44,552 nucleotides of DNA. Origin: Deltaproteobacteria bacterium. GTDB taxonomy: Bacteria > Desulfobacterota > GWC2-55-46. The stretch lies in assembly GCA_020846435.1 (NCBI GenBank), contig JADLDY010000031.1:85557-130108 (forward strand). The letters are read 5' to 3'. The translations under genes and the position numbers were made by a program. Positions 1 to 44,552 of this stretch are shown here, one piece after another. The notes beneath the pieces were generated by a model. It did no database searches. It saw only the letters and a program-made list of their open reading frames with translations, and had not been told where the DNA came from. How positions within the stretch are numbered: position 1 is the stretch's first letter; the number at the start of each line of letters is the position of its first letter.

Positions 1-561
1 GTTGCGATCGTCTTCGTCGAGATGTTCACAGTCTCACAGAGTGTCCTGAAAGACGCTTTCATTGAGAGGGCGCCGGTTGTCGTGAAAAATGATTCGTTCA
101 GGCAGATAGTCGTGGCCGAGCCCACGAAGGTCAACTACCGGAGCTTTCTTTCCAACACCGGCGTACTGAACTGCTACGACACGATGAGGCCGCCCATCAA
201 GGCTGTGCCTTTTGGGGACGACACTGGCAGGAAGAACCCGGGTTACATGGGAGAGGCGTTTTTATCTTCAGGCAAGGGGACTGCGACGGTGGCGTATTTT
301 TCGCCGAACCTCGTTGTAGTCGAAGCCGACCCGGTAGCCAAAGACACGCTTGTTTTAAACCAGAACTATTTCAAGGGCTGGAAGGCCGACGGCGCGGATG
401 CCCTCGACCATTGGGGGCTGGTTGCCGCAAAGGTGGAAGCTGGCAAAAAACAGGTGGTTTTCAGATACTCGCCGTCGAGTTTCAAGGTTGGCCTCGTGAT
501 ATCCGCTATCTCGTTCATCATAGATGGTTTTCTCGCCATAAGGCCCTCTAAGCGCCGCTGA
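1..561 (+). CDS. C-terminal part of a YfhO-like membrane protein (5' truncated)
   Basis: The reading frame is open from base 1, so the gene begins before the window; the in-frame ATG at 22 is probably internal. What is visible is about 186 residues: a soluble region and one hydrophobic helix close to the C-terminus (around VGLVISAISFIIDGFLAI), ending in a basic tail. The stretch NYFKGWKADG followed by AAKVEAGKKQVVFRYSPSSFKVG resembles the extracytoplasmic end of YfhO-family and related multi-spanning glycosyl-transfer membrane proteins, where a 'YpgW..DG' segment precedes a last helix. Family assignment rests on that short resemblance only. It could instead belong to another large GT-C-like membrane protein. 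Confidence 0.5.
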   Translation, partial: VAIVFVEMFTVSQSVLKDAFIERAPVVVKNDSFRQIVVAEPTKVNYRSFLSNTGVLNCYDTMRPPIKAVPFGDDTGRKNPGYMGEAFLSSGKGTATVAYFSPNLVVVEADPVAKDTLVLNQNYFKGWKADGADALDHWGLVAAKVEAGKKQVVFRYSPSSFKVGLVISAISFIIDGFLAIRPSKRR

Positions 562-583
562 CAGGCCCCTGTTAATCCGTCTC

Positions 584-592
584 TGATATACT
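584..592 (+). promoter_or_regulatory. extended -10 candidate upstream of the His-heptad gene
   Basis: TGA-TATACT fits an extended -10 element (TGnTATAAT, one mismatch). No good -35 hexamer is seen. It lies 44 bases before the start codon at 636. Confidence 0.35.
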
Positions 593-635
593 TCCTGATA
601 TTGCCGTCACTCAACCGCTAACAGGAGGTAATGCC

Positions 636-893
636 ATGAAGAGGATCGTTGCCGCTTTATTGCTCGCTATGGCTTTTGCTGTTGCTCCGGCTATCGCTGC
701 TGAGCCGCACGCGGAGCAGGGCATAAAGCACACGGAAGTCGGGATAAAGCACATAAAAGAGGGGATAGGGCATTTGGAAGAGTCGCTTAAAGCGACCGGC
801 AACACCCATGCAAAAGAGGCGATAATGCACGCCAAAGAAGCGGTCAAGCACGCCGAGGAAGCGATAGTCCACGCGAAAGAGGCGGCCAAGTAG
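636..893 (+). CDS. SmbP-like small periplasmic metal-binding protein
   Basis: An 85-residue protein with a signal peptide (residues 1-21, cleavage around AIA-AEPH). The mature part is almost entirely heptads that each begin with His: HAEQGIK, HTEVGIK, HIKEGIG, HLEESLK, then after a short ATGNT break HAKEAIM, HAKEAVK, HAEEAIV, HAKEAAK. This matches the architecture of SmbP, the small metal-binding protein described from Nitrosomonas europaea, in which a helical hairpin lines up His and acidic residues to bind Cu(II) and other divalent metals in the periplasm. The break lies where a helical hairpin would turn. A strong RBS (AGGAGG, 8 bases before ATG) fixes the start. Monocistronic: its own terminator follows. 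Metal specificity cannot be read from sequence. Confidence 0.8.
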   Translation: MKRIVAALLLAMAFAVAPAIAAEPHAEQGIKHTEVGIKHIKEGIGHLEESLKATGNTHAKEAIMHAKEAVKHAEEAIVHAKEAAK

Positions 894-920
894 AAATGGG
901 CGCAAGAACATGCCTTAAAT

Positions 921-960
921 AAAAAAGGCCGGGGGCTTCCCCCGGCCTTTTTGTTTTTTT
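921..960. terminator. bidirectional rho-independent terminator
   Basis: A 9-bp GC stem (927-935 with 939-947, 3-base loop) is followed by a T-rich run on the plus strand and preceded by six A residues, giving a U-run on the minus strand too. It serves the SmbP-like gene (plus) and rpoH (minus), which converge here. Confidence 0.9.
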
Positions 961-970
961 ACGTTTTATA

Positions 971-1768
971 TTACGCCTCTAATGCGAATCCGGCTTCCTT
1001 CACGCTGGCAAGAGACCTGCCGAGCTTTTTCAATGCCTGGCTCTCTATCTGGCGGACCCTTTCTCTGGTCACGCCGAGCTTGTCTCCGAGCTCTTGCAAA
1101 CTCTCCGGCTCATCACTCATGACCCGGTTCTCTATGACAACGCGTTCCTTTTCGTTCAGGCTCTCAAGCGCGCGTGTTACTTCCTTTTTAACGAGCGCGG
1201 CCGTCTGCTTGCCTTCGAAAGTACAGAGCGGGCCCGGCCCTTCGTCTTTAAGTAGCTCCAAGTGGGTCGTCGTCTTGTCGGCTATCGCAGAGTTAAGCGA
1301 GAGGTCGTCGCAGAATACCTCGGCCGCGTCAAGGTCATCCGCTTCTTTCCCTGAGCCGAGCTCAGGCTGGTTCCTGTAGAAGAGCTTTTTCTTCAGGTCC
1401 CTCGTGGCGTGCCTTACGAGGCCCTTTGATTTGAGTATGAATTCCTGTATGTAGGACTTTATCCACCAAGTTGCGTAGGTGATGAGCCTGAAGCCCTTGA
1501 AGGGGTTGAACTTCTTTACGGCCATCATCAGGCCGATGTTCCCCTCCTGGATGAGGTCGGCGAGGCGCACGCCGTAGTTGCGGAATTCCAGCGCGATCTT
1601 AACGACATAGCGGAGGTTCGAGGTGACGAGCTTGTGCGCGTCCTCGATCGACTTCGTCTTGAAATAGCGCTCAGCTACGCTCCTCTCCTCTTCAGGGGTG
1701 AGGAGCTTGTAGCGGTTGACTTCGGCAAGATAGCTCTGAATTGAATCTGATACTATCGGAAGACCCAT
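971..1768 (-). CDS. rpoH: RNA polymerase sigma-32 factor RpoH
   Basis: 265 residues, the usual size for a heat-shock sigma-70-family factor. Region 2 is clear: LADLIQEGNIGLMMAVKKFNP, then the -10 recognition helix FRLITYATWWIKSYIQEFI, typical of RpoH (RpoD has a different stretch). Region 4 has the helix-turn-helix ELGDKLGVTRERVRQIESQAL near the C-terminus. It directs RNA polymerase to heat-shock promoters (chaperones, proteases). The start ATG at 1768 has a GGAGG site 8-12 bases upstream. A consensus housekeeping promoter and a CIRCE element lie directly upstream, so expression is probably repressed by HrcA. HrcA/CIRCE control of rpoH is known in Geobacter. Monocistronic between two terminators. 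Confidence 0.93.
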   Translation of the reverse strand: MGLPIVSDSIQSYLAEVNRYKLLTPEEERSVAERYFKTKSIEDAHKLVTSNLRYVVKIALEFRNYGVRLADLIQEGNIGLMMAVKKFNPFKGFRLITYATWWIKSYIQEFILKSKGLVRHATRDLKKKLFYRNQPELGSGKEADDLDAAEVFCDDLSLNSAIADKTTTHLELLKDEGPGPLCTFEGKQTAALVKKEVTRALESLNEKERVVIENRVMSDEPESLQELGDKLGVTRERVRQIESQALKKLGRSLASVKEAGFALEA

Positions 1769-1784
1769 TCCTGACCTGCCTCCA

Positions 1785-1811
1785 TTGGCACTCTTGATTT
1801 CCGAGTGCTAA
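1785..1811 (-). promoter_or_regulatory. CIRCE element (HrcA operator) of rpoH
   Basis: Reads TTGGCACTC - 9 bases - GAGTGCTAA, differing from the consensus TTAGCACTC-N9-GAGTGCTAA at one position. It begins 17 bases upstream of the rpoH start codon and sits immediately downstream of the -10 box, covering the predicted transcription start, the expected place for an HrcA repressor site. Confidence 0.93.
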
Positions 1812-1812
1812 T

Positions 1813-1841
1813 ATTATAGGGAAAATCCCGGGGTGTGTCAA
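1813..1841 (-). promoter_or_regulatory. perfect-consensus sigma-70 promoter of rpoH
   Basis: On the minus strand TTGACA (1836-1841) and TATAAT (1813-1818) are separated by exactly 17 bases, a full match to the housekeeping consensus. Transcription would start within the CIRCE dyad. Confidence 0.93.
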
Positions 1842-1876
1842 GGGAGGCGAGGTTCGGGGGAAACTCGCCTTAAACT

Positions 1877-1960
1877 GTCCCCTTTTAAAGGGGGAATGAG
1901 GGGATTATTGGTTTTGAGGTTAATCTCCCCTATTCCCTCTTTTCTTTAGAAAATAGGGGG
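1877..1960. repeat. imperfect foldback element (MITE-like palindrome)
   Basis: The left arm starts with CCCCTTTTAAAGGGGGAATG and continues into AGGGGATTA (to about 1908). The right arm (about 1920-1960) starts TAATCTCCCCTATTCCCTC and ends AAAATAGGGGGA; it is roughly the reverse complement of the left arm. Nested CCCC/GGGG palindromes occur within each arm. Such elements are common dispersed intergenic repeats in bacteria. No second copy is seen in this window, so mobility is unproven. Confidence 0.45.
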
Positions 1961-1985
1961 ACTTGCGATGACAGGGCTGAAAAAC

Positions 1986-2019
1986 AAAAGGCCCGGCAGG
2001 GTGTCCTGCCGGGCCTTTT
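1986..2019 (-). terminator. terminator of the F0 operon
   Basis: A 15-bp perfect stem (1986-2000 with 2005-2019, GTGT loop) ends in TTTT and a further T-rich run on the minus strand, 26 bases after the atpE stop codon. Confidence 0.92.
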
Positions 2020-2045
2020 GTTACTGCCTGTTGCCTGAGCCGTTC

Positions 2046-2531
<486 letters not shown>

Positions 2532-3188
2532 TTAGTGGGCCTCTTCCAGCGCCCCGCCTATATACATCATCGAAAGGAGCGCGAAGATAAAGGCCTGTAT
2601 GAACACGACCAGGACTCCCAATACGGTCGAAAGGGCCAGGAGCGGATAGGCTATCGGCATGAGTATGAGGAGAACGCCGACTATCTGCTCGTGTCCCATT
2701 ATGTTTCCGAAAAGACGAAGCGAGAGGGATACCGGCCTCGCGAGGTGCCCGATTATCTCTATAGGGAGCATCAAGGGCGCGAGCCACCAGACAGGGCCGG
2801 TGAAGTGCTTGAAGTAAGAGAGCCCGTGCTCCTTGACGCCTATAACATGGGTCGCGAGGAAGACGATGAGCGCGAGGGCCAGCGTCGTGTTGAGGTTGGC
2901 GGTCGGCGGCAGAAGCCCCGGTATGAGGCCTAAGAGGTTCGAGACAAAGATGAAGACCGCGAAGGTGAGGACGAATGGGAAGTACTTCCTGCCCTTGTGG
3001 CCCATCGTCTCGTCAACGAGGTTGCTGAAGGCCGTTATGACGAGCTCCAGTATCGACTGAGTCGCTCCCGGGACAAGCCTCAATCTCCTGGCCATCATCA
3101 TGGAGAATATCGAGAGGCCTATGATGATGTATATCATGAAGGCCGTATGCGCCTGCAGCCCGAATGTCGGGATTATCGTGTCATGCAT
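2532..3188 (-). CDS. atpB: ATP synthase F0 subunit a
   Basis: 218-residue polytopic protein with about five or six membrane helices. The essential Arg of subunit a is visible in the helix SLSLRLFGNIMGHE, and the family landmarks VIGHLARP-like (EIIGHLARPVSLSLR) and the C-terminal VLVVFIQAFIFALLSMMYIG are present. It forms the ion half-channels against the c-ring. The start ATG at 3188 has GGGAGGAAAG upstream, inside the overlapping 3' end of atpI (8-base overlap), so translation is likely coupled. The gap to atpE is 141 bases. No subunit b gene follows, which fits a genome with the F1 genes (and b) elsewhere. Confidence 0.95.
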   Translation of the reverse strand: MHDTIIPTFGLQAHTAFMIYIIIGLSIFSMMMARRLRLVPGATQSILELVITAFSNLVDETMGHKGRKYFPFVLTFAVFIFVSNLLGLIPGLLPPTANLNTTLALALIVFLATHVIGVKEHGLSYFKHFTGPVWWLAPLMLPIEIIGHLARPVSLSLRLFGNIMGHEQIVGVLLILMPIAYPLLALSTVLGVLVVFIQAFIFALLSMMYIGGALEEAH

Positions 3189-3576
3189 TGAAGCTTTCCT
3201 CCCTTGCGAAGTAGATCATTGTGCAGACCGCGGTCGCTATCGAGAGCGCGAACCCGGCAACCAGCGGCCAGGGGCTGATGAGGCCCTTGACTATGAACAG
3301 AGCGAACAGGGCGGCGACCAGAGCGAACCTTACGGGGTAGGCAAGGGTTACGAACCTGCCTGCCTTCTCTGGGCTCATGGTGACTGACCTGCGCGCTATC
3401 TTTAAAAGCCAGTGTATGTTCAGAGCGCCGGTCGCGAAACCTGCCGCGAACCCCGGCACGATGGAACTGTCGAAAAAGGCTATGAGCCCGGCTATTGCGG
3501 CGCACGCGCAAGCGTTTACAAGCGCCACTCTCGAAGAGACGCGCTTTGAAAGCGCTTCGAGCTCTTGAGAGTTCAT
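3181..3576 (-). CDS. atpI: ATP synthase subunit I family protein
   Basis: 131 residues with four predicted membrane helices (for example VALVNACACAAIAGLIAFF, GFAAGFATGALNIHWLLKIA and the C-terminal LVAGFALSIATAVCTMIYF). Size, helix layout and position between atpZ and atpB match the ATP synthase I chain family, thought to help c-ring assembly or Mg2+ handling; sequence conservation in this family is weak, so context carries much of the call. It overlaps the preceding gene by 4 bases (ATGA-type) and atpB by 8 bases, indicating a tightly coupled operon. Confidence 0.8.
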   Translation of the reverse strand: MNSQELEALSKRVSSRVALVNACACAAIAGLIAFFDSSIVPGFAAGFATGALNIHWLLKIARRSVTMSPEKAGRFVTLAYPVRFALVAALFALFIVKGLISPWPLVAGFALSIATAVCTMIYFAREESFNA

Positions 3577-3794
3577 AGGCCGTATTTCCTGGTCAGCCCG
3601 TATATGTTTTTAAAGCCCGCGGCGATGCCGAAAATCAGGAATATTATTGTCAGCCAGGGCTTTGTGTCAAAGTACTTGTCGAGATATATGCCGATGATAA
3701 GCCCGATGAATGTCGAGACCACCATGGCGATGCCCATTGAGGCGAGCATCGCTAATCCCTTGAAAAAACCCCTGTCTCTGTTGTCTTCAGGCAT
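3573..3794 (-). CDS. atpZ: AtpZ/AtpI-type F0F1-ATPase accessory protein
   Basis: About 73 residues from the ATG at 3794 (MPEDNRDRGFFKGL). An in-frame GTG at 3806 adds four residues, but the ATG has a better upstream site (AAGGTGGGGG). Two membrane helices (LAMLASMGIAMVVSTFIGLIIGIYL and TIIFLIFGIAAGFKNIY) with the conserved G-x-x-x-D-K-x-F turn (IGIYLDKYFDTKPW) are typical of the small F0F1-ATPase subunit family AtpZ, which with AtpI has been linked to Mg2+/Ca2+ transport for the ATP synthase. First gene of the F0 operon; promoter at 3860-3889. Confidence 0.8.
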   Translation of the reverse strand: MPEDNRDRGFFKGLAMLASMGIAMVVSTFIGLIIGIYLDKYFDTKPWLTIIFLIFGIAAGFKNIYGLTRKYGL

Positions 3795-3859
3795 GGCTGC
3801 CCCCACCTTGAAAGGCGCGTTTCATTAAAGTTGTCCGGGGGGGCCTTTACAATCGAGGT

Positions 3860-3889
3860 TTATTACCATATGCGCCGAGACAAAGTCAA
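3860..3889 (-). promoter_or_regulatory. promoter of the F0 operon
   Basis: Minus strand TTGACT (3884-3889), 18 bases, TAATAA (3860-3865). Predicted 5' leader about 60 bases before atpZ. The 320-base interval between atpZ and the manC-like gene (3795-4114) holds only this promoter and the divergent one at 3969-3996. Confidence 0.55.
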
Positions 3890-3968
3890 ACTATATTTGC
3901 GCGGCCTTTCGGCCGAAAGCCGCCGGACAAGGCATTTTTTTTAAGCGCCAGACGCCCTCCGGCCTTCC

Positions 3969-3996
3969 TTGACTGGGGGTGATTTTGTGGTAGAAT
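3969..3996 (+). promoter_or_regulatory. promoter of the nucleotidyltransferase operon
   Basis: TTGACT (3969-3974), 16 bases, TAGAAT (3991-3996), preceded by GTGG. Leader of about 110 bases to the GTG start at 4115. Confidence 0.6.
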
Positions 3997-4114
3997 CATT
4001 TTTCCTTACAATTCTTTTATGAGTTTTGCCTGTCCCTGGGTGGACGTCCGCTTTGAACGGGCACCCGGGGCTTGAGTCCGGCTTGACAAATTGTCCCCAC
4101 AAGGAGATGAAACC

Positions 4115-6625
4115 GTGAAGAGCATCATTATGGCAGGGGGCTTCGGCACGAGGCTCCGCCCGCTTACCAACAACCTTCCGAAGCCGATGGTGCCTATGGT
4201 GAACAGGCCCATGATGGAGCATATAATAGAGCTCCTGAAGAAGAACTCGATAACCGACCTGACCGCTCTATTATACTTCCAGCCTGAGATGATAAGCGAG
4301 AAGCTCGGGGACGGCTCGGCCTTCGGCGTAAAGCTCGGCTACACAACCCTCACGGTCGACCTCGGCACAGCAGGGGCCGTGGGCAGCGCCATGAGAAGGT
4401 TCGAAGGGGACGAGACGACCCTCATCATAAGCGGCGACGTCTTGACCGACATCGACCTTAACAAGGCCGTCCAGTTCCACAAGGAAAAGGGCTCTGTCGC
4501 GACGATTGTCCTGACGAGGGTAGAAAACCCGCTGCCTTTCGGCATAGTCATAACCGACGAGGACGGCAGGATAATGAGGTTTCTGGAGAAGCCGAGCTGG
4601 GGCGAGGTCTTCAGCGACACCATCAACACCGGCATATACATACTCGAAAAGAAGGTCCTGGACTTCATCCCTGTCGACAAGGAATTCGACTTCAGCAAGG
4701 ACCTCTTTCCGGCCCTGCTGGAAAAGGGCGAGCCCATTTACGGCTACACGGCCAAGGGCTACTGGAAGGATGTCGGCAGCCTCGAAGAGTACAGGATAGC
4801 CAACATGGACATATTGCAGGGGCTCGTCACCGTTGACATACACGGCGAACAGATAGAGGGCAGGCGGTTGTGGGTAGGCAAGGACTCGCGCATCGATTTC
4901 ACCGCCAAGTTCGAAGGCTCGGTAGTCATAGGGGAGAACTGCAGGGTAGGGGCTGACGCGAGGATATCCAATTCGATCATCGGCCCGAACTCGGTCGTCG
5001 AGGAGGGCGCCTACATAAGAGACTCTGTCCTCTGGGACAACACGAGGGCCGCGCGCGGCGCGTCGATGCACGAGGATGTCATCGGCAGCCACAGCGAAAT
5101 CCTTGAGCAGGCCCACCTCGCAGAGGGCGTCATCGTAAGCGACCACTGCTCGATAGGGCGGCATGCCACAGTCAAGGCCAATGTAAAGGTATGGCCGTAC
5201 AAGATAGTCGAGGACGACGCCACTCTGGCCTCTTCGCTTATCTGGGGCGAGAAGTGGAGCAGGAACATCTTCTCGACTTACGGAGTAACCGGTCTGGCCA
5301 ACATAGAGATATCCCCTGAGTTCGCGGCCAAGCTCGGCGCTTCCTACGGTGCGTCATTGAAGAAGGGGTCTGCCGTTTCTACCTCGAGGGACGCACACAA
5401 GACTTCGCGCATGATAAACCGGGCCATCATGACCGGCATACTCTCAACAGGCGTCAATGTCCACGACTACGGGGTGACGCCGATGCCTGTCGTCAGGTTC
5501 CTTTCGAGGAGCGGCACCGAGGCCGGAGGCATACACACCCGCCGCTCTCCTTTTGACACGCAGCTCATTGATCTCAAGTTCTTCGACAACAAGGGCCTCG
5601 ACCTGCATCCCGGGTATGAAAAGACCATTGAGAAACTCTTTTTCAGGGAGGATTTTCCGAGGGTCTCGATGGACGAAACAGGCGAGATGGTCTTCCCGAT
5701 ACACGCCTTCGAATCTTACCAGGACAGCTTCATGTCAATGATAGACTCATCTACCGTGAGGAAGGCGAAGTTCAAGTTCATCCTCGACTACTCGTACGGT
5801 TCTTCTTCGAGGCTCTTCCCGTCGATACTCGGCAAGCTCAACTGCGAGGTCATAGCCTTGAACGCGAACCTCGACGGCTCCAAGATGACCAAGACCGCCG
5901 AAGAGTTCCAGAGGTCGATGGACCAGATATCCTCCATCGTCCGCTCGCTCGACGCTGACATGGGCTTTTACCTGGACGCTGGCGGAGAGAAGGTCTTTTT
6001 CTTCGACGAGACCGGAGAGGCCCTCGACGGAGACACGGCCCTCAACATCGTCACCCTCCTTACGCTCAAGTACTGCAAGGAAACGGGCAGGAAGGGGCAC
6101 ATAGCGGTCCCCATAACGGCTTCGCGCGCCATTGACAGGATGGCCGAGACCTACGGCTTTGCCGTCAAGAGGACCAAGACGACCGGCAGGGGGCTGATGG
6201 AAGCGGCCGCCGAAGAGGGCACTCTTTTCGTCGGAGAACAGCTTGGCGGCTACATATTCCCCGAGTTCCAGCCGAACTTCGACGGCATGTACGCGATAGC
6301 CAAGGTCCTCGAGATGCTCGCCCGCCACGGCGCGCGCCTTCACAAGCTCATGCGCGAGATCCCTCCTTCCATCATCATGAAGGAGAAGGTCTCCTGCTCG
6401 TTCGAGAGCAAGGGCATGATAATGAGGCGGCTCGCCGAGGAATCGAGGAATCTCGAAACTGTACTTCTCGACGGGATAAAGATAAAATTCGGCGATGACT
6501 GGCTTGTCGCGTACCCGAGCCAGGACATGCCGTACTTCCACCTCGTTGCCGAGGCCTCCACCGATGAGGCGGCGACAGCCCTAATAAACCAGTACTCAGA
6601 GAAGATAAGAGAATGGCAGAGATAA
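4115..6625 (+). CDS. sugar-phosphate nucleotidyltransferase fused to a degenerate phosphomannomutase domain
   Basis: 836 residues. The N-terminus MKSIIMAGGFGTRLRPLT is the nucleotide-binding loop of sugar-1-phosphate nucleotidyltransferases, followed by a catalytic core (ISGDVL, FLEKPSWGE, NTGIYI, YWKDVGSLEEY) to about residue 235, then left-handed beta-helix hexapeptides (VVIGENCRVGADARISNS and on) to about 385. The remainder aligns in outline with alpha-D-phosphohexomutases (annotated in relatives as mannose-1-phosphate guanylyltransferase/phosphomannomutase), but the four mutase signatures are altered: the phosphoserine loop reads GGIHTRRSPFD instead of TASHNP, the metal loop FYLDAGGEKVFF instead of DGDxDR, the sugar loop GEQLGGYIFPE instead of GEESGH, and the phosphate loop YPSQDMPYFHLV instead of SGTEPxxR. 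The GTG start at 4115 has AAGGAGAT upstream; the ATG at 4145 lies inside the nucleotide loop. The nucleotidyltransferase is probably active (NDP-mannose or similar); the mutase half is probably not. Overlaps the next gene by 13 bases. Confidence 0.85.
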   Translation: MKSIIMAGGFGTRLRPLTNNLPKPMVPMVNRPMMEHIIELLKKNSITDLTALLYFQPEMISEKLGDGSAFGVKLGYTTLTVDLGTAGAVGSAMRRFEGDETTLIISGDVLTDIDLNKAVQFHKEKGSVATIVLTRVENPLPFGIVITDEDGRIMRFLEKPSWGEVFSDTINTGIYILEKKVLDFIPVDKEFDFSKDLFPALLEKGEPIYGYTAKGYWKDVGSLEEYRIANMDILQGLVTVDIHGEQIEGRRLWVGKDSRIDFTAKFEGSVVIGENCRVGADARISNSIIGPNSVVEEGAYIRDSVLWDNTRAARGASMHEDVIGSHSEILEQAHLAEGVIVSDHCSIGRHATVKANVKVWPYKIVEDDATLASSLIWGEKWSRNIFSTYGVTGLANIEISPEFAAKLGASYGASLKKGSAVSTSRDAHKTSRMINRAIMTGILSTGVNVHDYGVTPMPVVRFLSRSGTEAGGIHTRRSPFDTQLIDLKFFDNKGLDLHPGYEKTIEKLFFREDFPRVSMDETGEMVFPIHAFESYQDSFMSMIDSSTVRKAKFKFILDYSYGSSSRLFPSILGKLNCEVIALNANLDGSKMTKTAEEFQRSMDQISSIVRSLDADMGFYLDAGGEKVFFFDETGEALDGDTALNIVTLLTLKYCKETGRKGHIAVPITASRAIDRMAETYGFAVKRTKTTGRGLMEAAAEEGTLFVGEQLGGYIFPEFQPNFDGMYAIAKVLEMLARHGARLHKLMREIPPSIIMKEKVSCSFESKGMIMRRLAEESRNLETVLLDGIKIKFGDDWLVAYPSQDMPYFHLVAEASTDEAATALINQYSEKIREWQR

Positions 6626-7254
6626 TAGCGATACCGGTAGGCGCCCTTGAAGTCAACTGTTACATAGTCTGGGACAGGGCGACACTTGATGGCGTGATAA
6701 TCGACCCCGGCGCCGACGCCGGCGAGATAGAGGCGGCTGTGAAGGAAAACGGCGTAAAGGTCAGGTGCGTGCTCAACACGCACGGCCACTTCGACCATGT
6801 AGGGGCGAACAAAGCGATGAAGGCCGCCTTCAAGGTGCCAGTGGCCATACACCCTGATGACGCCCCCTTGATGGCCGACGCGCACGAGCACGGCATCTTC
6901 TTCGGTGTCGAGACGCCAAAGCAGGCCGCCCCGGACATACTCCTCGAAGACGGGCAATCAATGGAGTTCGGCCCCTTGAAGTTCAAGGTCATTCATACTC
7001 CGGGACATACCAGAGGCGGCGTATGCCTTTATCTGGAGGGCGCGAAGGCCCTGTTCACAGGGGACACGCTTTTCGCGGGCTCTGTCGGACGGACTGATTT
7101 TGAGGGCGGCTCGATGGATGAACTGATGTCGTCGATTTCCCGGAAGCTCCTTTCCCTCGACGACAAGGTGATGGTGCTGCCGGGACACGGCCCTTCGTCG
7201 ACCATAGGCGAAGAGAGAATGACGAACCCGTATCTCGCCGGGATAAAGAGGTAA
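6613..7254 (+). CDS. MBL-fold metallohydrolase, glyoxalase II-like
   Basis: 213 residues with the full binuclear zinc site of the metallo-beta-lactamase fold: THGHFDH (motif 2), HTPGHTRGG (motif 3), GDTLFAGSVGRTD (motif 4) and a final LPGHGPSST. This compact glyoxalase II-type subfamily hydrolyses thioesters such as S-lactoylglutathione or related small substrates in the cytoplasm, but the true substrate is often unknown. It lacks the long C-terminal domain of classical glyoxalase II. The start overlaps the 3' end of the upstream fusion gene by 13 bases, and coaBC follows after 4 bases, so the three are co-transcribed. Confidence 0.88.
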   Translation: MAEIIAIPVGALEVNCYIVWDRATLDGVIIDPGADAGEIEAAVKENGVKVRCVLNTHGHFDHVGANKAMKAAFKVPVAIHPDDAPLMADAHEHGIFFGVETPKQAAPDILLEDGQSMEFGPLKFKVIHTPGHTRGGVCLYLEGAKALFTGDTLFAGSVGRTDFEGGSMDELMSSISRKLLSLDDKVMVLPGHGPSSTIGEERMTNPYLAGIKR

Positions 7255-7258
7255 GACG

Positions 7259-8434
7259 GTGATCCTCAAAAACAAGAGAATAACTCTCGGAGTCACCGGC
7301 GCCATCTCTGCCTACAAGGCCCTTGAGCTCACGAGGCTCCTCGTAAAGGAAGGCGCTGAAGTCTGTCCTGTCATGACGCGCTCGGCAACCGAGTTCATAA
7401 CGCCGTTGAGCCTCTCGACCCTTTCGAAAAACCCGGTCTCAACGGAATTGTTCGACCTTACCGGCGAGACGAAGATAAGCCACATAGACCTGGCCCAGGC
7501 CTGTGACCTCATAATCGTCGCCCCGGCGACCGCCAACATCATCGGCAAGGCCGCGAACGGACTTGCCGACGACCTGCTCTCAACGATACTCATGGCGGCC
7601 AAGGCTCCGGTCCTTTTCGCGCCGTCGATGAACTCTCAGATGTGGGCGAACGGGGCTCTTCAGGAGAACGTCAGGAAGCTTAAGTCGAGGGGCTGCCTTT
7701 TCGTCGGCCCTTCTGAGGGCGACCTTGCCTGCGGCTACGCTGGCACCGGCAGGCTAGCGCCAATTGATGAGATACTCGAAGCGGCCAAAGAGGCTTTGAC
7801 TCCTCAGGACTTGAAAGGCGAGAAGGTGCTGGTCACCGCCGGCCCAACGAGAGAGCCTATCGACCCTGTCCGGTATGTGTCGAACGCCTCTTCCGGCAAG
7901 ATGGGGTATGCTATTGCGAAAGCCGCCAGGAGAAGGGGCGCAGAGGTCGTGCTCGTCTCAGGCCCTTCGTTCCTGCCGAGGCCGGAAGGCGTGACCTTCG
8001 TGCCGGTGCGCAGCGCCGAAGAGATGCTGGACGCGTGCGTCAGGCACTTTCCGCAGTCGACGCTCGTCATCATGGCCGCGGCTGTCGCTGATTACAGGCC
8101 GACCATAAGCTACCCGAGCAAGGTCAAGAAGGACGCCAGAGTTTTATCGATCGAGATGGAGCGGACGGAAGACGTATTGAAGAAGCTCGGCACGCTCAAG
8201 AAAAAAGGGCAGACCCTCATTGGCTTTGCCCTCGAGACCGACAGCCTCGAGGAGAACGCGAAAAAGAAGCTAAAGGATAAAGGGCTCGATCTTGTGGTCG
8301 CCAACACCCCGGCAGGACTCGACAGCGATACCAACCAGGTGACGATACTCGGGAGAGACGGCCTTGTCGACAGGCTCACTCCTTTGCCAAAGGATGAAGT
8401 GGCTGACATGATACTGGATAAGGCCTTGCGGTAA
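7259..8434 (+). CDS. coaBC: bifunctional phosphopantothenoylcysteine decarboxylase / phosphopantothenate-cysteine ligase
   Basis: 391 residues, the standard length of CoaBC. The N-terminal flavoprotein decarboxylase (CoaC) has GVTGAISAYKALEL, the active-site His in SHIDLA, the PATANIIGK motif, FAPSMNSQMW, and the substrate-lid Cys in GDLACGYAGTGR. The C-terminal ligase (CoaB) begins near residue 183 with TAGPTREPIDPVRYVSNASS and GKMGYAIA and has the AAAVADYRP segment. Together they convert 4'-phosphopantothenate plus Cys (using CTP) to 4'-phosphopantetheine in coenzyme A synthesis. Start GTG. Last gene of its operon; terminator at 8461. Confidence 0.95.
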   Translation: MILKNKRITLGVTGAISAYKALELTRLLVKEGAEVCPVMTRSATEFITPLSLSTLSKNPVSTELFDLTGETKISHIDLAQACDLIIVAPATANIIGKAANGLADDLLSTILMAAKAPVLFAPSMNSQMWANGALQENVRKLKSRGCLFVGPSEGDLACGYAGTGRLAPIDEILEAAKEALTPQDLKGEKVLVTAGPTREPIDPVRYVSNASSGKMGYAIAKAARRRGAEVVLVSGPSFLPRPEGVTFVPVRSAEEMLDACVRHFPQSTLVIMAAAVADYRPTISYPSKVKKDARVLSIEMERTEDVLKKLGTLKKKGQTLIGFALETDSLEENAKKKLKDKGLDLVVANTPAGLDSDTNQVTILGRDGLVDRLTPLPKDEVADMILDKALR

Positions 8435-8460
8435 GAAGGCGCAATCTGCGGATAATAGAG

Positions 8461-8496
8461 AAGGGGCGGCACAATTATGTGTGCCGCCCCTTCTTT
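8461..8496. terminator. rho-independent terminator between coaBC and the convergent phospholipase-like gene
   Basis: Perfect 12-bp stem AAGGGGCGGCAC / GTGCCGCCCCTT around AATTATGT, followed by CTTTTATTT on the plus strand. The minus strand reads a shorter A/T-rich tail. Confidence 0.88.
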
Positions 8497-8517
8497 TATT
8501 TCATCAGGAACAGTTCT

Positions 8518-9372
8518 TTAAATCCTTACCCACTTGAGCGCGTTCTCCATCGCTGTCTCCCAGTCCTTGCCGTTCTTCCGGACTGTATTGAGCTTCTTCC
8601 GTATGAACTTGGCGGCGTTCAGGCTGTGCTTGCCTGTCGGGTCTTTTCTCAGGCAGTGGGCCTTGTGCGTGAAGGTCAGGAGGTCTATTATGCTGTCGAT
8701 GGATATGGCGAAGTACCTGTCCTTTTCTTCGCGGCTCAACGCCCATTTCGACGACGAGGAGAGGAGGGTCAGCATCCTGTGCCACTGGTCGACCCTCTGG
8801 ATGGACATGACCGACGAGAAGATCGTCTTGTTTGTCCGGAACGACAGGGGCGTGTCCTCGATGGTCGCGTCAAGGAGCCTGTCGTTGTCCCGGTGGACTT
8901 CCTTTACAAGTTTTTTAGGGATCTGCCAGACCTTCTTGTCGGCAAGGGCGTCAAAGCGCATCTCCCAGTAAATGTGGCGAAGAGTCCTCGACGAGAACGA
9001 GCGTATCATCATCTCGGGGATGAAGTGGTTGTGGGCTATTGTGTCGGCGGCCAGATGGCTAAGGTAGCCGTAGACGAAAGCCCGTTGTGAGTCGGTCTCC
9101 GCTCTCTTGAGGAGCTTGAAGCCTATCTTCCAGTTGTGGCAGTGCTTCAATTCCTCGCACAGGTTCTTGCCGACGACTATGTCCGCGCTGATGTTGCCGT
9201 AGAGGAAGTCGTAGGGGTAGGCCTCCAAAAGGGCCCTTGCTGGAGGAATCAGCAGTCTCGTATTCTCCAGCATCGTCTTGCCGAGTTCGAGGTGGGTGGC
9301 CGGGCCCCAGGCAAAGGCCGCGTCCGGCAGCCCGAGGAGTATGATGAGGGTGATGGAAGCGATAATGAACAT
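8518..9372 (-). CDS. zinc-dependent phospholipase C-like protein, exported
   Basis: 284 residues with an N-terminal signal peptide (MFIIASITLIILLGLPDAAFA-W). The mature protein starts with Trp, as in the zinc-dependent phospholipase C/S1-P1 nuclease superfamily where the N-terminal Trp ligates zinc, followed by WGPATHLELGK (His), then GYLSHLAADTIAHNHFIPE (closely spaced His and Asp ligands). These features fit the ZnPC-like Pfam family (Zn_dep_PLPC). Location would be periplasmic; the substrate (lipid or other phosphodiester) is unknown. No obvious RBS precedes ATG 9372; the upstream bases are very AT-rich. Divergent from the UDG-like gene (65-base gap). Confidence 0.75.
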   Translation of the reverse strand: MFIIASITLIILLGLPDAAFAWGPATHLELGKTMLENTRLLIPPARALLEAYPYDFLYGNISADIVVGKNLCEELKHCHNWKIGFKLLKRAETDSQRAFVYGYLSHLAADTIAHNHFIPEMMIRSFSSRTLRHIYWEMRFDALADKKVWQIPKKLVKEVHRDNDRLLDATIEDTPLSFRTNKTIFSSVMSIQRVDQWHRMLTLLSSSSKWALSREEKDRYFAISIDSIIDLLTFTHKAHCLRKDPTGKHSLNAAKFIRKKLNTVRKNGKDWETAMENALKWVRI

Positions 9373-9437
9373 ATATATAATGGTATGAGAAAGGATTAGC
9401 TGTTGTAAAGGGAAAAAAAAGGTAGTAGATATAATCC

Positions 9438-10130
9438 ATGGACCCCCGCGAGATAAAAGACGTTGCCGAAGCCCTTATCCGGCGCATCGAGTTCCTGCAG
9501 GACGCTGGAATAACAGGGCTCTCCAGGGCCAGCGCCTTGAAGCCGGCTGTTCCGGCCATTGAAGGAGAACCCGCTGAATGGGTCGTATTCAAGGGCGCGC
9601 TCAAGGACGCGGCAAACTTCAGCGCCTGCGCTCATCAGGACTGGAAGGGCGTGCTCTTCGGTGTGTGGCCTCTCGGGAAAGCGGTCGTTCTCTGGGGCGT
9701 GCCAGTCGGCGCGCAGACCATTCAAAGCGGCCCTTTCGGGGCGGAGCCCCTTTCCCAGCTCGAAAGCATGCTCGTATGGCTCGCCGGAGAACTCAAGAGC
9801 CCTGTTCCGCTGGCCGCAAACCCTGAGACAATCCTTGTCGCCAGATGCCCTCAAGACGGAGGATATACGGATACCGGGGCCGCTGTGGCCTGCCTCGGCT
9901 CTCTTGAGCCTTATCTCAAAGGCGCGCAAGGCGTGCTCCTCATGGGCTCTCTGGCGGCCTGGGCCTTTCTTCAGTCGGCCGACCTTGACGGCGCGAGGGG
10001 CAGGGCGCACAAGGCATCCGGCCGCTCGCTTTTCGTGACATACCCGCCTGATGATTGGATAACTGATCAGGCCAGCAAGAAGGCGGCCCATAACGACCTG
10101 AAGCTCCTGATCAGGGAGATCGCGAGCTGA
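9438..10130 (+). CDS. degenerate uracil-DNA glycosylase-superfamily protein
   Basis: 230 residues. The C-terminal half follows the outline of family 4/5 uracil-DNA glycosylases: ETILVARCPQDG (where active enzymes have TNVVKCRPP), then GAQGVLLMGSLAAWAFLQS (IVALG..A...LL), RGRAHKASGRSLFVTYPPDD (RG.w....v..TYHPAyLL) and NDLKLLIREI. The conserved active-site His of the HP motif is replaced (YPPDDW), and the N-terminal GEAPG loop and paired Fe-S cysteines are not seen; only three isolated Cys occur. It is therefore likely a non-catalytic or altered-specificity relative. The first ~90 residues match nothing I recognise. Monocistronic or leading into nfeD, which has its own promoter. Confidence 0.55.
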   Translation: MDPREIKDVAEALIRRIEFLQDAGITGLSRASALKPAVPAIEGEPAEWVVFKGALKDAANFSACAHQDWKGVLFGVWPLGKAVVLWGVPVGAQTIQSGPFGAEPLSQLESMLVWLAGELKSPVPLAANPETILVARCPQDGGYTDTGAAVACLGSLEPYLKGAQGVLLMGSLAAWAFLQSADLDGARGRAHKASGRSLFVTYPPDDWITDQASKKAAHNDLKLLIREIAS

Positions 10131-10149
10131 GGACGGGCTCAAGGGGTTG

Positions 10150-10178
10150 TTGAAAAGAGCCATCTTCCCTGATAGAAT
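10150..10178 (+). promoter_or_regulatory. promoter of nfeD, placed for a leaderless mRNA
   Basis: TTGAAA (10150-10155), 17 bases, TAGAAT (10173-10178) with TGA just before, an extended -10. The ATG at 10185 lies six bases after the -10, where transcription would begin. Confidence 0.65.
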
Positions 10179-10184
10179 CATCTC

Positions 10185-11588
10185 ATGAAAACTTACGGCA
10201 GGCGAGCTCCCGGAGGCATCCCCCGCGTCAGAGCGAGCGGACAAAAGCCGGTTTTCCGTTCATCTTCCGAAGGCTTCCTTGAGCGCTCTGCCGGGGTCTT
10301 TAAAAGACCCTTTTTGTGCCTGCTTTTCCTGATAGTATTCCTCTTCCCCCAATTGCCGTCTTTTTCAGTTGCCAGCGAGATACTTTTCGTGACCATCGAC
10401 GGAGTCATAAACCCCGTTACAGCCGAGTTCCTCGACGACGCGATAAGAAAGGCGCATTTCAGGAAGGCCGGCGCTCTGGTCGTAGAGCTCGACACGCCCG
10501 GCGGCCTCGACCTCTCGATGCGCGAGATGATAAAGGATATCCTCTCCTCCGAAGTCCCGGTCGTAGTTTTCGTCGCTCCTGCCGGGTCGAGGGCGGCCTC
10601 GGCCGGGGTATTCATAGCCTACGCCGCGTCTGTCGCGGCGATGGCCCCCGGCACGAATATCGGCTCGGCCCACCCCGTCTCAATGGCCGGGAAGATGGAC
10701 GAGGTCATGTCGAAGAAGGTCGAGAACGACGCGGTAGCCTACCTGAAGGGCATAGCGCTCAAGCGTGGCAGGAACGCCGAGTGGGCTGAGAAGGCGGTGC
10801 GCGAGTCCGTCAATGTCACGGCTGAAGAGGCCTTGAAGCTTGGAGTGATAAACATGCTCGCCTCCACGAGGGAAGAACTCCTTGGGAAGCTCGACGGCAT
10901 GAAGGCCCCGGTCGCGTCAGGCTCTGTTGTGCTCTCGACCAAAGGCGCGGCAGTTTCCGAGATGAAGATGAGCCTCAAGTACAGGGTCCTGTCCGCGATC
11001 TCGAACCCGAATGTCGCCTACATACTCATGATAGTCGGGATGATGGGCATATACTTCGAGCTTGCCAACCCAGGGGCCGTATTCCCGGGCGTAATAGGCG
11101 CCGTCAGCCTCGTGCTCGCGTTCTACGCATTCCAGAGCCTTCCCATCAACTACGCCGGGCTCCTTCTCATAGCCCTGGGCGTGATATTCTTCATAGTGGA
11201 GCTGATGGTCGTAAGCTACGGACTTTTAACGGTCGCCGGAATAGTCTCTCTTCTGCTGGGGTCTCTCATGCTCTTTGATTCGCCTGCTCCGTACTTCAAT
11301 GTTTCGATATGGGTGATACTCCCGGCGATTATCCTCATGGCGGCAGTGATACTCGTGGCCATGTTCTTCGCCGTGAAGATACACCGCAAGAAGCCGGTGA
11401 GCGGCGCTGAAGAGCTCACCGGGGCAACCGGGGCCGCGGTCGACGCCTTTGGCGGGCAGAGAGAAGGCAGGGTCTTCATAGAAGGGGAGTACTGGAACGC
11501 GGTCTCTGACGGGCAGATCGAAAAAGGCGACAAGGTAGCGGTCCTTGAGGTGAAGGGGCTTCTTCTCAAGGTAAGGAAGGCTTCATAA
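10185..11588 (+). CDS. NfeD-family membrane-bound ClpP-class serine protease
   Basis: 467 residues of the long NfeD type. After a basic ~42-residue lead a signal-anchor helix ([13 protein letters not shown]) exports a ClpP-like protease domain: [10 protein letters not shown], then the nucleophile Ser139 in [20 protein letters not shown], and the probable general base Lys188 in VAYLKGIA. A cluster of four or five membrane helices follows (about 280-405) and a C-terminal OB-fold ([10 protein letters not shown]...[16 protein letters not shown]). NfeD proteases act with slipins on membrane proteins; the slipin gene is directly downstream (16-base gap), the conserved partnership. The long N-terminal lead is odd, but the promoter spacing makes ATG 10185 the first codon of the message. 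Confidence 0.92.
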
Positions 11589-11604
11589 AACAGGGAGGAA
11601 GGAT

Positions 11605-12372
11605 ATGCAATTCGGCATCGGCACCGGCACTCTTGTTCTCATAGGGCTCGCGGTACTTTTTTTATGGAGCGCGGTCAAGATACTCCCGGAATATGAAAGG
11701 GGCGTAATATTCTTTCTGGGCAGGTTCCAGGCTGTAAAGGGGCCCGGCCTCATATTCATCATACCCGGCGTCCAGAAGATGGTGAAAGTGAGCCTCAGGA
11801 CGGTCACTATGGACGTCCCTCCTCAGGAAGTCATCACGAGGGACAACGTCTCGGTCAAGGTCAACGCGGTCGTCTACTTCAGGGTCATGTCGCCTGACAA
11901 GGCGATAATATCAATCGAGAATTATCTTTACGCCGCCAGCCAGCTCTCGCAGACGACCTTGAGAAGCGTATGCGGCCAGGCTGAGCTCGATGAGCTCCTG
12001 ACCGAGAGGGACAAGATAAACAAGGCCATACAGGAGATACTCGACAAGCAGACAGACCCCTGGGGCATAAAGGTCAGCCTCGTAGAGGTCAAGGCAATAG
12101 ACCTGCCCGAAGAGATGAAGAGGGCGATGGCCAAGCAGGCTGAGGCCGAAAGGGAGAAGAGGGCCAAGATAATACACGCAGAGGGCGAGCTCATGGCCTC
12201 CTACAAGATACTCGAGGCCGCGGACCTCCTGTCGAAGAATGCGGTCTCTCTCCAGCTCCGTTACCTCCAGACCCTCACGGAGATAGCGGCAGAGAAGAAC
12301 TCCACGATAATCTTCCCGCTGCCCATGGACCTCGTCAAACCTTTTTTGAATATGCCCTTGAAGAAGGAGTAG
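11605..12372 (+). CDS. slipin (SPFH/stomatin-like membrane protein)
   Basis: 255 residues: a short N-terminal membrane helix ([20 protein letters not shown]), the slipin hallmark [14 protein letters not shown], then the SPFH domain ([42 protein letters not shown]) and a C-terminal coiled coil ([25 protein letters not shown]). Slipins oligomerise in the membrane and form microdomains, partnered by NfeD, whose gene directly precedes it. RBS GGGAGGAAGG seven bases upstream of ATG. The radC-like gene starts 14 bases after its stop, so the three are likely one transcript. Confidence 0.93.
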
Positions 12373-12386
12373 ACTGAGAAAAAATT

Positions 12387-13079
12387 ATGCCGGCAGCTCA
12401 GAGCGGTTCACCTGGACACAGAAAAAGGCTGAGGGAGAGGTTTTTAAGGTCGTCCCTTGAAGGGTTCCACGACTACGAAGTCGTGGAACTCCTGTTGACC
12501 TACGCCATACCAAGGCGGGACGTTAAGCCTGTTGCCAAGGCGCTCATAAAGAGGTTCAAGGGTCTCAGGGGGATATGCGAGGCTTCGCCTGAAGAGATGC
12601 TTGAGGTCTCAGGGTGCGGGGCGAGGAGCGCGGAGCTCTTCTGGCTCCTTAAAGAGGCGGCATCCGTTTACGTCAATGAGAAGGCGGCATCCCGCCCTCC
12701 TGTAAAGTCTGCGGCCGACGTCATCTGCTTTGTCAACGACCACGCTAAAGCGTATGAGGACAACGGCGAGAGGCTCTTCGCGCTTTTCTTGAACTCCAAG
12801 AACGAGATACTCGGCATAGAGCTTTTGCACGAGGGGGATGTGAACAAGGCGTTTGTGCACCCCAGGTCGGTAATGGAAAAGGCCTTCGGCTACAACGCCC
12901 GCTCGATAATATTCGTGCACAAGGCTATCGGGCAGGCCGCGCCTTCGGCCGGAGAGAAGGCGCTCGCTCAGGTGCTGGAAGCGGCGGCCCGGTCGATAGA
13001 CATACTCGTCCATGACCACATCATAGTCGGCAACAGGAGCTTCCTGAGCGCGAGGGACCTGGGCTGGCTCAGGCCCTGA
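12387..13079 (+). CDS. RadC-family protein with degenerate JAMM motif (paralogue 1)
   Basis: 230 residues with the RadC layout: N-terminal DYEVVELLLTYAIPRRDVKPVA and the HhH-like LRGICEASPEEMLEVSGCGARSAELF, then an MPN (JAB1/MPN) fold with NSKNEILGIELLHEGDVNKAFVHPRSVMEKAF. RadC proteins normally carry a metal-binding HNHPSGD-x-x-PS-x-x-D motif; here it reads HKAIGQAAPSAGE, losing the second His and Asp, so hydrolase activity is unlikely. The downstream LVHDHIIVGNRSFLSARDLGWL is conserved. A second radC with an intact motif is at 39205. Located after nfeD-slipin, and its 3' end overlaps the convergent thiD gene by 11 bases. Despite the name, RadC's role is unsettled. Confidence 0.9.
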   Translation: MPAAQSGSPGHRKRLRERFLRSSLEGFHDYEVVELLLTYAIPRRDVKPVAKALIKRFKGLRGICEASPEEMLEVSGCGARSAELFWLLKEAASVYVNEKAASRPPVKSAADVICFVNDHAKAYEDNGERLFALFLNSKNEILGIELLHEGDVNKAFVHPRSVMEKAFGYNARSIIFVHKAIGQAAPSAGEKALAQVLEAAARSIDILVHDHIIVGNRSFLSARDLGWLRP

Positions 13080-13812
13080 CTCTGCTTTTGAATTCCTCTT
13101 CGAGAAACCGTTTGGCCTCTTTTACCGATTTTTTCACAGAAAAGCCCTTCGCGAGGCAGGCCGCTATCGCCGCGGATAGCACGCACCCAGTGCCGTGGAA
13201 CGCGGCCTTTGGCCCTTTTATCCTGGAGCCCTTGAACAGCGTAACCTCTTTTCCGTCGTAGAGGAGGTCTGCCGGCTCTCCTTTGAGGTGGCCGCCTTTT
13301 ACGAGGACGTTTGCCGCGCCCATCGAAAAGAGGGCTTTCGCGGCCTTCTCCATGCCTTTGATGCCTGTGATTTTTATGCCGGTAAGCGCGGCAGCCTCAA
13401 TCAGGTTGGGAGTGGCGACTACGGCGTAAGGCAGGAGAGAGGCAAGCTCTTTCGCCCCGGCCTTATCGAGAAGAGGCTTGCCGCCTGTCGAGCGAAGGAC
13501 AGTGTCCACGACGAGGTTTCTGAGCCTGCCCGCCTTCATGAGCCTTTTGATGACGCTGAGGTTCTCGAGGCTCCCGATCATTCCGGTCTTTGCCGCGTCT
13601 ATCGTAAACTCTTCAAGGAGCGTTTCTATCTGCTCCCTGAGGAGTCTGCCCGGCACGGCCATGACAGATTTTACGGCAGAGCTGTTCTGCGCGGTCACGG
13701 CCGTAACCGCCGAGAGCCCTCTCGTGCCGAAGGCCGCGAAGGTGCGAAGATCTGACTGGAGGCCCGCGCCTCCTGATGGGTCTGAGCCGGCTATGGTAAG
13801 GACGGTCTTCAT
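13069..13812 (-). CDS. thiD: hydroxymethylpyrimidine/phosphomethylpyrimidine kinase
   Basis: 247 residues, typical ThiD ribokinase-like fold: TIAGSDPSGGAGLQSDLRTF at the N-terminus, AAKTGMIGS, LVVDTVLRSTGG, LVKGGHL, and the catalytic/anion-hole FHGTGCVLSAAIAA. It phosphorylates HMP and HMP-P using ATP in thiamine biosynthesis. The ATG at 13812 begins MKTVLTIAG; a longer frame reading into the upstream DUF445 gene is spurious. It starts two bases after the DUF445 stop, hence co-transcribed. Its 3' end overlaps the convergent radC-like gene. One oddity: DTVLRSTGG replaces the usual DPVM-S-G motif, so Pro and Met of that loop differ. Confidence 0.93.
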   Translation of the reverse strand: MKTVLTIAGSDPSGGAGLQSDLRTFAAFGTRGLSAVTAVTAQNSSAVKSVMAVPGRLLREQIETLLEEFTIDAAKTGMIGSLENLSVIKRLMKAGRLRNLVVDTVLRSTGGKPLLDKAGAKELASLLPYAVVATPNLIEAAALTGIKITGIKGMEKAAKALFSMGAANVLVKGGHLKGEPADLLYDGKEVTLFKGSRIKGPKAAFHGTGCVLSAAIAACLAKGFSVKKSVKEAKRFLEEEFKSRVRA

Positions 13813-13814
13813 CG

Positions 13815-14417
13815 TCACCACCCGAAAGCGAGGGTCAGGATAGACTGGAAGAGGCCGATTATAAAGCCCATGACTCCGCCGAGGTATTCGAGGTGCTTCA
13901 GTTCCCTCGCGATGAAGTCGGTGAGGAGTTTTTCGAACTTCTTGAGGTCGAGCTTGTCGATCTTCGTCACGAGGAGTTCCTGGACGTCGATGCTCTCTTT
14001 CACCTTCGCGGCCAGAGAGTCTTTTTTCCTGTCGAGGTGCGAGATTATCTCTTTTGTCAGGACGAGCTTGACCTGGCCCTTGAGGTTTTCCGAGACGAGG
14101 CCGACGATGGGGAGTTTGAGGTATTTGGAAGAGAACCTGTGCTCTACGGCCTCTTCCACTGTGCTCTCGATCTCTTTTTCCCAATCGAGGCCTGAGAGGG
14201 CTTTGGCGAAGTCGCCGGAGGAGAGCAGGTCCTTTTCGATAGCCTTTGCCATGGAGCGGGCTATCTCTTTTCTCCTTTTCGGGATTACGCCCTGTACCTG
14301 GTATCCGAGGATGCTGAATGGAATATGCGGTCTGAAAAGGAGTTTTATGGCTACGTAGTTGGTGACCCAGCCGATTATCGCCCCGGCTACTGGCGGGATG
14401 AGTTGCTCAAGCTGCAT
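13815..14417 (-). CDS. DUF445 family membrane protein
   Basis: 200 residues: an N-terminal helix with the family signature PPVAGAIIGWVTNYVAIKLLFRP, an extended amphipathic/coiled-coil middle, and a C-terminal helix GGVMGFIIGLFQSILTLAF. DUF445 (YheB-like) proteins are membrane-anchored proteins of unknown function with this short form found widely in Firmicutes and deltaproteobacteria. The conserved R-x-PH-P (FRPHIPFSILG) and GVIPKRRKEIARSM stretch confirms membership. Cotranscribed with thiD. Confidence 0.88.
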   Translation of the reverse strand: MQLEQLIPPVAGAIIGWVTNYVAIKLLFRPHIPFSILGYQVQGVIPKRRKEIARSMAKAIEKDLLSSGDFAKALSGLDWEKEIESTVEEAVEHRFSSKYLKLPIVGLVSENLKGQVKLVLTKEIISHLDRKKDSLAAKVKESIDVQELLVTKIDKLDLKKFEKLLTDFIARELKHLEYLGGVMGFIIGLFQSILTLAFGW

Positions 14418-14492
14418 TTTTTATGCGCTCCGGTTTATGGGGAATGCTCGGCCGGGAATTTTCTGGCGGGTGGTCCTTGAAGAGAGCTTTTT

Positions 14493-14771
14493 TCAGAAGC
14501 CGAAGCCCTTTTTAGAGACCTCTTCCTCGAAGTACTTCTTGTAGAGGATGTCCCACTCGCGGCTGCCCTCCGGGACTCCGCGCGAAAGAGAGCGTATCTT
14601 GTCCCTGGCCGCTGAGTCGGCGTCGTCCTCGACCCTCAGGAAGCCGGTGATGACCTTTTTTATCTCGAGGAGGGCTTTGTTCTCGTCGGTGAAGTCGACG
14701 AGGTCATCCTTCCATACTGCGTCGAATATGAGGTGGGCTATGTGGGAGATTCTGTCGTCTGAAAGCCTCAA
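14493..14771 (-). CDS. DUF507 family protein (second of a tandem pair)
   Basis: 92 residues, starting MRLSDDRISHIAHLIFDAVWKD, the DUF507 signature N-terminus, and ending with SREWDILYKKYFEEEVSKKG. Function unknown. It overlaps the upstream DUF507 paralogue by four bases (ATGA), so the two are translationally coupled and may form a heterodimer. No catalytic motif is visible; the protein is highly charged and helical. No terminator is visible in the 75 bases before DUF445. Confidence 0.88.
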   Translation of the reverse strand: MRLSDDRISHIAHLIFDAVWKDDLVDFTDENKALLEIKKVITGFLRVEDDADSAARDKIRSLSRGVPEGSREWDILYKKYFEEEVSKKGFGF

Positions 14772-15049
14772 AGGATTATCCCCCTTTCCCTGGCGAGCTT
14801 GCCCTTGACGATGTTGAACATCTTGCGGTAGTCGAGCCGCTGGCTGTCTATCTCGCCTGAGTGCCCCTTCAATATCTCCTCGACCTCCCGGTCGAGGCTG
14901 TCTTCGGCTCGCAGGTCGGCTAAAAAGGCCTCGGTCATGCGCTCGAGGATCTTTGCCTCAGAGGATTTCATCTCGACAAGCTCTTTTTCCTTGAGCTTCT
15001 CGATGACGGTCCTCATTATCTTCTCGACCTGTTCTTTTGTCAGTTTCAT
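14768..15049 (-). CDS. DUF507 family protein (first of a tandem pair)
   Basis: 93 residues, starting MKLTKEQVEKIMRTVIEKLKEK and ending RLDYRKMFNIVKGKLARERGIIL. The two neighbours share length, the N-terminal xLxxxxxxxI pattern and a C-terminal Tyr-rich helix, marking them as paralogues. Function unknown. First gene of a minus-strand group that continues to the second DUF507 gene and possibly DUF445-thiD. Divergent from the PA2779-like gene. Confidence 0.88.
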   Translation of the reverse strand: MKLTKEQVEKIMRTVIEKLKEKELVEMKSSEAKILERMTEAFLADLRAEDSLDREVEEILKGHSGEIDSQRLDYRKMFNIVKGKLARERGIIL

Positions 15050-15089
15050 CCTGCGAAAATATCACAGTATACCCGTGTTTGCAAGGGAG

Positions 15090-15118
15090 TTGACAGATAG
15101 GGCTTTTTGGAATATAAA
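15090..15118 (+). promoter_or_regulatory. promoter of the PA2779-PA2778 module
   Basis: TTGACA (15090-15095), exactly 17 bases, TATAAA (15113-15118). The leader then contains a GC-rich inverted repeat (GCGCGC...GCGCGC, about 15129-15156) before the RBS AAGGGGAG. Confidence 0.85.
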
Positions 15119-15186
15119 TTAACTCAAAGCGCGCGCATGAGCTGAGAGCGCGCGGTGTTAAAAAAATATATAAAGGGGAGTGCGGG

Positions 15187-15585
15187 ATGAAATTGGTCAA
15201 AAGCTGGTATTTCAGGCAGATAGCGCTGGTGCTCGCGTTCACGATGCTCGCCATAGGGGCTATCCCAGCGAAGAGCATGGCTTATGTAGTAGGGTCTGAG
15301 GCGGTAGTCGCCGAGCATTCGAGGGAGGCGGACCTCGCCAGGATTCAGAGGGTGCTCGAGTCAAAGCTGGTTTCCGACAAGCTCTCTGAGTCCGGTCTCA
15401 GCCAGGACGAGATAAACGGCAGGCTGTCGCAGCTCTCCGACGAGGACGTCCACTCTTTCGCCTCACAGCTCGAGAGCGTTAATCCGGGCGGGGACGGCGT
15501 CGGGGTAGTCATAGGCCTTCTCGTAATAGTGATACTCGTGATCATCATCCTGAGGCTCATGGACAGGAAGATAATCATAAGGTAG
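15187..15585 (+). CDS. PA2779 family protein
   Basis: 132 residues: signal-peptide-like N-terminus (VLAFTMLAIGAIPAKSMAY), a short soluble part with an EF-like LSQDEINGRLSQLSDEDVHSFA, a Gly-rich link NPGGDGVG, and a C-terminal membrane helix (VVIGLLVIVILVIIILRL) followed by MDRK. This is the layout of the PA2779 family, small envelope proteins found next to PA2778-family peptidases, as here. Role unknown; a plausible partner or substrate of the adjacent peptidase. Strong promoter upstream and a terminator directly downstream suggest it is made in excess over the following genes. Confidence 0.8.
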   Translation: MKLVKSWYFRQIALVLAFTMLAIGAIPAKSMAYVVGSEAVVAEHSREADLARIQRVLESKLVSDKLSESGLSQDEINGRLSQLSDEDVHSFASQLESVNPGGDGVGVVIGLLVIVILVIIILRLMDRKIIIR

Positions 15586-15600
15586 TTTTTTTCTTTCAAT

Positions 15601-15638
15601 GGCCCGGGGTCTTCAAGGCCCCGGGCCTGTTTTTTTTG
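15601..15638 (+). terminator. intra-operon terminator between PA2779- and PA2778-like genes
   Basis: Nine-bp GC stem (15601-15609 with 15619-15627) followed by TG and eight T. The next gene starts eight bases later with no new promoter visible, so this probably acts as a partial terminator. Confidence 0.88.
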
Positions 15639-15645
15639 AGGTTTG

Positions 15646-16197
15646 ATGAAATCATTTAAAAAGGCTCTGCTCGCGCTCGTTGCCGTGTTCGTCATTGGAT
15701 GCGCGCATCAAGGCGGCCCGGCGCGGCCGTTATCCGGGCCGTTCATCGAGGGCGTGCCGTTTTTCGCGCAGGACGAGTACATGTGCGGCCCGGCGGCGCT
15801 CGCGTCTGTCATCGGGTTTTACGGGGCGTCCGAAGGCATGGACGAGGTGGCCTCTGAAGTCTACGCCGAAAAGCTCAAGGGCACTCTCCCGATGGACCTC
15901 CTCATATACGCCAGGGAAAAGGGCTTTGACGCTAAGTACTTCAAGGGCGGCATGGAAAGCCTCAGGGAGAGCCTTGTCAGGGGCGAGCCGCTGATACTCT
16001 TTTTAAACCTCGGGTACGAGTCCTACCCTGTCGGCCACTATGTCGTGGCTGTCGGCATGGACGAAAAAGCCGGATTTGTCTATGCGCATTCAGGCATGAA
16101 AAAAGAAGAGCGTTTCACGATGAAGGAGCTTGAGAGGTCGTGGTCGAAAACAGGCTACTCGACACTTCTCGTGAAGCCGAAAGCGGGGCAAAAATGA
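15646..16197 (+). CDS. PA2778 family C39-like cysteine peptidase, lipoprotein
   Basis: 183 residues from ATG 15646 (GAGGT upstream; the in-frame TTG at 15643 is too close to the RBS). Lipobox VIGC around Cys20, so outer- or inner-membrane anchored. The papain-like bacteriocin-peptidase fold is shown by the nucleophile motif EYMCGPAALASVIGF and the His in PVGHYVVAVGMD, with an Asn/Asp-like FVYAHSG later. Members sit beside PA2779-type proteins; in Pseudomonas the peptidase carries a C-terminal TPR that here is a separate gene overlapping by four bases. Substrate unknown. Confidence 0.82.
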   Translation: MKSFKKALLALVAVFVIGCAHQGGPARPLSGPFIEGVPFFAQDEYMCGPAALASVIGFYGASEGMDEVASEVYAEKLKGTLPMDLLIYAREKGFDAKYFKGGMESLRESLVRGEPLILFLNLGYESYPVGHYVVAVGMDEKAGFVYAHSGMKKEERFTMKELERSWSKTGYSTLLVKPKAGQK

Positions 16198-16841
16198 GAT
16201 ACCTGTGGCTTGCTGTCATTGTCTTCGCCCTGCTTGGCGCGTCGTCCTGCGGGGTCGTCGAGGTGCGGGACCCGAATGTCCTGAGTTACAACGAGCACAT
16301 GAAGTTGGGCGCCATATACGAGTCAAAGGGCGAGTATGAGCTGGCCCTGCGCGAGTATGAAGGCGCGCTGGCCATCGATAAAAAAGAGCCCGGAGCGCGC
16401 TTTGCCATGGGCAATGTCCGCCTCAAGATGAAAGATTATTCCAGGGCAGAAGAAGAGTTCCTGAAATCGATAGACGAGAGCCCTTCGCCGGACGCCTACA
16501 ACAACCTGAGCTGGGTCTACATGGAGCAGGGCAGAGTTGAAGATGCCAGAAAATTCGCTGTCAAGGCCGTTGGCGCGGCGGAGCCTGAGAAGGGCTACAT
16601 ATATCTCGACACGCTCGGGGTTGCGCTGACGGCCGCTGGGGAGTACGAAGAGGCTGAGGAGAGTTTCATGAAGGCCGCAGACGGTGTGACAGGAAAGAAA
16701 AAGGAAGCCTATATAGCCATCTACGGCCACCTCATCGAACTCTACAAGAAGGAAGGCCAGACAGAGAAGGCATCTGTCGTGGAGGAGAAGTTGAAGCTCT
16801 TTGAGGCCGTGCCTGTAAATGGCCCGGGGCCTGTCCGTTGA
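16194..16841 (+). CDS. TPR-repeat lipoprotein
   Basis: 215 residues from the ATG at 16194, overlapping the peptidase stop (ATGA). Lipobox ASSC near residue 19. At least four tetratricopeptide repeats follow (for example LGAIYESKGEYELALREYEGAL, MGNVRLKMKDYSRAEEEF, NLSWVYMEQGRVEDA, LGVALTAAGEYEEAEESF). TPRs bind protein partners; given the coupling, the partner is likely the upstream peptidase. Its stop overlaps the TTG start of rlmB. Confidence 0.88.
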   Translation: MRYLWLAVIVFALLGASSCGVVEVRDPNVLSYNEHMKLGAIYESKGEYELALREYEGALAIDKKEPGARFAMGNVRLKMKDYSRAEEEFLKSIDESPSPDAYNNLSWVYMEQGRVEDARKFAVKAVGAAEPEKGYIYLDTLGVALTAAGEYEEAEESFMKAADGVTGKKKEAYIAIYGHLIELYKKEGQTEKASVVEEKLKLFEAVPVNGPGPVR

Positions 16842-17578
16842 GGACCATATACGGCATAAACCCGGTGACAGAGGCTATCCGCGCGGGCAAGAACATCGAC
16901 CATGTCATCGTCAGCGCCGCGAGGAACGACAAGACCGCCGCGGCGATAATGAAGGCCGCAACTGACGCGGACATCGAGGTGAGAAGGGCGCCTGAGGAAG
17001 AGCTCCGCCGCCTCACGAAAACGGACAAGCATCAGGGCGTGGCCGCGGTCCTCGCCGAAGAGTTCAGGTACAGCGCTTTTGAAGACCTCATTGCCGCGTG
17101 GAAGGAAAGCGGCGAGCAGGCCTTCTTTCTCATACTCGATTCAATTCAGGACCCGCAGAACCTCGGCTCTCTCGTGCGCACCGCCAACGCCGCCGGGGTA
17201 CACGGCGTCATCATCCCGAAGGACAGGGCAAGCGAGGTCACCTCGACCGTCGTGAAGACCTCGGCCGGGGCGACGGAAGTGACGCCTGTCGCCAGAGAGA
17301 CGAACCTCACCCGGGCGATAGAGAGGCTCAAGGAAGAGGGCGTCTGGGTCGCGGCGGTAGAGGGCGGGTCTTCTGAGACGGTCTACAGCGCGGACCTCGA
17401 CAGGGATATCGCCATCGTCATAGGGAGCGAGGGGCGCGGCATCAGGAGGCTCGTCAAAGAGAGCTGTGATTTTTGCGTCTCCATACCGATGTACGGCGAG
17501 ATAGGCTCTCTGAACGCGGCGCAGGCAGGCGCGGTCGCGCTCTTCGAGGCGAGACGCCAGAGGCTCAAGGCGAAGTAA
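16838..17578 (+). CDS. rlmB: 23S rRNA (guanosine-2'-O)-methyltransferase RlmB-like (SpoU family)
   Basis: 246 residues. The N-terminal substrate-binding domain opens with RTIYGINPVTEAIRAG; the SPOUT knot has motif 1 LDSIQDPQNLGSLVRTANAAGV (with the catalytic Asn and Arg), motif 2 IAIVIGSEGRGIRRLV, and motif 3 IPMYGEIGSLNAAQAGAVALFE. It methylates the ribose of a guanosine in 23S rRNA (G2251 in E. coli) using SAM. The TTG start at 16838 overlaps the preceding stop; the conserved start of the family coincides with it. Same transcript as the PA2778 module. Confidence 0.92.
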   Translation: MRTIYGINPVTEAIRAGKNIDHVIVSAARNDKTAAAIMKAATDADIEVRRAPEEELRRLTKTDKHQGVAAVLAEEFRYSAFEDLIAAWKESGEQAFFLILDSIQDPQNLGSLVRTANAAGVHGVIIPKDRASEVTSTVVKTSAGATEVTPVARETNLTRAIERLKEEGVWVAAVEGGSSETVYSADLDRDIAIVIGSEGRGIRRLVKESCDFCVSIPMYGEIGSLNAAQAGAVALFEARRQRLKAK

Positions 17579-17684
17579 GACGGCTGGGCCGTGCCGTCAT
17601 CCTGCCAGATGTCATCTTAATCGAAGCGAAGGATCTCGCCTGGACGAAAGCCCTGGCGCGCCGGGCCAGACGCGCTTCGATGGT
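17579..17684. repeat. intergenic inverted-repeat block
   Basis: Contains a 6-bp hairpin GACGGC/GCCGTC (17579-17598) without a T-run, then ATCGAAGCG (17620-17628) and its exact inverse CGCTTCGAT (17673-17681) around a 44-base GC-rich core. The phrase GTCATC..AATCGAAGCGAAGGATCTC resembles a dispersed intergenic repeat seen in many bacterial genomes. Lies between two convergent genes. Confidence 0.4.
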
Positions 17685-17960
17685 TTACTGGTCCTTCCAC
17701 CTCTTCAGAAGCTTCATCATGTTGCCGGCCATCTTCCTGGCCTCTTCGTCAGTCATTTTCTTTCCGAGCTTCATCGCGTTGGCGATGTTCGTGAGCATCT
17801 CTTCTTTCGTGATGTTCTCCGTGAACTGCCCCTTCCAGTAGCAGTGCCTGCAGTACGAGATGTTCATGACGGTCATGTTCGCCTCGCACCCGAAGTCGTC
17901 CTTTTTAGTGATAGCCATGCCGCAGCTGTGGCAGACAGGGCCCGGTAGTATGTCAGCCAT
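17685..17960 (-). CDS. zinc-ribbon domain protein
   Basis: 91 residues. The N-terminal half has C-x2-C (CHSCGM), a Cys in FGCEAN, and C-x2-C (YCRHCYWKG), fitting the putative zinc-ribbon family (Pfam zf-ribbon_2). The C-terminal half is a charged helix (ITKEEMLTNIANAMKLGKK, MTDEEARKMAGNMMKLL). Function unknown. RBS AAAGGAGAA upstream of the ATG at 17960. Downstream (52 bases) of the HIT gene on the same strand. Confidence 0.82.
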   Translation of the reverse strand: MADILPGPVCHSCGMAITKKDDFGCEANMTVMNISYCRHCYWKGQFTENITKEEMLTNIANAMKLGKKMTDEEARKMAGNMMKLLKRWKDQ

Positions 17961-18012
17961 TATTTTCTCCTTTATAAGAAATGCTGTTTTTTCTGCATTG
18001 CACTGAAAACTC

Positions 18013-18351
18013 TCAACCCATCCGGCCCGCGAGAGCGCGTCCGGCCATGAAGTGCATGTGCAGATGAAAGACGGTCTGGCCGCCCTCCGCGTTCGTGTTG
18101 ATCACCGTGCGAAAGCCACGTTCGCTCAGGCCCAGCTCTTTTGCGATTTCCCGCGCGGTCTGAAGGAGCTCGCCAAGGAGCTCCTTATCCTCGCAGTCCA
18201 TGATCGTCGCGTAGTGCTTCTTCGGGATTATGAGAAGGTGCGTCGGAGACTGCGGGCTGATGTCCTTTATTACCATGACACTGCCGCTCTCGCGCACTAT
18301 CGCCGCGGGTATCTTCTTTTCCGCTATCTTGCAGAAGATGCAGTCGATCAT
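18013..18351 (-). CDS. HIT family (HINT-type) nucleotide hydrolase
   Basis: 112 residues, typical HINT/PKCI length. The histidine triad [10 protein letters not shown] is near the C-terminus, and the N-terminal [13 protein letters not shown] and [13 protein letters not shown] are family landmarks. It hydrolyses purine nucleoside phosphoramidates; cellular role usually unclear. The start overlaps the hisIE stop by four bases, so translation is coupled to histidine biosynthesis gene hisIE. Confidence 0.93.
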
Positions 18352-19010
18352 TTTTTCCCTCTCGAGTTTTTCTCTTCTATCCCGGAAGTGCCGAACCTTC
18401 TGGCAAGCTCGGCAAAGACCTGGTCTATGGCAATGCCCTTGTGCGCAAGAAGAGCCATCGAATGGAACAGGAGGTCGCAGAACTCGTATAGGACCTGGTC
18501 GTTCTCCTTTATGCCTGCCGCCTCGACGAGCTCGCCCGTCTCCTCTTCTATCTTGGCCAGTATCCTGGGGAGCCCCTTTGCGTAAAGGGACGCCACATAA
18601 GAGCTCTTGGGGTCGGCGTTCTTCCTCTCTTCGAGTATCTGCGCGAGCATCGAAATCACGGCCGGGCCGGAAGGCTTCGCCGTGTCTTCACCGATAGACC
18701 TGTAAAAGCAGGTCCTCTCGCCTGTGTGGCAGGCCGGGCCTTTGGGCTCGACGATGAGGAGGAGAGTGTCGCCGTCGCAGTCGTACCTGATGGACTTCAC
18801 CTCCTGAAAGTTGCCGGAAGTCTCGCCCTTGAGCCACAGGGAGTTTCTTGACCTGCTGAAGTAATGGGCCTTCCCAGTTGAGATGGTCTTTTCAATGGAC
18901 TCGGCGTTCATCCACGCCATCATCAGGACTTCGCCTGTGGATGAGTCCTGGGCTATGGCAGGGACGAGTCCCTTGTCGTCGAATTTTATGGAGCTTATTT
19001 TGTTTGGCAT
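18348..19010 (-). CDS. hisIE: bifunctional phosphoribosyl-AMP cyclohydrolase / phosphoribosyl-ATP pyrophosphatase
   Basis: 220 residues with both domains. HisI (1-115): [40 protein letters not shown] and the zinc Cys of [11 protein letters not shown]. HisE (about 125-205): [46 protein letters not shown]. Catalyses steps 2 and 3 of histidine synthesis in the cytoplasm. No other his gene is in the window. A TATAAT (19043-19048) lies upstream with a TTGACA only 13 bases before it, too close for a standard promoter, so the exact promoter is unclear. Confidence 0.94.
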
Positions 19011-19105
19011 GATTGAAGACCGCGCTGTTTTTTTGGAAAGCTATTATACCTTGCACTCAGGTGTCAATGCCAGCGTTTTCACAGGTTTTCGCGCTCAAGG
19101 GCGCC

Positions 19106-19134
19106 TTGACTGCTTCAGGTTTGGCTGGTAGACT
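19106..19134 (+). promoter_or_regulatory. promoter of pdhA, placed for a leaderless mRNA
   Basis: TTGACT (19106-19111), 17 bases, TAGACT (19129-19134). The ATG at 19141 follows the -10 by six bases and has no RBS. Confidence 0.6.
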
Positions 19135-19140
19135 TGCGCT

Positions 19141-20202
19141 ATGCCAATGACGACGATAGAGACATCCGAGACGCGCTACCTTCAGGTAATAAACGAGAAA
19201 GGCGAAGAAGACCCCTCTGTCATGCCCGCCCTTTTTGAGGCTGACTTCAGGAGGTTCTTCGAGACGATAGTCCTTGCCCGGACTTTCAACCAGAGGGCGC
19301 TCTCTTTGCAGAGGGAGGGGCGCATAGGGACCTACGCTTCCATTTGGGGGCAGGAGGCTTCCCAGACAGGCTCGGCTCTCGCCCTCTCAGCCGAAGACTG
19401 GATATTCCCGTCGTTCAGGGAATCCGGCGTGCTCGTCGCGCGAGGCTATCCCATGTGGATGCTCTACCGCTACTGGGCAGGCGACGAGCGCGGCATGAGC
19501 GCGCCCGAGGGCATGAACATCTTTCCGATGAGCGTGCCGGTTGGCACGCAGATCCCTCACGCCACAGGAGCCGCGTGGGCAATGAAGTTGAAGGGCCACA
19601 AGAAGGTCGCTGCCGTCTACTTTGGCGACGGCGGGTCTTCAAAGGGCGACTTCCACGAGGGGCTCAACTTCGCCGGGGTCTTCAAGGCCCCGTGCGTATT
19701 CCTGTGCCAGAACAACCAGTGGGCCATCTCGGTTCCGAGGTCTTCGCAGACCGCGGCGAAGACGATAGCCCAGAAGGCGTTTGCCTACGGCTTCGAGGGC
19801 ATACAGGTCGACGGCAACGACGTCGTGGCTGTCTACAAGGCCGTAAAAGAGGCTTCTGACAAAGCCCGCTCAGGCGGCGGGCCGACCCTCATCGAGTGCT
19901 TTACCTACAGGCTCGACGACCATACGACGGCAGACGACGCATCGAGGTACAGGAGCGGGGCCGAGGTCGAGGAGTGGAAGGCGAAAGAGCCTCTCATACG
20001 GCTCAGGCTCTTCATGGAGAAAAAGGGCTGGTGGACGAAGGAGTATGAGGATGCCTTCATGAAGAAGGCGCAGGATACAGTCGACGCCGAGATAAAAAAG
20101 GCTGAAAGCTACGGCGCCCCTGACCCGGCCGACATGCTTAAATTTACATACAAGGAACTCTCTGCCCGCCAGGCAAAAGAGCTCAAGGAGCGTGGATGGT
20201 GA
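19141..20202 (+). CDS. pdhA: pyruvate dehydrogenase E1 component, alpha subunit
   Basis: 353 residues. The thiamine-diphosphate motif is complete: GDGGSSKGDFHEGLNFAGVF ending in QNNQWAIS. Other landmarks are EGRIGTYASIWGQEASQTG and RLDDHTTADDASRYR (phosphorylation-loop region). With E1beta it decarboxylates pyruvate (or a branched-chain 2-oxo acid) and reductively acetylates E2. The long N-terminus and P-V-G-T-Q-x-P-H-A-x-G motif favour pyruvate as substrate. No RBS; the promoter predicts a leaderless transcript. Overlaps the next gene by seven bases. Confidence 0.9.
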   Translation: MPMTTIETSETRYLQVINEKGEEDPSVMPALFEADFRRFFETIVLARTFNQRALSLQREGRIGTYASIWGQEASQTGSALALSAEDWIFPSFRESGVLVARGYPMWMLYRYWAGDERGMSAPEGMNIFPMSVPVGTQIPHATGAAWAMKLKGHKKVAAVYFGDGGSSKGDFHEGLNFAGVFKAPCVFLCQNNQWAISVPRSSQTAAKTIAQKAFAYGFEGIQVDGNDVVAVYKAVKEASDKARSGGGPTLIECFTYRLDDHTTADDASRYRSGAEVEEWKAKEPLIRLRLFMEKKGWWTKEYEDAFMKKAQDTVDAEIKKAESYGAPDPADMLKFTYKELSARQAKELKERGW

Positions 20203-21158
20203 AACTGAATATCGTCCAGGCCATAAACCAGGCGCTCGGCCAGGAGATGGAAAAAGACCCGGATGTCATCGTCATCGGCGAGGACGTAGCAAAGGACGGC
20301 GGCGTCTTCAGGGTAACGCAGGGTCTCCTCGAGAAGTTCGGGGCAGATAGGGTCATTGACACGCCCCTTGCGGAGCTTGGCATAATCGGCGCGGCAGTGG
20401 GCCTGGCCGCTTACGGCATGAAGCCGGTGGCCGAGATTCAGTTCATGGGCTTTACATACGCGGGATTAGAGCAGCTCTTCTCGCACGCCTCGCGAATAAG
20501 ATCGAGGTCAAGGGGCGCTTTCTCCTGCCCCATGGTCGTGCGCACGCCTTACGGCATAGGCATAAAGCCGCCGGAATTACATTCAGAGTCTCCAGAGGCG
20601 CTCTTTGCCCACATGCCCGGCCTCAAGGTCGTCATCCCCTCCAACCCCTACAACGCCAAGGGCCTTCTCATCTCGGCCATAAGGGACCCTGACCCTGTGC
20701 TCTTCATGGAGCCCTCGCGCCTTTACAGGTCGATAAAATCAGAGGTGCCGGAGGAGGCTTACTCGATCCCCCTTGGAAAGGCCGCGGTTTTTCAGGAAGG
20801 CTCGGAGATAACGGTCGTGGCGTGGGGCACGATGCTCCACAAGGCTGCCGAGGCGTCAGAGGGCTTTGACGCCGAGATAATAGATCTGCAGACGATAAGG
20901 CCTTTTGACGAGGAGGCTGTCGTCAACTCGGTCAAGAAGACCGGCAGGCTCGTCGTGGTGCACGAAGCGCCCGGAATGTGCGGCTTCGGGGCTGAGGTCG
21001 CGGCGTTAGTCGCTGACGAGGCCTTCGGCTATCTTAAGGCGCCTGTCGTGAGGGTGACGGCTCCTGACGCTGTCGTGCCGATGGCAAGGCTCGAGGACTA
21101 TTACATGCCGGAGATCGACATGATTAAGAAGGCTTTTGAGAGGGTCATGCAGTACTGA
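20196..21158 (+). CDS. pdhB: pyruvate dehydrogenase E1 component, beta subunit
   Basis: 320 residues, typical of the transketolase-like beta subunit: VIGEDVAKDGGVFRVTQGL, DTPLAELGIIGAAVGLAAYG, GLEQLFSHASRIRSRS (canonical family has NQ..K/R), PGLKVVIPSNPYNAKGLL and HEAPGMCGFGAEVAA. Forms the alpha2beta2 E1 with the upstream gene. RBS AAGGAG six bases before ATG 20196, lying in the overlapping pdhA end. A 124-base gap with a GC hairpin separates it from E2. Confidence 0.92.
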   Translation: MVKLNIVQAINQALGQEMEKDPDVIVIGEDVAKDGGVFRVTQGLLEKFGADRVIDTPLAELGIIGAAVGLAAYGMKPVAEIQFMGFTYAGLEQLFSHASRIRSRSRGAFSCPMVVRTPYGIGIKPPELHSESPEALFAHMPGLKVVIPSNPYNAKGLLISAIRDPDPVLFMEPSRLYRSIKSEVPEEAYSIPLGKAAVFQEGSEITVVAWGTMLHKAAEASEGFDAEIIDLQTIRPFDEEAVVNSVKKTGRLVVVHEAPGMCGFGAEVAALVADEAFGYLKAPVVRVTAPDAVVPMARLEDYYMPEIDMIKKAFERVMQY

Positions 21159-21282
21159 CCGCAGGCTGTCAAAAAGTCCATCTGTTTGTTGTCATCGCCG
21201 CGTTTCATTGCGGCGTAAAAGAAAAGTACGCCTTTGCCCGCCGTAGAGGAGTTCTCTCAAACCCGTTTTTCCGGAGGCATCA
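21159..21282 (+). other. intergenic spacer within the pdh operon, with hairpin
   Basis: Holds a hairpin CGCCGC/GCGGCG (21196-21215, 8-base loop) not followed by a T-run, so not a convincing terminator. It may be an RNA stability or processing element or a piece of a dispersed repeat. No ORF or promoter that I would support. The RBS CCGGAGG for E2 is at its end. Confidence 0.4.
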
Positions 21283-22512
21283 ATGGAATTTGATTTCAAA
21301 CTGCCCGATCTCGGCGAGGGCATAACCGAAGGCGAGCTCGTCAAGTGGCGCGTCAAGGAAGGCGAGGCCGTCGTGGAGCATCAGGTGGTCCTCGAGATAG
21401 AGACTGACAAGGCCATAGTCGAAGTGCCTTCCCCGAAGAGCGGAGTTGTCTCCCGGATAAGCGTGAAAGAGGGGCAGGTGGTCAACGTCGGGGCGACCCT
21501 CATGAAGATTGAGACAGGAGAGGCGGCGCCATCCCCTGAGAAGAAGGACGAAGAGAAAAAACAGAGGCCGCCTTCCCTGTCGATCGTAGGCACGCTTCCT
21601 GATAAAGAAGTGGCTATGGCTTCTCCAAAGGCAAGGGCTCTTGCCAGAGAGCTCGGAGTAGACCTCTCAACTGTCGCTGGCACCGGCCCGGGCTCCCTTG
21701 TGACCGAGAACGACGTCCGGGCTGCCTCCACAGGGCCACAGGCGAAAGTCGAGAAGGCGAAGGCGGATGAGCCGGGAGAGGCAAGGCCCCCTGGCCAGGA
21801 CAAGTACGGCGCTATCGAGGTCGTGCCGATACGGGGCGTGAGGCGCGCCATCGCCAAAAACCTCATGGCGAGCATCAGGAACACCGCCTCTGTAACCGGC
21901 ATGGACGACGCCGACGTCACGGAGCTGTGGAACCTCAGGAAAAAAGAGGCTGTCGTCGCGAAGGAGAAGAACATCCACCTCACTTTCCTCCCGTTTTTCA
22001 TGAAGGCCGCGCAGCACGCCCTTGCCATGCACCCGATGATAAACGCTTCCGTTGACGAATCAGCGGAGCAGATAGTCGTGAAAAAGTACTACAACATAGG
22101 CGTGGCCGTCGACACCCCTGAGGGGCTCATGGTATCGGTCGTGAAGAACGTCGAGAAAAAGACCATACTCGAGCTCGCTGTCGAGCTCCAGGAGCTTTCA
22201 GTAAAGGCGAAGGAAAGAAAGATTACTCTCGATGAGCTCAAGGGCTCGACCTTCACCATAACCAATTACGGCACATTCGGCGCTACCTACGCGACCCCCA
22301 TAATCAACAAGGGCGACATAGCTATACTCGGCACCGGCAGGATAGCGGACAGACCCTGGGTGGTCGACGGCAGGATAGCGGTAAGGAAGATCCTGCCCAT
22401 ATCCTTCACCTTTGATCACAGGATAATAGACGGGGCTGAGGCGTCGAGGTTCGTCAACAGGATAAAGGCCTTTCTCGAAGACCCGGGCAGGATATTCATA
22501 GAGAGCGCGTAG
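21283..22512 (+). CDS. pdhC: dihydrolipoamide acyltransferase (E2)
   Basis: 409 residues. Order: one lipoyl domain with the lipoylated Lys in IETDKAIVEVPSP, an Ala/Pro/Lys-rich linker, a peripheral-subunit-binding domain (ASPKARALARELGVDLSTVAGTG), a second linker, and the acyltransferase domain ending in the catalytic FTFDHRIIDGAEA with TFTITNYGTFG. It transfers the acyl group from E1 to CoA. No E3 (lipoamide dehydrogenase) gene follows; the genome must supply it elsewhere. Terminated at 22543. Confidence 0.92.
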   Translation: MEFDFKLPDLGEGITEGELVKWRVKEGEAVVEHQVVLEIETDKAIVEVPSPKSGVVSRISVKEGQVVNVGATLMKIETGEAAPSPEKKDEEKKQRPPSLSIVGTLPDKEVAMASPKARALARELGVDLSTVAGTGPGSLVTENDVRAASTGPQAKVEKAKADEPGEARPPGQDKYGAIEVVPIRGVRRAIAKNLMASIRNTASVTGMDDADVTELWNLRKKEAVVAKEKNIHLTFLPFFMKAAQHALAMHPMINASVDESAEQIVVKKYYNIGVAVDTPEGLMVSVVKNVEKKTILELAVELQELSVKAKERKITLDELKGSTFTITNYGTFGATYATPIINKGDIAILGTGRIADRPWVVDGRIAVRKILPISFTFDHRIIDGAEASRFVNRIKAFLEDPGRIFIESA

Positions 22513-22542
22513 ATGAGCCTGAGGCCGTGAACTTTCGGCTTG

Positions 22543-22583
22543 AAAACAAAGAGCCAGCTTTTGCAAGCGGGCTCTTTGTTTTC
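22543..22583. terminator. bidirectional terminator between E2 and SOD genes
   Basis: Perfect 13-bp stem AAAACAAAGAGCC / GGCTCTTTGTTTT around a 14-base loop; A/T-rich arms provide a U-run on both strands for the convergent genes. Confidence 0.85.
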
Positions 22584-22606
22584 TAATCAGTTTAGTTTAG
22601 GTCAGG

Positions 22607-23221
22607 TCAGCTCGCGGCTTCTTTCTGCACCTGCTCGAGGTTTACCTTGTCGAGCCTCTTCGAGCAGACGGCCCAGTTTATGTTCTTCATGAAGACTTCT
22701 ATGTACGGGGCCCTTTTTGCTCCGTAGTCCATGAAGTAGGCGTGCTCGTAGACGTCCATCACGAGAATAGGGAGCGCGTTTACCGGGACTTTATCGTTAT
22801 GCGAGTCGAGGCAGTAGTTGTGGAGCTTGCCGTCGTAGAGGCTCAAGGCCAGCATTACCCAGCCCCTTGCCGCCATGCCGCACGCCTTGAACTCATCAAA
22901 CCACTTTTCAAACGAGCCCCACTCTCCTGTGATGAGGTCTGAGAGCTTGCCTGTGGGTTTGCCGCCCTTGCCAGTTAGGTTCTCGAAGTAGTACTCGTGG
23001 AGCACGACGCCGTTGTAGGCGAATGACTCCTCTATCTTCACTGCTCTCCAGTCTGAGAAGGCCTGGTTCGCGGTGGCGAGGTCGGTTTTTTTCTGCCGCT
23101 CCTCTATCTCGTTGAGCTTGTTTACATAGCCGACGTAGAGCGTGTCCCTGTGGGCCGCGATCAACGCGTCCGAGAGACCCTCCGGCTTGAGGTCGAACTT
23201 CTTTGGCTGGTGCTGTGGCAT
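22607..23221 (-). CDS. Fe/Mn superoxide dismutase family protein
   Basis: 204 residues. Metal ligands are visible: His24 (AAHRDT), a second His in VVLHEYYFENL, and the Asp and His of VMDVYEHAYFMDYG. Two second-sphere features differ from E. coli SodA/SodB: the paired HH before the ..YV..LN helix is replaced (TLYVGYVNKLN), and the water-binding Gln position reads His (LDSHNDKVP), with Gly in the alternative Gln69 slot (YNGVVLH). His at this place characterises some non-enterobacterial and archaeal SOD lineages. It lacks a signal peptide, so cytoplasmic. RBS AAGGAGGAG; own promoter. Metal cannot be deduced. Confidence 0.88.
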   Translation of the reverse strand: MPQHQPKKFDLKPEGLSDALIAAHRDTLYVGYVNKLNEIEERQKKTDLATANQAFSDWRAVKIEESFAYNGVVLHEYYFENLTGKGGKPTGKLSDLITGEWGSFEKWFDEFKACGMAARGWVMLALSLYDGKLHNYCLDSHNDKVPVNALPILVMDVYEHAYFMDYGAKRAPYIEVFMKNINWAVCSKRLDKVNLEQVQKEAAS

Positions 23222-23303
23222 AAACTCCTCCTTTTCGCTGATAGGGCGTTATTGCGCGGTTATGCGATGTCAGAGCTCCGGGCGTACGCCCTGATACATG
23301 ACT

Positions 23304-23333
23304 TAATTAAACCAGTAAACCGGATTCTGTCAA
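23304..23333 (-). promoter_or_regulatory. promoter of the superoxide dismutase gene
   Basis: Minus strand TTGACA (23328-23333), 18 bases, TAATTA (23304-23309). About 75 bases of leader to the start at 23221. Confidence 0.5.
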
Positions 23334-23382
23334 GAACAGGGGGAGGGAGAAGGCGCTTTTAGGAGGCTCTTTGAATATGAAA

Positions 23383-24057
23383 TTATTTTTTCAGTAATTC
23401 GCCTAAGTGTAATTCGCTTGGATATTTAAAGATTGGTTCAATTTTAAATGGCAGGTCATCATTTTTATCGTCTGTGCGTGTTAGCATCCCTCCCCACCCT
23501 TCTGGAGTTCGAATCTTACTAAATCCAACTCCTTGACCCTCAGAATCATATAGCTTTGCTTGAAATTGTATTCTATCTTCAACCAGTTTGACTTGTAAAA
23601 CAATATCACCTTGACTATCTTTTACCTCTAAAGCATTTGGGGAGTAGTTGCGGTCCCAAGAACCGCTTGGGTTCACCTTCCATTCGTTTTTTACAATCTC
23701 TGCAATAACCTTTCCAGTCTTATCGCGTATGACAATCGATATTTTTATATGACCATCTTCTGTAACGACAGTCAAGTCAGTATCTTCAAAAATTTTGAAA
23801 AGGGGTTGACCTGGTTTACCAGCGAATTTTAAAATGCTCCCAGAATCTCCAAATTCAAGTTGAGGAAAAATTTGCTGATGTGCAGATAGTTTTAATTTTG
23901 TCTCGGGTTCAAGCTTGCCAACATAGGCTTGTTTTTCACCTTTTTCTTGTTCAATCCTCTGATTGAAAAAATAATGTCCGAAAGTGCCGAAAGCTACAAA
24001 GATCGCACCAATAAAAATTACAATATTGCTGATTGTTACAAATGTCAGATTAGTCAT
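23383..24057 (-). CDS. hypothetical membrane-anchored protein, AT-rich
   Basis: 224 residues. One N-terminal membrane helix (FVTISNIVIFIGAIFVAFGTFGHYFF), then a short charged helix (NQRIEQEKGEKQAYVGKL) and a beta-rich soluble domain with the segment WKVNPSGSWDRNYSPNALEV and QGDIVLQVKLVEDRIQFQAKLYD. I do not recognise the family; N-in membrane anchor with a beta domain outside or inside is all that can be said. Base composition is strikingly AT-rich compared with every neighbour (roughly mid-30s % G+C by eye), and codon choice follows, so recent transfer is likely. No good RBS upstream of the ATG at 24057. A hairpin (AGGAGCAA/TTGCTCCT, 24078-24104) precedes it. Confidence 0.75.
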   Translation of the reverse strand: MTNLTFVTISNIVIFIGAIFVAFGTFGHYFFNQRIEQEKGEKQAYVGKLEPETKLKLSAHQQIFPQLEFGDSGSILKFAGKPGQPLFKIFEDTDLTVVTEDGHIKISIVIRDKTGKVIAEIVKNEWKVNPSGSWDRNYSPNALEVKDSQGDIVLQVKLVEDRIQFQAKLYDSEGQGVGFSKIRTPEGWGGMLTRTDDKNDDLPFKIEPIFKYPSELHLGELLKK

Positions 24058-24131
24058 AATATGCGAGGTTTCTTTCTAGGAGCAAGTTCTTCGTCTTTGC
24101 TCCTATTAGTGATGAACTAATTAGAGTTTCT

Positions 24132-24467
24132 TCAAATAAATCTGTTCAGGACGATGCTGAGGACGCTTATGACGATGGCGCCAAGGAGGGCCGGGAAAAA
24201 GCCAGCCACGACGAAGCCTGTGATTGCGTAGCCGACGAACCAGAGTATGATTGCGTTGAGTATGAAGGTGAAGAGGCCGAGCGTGAGTATGTTTATCGGC
24301 AGCGTCAGGATCAGGAGGACGGGCTTCGCCAGGAGGTTCATGACCCCGAGGAGAAGGGCCGCCTTTATGGCCGGGCCATAGCCGTCGACCGTGACCCCCG
24401 GGACGAGGTACGAGGCGAGGAATATGCCTGCCGTAAGGACTATGAGTCTGAGAAGGATAGTGAGCAT
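24132..24467 (-). CDS. phage holin family 4-type membrane protein (YvlD-like)
   Basis: 111 residues with four membrane helices and the family signatures LAKPVLLILTLPINILTLGLF and NAIILWFVG. This widespread chromosomal family (Pfam Phage_holin_4_2, YvlD) is named after phage holins but is usually a stand-alone membrane protein of unknown role. Nine bases downstream of the inositol monophosphatase stop, so probably in one operon with it. Confidence 0.88.
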   Translation of the reverse strand: MLTILLRLIVLTAGIFLASYLVPGVTVDGYGPAIKAALLLGVMNLLAKPVLLILTLPINILTLGLFTFILNAIILWFVGYAITGFVVAGFFPALLGAIVISVLSIVLNRFI

Positions 24468-24476
24468 GTATTTGAT

Positions 24477-25253
24477 TTACCTTCTGGAAAGTATTCGCGT
24501 CATCTCTTCATGTATGAGGCTGTTTGACGCGAGGCATTCTTTGCCGTATATCGAAAAAGGGCCGCCTGAGAAGCCGGTTATCTTCCCGCCTGACTCGCTC
24601 ACGATGAGGGAGCCAGCCGCGACATCCCAGGGCTTGAGCTTCATCTCCCAGTACCCGTCAAAACGGCCTGAGGCTATGTAGCACAGGTCGAGGGCGGCCG
24701 AGCCCGCCCTTCTTATGGCCTGCGCCCTGAGCGAGAACTCCGAGAAAAAATCGAGGTTATTGTCCGCTGACGACCTGAGGTCGTACGGGAAGCCGGTCGC
24801 AAGCAGGCTTTTGCCAAGTTCGCCTATCGCTGAGACCGCTATCTTCTTTCCGTTGAGCGTCGCGCCTTTTCCTTTTTCAGCCGTGAAGAGCTCGTCCATC
24901 ATCGGGTCGTAGACAACTCCGAAGACTACCTCTCCTGATATCTCCAAGCCGATAGAGACGCAAAAGAACGGGAAGCCGTGTGAGTAGTTGGTCGTCCCGT
25001 CGAGCGGGTCTATTATCCATTTAAATGGAGAGTCCTGCTTGAGTTCAGGGCTCTCCTCGGCGAGTATGCCGTGGCTTGGGAAGGCCTTTTTGATTGCGTC
25101 GATTATGAGCGCTTCGGATTTTCTGTCGACATCAGTTACGATGTCGACGGCTCCCTTGAATTCTATTGAGCCTATCCTGCCGACGTTGTCCTTTAAAAGG
25201 GCGCCGGCTTTCCGGGCCGTATCAATGGCGAATTCCTGTATGCCTTTTTCCAT
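24477..25253 (-). CDS. suhB: inositol monophosphatase family protein (SuhB-like)
   Basis: 258 residues. Metal-binding motifs of the lithium-sensitive phosphatase superfamily are intact: GILAEESPE (Glu), WIIDPLDGTTNYSHG (motif A), and KPWDVAAGSLIVSESGG (motif B), with TDVDRKSEAL before them. Dephosphorylates myo-inositol-1-phosphate or other small sugar phosphates in the cytoplasm; SuhB in E. coli also joins antitermination complexes. Substrate not decided by sequence. Confidence 0.9.
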   Translation of the reverse strand: MEKGIQEFAIDTARKAGALLKDNVGRIGSIEFKGAVDIVTDVDRKSEALIIDAIKKAFPSHGILAEESPELKQDSPFKWIIDPLDGTTNYSHGFPFFCVSIGLEISGEVVFGVVYDPMMDELFTAEKGKGATLNGKKIAVSAIGELGKSLLATGFPYDLRSSADNNLDFFSEFSLRAQAIRRAGSAALDLCYIASGRFDGYWEMKLKPWDVAAGSLIVSESGGKITGFSGGPFSIYGKECLASNSLIHEEMTRILSRR

Positions 25254-25380
25254 CAGGTCAAAAGCCCTTTAAAGTTCTGTGGAGCGCGGTTTATCGCCGA
25301 GGCGCTCATGTTAACCGATTACGCCGGCGAGGGCCAGATAAAAACCTTGAAAAGAGAGTTGGAAAGGCCGGAAAATCCAA

Positions 25381-25402
25381 AGCCCGGGTCGCCCCGGGCC
25401 TT
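25381..25402 (-). terminator. possible terminator of the FmdB-like gene
   Basis: GCCCGGG/CCCGGGC stem at 25382-25400, followed on the minus strand by TTTGGATTTT. The tail is interrupted, so activity is uncertain. Confidence 0.45.
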
Positions 25403-25436
25403 AAAAAAAGAGTCTGATTTTTATCCGGGCCTGTCT

Positions 25437-25691
25437 TCAGCAGTTGGGGCAGGAAGCGCAACCCGGCGGGGTATCTTTTTTGTCTTTCTTGTCCTTTTTG
25501 GCGTTCGACGAGCTGCCTGAGTAGTCGTCCTTGTACCAGCCGGAGCCCTTGAGATGGAAAGAGGACGAGGAGATCTTCTTTTCCACCGGCCCGTTGCAGT
25601 GCTCGCATTTGCTGACCGGCTTGTCCGAGAACTTCTGGAGAACCTCGAACTCCTTGCCGCATTTCGTGCATATATATTCGTAAATAGGCAT
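25437..25691 (-). CDS. FmdB family zinc-ribbon protein
   Basis: 84 residues from ATG 25691 (GGGAGGTA upstream; the frame extends eight codons further without an RBS). The family start MPIYEYICTKCGKEFEVLQ is exact, with a second C-x2-C in SKCEHCNGPVEKK, together forming one zinc ribbon. A Ser/Lys-rich linker follows (SSSNAKKDKKDKKD) and a third Cys cluster at the C-terminus (GCASCPNC). FmdB-like proteins are small putative regulators of unknown target. Confidence 0.9.
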   Translation of the reverse strand: MPIYEYICTKCGKEFEVLQKFSDKPVSKCEHCNGPVEKKISSSSFHLKGSGWYKDDYSGSSSNAKKDKKDKKDTPPGCASCPNC

Positions 25692-25806
25692 TGCGTACCT
25701 CCCGTTATTTTCCACTTATATTGTAGGTACATGGGGTTCTGTTGTCAATTTTAAAGTGAGCAGGACCCCTTTGGCGCGAGACAGGGGCTGGCTAAGGTGC
25801 TGATTT

Positions 25807-25817
25807 TATGGTAAAAT
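25807..25817 (+). promoter_or_regulatory. extended -10 upstream of the MFS gene
   Basis: TATGGTAAAAT matches an extended -10 (TGnTAtAAT, one mismatch); no clear -35. A small hairpin GTGAC/GTCAC (about 25852-25868) lies in the leader. The 215-base gap 25692-25906 holds nothing else I can support. Confidence 0.45.
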
Positions 25818-25906
25818 ATTAGAAATTACGTGTCCTGCCCCTTCTTCGCTGTGACGTTTTTTGTCACTGCAACTGATATTGCCGCGTTGTATCATCGTTG
25901 AAAGAT

Positions 25907-27217
25907 ATGAGCCCAGAGGAATCAAAAAAAGAGCAAAGCCTCCGATACTCCATCAGGGACGGGGTATTCGTGAGCATGATGAACGGGTTTACCCTCGACT
26001 ACTTCACTCCGTTCCTCATCCTCCTGGGCGGCACCATGAAGCACGTCGGCATATTGAGCGCCCTTCCGAACCTCTTCGCCTCCTTTGTACAGCTCAAGAG
26101 CCCTGACATAACCGACAGGCTCCTCTCAAGGAAAAAGGTCGTGAGCCTGTGCATCCTCTTTCAGGCCGTGATGCTCCCGCCGATGGTCCTGAGCTGGTTC
26201 CTCGAATGGAGGGTCGGCGTATTCATCGCCATTGTCACCCTCTTTACCGTCGCGGGAGCCGTCCTGATGCCCGCGTGGGGCTCTCTCATGGCCGATCTTG
26301 TAAAGGAAGAGCAGAGGGGGGAGTACTTCGGCTGGAGGAGCAAGACCCTCGGCATAATAAGCGTGCTGGCGACCTTCGCGGCCGGGTTCATCCTGCACAG
26401 GGCAGAGAAGTCGAGCGCCATGCTCGGTTTCGCCATAATCTTCGGGCTCGCCTTTGTCTTCAGGCTCGTCTCCTGGCGCTACATGAACAAGATGCACGAG
26501 CCTCCGATGGTAAAAAAAGAGGGCGACTACTTTTCTCTGCGCGACTTTGTCTCGCGCTACCGGACGAGCAACTTCGTGAGGTTCGTGGTCTTCGTCTCGC
26601 TCCTCAAGTTCACGGTCTACATCGCCTCTCCGTTCTTCGCGGTCCTGATGCTAAAAGACTTAGGCTTCGGTTACATGGCCTTCACCATGGTCACTCTGGC
26701 GGCGACCATCTCGGCCATAGTCAGCATAAGGCGCTGGGGGAGGCACGCCGACAGGGTGGGAAACCTCAAGGTGGCGCGCTCCACCTCGATGCTGGTCGCC
26801 CTCATCCCCATGTTCTGGCTGGTGAACCAGAACCCGGTCTACCTCTTTTTCGTTCAGTTGTTTTCCGGCTTTGCCTGGGCTGGCTTCAACCTTTCGGCCT
26901 CGAACTTCGTCTTTGACGCGTCGAGCCCGGGCAAGAGGGCGAGGTGCATAGCCTACTTCAACTTCTTCAGCGGCATTGCCATGAGCCTCGGCGCGCTCGC
27001 CGGAGGGTGGCTCGCCATGAACCTTCCAGCCGGTTTTCTGGCATCGAGCGCGATGAACCTCATCCTCATCTCCGCTGTCCTGAGGCTCATAATGTCCTGG
27101 CTGCTGCCTTTCAACCTCAAGGAGGTGCGCGAGGTCGACCCAGTGAGGACGCACGAGCTCTTCTGGTCGATGCTCCGGTTCAAGCCGGTCTTTGTAAAGG
27201 GTGGAGAGGGTAAGTAG
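25907..27217 (+). CDS. major facilitator superfamily transporter
   Basis: 436 residues with twelve predicted membrane helices. The loop 2-3 motif-A equivalent reads SPDITDRLLSRKKV, and the central pseudo-repeat IRRWGRHADRVGNLKVA marks the second half. N-terminus is charged (SPEESKKEQSLRYSIRDG). The subfamily (with RRGEYFGWRSK-like EQRGEYFGWRSKTLG after helix 4) is common in anaerobic and environmental bacteria; substrate unknown. ATG at 25907 chosen over the TTG nine bases earlier. Convergent with the U32 gene with only 12 bases between, and no terminator. Confidence 0.85.
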   Translation: MSPEESKKEQSLRYSIRDGVFVSMMNGFTLDYFTPFLILLGGTMKHVGILSALPNLFASFVQLKSPDITDRLLSRKKVVSLCILFQAVMLPPMVLSWFLEWRVGVFIAIVTLFTVAGAVLMPAWGSLMADLVKEEQRGEYFGWRSKTLGIISVLATFAAGFILHRAEKSSAMLGFAIIFGLAFVFRLVSWRYMNKMHEPPMVKKEGDYFSLRDFVSRYRTSNFVRFVVFVSLLKFTVYIASPFFAVLMLKDLGFGYMAFTMVTLAATISAIVSIRRWGRHADRVGNLKVARSTSMLVALIPMFWLVNQNPVYLFFVQLFSGFAWAGFNLSASNFVFDASSPGKRARCIAYFNFFSGIAMSLGALAGGWLAMNLPAGFLASSAMNLILISAVLRLIMSWLLPFNLKEVREVDPVRTHELFWSMLRFKPVFVKGGEGK

Positions 27218-27229
27218 GCTCTGGCAGGG

Positions 27230-28234
27230 TTACTTCACGAGGTATGAGCCGAGCGTCTCGCTCGTGCCCTCGAAGGTCGCGACAGTCTTCGCGCTCCATT
27301 CCGGGCGCACCCGGTAGGCTTTCATGTCGGCGCAGCACGAGTCAACGGCGCCCCTCAGGACTCCTGTCATAGCCGCTACATAGGTCTTTGTCCTCTGGCG
27401 GCCCTCGATTTTGAGCGCCGCGACCCCGGCGTCGACGAGGGCCGGGAGTATCTGGAGGACGTTCAATGACTCCGGGTCCTCGAAGACATAGGCGTATTCC
27501 CCGTCAGGCTTGGTGTAGCGCCCCTTGCAGCAGGTAGGGTAGGGCGACGACTCGTTCCTGCCGAGCCTGTTGAGAGTCATGTTGTTGAGGGTTATCGACA
27601 TGCCGCCGGAGGGGTCTGATATGAACCTGACGAACCTCGACGGTGAGCACGCGCCCTCGGTGTTTGTCGAGGCCCCTGTGACGTAGGACGAAAGGTAGCA
27701 TCTGCCCTCGACGTTTATGCAAAGGCCGCCGAGCGCGAAGACCTCTATCTCGACGTCGGTATGCTCCCTGAGGCGTTTTATCTCTTCTACCGTCACCACC
27801 CTCGGAAGTACGACTCTTTTTATCCCGAAGTGCTTCCTGTAAAAGTTTATCGACTCGTAGTTCGACGAGCTTGCCTGCGTTGAAAGGTGCAAATTCGCGT
27901 CAGGGTATTTTTTCCTGGCGTAATCCAGCACGCCGATGTTGGCGATTATGACGGCGTCGGCTTTGAGCTCGATTGCCGTGTCAACGGCCTTCTGCCATTT
28001 CGGAAAGGCATCTGCCTGCGGGAAGGTGTTGATGGCGACGAAGAACTTTTTTCCCCTGGAGCGGACATATTTTATCCCGTCCTCGAGCTCTTCTGTCGTG
28101 AAGTTCAGTCCCTCGAAGTTCCTGGCGTTGGTCGAGTCGCTGAAACCCAGATAGACAGCGTCAGCGCCGTTGTCGACTGCGGCTTTCAGGGAGGCGAGGT
28201 TCCCGGCCGGGGCTATTACTTCGGGTTTTCTCAT
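27230..28234 (-). CDS. peptidase U32 family protein, UbiU-like
   Basis: 334 residues, the length of UbiU (about 331). U32 signature: APAGNLASLKAAVDNGADAVYLG at the N-terminus. The Cys arrangement GGLCINVEGRCYLSSYVTG, GACSPS and PTCCKGRY corresponds to the four [4Fe-4S] ligands of UbiU. In E. coli, UbiU with UbiV performs oxygen-independent hydroxylation in ubiquinone synthesis; other U32 proteins hydroxylate RNA (RlhA, TrhP). No ubiV or ubiT neighbour is present, so role is open. Cytoplasmic, no signal peptide. Confidence 0.82.
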   Translation of the reverse strand: MRKPEVIAPAGNLASLKAAVDNGADAVYLGFSDSTNARNFEGLNFTTEELEDGIKYVRSRGKKFFVAINTFPQADAFPKWQKAVDTAIELKADAVIIANIGVLDYARKKYPDANLHLSTQASSSNYESINFYRKHFGIKRVVLPRVVTVEEIKRLREHTDVEIEVFALGGLCINVEGRCYLSSYVTGASTNTEGACSPSRFVRFISDPSGGMSITLNNMTLNRLGRNESSPYPTCCKGRYTKPDGEYAYVFEDPESLNVLQILPALVDAGVAALKIEGRQRTKTYVAAMTGVLRGAVDSCCADMKAYRVRPEWSAKTVATFEGTSETLGSYLVK

Positions 28235-28282
28235 GGGTATAAATATACAATTTTAAAGGGGGCATAGTCAACCAGCCGGTGC

Positions 28283-31228
28283 TTAAGGCCTGTTGAGGAG
28301 CATCGGCTCTATGAGGGCCGCCTTCTGCGGCCTGCTGAAAAGGAAGCCCTGGGCTGATCCGCAGCCCAGGTCGTTTAAAATGGCGAGCTGCTCTTCGGTC
28401 TCGATGCCTTCGGCCACGACGTCGAGCCCCAGACTGTTGGCTATGGCTATTATGCCCATGGCCATTGACAGGCTGCTCGAGTCGGTCGCGATGTCGCGGA
28501 TGAACGAGCGGTCGATTTTCAGCGTGTCTATGGGCAGCTCCTTCAAATAGCTCAGGGAAGAGTAGCCTGTGCCGAAGTCGTCGATATAGACCAGAAGGCC
28601 GAGCTTGCGCACTTCTTTCAAGGTGCCGACGAATATCTCCATGTTGTTCATGAGCTCGCTTTCGGTCACTTCCATCGCGAGCTTCACTGAGCGGGAGCCG
28701 AAGTCAAAGCCGAGGATGCGCTGGAGTCGCTCGAAAAAATCAGGGTGGCGTATCTGCCTCACCGAGACGTTCACGCCGAGCCTCAGGTCCCTTATACCGC
28801 GCTTCTCCCACTCGAGGGCCTGCGCAACGGCTGTTTTCAATACCCATTCGCCAATGGGCACAATAAGGCCCGTCTCCTCGGCCACTGGGATGAACTTGTC
28901 GGGCGGCACGTGGCCGAGCTTGGCGTTAGTCCACCTTAGAAGGGCCTCGACGCCTGTGACCGAGCGGTCTTCGCAGTTGACTATCGGCTGGTAGAAGAGC
29001 TCGAATTCCTTCTTCTCGAGCGCGTGTCTCAGCTCCTGGGCTATCCTTCTCCTTTCCCTGGCCCTGAGGTTAATCTCCTGCGAGTAGTACTGGGCGCTTC
29101 CGGCACTGGAGGCGTCAGTCGCGTGCATGGCGAGCTCGGTGTTCCTCATCAGGTCCTGCGTGGAAGCGCCGTCGTCAGGGTATATGGCGATGCCTGAGTA
29201 GACTTTTATGAAGATATCCTCGCCATTGATGGTCACTGACGCCGGCAGGTCGCCCATCATCTTTTCCACGACCATGACAGCGTCCTCCCTGCTGGCCAAA
29301 TCCAGGAGTATGACGCCGAAGTTGTCGTTGCCGAGCCGGGCGACAGTGTCGCCCTCCCTTACAGAGGCCGCCAGATAATTGGCAAGTTTTTTCAGGACCT
29401 CGTCGCCCGCCCTGTGGCCGAGCGTGTCGTTTATGCCGCTGAAGTCCTCTATGTCGAGCATGGCGACCGCGACGACCCTCTGGTTGTACTTGGCGCGCAG
29501 CAATCCCTGGTTCAGGTGGTCTTCGAAGACCCACCTGTTGACGAGCCCGGTGAGCATGTCGTATCTGGAGAGGTAGTCTAGGAGCTTTTCCTTTTCTATG
29601 TTTTCGAGTCCCAAAGAGGTGTTGGCCGCGAGGTCGAGGAGGAGCTTGAGTTCGTCCCTGTCCCTGAAGCAGCCCTGCTCGGTTGAATAAAGGGCGAGCG
29701 CGCCGACGCTCTTCTCCCCTATCCTGAGCGGAAAGGCTGCGGCAGACCCGTAGCCGTATTCGTCGATGAGGTCTCTGAGGGGGGCAGTACTCTCGTCGTG
29801 TTCAAAGTCGCCGGCTATTATTTCCCTGTTCTCCCTGAATGCCCTGAGGGCAAGGGGGACCGCCTCCCTGTCGAGCGCAGAGCGCTCCATGAGCCTGTCT
29901 ATGTACCTCTTGTCCTTCCCGGCCCAGGCCGTTGGTACAAGCTTTCCCGTGCCGTCGTCGAGGGCCGCCCACGCGAGCGAAAAACAGCCGTGCTCGACGG
30001 CTATGCGGCAGGCCTCCTTCAGGAGCCCGTCTTTTTCCAGGCCGCGTATTATCGCCCCGTTTATCGCGCTCAGGACGGCGTATATCCTGTTGAGGCGGGT
30101 AAAGCGCGCGAGGTTTCGCTCCGCGTCCTCCTCGCGCTCTTCGAGGGAGTCGGCCATCTCGTTGAGGCTCACGGCCAGAGAGTTGAACTCGGCGCTGCCC
30201 ATGTCGGGCAGCGCCCTGGCCCCGCGTTTGCCAGCGCCGAGCTCCTCTGTCACGACGATGAGCTTCTGTACGCTCTTCATTATGAGTTTTTCCGAGGCAA
30301 GGAACGCGACAAGGAGGACGACGGTTATTATGAGGACCGTCGTCAGAAGGTTCCTCGCCAGAAGCGTGTCGGCTTTGGAGTAGACTACCGAGGCGGGTAT
30401 GCCGGATATGACGAAGATGCTGCTGTCGCGCGAGAGGTGGAACCTGATGAAGGCGTAGACGCGCAGAGTCATGTCCGCGCCGACGAGGCTGGCGTACCCC
30501 TCGGCCTCACCGCTCTCAAGGAGAGAGGCGAGCTCCGAGTCCTTAAGGCTGCTGCCTATCCATTTTTTATCATAAGGGTACCTGGCGAGCACCGTTCCAG
30601 CGCTGTCCGCGATTATGATGAACTGCCCCTGCTGGGTCGGAAGCGAGGAGAGTTTTTTGTCGAGCACGGTTATGGGGAGGGCCGCGAATAGAACGCCTTT
30701 TAGAGAGCCACTCTCGATGACCGGGTATCCGAAGTTGATGGTCGCCACTCCCGTGATCGCCCCTATCTGATAGTCTCCCATGGAGAATTTAAGGGTCTTG
30801 GCCGCCCGCTTGAAATACGGCCTGCCCCCAGCATAGACAGGGGCCTTGAATGGAACGGCGCTTGCCAGGACCATCCCGTCAGGGCTTATGAAGCCGATGT
30901 TCGAGTAGGCGGTCTGCCTGTTGAGGAGTTCGTTGAAGAGCGCGGTCATGGCAGCCGTGTCTTCCACGTTTACAGTGTGGGCGAGCACTGAAAGAAGGGT
31001 CTTCGTGTCCTGCACGAGGCCCGCGTGGTCGGTCGAGACCCTGCGGACCGCCGCGAGGGCTTCGTTCCTGGCCTCGGCCGATTCATGGCGGCGCTGTTCG
31101 ATGTTGTTGTAGACGATGAGGGTGAGGGCCGGCAGGGAGGCCAGCAGCACGAGGGCTATGAGGCGCGCCCTCAGCGTTGAAAGCAGCCTCCTTGGCGGCC
31201 TGAGGCGCTTTTGTGCGGTCTTTTCCAT
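28283..31228 (-). CDS. membrane sensor with Cache, HAMP, GAF, degenerate GGDEF and EAL domains (c-di-GMP phosphodiesterase)
   Basis: 981 residues from ATG 31228 (a GTG four codons upstream is possible). Layout: TM helix (ARLIALVLLASLPALTLIVYN), periplasmic Cache-type sensor (about 45-285), second TM (LLTTVLIITVVLLVAFLASE), HAMP-like linker, GAF domain (about 395-545), GGDEF domain, EAL domain. The GGDEF signature is RLGNDNF, with Asn at two positions including the catalytic Glu, so the cyclase is probably dead. EAL residues are intact: EALLRW, NVSVRQI, EVTESELM, DDFGTGYSSLSYL, LKIDRSFI, AEGIETEEQL, QGFLFSRP. It should hydrolyse c-di-GMP in response to periplasmic and cytoplasmic ligands. Monocistronic. 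Confidence 0.9.
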   Translation of the reverse strand: MEKTAQKRLRPPRRLLSTLRARLIALVLLASLPALTLIVYNNIEQRRHESAEARNEALAAVRRVSTDHAGLVQDTKTLLSVLAHTVNVEDTAAMTALFNELLNRQTAYSNIGFISPDGMVLASAVPFKAPVYAGGRPYFKRAAKTLKFSMGDYQIGAITGVATINFGYPVIESGSLKGVLFAALPITVLDKKLSSLPTQQGQFIIIADSAGTVLARYPYDKKWIGSSLKDSELASLLESGEAEGYASLVGADMTLRVYAFIRFHLSRDSSIFVISGIPASVVYSKADTLLARNLLTTVLIITVVLLVAFLASEKLIMKSVQKLIVVTEELGAGKRGARALPDMGSAEFNSLAVSLNEMADSLEEREEDAERNLARFTRLNRIYAVLSAINGAIIRGLEKDGLLKEACRIAVEHGCFSLAWAALDDGTGKLVPTAWAGKDKRYIDRLMERSALDREAVPLALRAFRENREIIAGDFEHDESTAPLRDLIDEYGYGSAAAFPLRIGEKSVGALALYSTEQGCFRDRDELKLLLDLAANTSLGLENIEKEKLLDYLSRYDMLTGLVNRWVFEDHLNQGLLRAKYNQRVVAVAMLDIEDFSGINDTLGHRAGDEVLKKLANYLAASVREGDTVARLGNDNFGVILLDLASREDAVMVVEKMMGDLPASVTINGEDIFIKVYSGIAIYPDDGASTQDLMRNTELAMHATDASSAGSAQYYSQEINLRARERRRIAQELRHALEKKEFELFYQPIVNCEDRSVTGVEALLRWTNAKLGHVPPDKFIPVAEETGLIVPIGEWVLKTAVAQALEWEKRGIRDLRLGVNVSVRQIRHPDFFERLQRILGFDFGSRSVKLAMEVTESELMNNMEIFVGTLKEVRKLGLLVYIDDFGTGYSSLSYLKELPIDTLKIDRSFIRDIATDSSSLSMAMGIIAIANSLGLDVVAEGIETEEQLAILNDLGCGSAQGFLFSRPQKAALIEPMLLNRP

Positions 31229-31240
31229 CGTGCGAATCAC

Positions 31241-31389
31241 CCGTTAAAAAGTGAGCGCGCCCCTCCCTGGCATGCATCGGGCGGAGCGCTTGTTAAGGGG
31301 ATTCGTTCGTGATGGGGGCGTACTGGATGAGGGAACCCCTGTGCGGGGAAGGGAAAAACCGGTCTCCAAGAGCTGGAGCTCTCCGGCCC
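31241..31389 (-). other. spacer between ssb and the EAL-protein gene
   Basis: 149 bases between two minus-strand genes. On the minus strand just after ssb there is CTCCA-GCTCT-TGGAG followed by ACCGGTTTTT, a possible weak terminator (about 31355-31380). No gene seen. Confidence 0.35.
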
Positions 31390-31797
31390 TTAGAACGGCA
31401 CGTCGTCTATGTCGCTCGACGGGATGTTGTCAACCGAGACGTCTGAAGCGGAATGAGCCGCGCCTTCGCCCTTTGCCCCGAGCATCTGCATCGAGTTGGC
31501 GACTATCTCGGTCATGTACTTCTTGTTGCCTTCCTTGTCTTCCCAGTTTCTGGTCTGTATCTTGCCTTCTATGTAGACCTGCTTGCCCTTTGACAGGTAC
31601 TGGCCGCATATCTCGGCAAGCTTGCCGAAGGCCACTATCTTGTGCCACTCGGTCTTGGTCTGCTTCTGGCCGTCCTTTGAGAAGGTTTCGCTCGTGGCCA
31701 GAGAGAAGTTCGCGACCGCCATGCCGCCCGGCGAGTACCTTATCTCGGGGTCGGCTCCGAGGTTGCCGACGAGGATGACTTTGTTGATTCCTGCCAT
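31390..31797 (-). CDS. ssb: single-stranded DNA-binding protein
   Basis: 135 residues. OB-fold start [25 protein letters not shown], core [32 protein letters not shown], followed by a short flexible linker and the acidic tip DIDDVPF used to recruit partners (DIPF in E. coli; here Val replaces Ile). Coats ssDNA during replication and repair. RBS AAAGGAGA; promoter TTGCAA-18-TATAAT upstream. The linker is short compared with E. coli SSB. Confidence 0.95.
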
Positions 31798-31826
31798 TTG
31801 TTGGTCTCCTTTGAGAGTGTCGCTAC

Positions 31827-31856
31827 ATTATATCTGCCTGCGAGTGCGCTTTGCAA
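31827..31856 (-). promoter_or_regulatory. promoter of ssb
   Basis: Minus strand TTGCAA (31851-31856), 18 bases, perfect TATAAT (31827-31832). Confidence 0.7.
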
Positions 31857-31949
31857 GTCCAATCGAGATGTTTTTTGGTGATATTTCATCTCTTTGCGTG
31901 ATATATTCCTCAATTAATCGGTAGAAAAGGAGCTTCAGGGCCGCTAATC

Positions 31950-32663
31950 ATGATAATTTTCAGGACTGTCGCCGTATGGGTCCTCGGGATCATATCCACG
32001 GTAACGGCGTTTTTATTCATAGCCCTGGTTTGGCCTTTTGACAGGAGAGGCGCTCTCAAGCATTACTTTTGCGTCCTGTGGGCAAGGTCGATCATCGCCG
32101 TCTCGGGCGTCAAGGTCTCTGTAACCGGCCTCGAGAACGTACCCAGGGACAGGGCCGTACTCTTCCTTTCAAACCACCAGGGCGCGTTCGACATACCGGC
32201 TATCCAGTCGGTCCTGCCGGTCCATTTCCTCTGGGTCGCCAAAAAGAGCCTCTTCAAGGTGCCTGTGGTGGGCTGGTCGATGAGTCTTACCGGGTACATA
32301 TCCATAGACAGGGATAACCCGGCCGAGGCCGTAAAGAGCATGGAAGAGGCCTCCGGGAGGATGGGCGAGGGCATCTCTGTCGTCATCTTCCCCGAGGGGA
32401 CGAGGTCTGAAACAGGCGCTCTCCTGCCGTTCAAGAGAGGGGCCTTCATGCTCGCGAAAAAAAGCGGCGTGCCCATCGTGCCGGTCGCTATCCAGGGCAC
32501 CAACAGGATAAAGAAAAAAGGGAGCTTTCTGGTTAACCCCGCCAAAGTCAGAATATCAATAGGCCGCCCGATACCGATCGGGGCGTCCGATGAAAAGGAA
32601 CTGAGGAATATGACAAAGAGGCAGATAGAGGAGATGATAGCGGCGCCGGGGGTACTTTCGTGA
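31950..32663 (+). CDS. plsC: 1-acyl-sn-glycerol-3-phosphate acyltransferase
   Basis: 237 residues. The catalytic NHQGAFD (HX4D) and PEGTRSETG (block III) motifs are present, with FLWVAKKSLFKVPVVGW between. N-terminal membrane helices (VAVWVLGIISTVTAFLFIALVWPF). It acylates lysophosphatidic acid to phosphatidic acid in phospholipid synthesis. Start ATG 31950; the RBS-like AAGGAG lies 17 bases off, with a nearer AGGG, so initiation is moderate. The stop overlaps the GTG start of the RNase J gene by four bases. Confidence 0.92.
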   Translation: MIIFRTVAVWVLGIISTVTAFLFIALVWPFDRRGALKHYFCVLWARSIIAVSGVKVSVTGLENVPRDRAVLFLSNHQGAFDIPAIQSVLPVHFLWVAKKSLFKVPVVGWSMSLTGYISIDRDNPAEAVKSMEEASGRMGEGISVVIFPEGTRSETGALLPFKRGAFMLAKKSGVPIVPVAIQGTNRIKKKGSFLVNPAKVRISIGRPIPIGASDEKELRNMTKRQIEEMIAAPGVLS

Positions 32664-34336
32664 TCGCCCCAGCCACAACTGAAGGGGCGCTGAGGATTGT
32701 TCCTCTCGGCGGGCTCGGCGAGATAGGACTTAACATGATGGCGCTTGAATACGGAGACACGATAATCGTCGTCGACTGCGGCCTCATGTTCCCGGAAGAC
32801 TACATGCTGGGCATCGACCTGGTCATTCCGGATATCTCGTATCTCATCAGGAACCGCGAGAAGGTCAAGGCGTTCATAATAACCCACGGTCACGAGGACC
32901 ACACCGGGGCCCTGCCGTTCGTCTTGAGAGAGATAGACGCGCCGATATACGGAACCGCCCTCACGATAGGCCTCATAAAAGAAAAGCTCGAGGAGCACGG
33001 TCTGACCTCTTCGACCATGTTCGAGACCGTGCGCCCGAGGGATGTCGTCTCCATAGGCTCCTTTGACATCGAGTTCATAAGGGTGTGCCACTCCATCGTC
33101 GACGGCTGCGGCCTGGCCATAAAGACCCCTGTTGGCACGGTCGTGCACACGGGAGATTTCAAGATGGACCAGACCCCGGTCGACGGCGAGGTCATGGACT
33201 ACGCGAGGTTCTCCGAGTACGGGGAATCAGGCGTCCTTCTTTTCATGTCTGATTCGACCAATGTCGAGAAGGAAGGGTACACGCTCTCGGAGAGGGAGAT
33301 AGGCTATAACCTCGAGGAGATATTCAGGAAGTGCACTGGCAGGATAATCGTCGCGGCCTTCTCCTCCAACATACACCGCGTCCAGCAGGTCATGGACGCG
33401 GCCGAGAAGTTCGGCCGCAAGGTGGTATTGAACGGCAGGAGCATGGTCGCCAACTCGAGGATAGCCAAGGCGCTGGGGTACCTGAAGGTCTCAGACGACC
33501 TCCTCGTCGACCTGCGCGACCTTGACTCGCTGGCGCACGACAAGGTCGTCCTCCTCACCACAGGCTCTCAGGGCGAGCCCATGAGCGCGCTCACCCGCAT
33601 GGCCATGGACAACCACAAGCAGATAAAGGTCACGAAGGGAGATACCGTAATACTCTCCTCGAAGTTCATACCCGGACACGAGAAGGCCATCTCCACGATG
33701 ATGAACCACCTGTACAGGAGAGGGGCCGACGTAATATACGAGAAGGTCTCTGAAGTCCATGTCTCCGGGCACGCGAGCCGTGAAGAGTTGAAGATCATCC
33801 TGAACATGGTAAAGCCGAAGTTCTTCATGCCGGTCCACGGCGAGTACAGGCACCTTGTCTTGCACGGCAGGCTCGCGCAGACTGTCGGCATTCCCGAGGC
33901 GAACATCATGCTGGCCGAGGACGGGGACGCCGTTGAGCTTACGCCAGAGAGCATCACGAAGGCCGGCAAGGTCGAGTACGGCAGGGTCTTTGTCGACGGC
34001 AAGGGCGTTGGAGACGTCGGCGAGATGGTCTTGAAGGACAGGGGACACCTTGCCGAGGGCGGCATGGTGCTGGCTGTCGTCGCCATGAACAGCTCGACAG
34101 GCGAGATAGTCTACGGCCCTGAGATAATCACAAGGGGGCTCATGCTCGAGGAGGACAGGCCAGGGCTCCTCGAAGGGGCAAGGGCTGTCGTGGTTGAGGC
34201 GCTCGGGGGCGTCAGCATGGAAGCCAAGATGGAGCAGCTCGAGGTAAAAGAAGAGGTCAGGCGCTCTCTCAGGCGGTTTTTCAACAAGGCGCTCGAGAGA
34301 AGGCCGGTCATACTGCCGGTCATAATAGAGATATGA
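32660..34336 (+). CDS. rnj: ribonuclease J family protein
   Basis: 558 residues. Beta-CASP metallo-beta-lactamase: the zinc motif THGHEDHTGALPF, HTGDFKMD, then the beta-CASP signatures (SDSTNVEKEGYTLSE, IVAAFSSNIHRVQQV, TGSQGEPMSALTRMA) and SGHASREELK, ending with a C-terminal domain (VEVKEEVRRSLRRFFNK). Acts as 5'-to-3' exo- and endoribonuclease in RNA decay and rRNA maturation. GTG start coupled to plsC. Found in Deltaproteobacteria as well as Firmicutes. Confidence 0.93.
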   Translation: MIAPATTEGALRIVPLGGLGEIGLNMMALEYGDTIIVVDCGLMFPEDYMLGIDLVIPDISYLIRNREKVKAFIITHGHEDHTGALPFVLREIDAPIYGTALTIGLIKEKLEEHGLTSSTMFETVRPRDVVSIGSFDIEFIRVCHSIVDGCGLAIKTPVGTVVHTGDFKMDQTPVDGEVMDYARFSEYGESGVLLFMSDSTNVEKEGYTLSEREIGYNLEEIFRKCTGRIIVAAFSSNIHRVQQVMDAAEKFGRKVVLNGRSMVANSRIAKALGYLKVSDDLLVDLRDLDSLAHDKVVLLTTGSQGEPMSALTRMAMDNHKQIKVTKGDTVILSSKFIPGHEKAISTMMNHLYRRGADVIYEKVSEVHVSGHASREELKIILNMVKPKFFMPVHGEYRHLVLHGRLAQTVGIPEANIMLAEDGDAVELTPESITKAGKVEYGRVFVDGKGVGDVGEMVLKDRGHLAEGGMVLAVVAMNSSTGEIVYGPEIITRGLMLEEDRPGLLEGARAVVVEALGGVSMEAKMEQLEVKEEVRRSLRRFFNKALERRPVILPVIIEI

Positions 34337-34401
34337 AGCTCTCAGCGCTTTTGATTAGCCTGGACAGGCGCGAGGCCTGAAAAAAACAAAGAGAAGGACC
34401 T

Positions 34402-36264
34402 ATGGCGGTAAAAAAGATAGGCGAGCTACTGGTAGAGTCAGGTCTTATCACTGAGGGGCAGCTCCATGAGTCGCTCCAGGCGTCGAAGGAAGGCAGGCAG
34501 AGGCTCGGCGCGGTTATAGTGCACAAGGGTTACGCGACCGAGATGGACATAGCCCAGACGCTCGCTTTCCAGCTCGGCATCCCGTTCGTCGATATCTCCA
34601 AGGCGCAGGTCGACCCTGAGGCCGTGGGGCTTGTCCCGGAGAGGCTCGCCAAGCAGCACGTGCTCATGCCGCTCACCCAAGAGCACAGGGTCCTTAGAGT
34701 GGCTATGGCAGACCCGCTGAACCTGCGCGCCATAGACGATCTGCGTTTTTCGACAGAGATGGAGATCCAGCCGTCGGTCGCCACCCTCTCGGACATAGAC
34801 GCCGCCATAAACACCCATTACCACTTAAACGAGCCCATAGAGGACCTCCTCGGAGACCTCAAGAGGGACAGGCTCGTCGAGCTGGTGAGAGAGCCCGAGC
34901 CTGACAGGGACATAGCCGAGAACGCGAGGAAGTCGGCGGCCCCGCCGATAATAAAGATGGTCGACTCCGTCCTTATACACGGCTACGAGAACAGGGCGAG
35001 CGACATACACATAGAGCCGCAGGAGCTCTCGGTAAAGCTGCGCATCAGGGTCGACGGCATAATGCGCGAGACAATGAAGCTCCCGAAATGGGTACAGGGG
35101 CCGGTAGTCTCGAGGATAAAGCTGATGAGCCGGATGGACATAGCGGAAAGAAGGGTTTCCCAGGACGGCAGGTTCAAGGTCAAGCTGGGGGACAAGGCCA
35201 TGGACGTCAGGGTCTCGACCCTGCCGACGCAGTACGGCGAGACGGTCGTCATGAGGCTCCTGGACCCCAAGTCCTCGACGCTCGAGCTGAACTCGGTCGG
35301 CCTTCTTGCCGACGACCTCGCCAGGGTGAAGAACATCATAGAGAGGCCGCAGGGCGTCGTCCTCGTGACAGGGCCTACCGGGAGCGGCAAGACCTCGACC
35401 CTCTACTCCATGATAGGGTCCATCAAGAGCGAGCGCATAAACATAATAACGATAGAAGACCCCATAGAATACGAGCTCCGTGACGTAAACCAGGTGGCTG
35501 TGAACGAAAAGACGGGCCTTACCTTTTCGTACACCTTGAGGAGCGTCCTGAGGCAGGACCCGGACGTCATACTCGTCGGAGAGATGAGGGACGCTGAGAC
35601 CGCCATAATAGCCCATCAGGCCTCGATGACCGGACACCTCGTCTTCTCCACGCTCCACACCAACGACGCTGTCTCGTCGGTCGTAAGGCTCAGGAACCTG
35701 GGCATACCGTCCTACATGATAGGGTCGGCCCTGAACGGGGTCCTTGCGCAGAGGCTCGTAAGGAAGATCTGCAGCCACTGCAAGGAGGCCTACAACCCGT
35801 CTGATGAAGAGCTCAGGAAGGGCGGGGTCAAGTGGAGCGGAAAGAAGCTCTACAGGGGGGCCGGATGCAAGTCGTGCTCAGGGAGCGGATACTCCGGGCG
35901 CGTCGGCATATTCGAAGTCCTCACGGTCAACCAGAAGGTCAAGAACCTCATCAGCTCAGACGGCTCTGAGCAGGACATATTCAGGGCCGCGGTCGACGCT
36001 GGCATGACGCCCATGCACATGGACGGGCTCAAGAAGGTGGCTGCCGGCATGACCACCCTCGATGAGTTGACCAGGGTCATATACCTCGGCAAGGAGGACG
36101 ACGGAGCAAGGTGCGCGGTATGCTTCGAGAGCCTGCCCGAAGGCGCGCCCAGATGCCCGAGCTGCGGGGCTTCCCACGCCAGGAACTGCCCGTCGTGTTC
36201 AAAGGACAGCGAAGCGGGCTGGAAGGTCTGCCCGTGGTGCGGCCAGAAGCTTGCCAAAGCCTGA
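34402..36264 (+). CDS. PilB/GspE-type secretion ATPase with C-terminal double zinc ribbon
   Basis: 620 residues. N-terminal MshEN/T2SSE-N domain (GELLVESGLITEGQLHESL), then the ATPase: Walker A GPTGSGKTST (about 324-333), Asp box IEDPIEYEL, Walker B VILVGEMRDAETA, His box FSTLHTNDAVSSVVRL, and the tetracysteine metal loop CSHCKEAYN...CKSCSGSGYSGR. After the usual C-terminus (MDGLKKVAAGMTTLDELTRVIYLG) comes a further about 50-residue tail with four C-x2-C knuckles (CAVC, CPSC, CPSC, CPWC), a double zinc ribbon. It would power type IV pilus or type II secretion. No other pilus gene is adjacent. RBS AGAAGGA before ATG 34402. Confidence 0.92.
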   Translation: MAVKKIGELLVESGLITEGQLHESLQASKEGRQRLGAVIVHKGYATEMDIAQTLAFQLGIPFVDISKAQVDPEAVGLVPERLAKQHVLMPLTQEHRVLRVAMADPLNLRAIDDLRFSTEMEIQPSVATLSDIDAAINTHYHLNEPIEDLLGDLKRDRLVELVREPEPDRDIAENARKSAAPPIIKMVDSVLIHGYENRASDIHIEPQELSVKLRIRVDGIMRETMKLPKWVQGPVVSRIKLMSRMDIAERRVSQDGRFKVKLGDKAMDVRVSTLPTQYGETVVMRLLDPKSSTLELNSVGLLADDLARVKNIIERPQGVVLVTGPTGSGKTSTLYSMIGSIKSERINIITIEDPIEYELRDVNQVAVNEKTGLTFSYTLRSVLRQDPDVILVGEMRDAETAIIAHQASMTGHLVFSTLHTNDAVSSVVRLRNLGIPSYMIGSALNGVLAQRLVRKICSHCKEAYNPSDEELRKGGVKWSGKKLYRGAGCKSCSGSGYSGRVGIFEVLTVNQKVKNLISSDGSEQDIFRAAVDAGMTPMHMDGLKKVAAGMTTLDELTRVIYLGKEDDGARCAVCFESLPEGAPRCPSCGASHARNCPSCSKDSEAGWKVCPWCGQKLAKA

Positions 36265-36288
36265 GCCCCCTTTACGGGCAATTTCCTT

Positions 36289-36317
36289 TTGACTCAGGCT
36301 GTGAAATCATGTAGATT
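36289..36317 (+). promoter_or_regulatory. promoter of the cytochrome-luxR operon
   Basis: TTGACT (36289-36294), 17 bases, TAGATT (36312-36317). A dyad (36308-36328) overlaps the -10 and the start site. About 90 bases of leader. A later TGTGATAATAT (36390-36400) could be a second, extended -10. Confidence 0.6.
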
Positions 36318-36328
36318 ACGGTTACATG
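36308..36328. promoter_or_regulatory. candidate operator dyad over the cytochrome-luxR promoter
   Basis: CATGTA - 9 bases - TACATG, perfect half-sites. Position over the -10 is typical of a repressor site; the bound regulator is unknown. Confidence 0.45.
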
Positions 36329-36412
36329 TGCGATATTTTGGCCTGCGGCTCTTGAGCGGGCCCTTTGCGGTTTGCGGAGCGGTTCTATTTGTGATAATAT
36401 GCTCCTGTTTTG

Positions 36413-37021
36413 ATGACTTTTATCTTGAATAGAATCCGCCGTGAAATGCTGACTTCAAGACTTAGAGCTTTGCTGATAGCCGGATTTGTCCTCTTCGGCG
36501 CCGCTCAAGCGGCAGACGCTGTAGCTGCCATGGACCCGGCGCCAGCCGACTGGCCGAGTTTCGAGTACAACAGGGTCCCCGGCGAGTTCAAGCGCAACAA
36601 GTACGGGGTAATCGACCCGAGCCCTGACGTCGTCTCGCTCCAGCAGCTGCCTGTTGACTCCTACGGCTTTGTCGACTGGGTAAAGGCGATCAACGACGGC
36701 ATCATAGACCCCAGGGAGTCCATAAGCGGCAATAAGCCGAAGCTTGGCCCTGAGGATTCTGAGGTATTCAGCGGGGATGTGCTCATCAGGTCCAAGATGA
36801 AGTTCATGCCCGACGTCATTTTCCCCCACTCCGCTCATACGGAGTGGCTCAAGTGCTCAACCTGTCATCCCAGGATATTCAAGAAAAAGGCTGGAGCAAC
36901 CCCCATCACCATGGCCGGAATCTGGAAGGGGCAGTTCTGCGGCAGGTGCCACGACAAGGTGGCCTTCCCCACGAGGAACTGCTTCAAATGCCACTCGGTC
37001 CCGAGAGAGTCAGGCAAATAG
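36413..37021 (+). CDS. triheme c-type cytochrome (c7/c3-like)
   Basis: 202 residues. Signal peptide (LRALLIAGFVLFGAAQA). Three haem-binding motifs lie near the C-terminus: CSTCH, CGRCH and CFKCH, with additional His residues in IFPHSAHTEWLKC to serve as sixth ligands, as in c7-type triheme domains of Geobacter-like bacteria. The preceding part (about 30-140) has few recognisable motifs. The protein would carry electrons in the periplasm. First gene of the operon; 24 bases before the LuxR-like sensor-only gene. The ATG at 36413 has no RBS; ATG 36446 is an alternative. Confidence 0.85.
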   Translation: MTFILNRIRREMLTSRLRALLIAGFVLFGAAQAADAVAAMDPAPADWPSFEYNRVPGEFKRNKYGVIDPSPDVVSLQQLPVDSYGFVDWVKAINDGIIDPRESISGNKPKLGPEDSEVFSGDVLIRSKMKFMPDVIFPHSAHTEWLKCSTCHPRIFKKKAGATPITMAGIWKGQFCGRCHDKVAFPTRNCFKCHSVPRESGK

Positions 37022-37045
37022 GACCGTCTTCCGCGGAGCAGCCCG

Positions 37046-37648
37046 ATGCCTTTTGACGACCTTGAAAAAAAAGAACTCATAAGCATACTCGAGCTCATCG
37101 AACAGGCGCAGCGTTCTCAAAGCGCGCCTGACGTGCAAAAGCTCATACTGCGGGCCGCGGGCTTCCTTGACGCCGATTTCGCGGTCTGCGGGCTCGCGCG
37201 CGCCAGCTCCGGCGGGGCGCCTGTGCTGACCTCGTTCGTGAACGGCAATTACCCGGAAGAATGGGCAAGGCGCTACATGTCTGGAGCCTACTACCGGAAG
37301 GACCCGGTCGTGCGCTTCCACACGAGGTACGCCCTTACCAGGACCTGGTCAGAGGTCTTCAGGGAGTTTAAGGACGACGGGGCGAGAGAGGTCGTTGCCG
37401 AGGCTTCTGATTTCGGCATGAAGTTCGGGGTCACCGGCGCGCTCTATGTGCCTGAGATAGACAACGTCGCCCTCTTTGCTTTTTCCGGAGGGCGCGATAA
37501 ATTCGGAGAGAGGCACAAGAGGCTCGCCGACATACTTGCCACGCATTTCGTCAGGGCGCTGGCCAGGTGCTCAAGGGAGTCTCTCATCGCGCCGGGCGCC
37601 GGTTTTGCCGGGGAAGGATGCCCAGAGGGGCTGGAGGGGAAGGCATGA
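37046..37648 (+). CDS. LuxR-type autoinducer-binding domain protein without a DNA-binding domain
   Basis: 200 residues, covering only the N-terminal autoinducer-binding domain of LuxR/TraR proteins. The ligand residues are kept with TraR spacing: Trp73, Tyr77, Asp86 and Trp101 (TraR 57, 61, 70, 85), and a Gly near 131 in FGVTGALYV. After the domain comes a short Gly-rich tail (GAGFAGEGCPEGLEGKA) and a stop; no helix-turn-helix follows in frame. It is a paralogue of the downstream LuxR (shared KKELISIL/KKELSEIL start, NYP.EW, KDP/QDP, DFG). Candidate roles, inferred: sequester AHL, or heterodimerise with the full-length LuxR as an antiactivator, as truncated TrlR does with TraR. RBS GGAG; overlaps the next gene by four bases. 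Confidence 0.8.
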   Translation: MPFDDLEKKELISILELIEQAQRSQSAPDVQKLILRAAGFLDADFAVCGLARASSGGAPVLTSFVNGNYPEEWARRYMSGAYYRKDPVVRFHTRYALTRTWSEVFREFKDDGAREVVAEASDFGMKFGVTGALYVPEIDNVALFAFSGGRDKFGERHKRLADILATHFVRALARCSRESLIAPGAGFAGEGCPEGLEGKA

Positions 37649-38403
37649 CGATCTACAACGACCTTACCAAAAAGGAGCTCTCTGAGATCCTCGACGTCAT
37701 CCAGTCTTCCATCCAATGCAGGGCGGAAGAGGATATAAGGGTCCTTCTTGACCGGATAAGGGGTCTTGTCTGCGGTGACTTCGGCATCTGCGGCATAGGC
37801 AAAGGCAAGGACAGCGGCGAGGAAGGCCTGAGCGCCCCGCCACATATAATAAACCTGAACTACCCGATGGAGTGGCTCCAGATATACGGCGCCAACCAGC
37901 TCTACTACCAGGACCCGATAGTAATAAGGAACCTTTCAAACCCCGGCTCCCAGCTCTGGGACGAGACCTACTCGATGTACGACGGCAAGCTCTCGAAGCT
38001 TTTTCTCACCTCGCGGGACTTCGGGTTGAATCACGGCGTCTCCGGCGGCATGTACAACCAGGACAGCAACACAACTACCCTGTTCTCGTTCTCCGGCAGC
38101 GGGGACTGGTTCAAGTCCCATCAGAAGAAGATCCTCGGCATACTCGCCCCGCATCTTCATCAGGCGCTCTCCCGCATATACAAGACCGCCCAGACCAACT
38201 CGCGCCTCGGCAGTCTTTCAAAGCGCGAGCGCGAGATAGTCTCCTGGGTAAAGGCGGGCAAGACCAACTGGGAGATCTCCATGATACTCAACATAAGCGA
38301 GCGGACCGTGAAGTTCCACGTCCAGAACATCGAGAGGAAGCTCGAGGCCGTCAACAAGGCCCATGCAGTCGCGATCCTGATGGAACAAGGCCGCCTCGAT
38401 TAG
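37645..38403 (+). CDS. luxR: LuxR family quorum-sensing transcription regulator
   Basis: 252 residues. Autoinducer-binding domain about 1-175 with Trp77, Tyr81, Asp90, Trp105 in TraR spacing, then LuxR-type helix-turn-helix about 190-248: LSKREREIVSWVKAGKTNWEI, ISERTVKFHVQNIERKL. Binds an acyl-homoserine lactone and a lux-box DNA site. Translational start ATG 37645 overlaps the preceding sensor-only gene (ATGA), so both are made together. The luxI gene faces it tail to tail with a 53-base overlap. A lux-box-like dyad lies at 39118-39137. Confidence 0.9.
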   Translation: MTIYNDLTKKELSEILDVIQSSIQCRAEEDIRVLLDRIRGLVCGDFGICGIGKGKDSGEEGLSAPPHIINLNYPMEWLQIYGANQLYYQDPIVIRNLSNPGSQLWDETYSMYDGKLSKLFLTSRDFGLNHGVSGGMYNQDSNTTTLFSFSGSGDWFKSHQKKILGILAPHLHQALSRIYKTAQTNSRLGSLSKREREIVSWVKAGKTNWEISMILNISERTVKFHVQNIERKLEAVNKAHAVAILMEQGRLD

Positions 38404-39007
38404 ACATCCACTCGAGGAAGCCCGGCCTTTTCGCGGCCGCGGACTCTTCGAACTCACGCCAGTCAAGGAGCGCTATCCCTGACATCACCCCTTCGCCGAG
38501 AGGCTTGAAGTCTGCCAGGGGCACGAACGGAAAGAACCTCTTGAGGTAGATGAAGTACCTCTGCTCGATGATGGTGACAAGGTAGCGCGAGTCGTTCTGC
38601 AGTGACCAGTGGTATATGGCCTTGTAGAGAAGGTGCGCGAGGCTCAATGAAGCGACCGTGTCCTTGCGCCGCTCCTTCCTGACGCATATCCTCGTAGACT
38701 CTGACATGCCTTCGACCTTGCGCAGCCCCCCGGCTGGCAGGAGGCAGGAGAACTCTTTTTCGATCATGTACGGCAGGGGCGCCCGGATGAGGCGCACGTG
38801 CCCCACGAGCTCTCCTGTGAGCTCGAAGACGCCGATGGCTTCAGCGAAGTCGTCGTAGGCGTCCCTGTCCAGTCCGTCCGGCGACGGCGGCACCCACCGG
38901 AGCTCGTCCCGGAAAACGTCGTGCCTCAATTTCAGCGCGGAGTTTATTTCCTCCGGGGCGGAGATGGTCTTGACCAGGTAGTTTTCCTCTTGGAATATCA
39001 GTTCCAT
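38351..39007 (-). CDS. luxI: acyl-homoserine lactone synthase (LuxI family)
   Basis: 218 residues. LuxI landmarks: Arg28, Phe32, Trp38 in LRHDVFRDELRW (LuxI 25, 29, 35), Asp49 and Asp52 in LDRDAYDDF, Arg72 in GHVRLI, and Glu/Arg of ESTRICV. It couples S-adenosylmethionine with an acyl chain to make an AHL that diffuses out. The acyl chain length cannot be read. RBS AAGGAGGTG six bases before ATG 39007. The last 17 codons lie antisense to the end of luxR. The 39008-39204 intergenic region holds a lux-box dyad and a promoter for the divergent radC. Confidence 0.9.
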   Translation of the reverse strand: MELIFQEENYLVKTISAPEEINSALKLRHDVFRDELRWVPPSPDGLDRDAYDDFAEAIGVFELTGELVGHVRLIRAPLPYMIEKEFSCLLPAGGLRKVEGMSESTRICVRKERRKDTVASLSLAHLLYKAIYHWSLQNDSRYLVTIIEQRYFIYLKRFFPFVPLADFKPLGEGVMSGIALLDWREFEESAAAKRPGFLEWMSNRGGLVPSGSRLHGPC

Positions 39008-39117
39008 GCCAGCACCTCCTTTTGCCTGCTTTTTAACAGGTAAGGGGCAGTGGATGTAACTGGCAGGGATTGCAGTTTAAAAAGTCTTGTAAATAGCTTA
39101 AAATAAAAGGTTTTGCT

Positions 39118-39137
39118 TACTGTACTTTGGTACAGGG
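39118..39137. promoter_or_regulatory. lux-box-like operator
   Basis: 20-base site containing the perfect dyad CTGTAC-TTTG-GTACAG (39120-39135). Core halves CTGTA/TACAG with six bases between agree with the lux box (ACCTGTAGGATCGTACAGGT). Centre about 120 bases from luxI and about 77 from the radC start. Confidence 0.75.
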
Positions 39138-39158
39138 GTTTCTTGCGCCGCCATGTAA

Positions 39159-39164
39159 TACAAT
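39159..39164 (+). promoter_or_regulatory. -10 element for radC downstream of the lux box
   Basis: TACAAT lies 21 bases after the lux-box end, so the box is centred about 43-44 bases before the predicted start, near the -42.5 of a class II LuxR promoter, replacing a -35 element. Confidence 0.6.
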
Positions 39165-39204
39165 CGCCGTTACAGCGAAAAAGTTTAATCCGGCGGGGGG
39201 TGGC

Positions 39205-39915
39205 ATGGAAAACGGCGTTGGCAGGGGAGACGGGAGCAGAGGGCGCTCTCTCTCAGAAAAGGGCTATCTGCCGCCTTCAAGGGGGCTCAAGCCTCTCGAG
39301 GCGCTCGAGCGGCTTTTGTCCTACGCGGTAAGGGAAAAAGAGCTGCCTGAGGTCTCAAGCTCTCTGATGAAGAAGTTCAAGGGGCTCCGTGGCGTGCTTG
39401 ACGCGAGCCATGAGGAGCTCCGTGCAACGGGCTCTCTTGACGAGAGGGGCGCGGCCTTCCTGAAGCTCGCTAAGGACGCGGCAGGAGTCTACCTTAAAGA
39501 GCGGATGATGGGTTCTGACGCGGTGAGGGATAAAAAGCGGGTCCTTGATTACCTGAACCTGACGCTCTCCGGCGAGAGGATAGAGAAGTTTCTGGCCATA
39601 TATCTGAACTCGAAGAACGAGGTGCTCTCGGTCGACGTCCTGCACGAAGGCACCATAAACCAGACTGTCGTATACCCGAGGAAGGCCATAGAGAGGGCTT
39701 TCATGCACAAGGCCGCGGGGGTCATATTCGTGCACAACCACCCGAGCGGGGACGCTACCCCCTCAGGCATGGACAGGCAGCTTGCGAGGACCCTTGAGAG
39801 CGCGGCCGGGGCCGTGGACCTCGTGGTCGTTGACCATGTGATAATAGGCAAGAACAGGCACTTCAGCTCATCCGAGAGCGGCTGGCTCTCAGGCCCGAGT
39901 ATGCACAAGGCGTAG
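39205..39915 (+). CDS. radC: RadC-family protein with intact JAMM motif (paralogue 2)
   Basis: 236 residues from ATG 39205 (GGGGGGTGG upstream; a TTG at 39127 would lie inside the lux box). N-terminal LKPLEALERLLSYAVREKELP and KKFKGLRGVLDASHEELRA follow RadC; MPN domain has NSKNEVLSVDVLHEGTINQTVVYP and the full metal motif VHNHPSGDATPSGMD, then LVVVDHVIIGKNRHFSSSESG. Putative zinc-dependent hydrolase of unknown substrate; often linked to DNA metabolism or mobile elements. Divergent from luxI, with a lux box between, so it may be quorum-controlled. The first about 35 residues are low-complexity and specific to this copy. Confidence 0.88.
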   Translation: MENGVGRGDGSRGRSLSEKGYLPPSRGLKPLEALERLLSYAVREKELPEVSSSLMKKFKGLRGVLDASHEELRATGSLDERGAAFLKLAKDAAGVYLKERMMGSDAVRDKKRVLDYLNLTLSGERIEKFLAIYLNSKNEVLSVDVLHEGTINQTVVYPRKAIERAFMHKAAGVIFVHNHPSGDATPSGMDRQLARTLESAAGAVDLVVVDHVIIGKNRHFSSSESGWLSGPSMHKA

Positions 39916-39923
39916 CCGGACGC

Positions 39924-40268
39924 TTACTTGTTTCTCATCGCGTACTCAAGGCATCTGGATAGTATCGGAAAAGTCCTGCTGTTCACCTTTGTCACGAACA
40001 TTATCCCTGCCCCGAACCTTGCCCCCACGCTCTGGACCCAGCGCACAACCCCTGGCACCTGTTCCGTTTCGACCGGTTTTTCTCCGTCCATGCAGGTTAT
40101 CATGACAGAGACTTTTCCGTGGTTTCTGAGAGGCTCAGAGGCGTAAAGGCCGATGCCGCCCCTGTTTATGTTGAGTATCACGGCGTCTATCCACGCCTCC
40201 GACTCCGAATGCCTGACCTTCACCCCGGCGAGCAGGTACCTGCGCCTGAGCTTTCTTTTCTCCTCCAT
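39924..40268 (-). CDS. PilZ domain protein
   Basis: 114 residues forming one PilZ domain: basic N-terminus RKLRRRYLLAGVKV (RxxxR), then ILNINRGGIGLYASEPL, where most members have D/N-x-S-x-x-G; here the Ser is Asn. These two motifs bind c-di-GMP. The C-terminus ARFGAGIMFVTKV is typical. It could be an adaptor that responds to the nucleotide hydrolysed by the EAL protein in this window. Convergent with radC2 with an 8-base gap. Confidence 0.82.
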   Translation of the reverse strand: MEEKRKLRRRYLLAGVKVRHSESEAWIDAVILNINRGGIGLYASEPLRNHGKVSVMITCMDGEKPVETEQVPGVVRWVQSVGARFGAGIMFVTKVNSRTFPILSRCLEYAMRNK

Positions 40269-40400
40269 GCTCTCTCCCTGGAAGGAATATCTGCCTCGAA
40301 TGCCCCTGACGGACAGCGTCGGCCCGAGCCTATCATTTTCAACCCGGAGGACGGAAAAAACAATATCTTTTTGCCGGGGCGCCTTGAAAAAAAGAGGGTG

Positions 40401-42236
40401 TCAGCCCGCGGCCGCGCTTTCATTTTTTTCAGCCATGGCCGGGAAGTATATGTTGAAGGTCGCGCCGCGGCCTTCTTCGCTCTCGACGGTTATCCAGCCG
40501 TTGTGCTGCTTTACGATGCTGTAAACCACGGCGAGCCCGAAGCCTGTGCCCTTGCCAGCTTCCTTGGTCGTGAAAAAAGGCTCGAATATGCGCGAGATGA
40601 GCTCACGGCTCATGCCCACCCCTGTGTCGGTGACGCTCAGGCGCACGGCGTCGCCGGCCCTCGCGTCCGGCATCGAGGCGGCTTTTTTCGCGTCGATGAC
40701 GGCGTTGCCGGTCTTTATGGTGAGGCTGCCGCCTGAGGGCATGGCGTCCCTCGCGTTCACGGCGAGGTTCATTATGACCTGCTCGATGTTGCCTTCGTCC
40801 GCCTCTATCGTCCAGACGTCGGGCGAAAGGTCCGCCGTGACGGTTATCTCTTCTCCGATGAGGCGGCTTATCATGAGGAGCAGATCGCCGACGACCCTGT
40901 TTATGTCGAGCGGGACGAGTTCGAAAGGCTGCCCCCGGCTGAAGAGCAGGAGCTGCCTGGTGAGCCGGGAGGCCAGCGAGACAGAGGTTATGATGCCGTC
41001 GAGCCTCGAGTAAATCGGGTTATTTCTGTCGATCTCCTCTATGCCGAGCTCGGCGTTGCCCTTTATCGCTGTCAGTATGTTGTTGAAGTCGTGGGCTATG
41101 CCGCCTGCGAAGCGGCCTATTGCCTCCATCTTCTGCGACTGGCTGAGGCGCGCCTGTATGAGCTCGCGTTCGCGCTCGGACCTCTTGCGGTCGGTTATGT
41201 CCCGTATCATGGCGGTGAAGTGGACCGTGCCGCCCAGGGTGAAGTTGTTGAGAGCGAGCTCGAGCGGGAAGACCTCTCCGGATTTCCGGAGCCCCTCGTA
41301 CTCGGCTATCTGCCCCTGTATCCTGCTCTCGCCGGTCTCGAGGAACCTTTTGAGCCCCCTGGCGTGGGCCTCGCGGTATTTTTCCGGCAGCACGATGACA
41401 ACAGGCTGTCCGATGAGCTCGTCTCTGGAAAAGCCGAATATACGGGCGGCGCTCTCGTTGCAGTCGATTATCCGGTCATGGAAGTCGGCGATGATGATGC
41501 CGTCGAAGGCCGTGTTGTGCACGAGGCGGTATCTGGCCTCGCTCTCCTTGAGAGCCTTTTCCGTGACCTTCCTTTCAGTTATGTCCTCTCCCGAGCTCAA
41601 AGTGCCGATGGCGCGGCCTCCCTCCTTGAGGACAGAGTTGTGCCAGAGTATGGTCCTCTCGCCGCCCCCGCGTGTGAGGACGGGGTTTTCATAGTAGCCA
41701 TCGGAGTCCTCAGAGCCCCCAGAGCTGGTCATGAGCATCGAGAAGATCATGCCGGTTTCGCCCCTTACCCGCTCAGGGAGAAAGGACGCGAACCAGTTTT
41801 TCCCGAGTATCTCGCTTTCGCGGTAGCCGAGCACCTCGGCGCCCTTGCGGTTTATGAGCTCGACCCGGCCTTCACTGTCGAGGGCGACTACCATGACGCC
41901 GGCCACGTCGAGATACTTCCTCAGCTTGTTGTTCGCGCGCAGCATGGCAAGTTCGGCCTGCCTGCGTTCTTCGACAATGGCCATGAGCGGCCTGAAAAGG
42001 AAAAAATAGAGGACAGGGGAGAGGATGAGTACAAGAAGGGGCGCGTCGATAAGGATTATGGCCAGCGGGTGGAGCGTGTCCTTGAGAAAATAAAGCGCCA
42101 CCATGACGCCTAACTCGGCTGAAAAGACCGAGAGCGCGAGTATCGCGAGGAGCCTGGCCGGGGAACCGGGGGTTGACGGGCGACCCTTGCCGGAGTCCAT
42201 GTCCTGTTCTTTTTTTCCGCTTTTGTCAGATGGCAT
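40401..42236 (-). CDS. membrane PAS-PAS sensor histidine kinase
   Basis: 611 residues from ATG 42236 (a GTG seven codons upstream is possible). Two TM helices (about 30-80), two PAS domains (first about 110-225, second about 240-355, each ending in a D-I-T-(E/D)-R-K motif), phosphoacceptor H box GGIAHDFNNILTAI, N box NLAVNARDAMPSGG, G1 DTGVGM, F box FEPFFTTK, and G2 GTGFGLAVVYSIV. It lacks a receiver domain and no response regulator gene is adjacent, so it is an orphan. 132 bases separate it from the PilZ gene downstream. Confidence 0.92.
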   Translation of the reverse strand: MPSDKSGKKEQDMDSGKGRPSTPGSPARLLAILALSVFSAELGVMVALYFLKDTLHPLAIILIDAPLLVLILSPVLYFFLFRPLMAIVEERRQAELAMLRANNKLRKYLDVAGVMVVALDSEGRVELINRKGAEVLGYRESEILGKNWFASFLPERVRGETGMIFSMLMTSSGGSEDSDGYYENPVLTRGGGERTILWHNSVLKEGGRAIGTLSSGEDITERKVTEKALKESEARYRLVHNTAFDGIIIADFHDRIIDCNESAARIFGFSRDELIGQPVVIVLPEKYREAHARGLKRFLETGESRIQGQIAEYEGLRKSGEVFPLELALNNFTLGGTVHFTAMIRDITDRKRSERERELIQARLSQSQKMEAIGRFAGGIAHDFNNILTAIKGNAELGIEEIDRNNPIYSRLDGIITSVSLASRLTRQLLLFSRGQPFELVPLDINRVVGDLLLMISRLIGEEITVTADLSPDVWTIEADEGNIEQVIMNLAVNARDAMPSGGSLTIKTGNAVIDAKKAASMPDARAGDAVRLSVTDTGVGMSRELISRIFEPFFTTKEAGKGTGFGLAVVYSIVKQHNGWITVESEEGRGATFNIYFPAMAEKNESAAAG

Positions 42237-42300
42237 TGTTTTGCCGGTATTTATCACGAGTATATCCCATATGGGGCCGGGCCGGTGGCCTCAGAGAGTA

Positions 42301-42329
42301 ACTATTCTTCATTTTTCACCGGTAGTCAA
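42301..42329 (-). promoter_or_regulatory. promoter of the histidine kinase gene
   Basis: Minus strand TTGACT (42324-42329), 17 bases, AATAGT (42301-42306). Confidence 0.5.
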
Positions 42330-42339
42330 GGCGGACGGC

Positions 42340-42368
42340 TTGACACGTGCTGCCTCATTGGGTAGAGT
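42340..42368 (+). promoter_or_regulatory. promoter of the monohaem cytochrome gene
   Basis: TTGACA (42340-42345), 17 bases, TAGAGT (42363-42368). Back to back with the kinase promoter. Confidence 0.65.
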
Positions 42369-42432
42369 CACAGATATCCCGGTCATGTTTTTATGCGGAA
42401 GTTTTTTCAACCATCGCGCTGGAGGTGCGGAT

Positions 42433-43194
42433 ATGAAAAGAGCGGCAGGTCTTCTTCTGTTCATGCTTGCCCCGGTTGTGGCCTTTGCCTACCCTAACGG
42501 CACACAGCAGTACGTGACCGACACCGGGCCGTTTTGCGCCTCATGCCATTCCGTTGTGAGGGCCGAGTACATGCCAGAGCTCCCCTCGGACATGGCCAGA
42601 CGCGAGGTGGCCGAGATAAAGCACTACGGGCTCGTGCGCATGCCTTCTCCGCCTTCTCCGTACATGGAGCTTGCAAACGAGGAAAAAGAGGAGCTGATAA
42701 GGAAGGCCAAGCTGATAGACGCCAACTCGTCGGTCACTCTCTCGGTCCCTGAGAAGCTCAAGGCTGGGCAGGAGGCGACCGTAACTGTCAAAGCGAGGGG
42801 AGGGAACGGCCCGGTCATCTGCGTGATGCTCGTTGACGGCGCGTCCAGGTTCCAGGCAAGGCCGGTCTCTTCGAACGGCTGGCTTATCGCCGGGGCCCCT
42901 GAGGTCAGGGGGCAGGACGGGAAGACTCAGAGCGTCTGGCTCGACAAAAGGGCCGAAGGCGCGGCAAAAAACCTCAACTTCATAACAATATTCGACCAGA
43001 AGTTCGACCTCGAAAAAAAGCTCTTCCCTGAGGGGACCGTTACTTACAGGGTGAAGGCGCCGTCAGCGCCCGGCACCTACAAGATGGCGGCGGCATTCCT
43101 CTATGGCACGGAGAACGCCTCGGCCTCGTCATTTTTCCAGAGGCCGTCCGGGCGCATCCTGTTTTCGTCAGAGGTGACGATCGTGGTCGAGTAA
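42433..43194 (+). CDS. monohaem c-type cytochrome with a beta-rich C-terminal domain
   Basis: 253 residues from ATG 42433 with GGAGGTG five bases upstream; longer readings run into the kinase gene and are rejected. Signal peptide ends VAFA-YPNG. One haem motif FCASCHSV (about 35-42), and IKHYGLVRMP could give a sixth ligand (His or Met). Residues about 95-253 form a beta-rich domain (SVTLSVPEKLKAGQEATVTV, SAPGTYKMAAAFLYG) that I cannot place firmly; it resembles an Ig-like or Reelin-like fold. Periplasmic electron transfer is likely, partner unknown. Confidence 0.75.
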   Translation: MKRAAGLLLFMLAPVVAFAYPNGTQQYVTDTGPFCASCHSVVRAEYMPELPSDMARREVAEIKHYGLVRMPSPPSPYMELANEEKEELIRKAKLIDANSSVTLSVPEKLKAGQEATVTVKARGGNGPVICVMLVDGASRFQARPVSSNGWLIAGAPEVRGQDGKTQSVWLDKRAEGAAKNLNFITIFDQKFDLEKKLFPEGTVTYRVKAPSAPGTYKMAAAFLYGTENASASSFFQRPSGRILFSSEVTIVVE

Positions 43195-43277
43195 GCCCGC
43201 GCCCTCTCCGGAAAGAATTTTTTTCCGGCCTGAAAAAATTTGTTTACAAGCAGGTGGAAATCGATTAGATTATTGAA
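43195..43277 (+). other. hairpin and spacer after the cytochrome gene
   Basis: CCGGAAA/TTTCCGG hairpin (43208-43228), without a following T-run, a weak terminator candidate, then the ncRNA promoter. Confidence 0.35.
43243..43271 (+). promoter_or_regulatory. promoter of a putative non-coding RNA
   Basis: TTTACA (43243-43248), 17 bases, TAGATT (43266-43271). No ORF begins downstream within 400 bases. Confidence 0.55.
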
Positions 43278-43490
43278 CTTATATCATCTATCGCGGTAAT
43301 AAGTGCTGTCTTGGTGCCGGGCGCCGTTGCTTCTGGCCCTCCGGAGGGATTGAAAACTGGTTCCAAAAGAATTGTTGTTGTAAGCCGTTGCCATTAAACT
43401 CCTGAAATGAATTGAGCCTTCATCGCGCCTGGTCGCCGGGTTTCGAGAACCCGCAGTCTGACAACTCAGGTCCGTGGGAGGCTATTTTTT
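43278..43490 (+). ncRNA. putative structured non-coding RNA, about 210 nt
   Basis: A promoter at 43243-43271 and a strong 3' hairpin with T-run bracket a region without a supported gene. Inside are a GC palindrome CCCTCCGGAGGG (about 43339-43350), and near the 3' end AGCCT (43414-43420)...AGGCT (43478-43483) enclosing CCTG/CAGG and a tight CGGGTT/AACCCG hairpin, followed by ATTTTTT. I looked for 6S RNA, tmRNA, RNase P, SRP RNA and GEMM riboswitch signatures and did not find them. It could be a new sRNA, an unrecognised 6S RNA, or a long leader. Confidence 0.4.
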
Positions 43491-43693
43491 CAGAACTTTT
43501 TTAAATCCCGGCGTCTTCGCGAGGGATGTTCGAAGGGAAGGTATGAGCCAGCACGGGCGTACAAAGACAGGAGAAGTGCCCTTGGAAAGGAGGCTGATCT
43601 ATCCTTTCAGGGGGGTTTGAAAAACCGGTTGAGTTTTGTTTGAAGTCTTGTAATACAAAAAAACGCGTAACACAAAACAGGAGGATGTAAAAA
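43491..43693 (+). other. leader region of the small lipoprotein gene
   Basis: No ORF. Contains hairpin GAAAGGA/TCCTTTC (about 43585-43608), a promoter-like TTGAGT (43629-43634), 16 bases, TAATAC (43651-43656), and the RBS AGGAGGA. Confidence 0.4.
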
Positions 43694-43879
43694 ATGAAGA
43701 AGTTCGGATTCGCTATGCTCGTAGCTCTCTTTGGTCTTTCGACTCTCGTGGCCTGCAAGAAGCAGGAAGCCCCGGCCCCGGCTCCGGCCCCGGTCGAGCA
43801 GGCTGCCCCGGCTGCCACCACTGAAGCGGCTCCCGCTGCTGCCCCTGAAGCGGCCCCGGCTGCCGAGCCCCACAAGTAA
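43694..43879 (+). CDS. small Ala/Pro-rich lipoprotein
   Basis: 61 residues. Lipobox LVAC (Cys21) after a 20-residue signal peptide. Mature part KKQEAPAPAPAP then repeats of A-A-P-A-A and E-A-A-P-A-A, low complexity with no fold visible. Likely an abundant envelope lipoprotein; strong RBS ACAGGAGGA and a good terminator. Function unknown. Confidence 0.8.
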   Translation: MKKFGFAMLVALFGLSTLVACKKQEAPAPAPAPVEQAAPAATTEAAPAAAPEAAPAAEPHK

Positions 43880-43902
43880 TATCTGAGAGCAGCAAGGAAC
43901 TG

Positions 43903-43937
43903 AAAAAGGCCGCCTGAAAAGGCGGCCTTTTTGTTTT
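43903..43937 (+). terminator. terminator of the small lipoprotein gene
   Basis: GGCCGCC-TGAAAA-GGCGGCC stem preceded by five A and followed by TTTTTGTTTT. Confidence 0.9.
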
Positions 43938-44123
43938 GCGGCCAGGCAGTGGGTGATTTGATGAATGTCAGAGGCTGCTTGATTGCTTTGGCGGCCGGTC
44001 CCCCCGCGCGGACAGGGATGTTTTCTGCTGTCAAAATTATTTTCTCTATGGCGGAGGGTCTTGATAGATGTAAGAATGATAGGGAAGCGCCAGGCGCCAG
44101 GTCAGGTGCGCGCGAAATCTCAA

Positions 44124-44160
44124 GGGCCCCGGGAGTTTTACTCCCGGGGCCCTTTGTTTC
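44124..44160. terminator. strong GC hairpin terminator before the zinc-ribbon gene
   Basis: Perfect 12-bp stem GGGCCCCGGGAG/CTCCCGGGGCCC with TTTTA loop, then TTTGTTT on the plus strand; the minus strand tail is poorer. It ends the minus-strand zinc-ribbon gene and possibly an unseen plus-strand transcript from 43938-44123, where I see no gene. Confidence 0.8.
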
Positions 44161-44352
44161 TCAGGCGTTGCCGGTCTTTTCTTTGGCCTTCTCCAGGTTG
44201 GTGACCATGTCCGTGAACATGTCGCCCTTGATGGTCGTCTTCTCGCCGCACTTGGGGCACTGGATGGTCGTGCCGTCTTTCAAGTCCCTGGCCTTTTTCT
44301 TGAAAACCGTCGTGCAGACCGGGCAGGTGATGTCTATCGTCAACTCTGACAT
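44161..44352 (-). CDS. small zinc-ribbon protein
   Basis: 63 residues from ATG 44352 (GGAGGG upstream; a frame reading from 44454 has no RBS). Two C-x2-C knuckles, ITCPVCTTVF and IQCPKCGEKTTI, form one zinc ribbon. The C-terminal tail is a charged helix. Such domains occur in MJ0042-like or general zinc-finger proteins; function unknown. Confidence 0.82.
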   Translation of the reverse strand: MSELTIDITCPVCTTVFKKKARDLKDGTTIQCPKCGEKTTIKGDMFTDMVTNLEKAKEKTGNA

Positions 44353-44463
44353 TGGAAAACCCTCCGTTATTGTTTTGCCTTGTGGCTGTCTGATATTTCT
44401 ATCACAAAAGCGGGGGGATTGGCAAGGGAGGGGAAGCCGCCGGCCTGACGCCATGAGCCGAAA

Positions 44464-44496
44464 TAAAAAAAAGGCCAGGCTTTTTCAGCCCGGCCC
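44464..44496 (-). terminator. terminator of the tRNA-Phe gene
   Basis: Minus strand GGCCGGGC-TGAAAAA-GCCTGGCC stem, one mismatch, followed by eight or more T. Confidence 0.92.
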
Positions 44497-44507
44497 CTTG
44501 ATTTTAG

Positions 44508-44552
44508 TGGTGGCCAGGGAGGGAGTTGAACCCCCGACACGGGGATTTTCAG
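44508..44552 (-). tRNA. tRNA-Phe (GAA), 3' part, truncated by the window end
   Basis: On the minus strand the anticodon loop CTGAAAA gives the GAA anticodon (position 32 onwards visible), followed by TCCCC, GTGTC, the T arm GGGGG-TTCAACT-CCCTC, acceptor strand CCTGGCC, discriminator A and an encoded CCA end. The 5' half lies beyond 44552. Confidence 0.9.

Follow-up and report, generated by a model that had tools for sequence, protein, structure and literature searches.

A bacterial sugar nucleotidyltransferase fused to a phosphohexomutase-fold domain that is very probably a pseudoenzyme

SCO1388 of Streptomyces coelicolor combines nucleotidyltransferase and phosphomannomutase domains and, in the excerpt available of the study that describes it, appears to be bifunctional (PMC5982138). 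The same excerpt indicates that disruption of sco1388 left phage sensitivity as it was before, and that little of the GDP-mannose pyrophosphorylase activity probably comes from the protein (PMC5982138). Insertions in SCO1388 reduced actinorhodin according to an extract of another paper (PMC6585502), and a third source, likewise available in part, calls sll1496 of Synechocystis a mannose-1-phosphate guanyltransferase (PMC10068330). A gene of the phosphoglucomutase/phosphomannomutase family mentioned in an extract of PMC5585712 is not assigned here to the fusion family. The literature searched, with most subscription papers lying outside it, gave no description of a nucleotidyltransferase that carries a dead mutase domain. 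We take sll1496 to have the same fusion architecture and GSU3254 to be the Geobacter member of the fusion family; a literature search on GSU3254 gave no match. SCO1388 and sll1496 are treated as members by annotation, and the loops were read instead in Streptomyces and Nonomuraea plasmid homologues.

Here we consider a member of this family encoded in a stretch of 44,552 nucleotides (the window) from a deltaproteobacterial genome (contig JADLDY010000031.1). The family, which occurs under about twenty phylum-level labels, carries the name mannose-1-phosphate guanylyltransferase, and in one paper it appears as probably bifunctional. Both readings draw on a mutase domain that is almost certainly without mutase chemistry, and labels that call it a phosphomannomutase mislead. 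The protein looks like an enzyme that activates sugars for polymer building.

Gene, domains and predicted fold

The open frame runs from 4091 to 6625 on the forward strand. The GTG codon listed in Table 1 is its most likely start, with AAGGAG eight bases before it; a TTG at 4091 is an alternative that would add eight residues.

Table 1. Features of the fusion gene, in window coordinates.
Feature	Position	Strand	Remarks
Whole gene, 836 aa	4115..6625	+	Start GTG; AAGGAG at 4101-4106
Nucleotidyltransferase domain	4115..4822	+	Pfam PF00483 NTP_transferase, 4.9e-57; motifs intact
Left-handed beta-helix, hexapeptide repeats	4862..5194	+	Pfam LbH_EIF2B, Hexapep; short repeated strands in model
Linker	5195..5263	+	Residues 375-380 are the sole stretch with pLDDT <50
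Phosphohexomutase-fold domain (I-IV)	5264..6622	+	Pfam I-III, structural match, tree; very probably a dead mutase
Serine loop RRSPFD (live TASHNP)	5540..5557	+	Three alignments; Arg476 in place of Thr
Metal loop DAGGEK (live DGDADR)	5975..5992	+	Alignment with live mutases
Sugar loop GEQLGG (live GEESGG/GEQSGH)	6233..6250	+	Partly kept in own clade
CxxxxKGxxMR stretch	6395..6427	+	Conserved across the fusion family
Phosphate loop YPSQDMP (live RxSGTEP)	6512..6532	+	Lost

An AlphaFold2 model of the window protein was built on 58 family sequences (mean pLDDT 89.2, pTM 0.68) and compared with known structures using VIA-align. Residues 1-400 superpose on GDP-mannose pyrophosphorylase 7x8k (Z 40.0, 353 aligned, r.m.s.d. 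2.6), residues 384-834 on the T. kodakarensis phosphoglucomutase 9du5 (Z 45.7, 443 aligned, r.m.s.d. 2.2) and residues 381-836 on 1wqa (Z 45.3). PGM_PMM_I, II and III are matched in Pfam at 2.9e-21, 1e-15 and 7.1e-15, respectively, whereas there is no Pfam match to PGM_PMM_IV in the window protein. Since the structural matches extend over residues 381-836 and 384-834, the model predicts a complete mutase fold with the fourth domain present, and this four-domain fold places the domain in the alpha-D-phosphohexomutase superfamily by descent. The superposition on 9du5 bears out the original prediction that the fold length is kept; the limits that it gave for the domain (5300-6610) were also essentially right.

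Catalytic loops across the fusion family

The register of the loops was established with HMMER against 1wqa, with hhalign against nine live phosphoglucomutases and with MAFFT together with 13 live mutases. All three alignments pair RRSPFD with TASHNP, DAGGEK with DGDADR, GEQLGG with GEESGG and YPSQDMP with RxSGTEP. Ser478 falls on the nucleophile/phosphoserine position in each of them, and around it the T, H, N and P of the live TASHNP are all substituted. The four peptides from which loss of the catalytic signatures had been predicted (TRRSPFD, LDAGGEKVFF, GEQLGGY and PSQDMPYFHL) are present in the frame and span given for them, but the register of the first on TASHNP was one residue out. The alignment of TRRSPFD on TASHNPx was rejected, as HMMER, hhalign and MAFFT all shift it by one and put Ser on Ser.

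Residue counts were taken from an alignment of 58 rows: 57 come from named loci, picked by eye from the 79 usable ones so as to thin near-duplicates, and the remaining row is the window protein. The catalytic five (Ser, Asp, Asp, Asp and Arg) occur together in 13 of 13 live mutases and in none of the 58 fusion-family members. At the serine position 42 members have Ser, eight have Ala and the rest have His, Thr, Gly, Asn or Asp; Geobacter-group members are among those with Ala. In the metal loop the live Asp is retained in 46 members at the first position, three at the second and none at the third, where 56 have Glu; the Arg of the catalytic five is retained in 17 and a Lys or Arg follows the metal loop in 49. 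The window protein itself lacks the three-Asp loop D-x-D-x-D-R required for mutase chemistry, its DAGGEK giving D.G.E against the live D.D.D; the opening Asp stays and position five is still acidic. It also lacks the required phosphate loop R-x-S-G/N-T (YPSQDMP), of which the Arg at 800 is kept in one of the 58 members, the Thr at 804 in none and the Arg at 809 in two. The Arg of the N-terminal GxxR is retained in three members and the sugar-loop Glu in nine, this loop reading GEQLGG in the window protein, GEQSGG in its close relative L063 and GEESGG or GEQSGH in live mutases. The score with TIGR03990 (Arch_GlmM), 280.9 bits, lies under the curated cut-off of 439.

A substitute signature occupies these positions, with R476 in 54 members, P479 in 48, D481 in 45, E625 in 56, D802 in 45 and H809 in 44; G711 and D723 are invariant (58/58 each). 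The CxxxxKGxxMR stretch is likewise conserved in the family (C761 56/58, K766 54/58, G767 58/58, M770 56/58 and R771 57/58).

Normal mutase chemistry is very unlikely in a domain that has neither the phosphate loop nor the His-Asn pair after the serine and has also lost the middle Asp and the Arg that corresponds to residue 392, and we are confident that the C-terminal domain has no useful mutase activity. The domain is very likely a pseudoenzyme. The original prediction was right in substance on this point, given a catalytic set in 0/58 members against 13/13 live mutases and the presence elsewhere in the genome of two live-looking mutases with motifs intact, one GlmM-like and one PMM/PGM-like. 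Its warning about the phosphomannomutase label also holds, the catalytic set being absent from a family of which one member, SCO1388, is read as bifunctional in the excerpt of PMC5982138. The statement that all four signatures are lost is too strong, because in this protein usable residues still stand at the serine position and at two of the three metal positions that are acidic in live mutases: all four loops differ from those of live mutases and the phosphate loop is truly lost, but Ser478, the two acidic positions and part of the sugar loop remain. An alternative serine and metal site had been named as the observation that would speak against a pseudoenzyme, and this is half borne out, Ser478 and two acidic residues being in place.

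The altered loops are widespread. The fusion occurs in 35 of 40 near-relative genomes and, across the phylum, in 27 of the 197 genomes sampled; both counts include the window's own genome. The named loci were capped at the best 80, out of more than 593 pattern matches, and their titles include Deltaproteobacteria, NC10, Rokubacteria, FCPU426, Elusimicrobia, KSB1, Zixibacteria, Kryptonia, Chlorobi, Ignavibacteria, Kapaibacterium, Chloroflexi, Actinobacteria, Firmicutes and Chthonomonadaceae, among others; further fusion records come from Streptomyces, Nonomuraea and Sulfuricurvum. The family spans about twenty phylum-level labels. From 136 candidate loci 133 proteins were read (L049, L056 and L071 have no usable open frame, and L026 and L093 are without the last part of the protein). 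The loops are altered in all 133, and a canonical serine or metal loop was found in none. No transitional fusion with intact mutase loops was seen among the 133; since the named set is the best 80 of more than 593 matches, such a fusion may still exist.

In a tree of 83 mutase domains, drawn with a midpoint root for display only, the 65 family domains lie on one side of a branch of length 0.86 with support 100/100. In a set of 13 close relatives the nucleotidyltransferase has a dN/dS of 0.089 and the mutase domain one of 0.112, with 0.122 for the beta helix and the lowest value, 0.071, for the 25 loop codons; the mutase domain is kept under purifying selection. The absence of the catalytic set is thus family-wide and selected (0/58, one tree group, dN/dS 0.112). 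Judged from these sequences, the loss is a family trait and not the decay of a single gene, and mutase activity was most likely lost once, in the common ancestor of the family.

The nucleotidyltransferase half and its substrate

The motifs of the N-terminal half are intact (GGFGTRLRP..PKP at 4136-4186, SGD at 4430-4438, EKP at 4586-4594 and WKDVG at 4763-4777), and G8, G9, G11, R13, K23, D108, E158, K159, P160 and D219 are invariant in the 58 members. The nucleotidyltransferase therefore looks active from its retained residues, as originally proposed.

The annotation leans towards mannose because the best NCBIfam model for this half is a mannose-1-phosphate guanylyltransferase, NF052502 (man1P_GTase_Rv), which at 283.9 bits is far under its cut-off of 440. 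The GlgC model TIGR02091 gives a lower score, 132 bits, also under cut-off (424.9). On balance we favour glucose-1-phosphate over mannose-1-phosphate as the substrate. Three observations lead us to this view, namely the closest solved sequence, the gene neighbours and the pattern of GlgA without GlgC.

Firstly, the solved sequence closest to the N-terminal half is tlr0611 (8x7s, E 6.7e-57), deposited as a UTP-glucose-1-phosphate uridylyltransferase. Secondly, in neighbourhoods counted over 74 loci (five of the 79 were left out, having no recognised core frame), GH57 is directly next in eight, a GalT motif is found in six and a GlgA motif is within reach in five; these GH57, GalT-like and GlgA neighbours belong to the Geobacter group and a few others. 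The neighbour cluster labelled by a GlgA representative covers nine loci, but the GlgA motif itself is found in only five. Other recurring neighbours are HisS (11 loci), PTS EIIA (nine) and response regulators (18). As for the mutase reaction, the gene directly downstream in 11 of the 74 loci looks like a live mutase and shows TASHNP, D.D.DR and RxSGTE; its sugar loop is GEESGG in seven of these and GEES with another fifth or sixth residue in four.

Thirdly, GlgA is encoded in the window's genome without GlgC, and GMP_PMI is present there as a separate gene. Among the 40 near-relative genomes GlgA is over cut-off in 34, GlgC in none and a separate GMP_PMI is present in 34. In the 197-genome sample of the phylum, 24 genomes have GlgA and no GlgC, and 17 of them carry the fusion, against four of the 97 with both (Fisher p 7e-12, a value that treats genomes as independent when eight of the 17 belong to one family). 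In the same sample six of the 27 fusion genomes have no GlgA, four have GlgC alongside the fusion, and seven genomes with GlgA and no GlgC are without the fusion. A GlgC match over cut-off was also obtained in five of 23 genomes checked from the best 80 named loci, and four near relatives (G024, G027, G031 and G036) carry GlgA but neither GlgC nor, at E 1e-100, the fusion. We considered the fusion as a plain replacement for GlgC and keep this idea in part only, since the two co-occur and some genomes with GlgA and no GlgC are without the fusion. Should glucose be the true substrate, the family is a candidate for the nucleotide-sugar enzyme that is missing where a genome encodes glycogen synthase without GlgC.

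Role of the mutase domain and comparison with known systems

The reading that we consider probable as a whole is that of a working nucleotidyltransferase joined to a mutase domain that died once and has been kept as a ligand-binding regulatory module. The protein would be a sugar-1-phosphate nucleotidyltransferase, most likely for glucose-1-phosphate, fused to a retired phosphohexomutase domain, which would have lost catalysis once in the family ancestor and since been retained as a non-catalytic module. In the mechanism that we favour, the old cleft, rebuilt around the conserved Arg476, Ser478, Glu625 and Lys626, would still bind a sugar-phosphate-like ligand, and we infer that its opening and closing could be relayed via the beta helix to set the activity or the assembly of the nucleotidyltransferase. 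If the domain does sense sugar phosphates, it would offer a testable case of a pathway enzyme turned regulator of the next step. As between a regulatory ligand sensor and a pure scaffold, we incline slightly towards the sensor.

A purely structural module, which stabilizes or oligomerizes the nucleotidyltransferase and binds nothing, seems to us unlikely. It would accommodate the fact that the four loops are not significantly tighter than the domain at large (mean entropy 1.73 against 2.01 for random blocks): 1665 of 10 000 random block sets were as conserved as the 25 loop columns, so the altered loops are not supported as one tightly conserved site. Conservation of the changed loops, a check proposed with the original prediction, thus gave a mixed result, the alteration being present in every protein read and the loops not significantly tighter than random blocks. 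The most variable column of the mutase domain is sugar-loop residue 710, and in the 58-member alignment domains II-IV drift further than domain I, both of which also suit a scaffold. Against it stand particular cleft positions that are near invariant with new residues (R476 and E625), the invariant G711 and D723, and the loop codons, which are the most constrained set tested in the window protein's own clade.

Residual or changed catalysis is improbable. In this case Ser478, together with Asp621 and Glu625, would still be open to phosphoryl transfer, and the domain would act either as a slow mutase or as a switch whose phosphoserine signals the level of bisphosphate. As Ser478 and two acidic residues remain, residual phosphoryl chemistry is conceivable from the sequence and the domain may carry out trace phosphoryl transfer; Ser478 is on the nucleophile position in three alignments, the commonest pattern in the family, SDGEK (20/58), combines Ser with an acidic residue at the first and the fifth metal position, and the basic residue after the metal loop is common. 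However, the missing residues listed above include the His/Asn after Ser and the entire phosphate loop, eight members have Ala for Ser, some from the Geobacter group among them, and live mutases are encoded nearby or elsewhere. A bifunctional GDP-mannose enzyme as annotated, with one half making mannose-1-phosphate and the other GDP-mannose, is highly improbable, for although man1P_GTase_Rv tops the NCBIfam matches for the N-terminal half and SCO1388 is said to appear bifunctional, the mutase catalytic residues are absent across the family, GMP_PMI and a PMM-type mutase are each encoded separately in the genome, and, in the excerpt of that study, disruption of sco1388 spared phage sensitivity with little GMP activity probably contributed (PMC5982138).

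The regulatory reading can be set beside several known systems. The archaeal PGM/PMM enzymes (1wqa and 9du5) share the complete four-domain fold with the window domain at 30-31% identity and Z about 45, but have the TASHNP, D.D.DR and RxSGTEP sets that it is without. Herring PGM5 (6y8x) matches the window mutase domain with Z 37.5. PGM5 is a phosphoglucomutase-fold protein that is not known to have normal mutase activity, a retired fold that serves another role; it is a stand-alone animal protein, whereas the window domain is bacterial and fused to a nucleotidyltransferase. The cyanobacterial tlr0611 is a 401-residue chain without the mutase-fold domain that the window protein has. GlgC belongs to the same superfamily as the fusion and is not known to carry a mutase domain; genomes with the fusion tend to be those that have GlgA and are without GlgC.

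The structures matched by the window protein also include GMPPA/GMPPB, VTC1-KJC2 and eIF2B gamma/epsilon (7d72, 8yre and 7kmf), the last deposited under a title that refers to sugar phosphate activation of the stress sensor eIF2B. In these systems a nucleotidyltransferase with a beta helix is regulated by a dead relative. A more far-reaching extension, which we put forward tentatively and regard as doubtful, is that the fusion could be a second widespread glucose-1-phosphate pyrophosphorylase for glycogen or other glucans in lineages without GlgC, in which a captured dead phosphoglucomutase, reading the metabolite traffic of the adjacent live mutase, gives allosteric control, an ancient parallel in bacteria to control by a dead subunit as in GMPPA and eIF2B. 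The dead partner in GMPPA, VTC1-KJC2 and eIF2B is a second, separate nucleotidyltransferase chain, whereas that of the window protein is a very probably dead mutase fused to the enzyme itself.

Degenerate loops in relatives

In four relatives carrying the fusion gene (loci L078, L080, L082 and L093) the position of the old nucleophile in the serine loop is occupied by histidine, the loop reading HVRKHP. This replacement of serine by histidine in a small group of relatives is an unusual substitution. The loops are very degenerate in the Sulfuricurvum copy (locus L038), which is plasmid-borne and is flanked by phospholipase A and patatin genes, with an efflux operon adjoining.

Genes around the fusion

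In the window's clade the 3' end of the fusion gene lies within the first gene downstream, which encodes a metallo-beta-lactamase-fold protein. A type 2 PTS EIIA gene directly follows the fusion in nine of the 74 named loci, taken from the best 80 of more than 593 matches, and this placement suggests a further route of sugar-status control.

Positions of the fusion copy and genes discussed
Feature	Location	Strand	Context
Metallo-beta-lactamase-fold protein, then CoaBC	window 6613-8434		order after the fusion gene in the window's clade
ATP synthase subunits c and a	window 2046-3188	-	upstream of the fusion gene, on the opposite strand
Large dCache-HAMP-GAF-GGDEF-EAL protein	window 28283-31240	-	
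Sulfuricurvum fusion copy	L038:6007-8544		plasmid
PTS EIIA (type 2)	L130:6506-6973		example of the next gene after the fusion, in a relative's locus

Follow-up and report, generated by a model that had tools for sequence, protein, structure and literature searches.

The analysed window is a 44,552-nt stretch of the genome of a Deltaproteobacteria bacterium (contig JADLDY010000031.1). It contains a quorum-sensing locus of three genes, denoted here S, R and I: a luxR paralogue that encodes only an autoinducer-binding domain (ABD), a full-length luxR, and luxI. The syntenic order of the genes is RNase J, T2SSE-type ATPase, c7-type cytochrome, S, R, I, radC, and histidine kinase. The coordinates of the main features are given in Table 1.

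Table 1. Genes and candidate regulatory boxes of the S-R-luxI locus (positions in the window).
Feature	Position	Strand	Basis
Triheme c7-type cytochrome gene, 24 bp upstream of S	36410..37021	+	PF14522/TIGR04257; synteny
S: autoinducer-binding-domain-only LuxR paralogue, without HTH	37046..37648	+	PF03472; AlphaFold2 model; 21 homologues aligned
R: full-length LuxR-type regulator, 252 aa	37645..38403	+	PF03472 and GerE; CviR 3qp6, E=2.6e-35
I: LuxI-type AHL synthase, 218 aa, convergent with R	38351..39007	-	PF00765
Proximal CTG-N10-CAG box of luxI, CTGCAATCCCTGCCAG	39060..39075	-	found at the corresponding place in almost every triad locus
Distal lux-type box of luxI, CTGTACCAAAGTACAG, perfect 6+6 dyad	39120..39135	-	position and sequence conserved in most triad loci

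The luxI gene is the only one in the source genome, and its product scores 69.6 bits against PF00765, above the curated cut-off of 24. The closest solved structure to the product of R is CviR. The genes luxR and luxI are convergent and overlap at their 3' ends by 53 bp (38351-38403); most relatives have a similar 3' overlap, of roughly 50-70 bp. The stop codon of S and the start codon of R overlap in the tetranucleotide ATGA (37645-37648), and both genes probably belong to a single transcript with S upstream. The cytochrome gene is probably co-transcribed with the quorum genes. Its position upstream of S is syntenic in many relatives.

Two candidate CTG-N10-CAG boxes were observed upstream of luxI. 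They are usually 60 bp apart, as in the window, or 68 bp apart in some loci, and the pair is conserved in most triad loci across both types of R-I genes described below. These boxes stood out only in the alignment across relatives. A scan of the window with the CviR consensus stayed at the chance level (36 boxes found, 30 expected). The distal box is the single perfect match in the whole genome, and a genome scan for it with one mismatch allowed did not exceed the control and revealed no wider regulon. No CTG-N10-CAG box was seen upstream of S or of the cytochrome gene. Given the conservation of the pair, R probably controls luxI via these two boxes. The proximal box follows the putative promoter of luxI and precedes its start codon, an arrangement in which one box could serve activation and the other repression.

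The S frame (200 aa, ATG start) coincides exactly with the interval given in Table 1. Its product matches PF03472 with 71.2 bits (the curated cut-off is 23) over positions 4-148 of the 149 positions of the profile, that is, at full length. This is its sole Pfam match: the Pfam search found neither GerE nor any other HTH, and thus the C-terminal DNA-binding domain that characterizes LuxR-type transcription factors is absent. S is not classed as such a factor. The frame stops directly after the last ABD helix. The residues Trp73, Tyr77, Asp86 and Trp101 have the spacings +4/+13/+28 of W57, Y61, D70 and W85 of TraR, and Pro87, corresponding to P71 of TraR, is present as well. Both the reduction to the ABD and the TraR-like spacing had been read from the sequence in the first-pass annotation, and both are borne out. 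The AlphaFold2 model (mean pLDDT 87.5) shows the autoinducer-binding fold in full, only the tail of residues 180-200 being disordered, and the top PDB match of this model in Foldseek is the ligand-binding domain of CviR with C6-HSL (3qp1, TM 0.74). S and R are the sole proteins with an ABD in the source genome.

A frameshift artefact that masks an HTH had been named as a possible trivial explanation of S. It is rejected, as R begins at the stop codon of S, leaving no DNA for a lost domain. It is also contradicted by the homologues: in each of the 21 aligned copies, nothing but a short, unconserved tail follows the last ABD helix. Nor is S a recent truncation of the adjacent luxR, since the two proteins are only 31% identical and the S copies cluster apart from the R copies.

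We surveyed one genome per species. S was found in 22 species-level genomes, 20 of the 30 from the same family and one each from two other families of the order. The named relatives are nearly all deltaproteobacterial MAGs, many of them from groundwater; GWA2_54_12 is among the closest. All named genomes of this lineage are MAGs. In all 22 genomes S lies immediately 5' of R on the same strand. A tight overlap of 4 to about 8 bp is seen in five genomes only, all of one R-I type; elsewhere the genes are separated by gaps of 10 to 144 bp, or, in G006, overlap by about 23 bp. The ATGA overlap, from which translational coupling had been proposed, is present in the window and is no general rule: adjacency and strand are conserved, the coupling is not universal. 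At two loci, L040 (G016) and L047 (G014), S is followed by two full-length luxR genes and then by luxI. At L036 (G027) an intact S stands beside an R interrupted by an internal TAG and a broken luxI, due to either decay or an assembly error.

The positions Trp73, Tyr77, Asp86, Pro87 and Trp101 are invariant in 21 of 21 aligned S copies. The last ABD helix has a mean pairwise identity of 45%, about the level of the pocket helices (47%). The dN/dS ratio of S between relatives is about 0.16-0.33, well below 1. It is usually higher than that of R in pairs of the same type, e.g. 0.24 vs. 0.07 for G002-G003. On the sequence evidence, the autoinducer-binding domain of S is intact and purifying selection acts on it. 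In the ABD tree the S copies group together, apart from the R copies. Monophyly of all S copies is favoured, not proven: it takes three changes in one tree, and after dropping three long branches S forms one group with weak support (64/39), so that strict monophyly is not firmly supported.

The presence of S is tied to luxI. Within the family, S accompanies luxI in all 19 assessable genomes where luxI is intact, and it is absent from all nine that lack luxI (Fisher p=1.4e-7, kinship among genomes being ignored); this count leaves out G021, where the contig begins inside R, and G027, with its broken luxI and the internal stop in R. At four syntenic loci (L050, L052, L053, L062) both S and luxI are absent and R is kept; therefore S is lost with the synthase even where the regulator stays. 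The corresponding genomes, G019, G024, G028 and G029, retain the cytochrome gene, R and radC at this site, and the interval between the cytochrome gene and R is about 63-151 bp. Such solo R genes at the syntenic site after joint loss of S and luxI were seen in two genera. Outside the family, R-I pairs without S exist (G054, L060).

The R and I genes form two deep types that alternate within genera. The contrasting groups are G000, G002 and G003 vs. G001; G017 and G025 vs. G008 and G023; and G021 vs. G014. In the trees, S keeps its genus-level grouping across most haplotype changes while R and I switch between the deep types. Taken by itself, the tree could be read as replacement of R and I beneath an unchanged resident S. 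This reading is rejected on synonymous distances: between G017 and G008, dS is 0.27-0.58 in the flanking genes and 1.33 in S, 1.51 in R and 1.17 in I. As all three values far exceed those of the flanks, S, R and I all belong to the exchanged block. Across 14 syntenic loci, after removal of the flank distance, the distances between S copies correlate with those of I (partial r 0.33) and of the R ABD (partial r 0.35; p 0.007 each). No correlation with the R HTH was observed at the same loci (partial r 0.11, p 0.16).

At a fine scale, the change can be followed in one genome pair, G011 and G018 (loci L041 and L043). The flanks of these loci are nearly identical, with dS of 0.07 in radC, 0.11 in the cytochrome gene and 0.12 in the kinase gene. 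Nevertheless, the locus differs in three islands: most of luxI (dS 1.66), a pocket segment of R and a pocket segment of S. In R, 81 of 107 codons differ within codons 49-156, the pocket part of the ABD, against 11 of 136 outside. In S, 29 of 46 codons differ within codons 75-120, which hold Tyr77, Asp86 and Trp101 with their surroundings, against 16 of 148 outside. For either gene, none of 200 shuffles matched the observed clustering. The R HTH and S residues 136-178 are nearly unchanged (pS 0.05 and 0.04, respectively). The two loci may be considered a natural mosaic pair, with a pattern as in a switch of the signal type.

Because the islands comprise luxI and the pockets of both R and S, with the R HTH unchanged, S is predicted to bind the AHL of luxI. 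Most likely, then, its ligand is the AHL made by the neighbouring synthase; on the simplest interpretation, R recognises this AHL too. The first-pass interpretation is supported in part: the conserved ligand residues, the exclusive co-occurrence and the co-loss with luxI, and the co-change of the pockets support S as a dedicated AHL-domain protein tied to this circuit. A broader proposal treats the three genes as one cassette for signal specificity. Synthase, regulator and HTH-less co-receptor would switch the signal type jointly without leaving their chromosomal site, and neither the DNA-binding domain nor the target boxes would change. The HTH-less receptor would then be an obligate, signal-specific part of the AHL circuit, dispensable in cells that produce no signal themselves. 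We hold this proposal tentatively, a little short of an even chance.

As regards the role of S, we consider it about evenly balanced whether S is a standing third component of the LuxI/LuxR circuit, an antagonist similar to TrlR and CerN that raises and sharpens the AHL threshold of the luxI loop. The preferred mode of action is an AHL-dependent heterodimer with R. S would be translated just ahead of R and fold around the same AHL, and the AHL-bound S would use its terminal ABD helix, which it has retained, to pair with R. With a single HTH, such a heterodimer would be unable to bind the palindromic box upstream of luxI, and R would be taken off. The AHL threshold of the luxI feedback loop would thus become higher and sharper, as with TrlR acting on TraR and CerN on CerM. 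The heterodimer would be in line with the constant position of S 5' of R in 22 genomes, the invariant ligand residues, the linkage to luxI, the co-change of the pockets, the dN/dS values, and the precedents of TrlR and CerN. On the other hand, S lacks the Pro and Gln that are conserved in the last helix of R (TPHxHQAL), which counts against this reading. Moreover, as S lies upstream of R, probably in one transcript, it would provide constant damping of R unless the rate of its production or the affinity of its binding differed.

Another possibility is that S is an AHL buffer that binds the self-made AHL without touching R, so that the pool of S saturates before R responds. A plain buffer accounts equally well for the linkage of S to luxI: S has invariant AHL-contact residues, occurs within the family only with luxI, and changes its pocket with luxI. 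The loss of S together with luxI where R is kept fits such a sink equally well and is a point against the heterodimer. However, a free sink needs no fixed position, and S invariably precedes R directly and in the same orientation; besides, its last ABD helix is about as conserved as the pocket helices. We regard the buffer as possible but rather unlikely. Distinctly unlikely, in our opinion, is a positive or switching co-regulator, with AHL-bound S stabilising R, or with the S:R complex having a distinct DNA preference, e.g. between the two luxI boxes. The box pair about 60 bp apart in most triad loci and the probable joint production of R and S would suit this role, as would the drop of the CerM protein in a cerN mutant (PMC11655674). 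However, R persists without S at four loci, so S is not needed to maintain R.

The genus-level grouping of S across the switches of R and I could also mean that the partner of S is not R but, e.g., another LuxR-type protein. Since the source genome encodes no third protein with an ABD, we find this very improbable. Finally, S might be a functionless, decaying duplicate of luxR. Its faster evolution relative to R in same-type pairs and the damaged locus of G027 point in this direction. However, the S frame is intact in 22 genomes of three families, the ligand residues are invariant, dN/dS is well below 1, and no orphan S copies were found. The pseudogene explanation is rejected on conservation and dN/dS, and its remaining probability is close to negligible.

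The HTH-less LuxR proteins known so far are TrlR, a curiosity created by a frameshift, the single characterised pair CerN/CerM, and the entries of a survey. S adds a lineage-wide, long-conserved version tied to luxI, and the G011/G018 loci provide a natural allele pair in which the synthase and both pockets are changed and the DNA-binding half is not. The locus makes it possible to study how a built-in receptor decoy sets the quorum threshold, and how AHL circuits switch the signal while keeping the regulon.

Among the known systems, R is nearest to CviR of the CviR/CviI systems by solved structure and S folds like the CviR ligand-binding domain; however, CviR is a full-length regulator and S lacks the DNA-binding half. 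Co-evolution at the ligand sites has been established for LuxI and LuxR (PMC8328516). Strains of Pectobacterium carotovorum differ in the ExpI class, a parallel case in which members of one group have different luxI-type alleles and AHLs; the abstract of that study describes no three-way change with an ABD-only receptor (PMC6934387). A survey of LuxR solos lists truncated LuxR proteins near full-length luxR genes in several species and suggests sequestration or interaction; unlike for S, neither pocket co-turnover nor dependence on luxI is reported for these ABD-only proteins in the sections consulted (PMC4338825). In the literature searched, we found no HTH-less receptor that is lineage-fixed, restricted to genomes with the synthase, and changes its pocket with it.

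S has the anatomy of the TrlR/CerN-like class: the ABD is present, the HTH is absent, and a full-length LuxR is encoded in the same genome. TrlR of the Agrobacterium Ti plasmids, to which S had been likened originally, is also an ABD-only LuxR-type protein, and forms inactive heterodimers with TraR (PMC6341043, PMC13043044). The analogy holds as a precedent for an HTH-less antagonist, but not for the origin of the gene. TrlR is encoded by a traR allele that was frameshifted recently (PMC6341043); it lies in an opine operon and is 88% identical to TraR (PMC11655674). S, by contrast, is an old paralogue fixed beside luxR and conserved across genera. CerN of Cereibacter sphaeroides is the closer precedent. 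It is an HTH-less LuxR homologue encoded near luxR/luxI, with the WYDPWG pocket residues and 31% identity to its partner CerM, the same as between S and R; in pull-down and EMSA experiments, CerN-AHL bound CerM and removed it from DNA (PMC11655674). The differences are that CerN is alphaproteobacterial and its target CerM is separate from CerR, whereas S directly precedes the only luxR.
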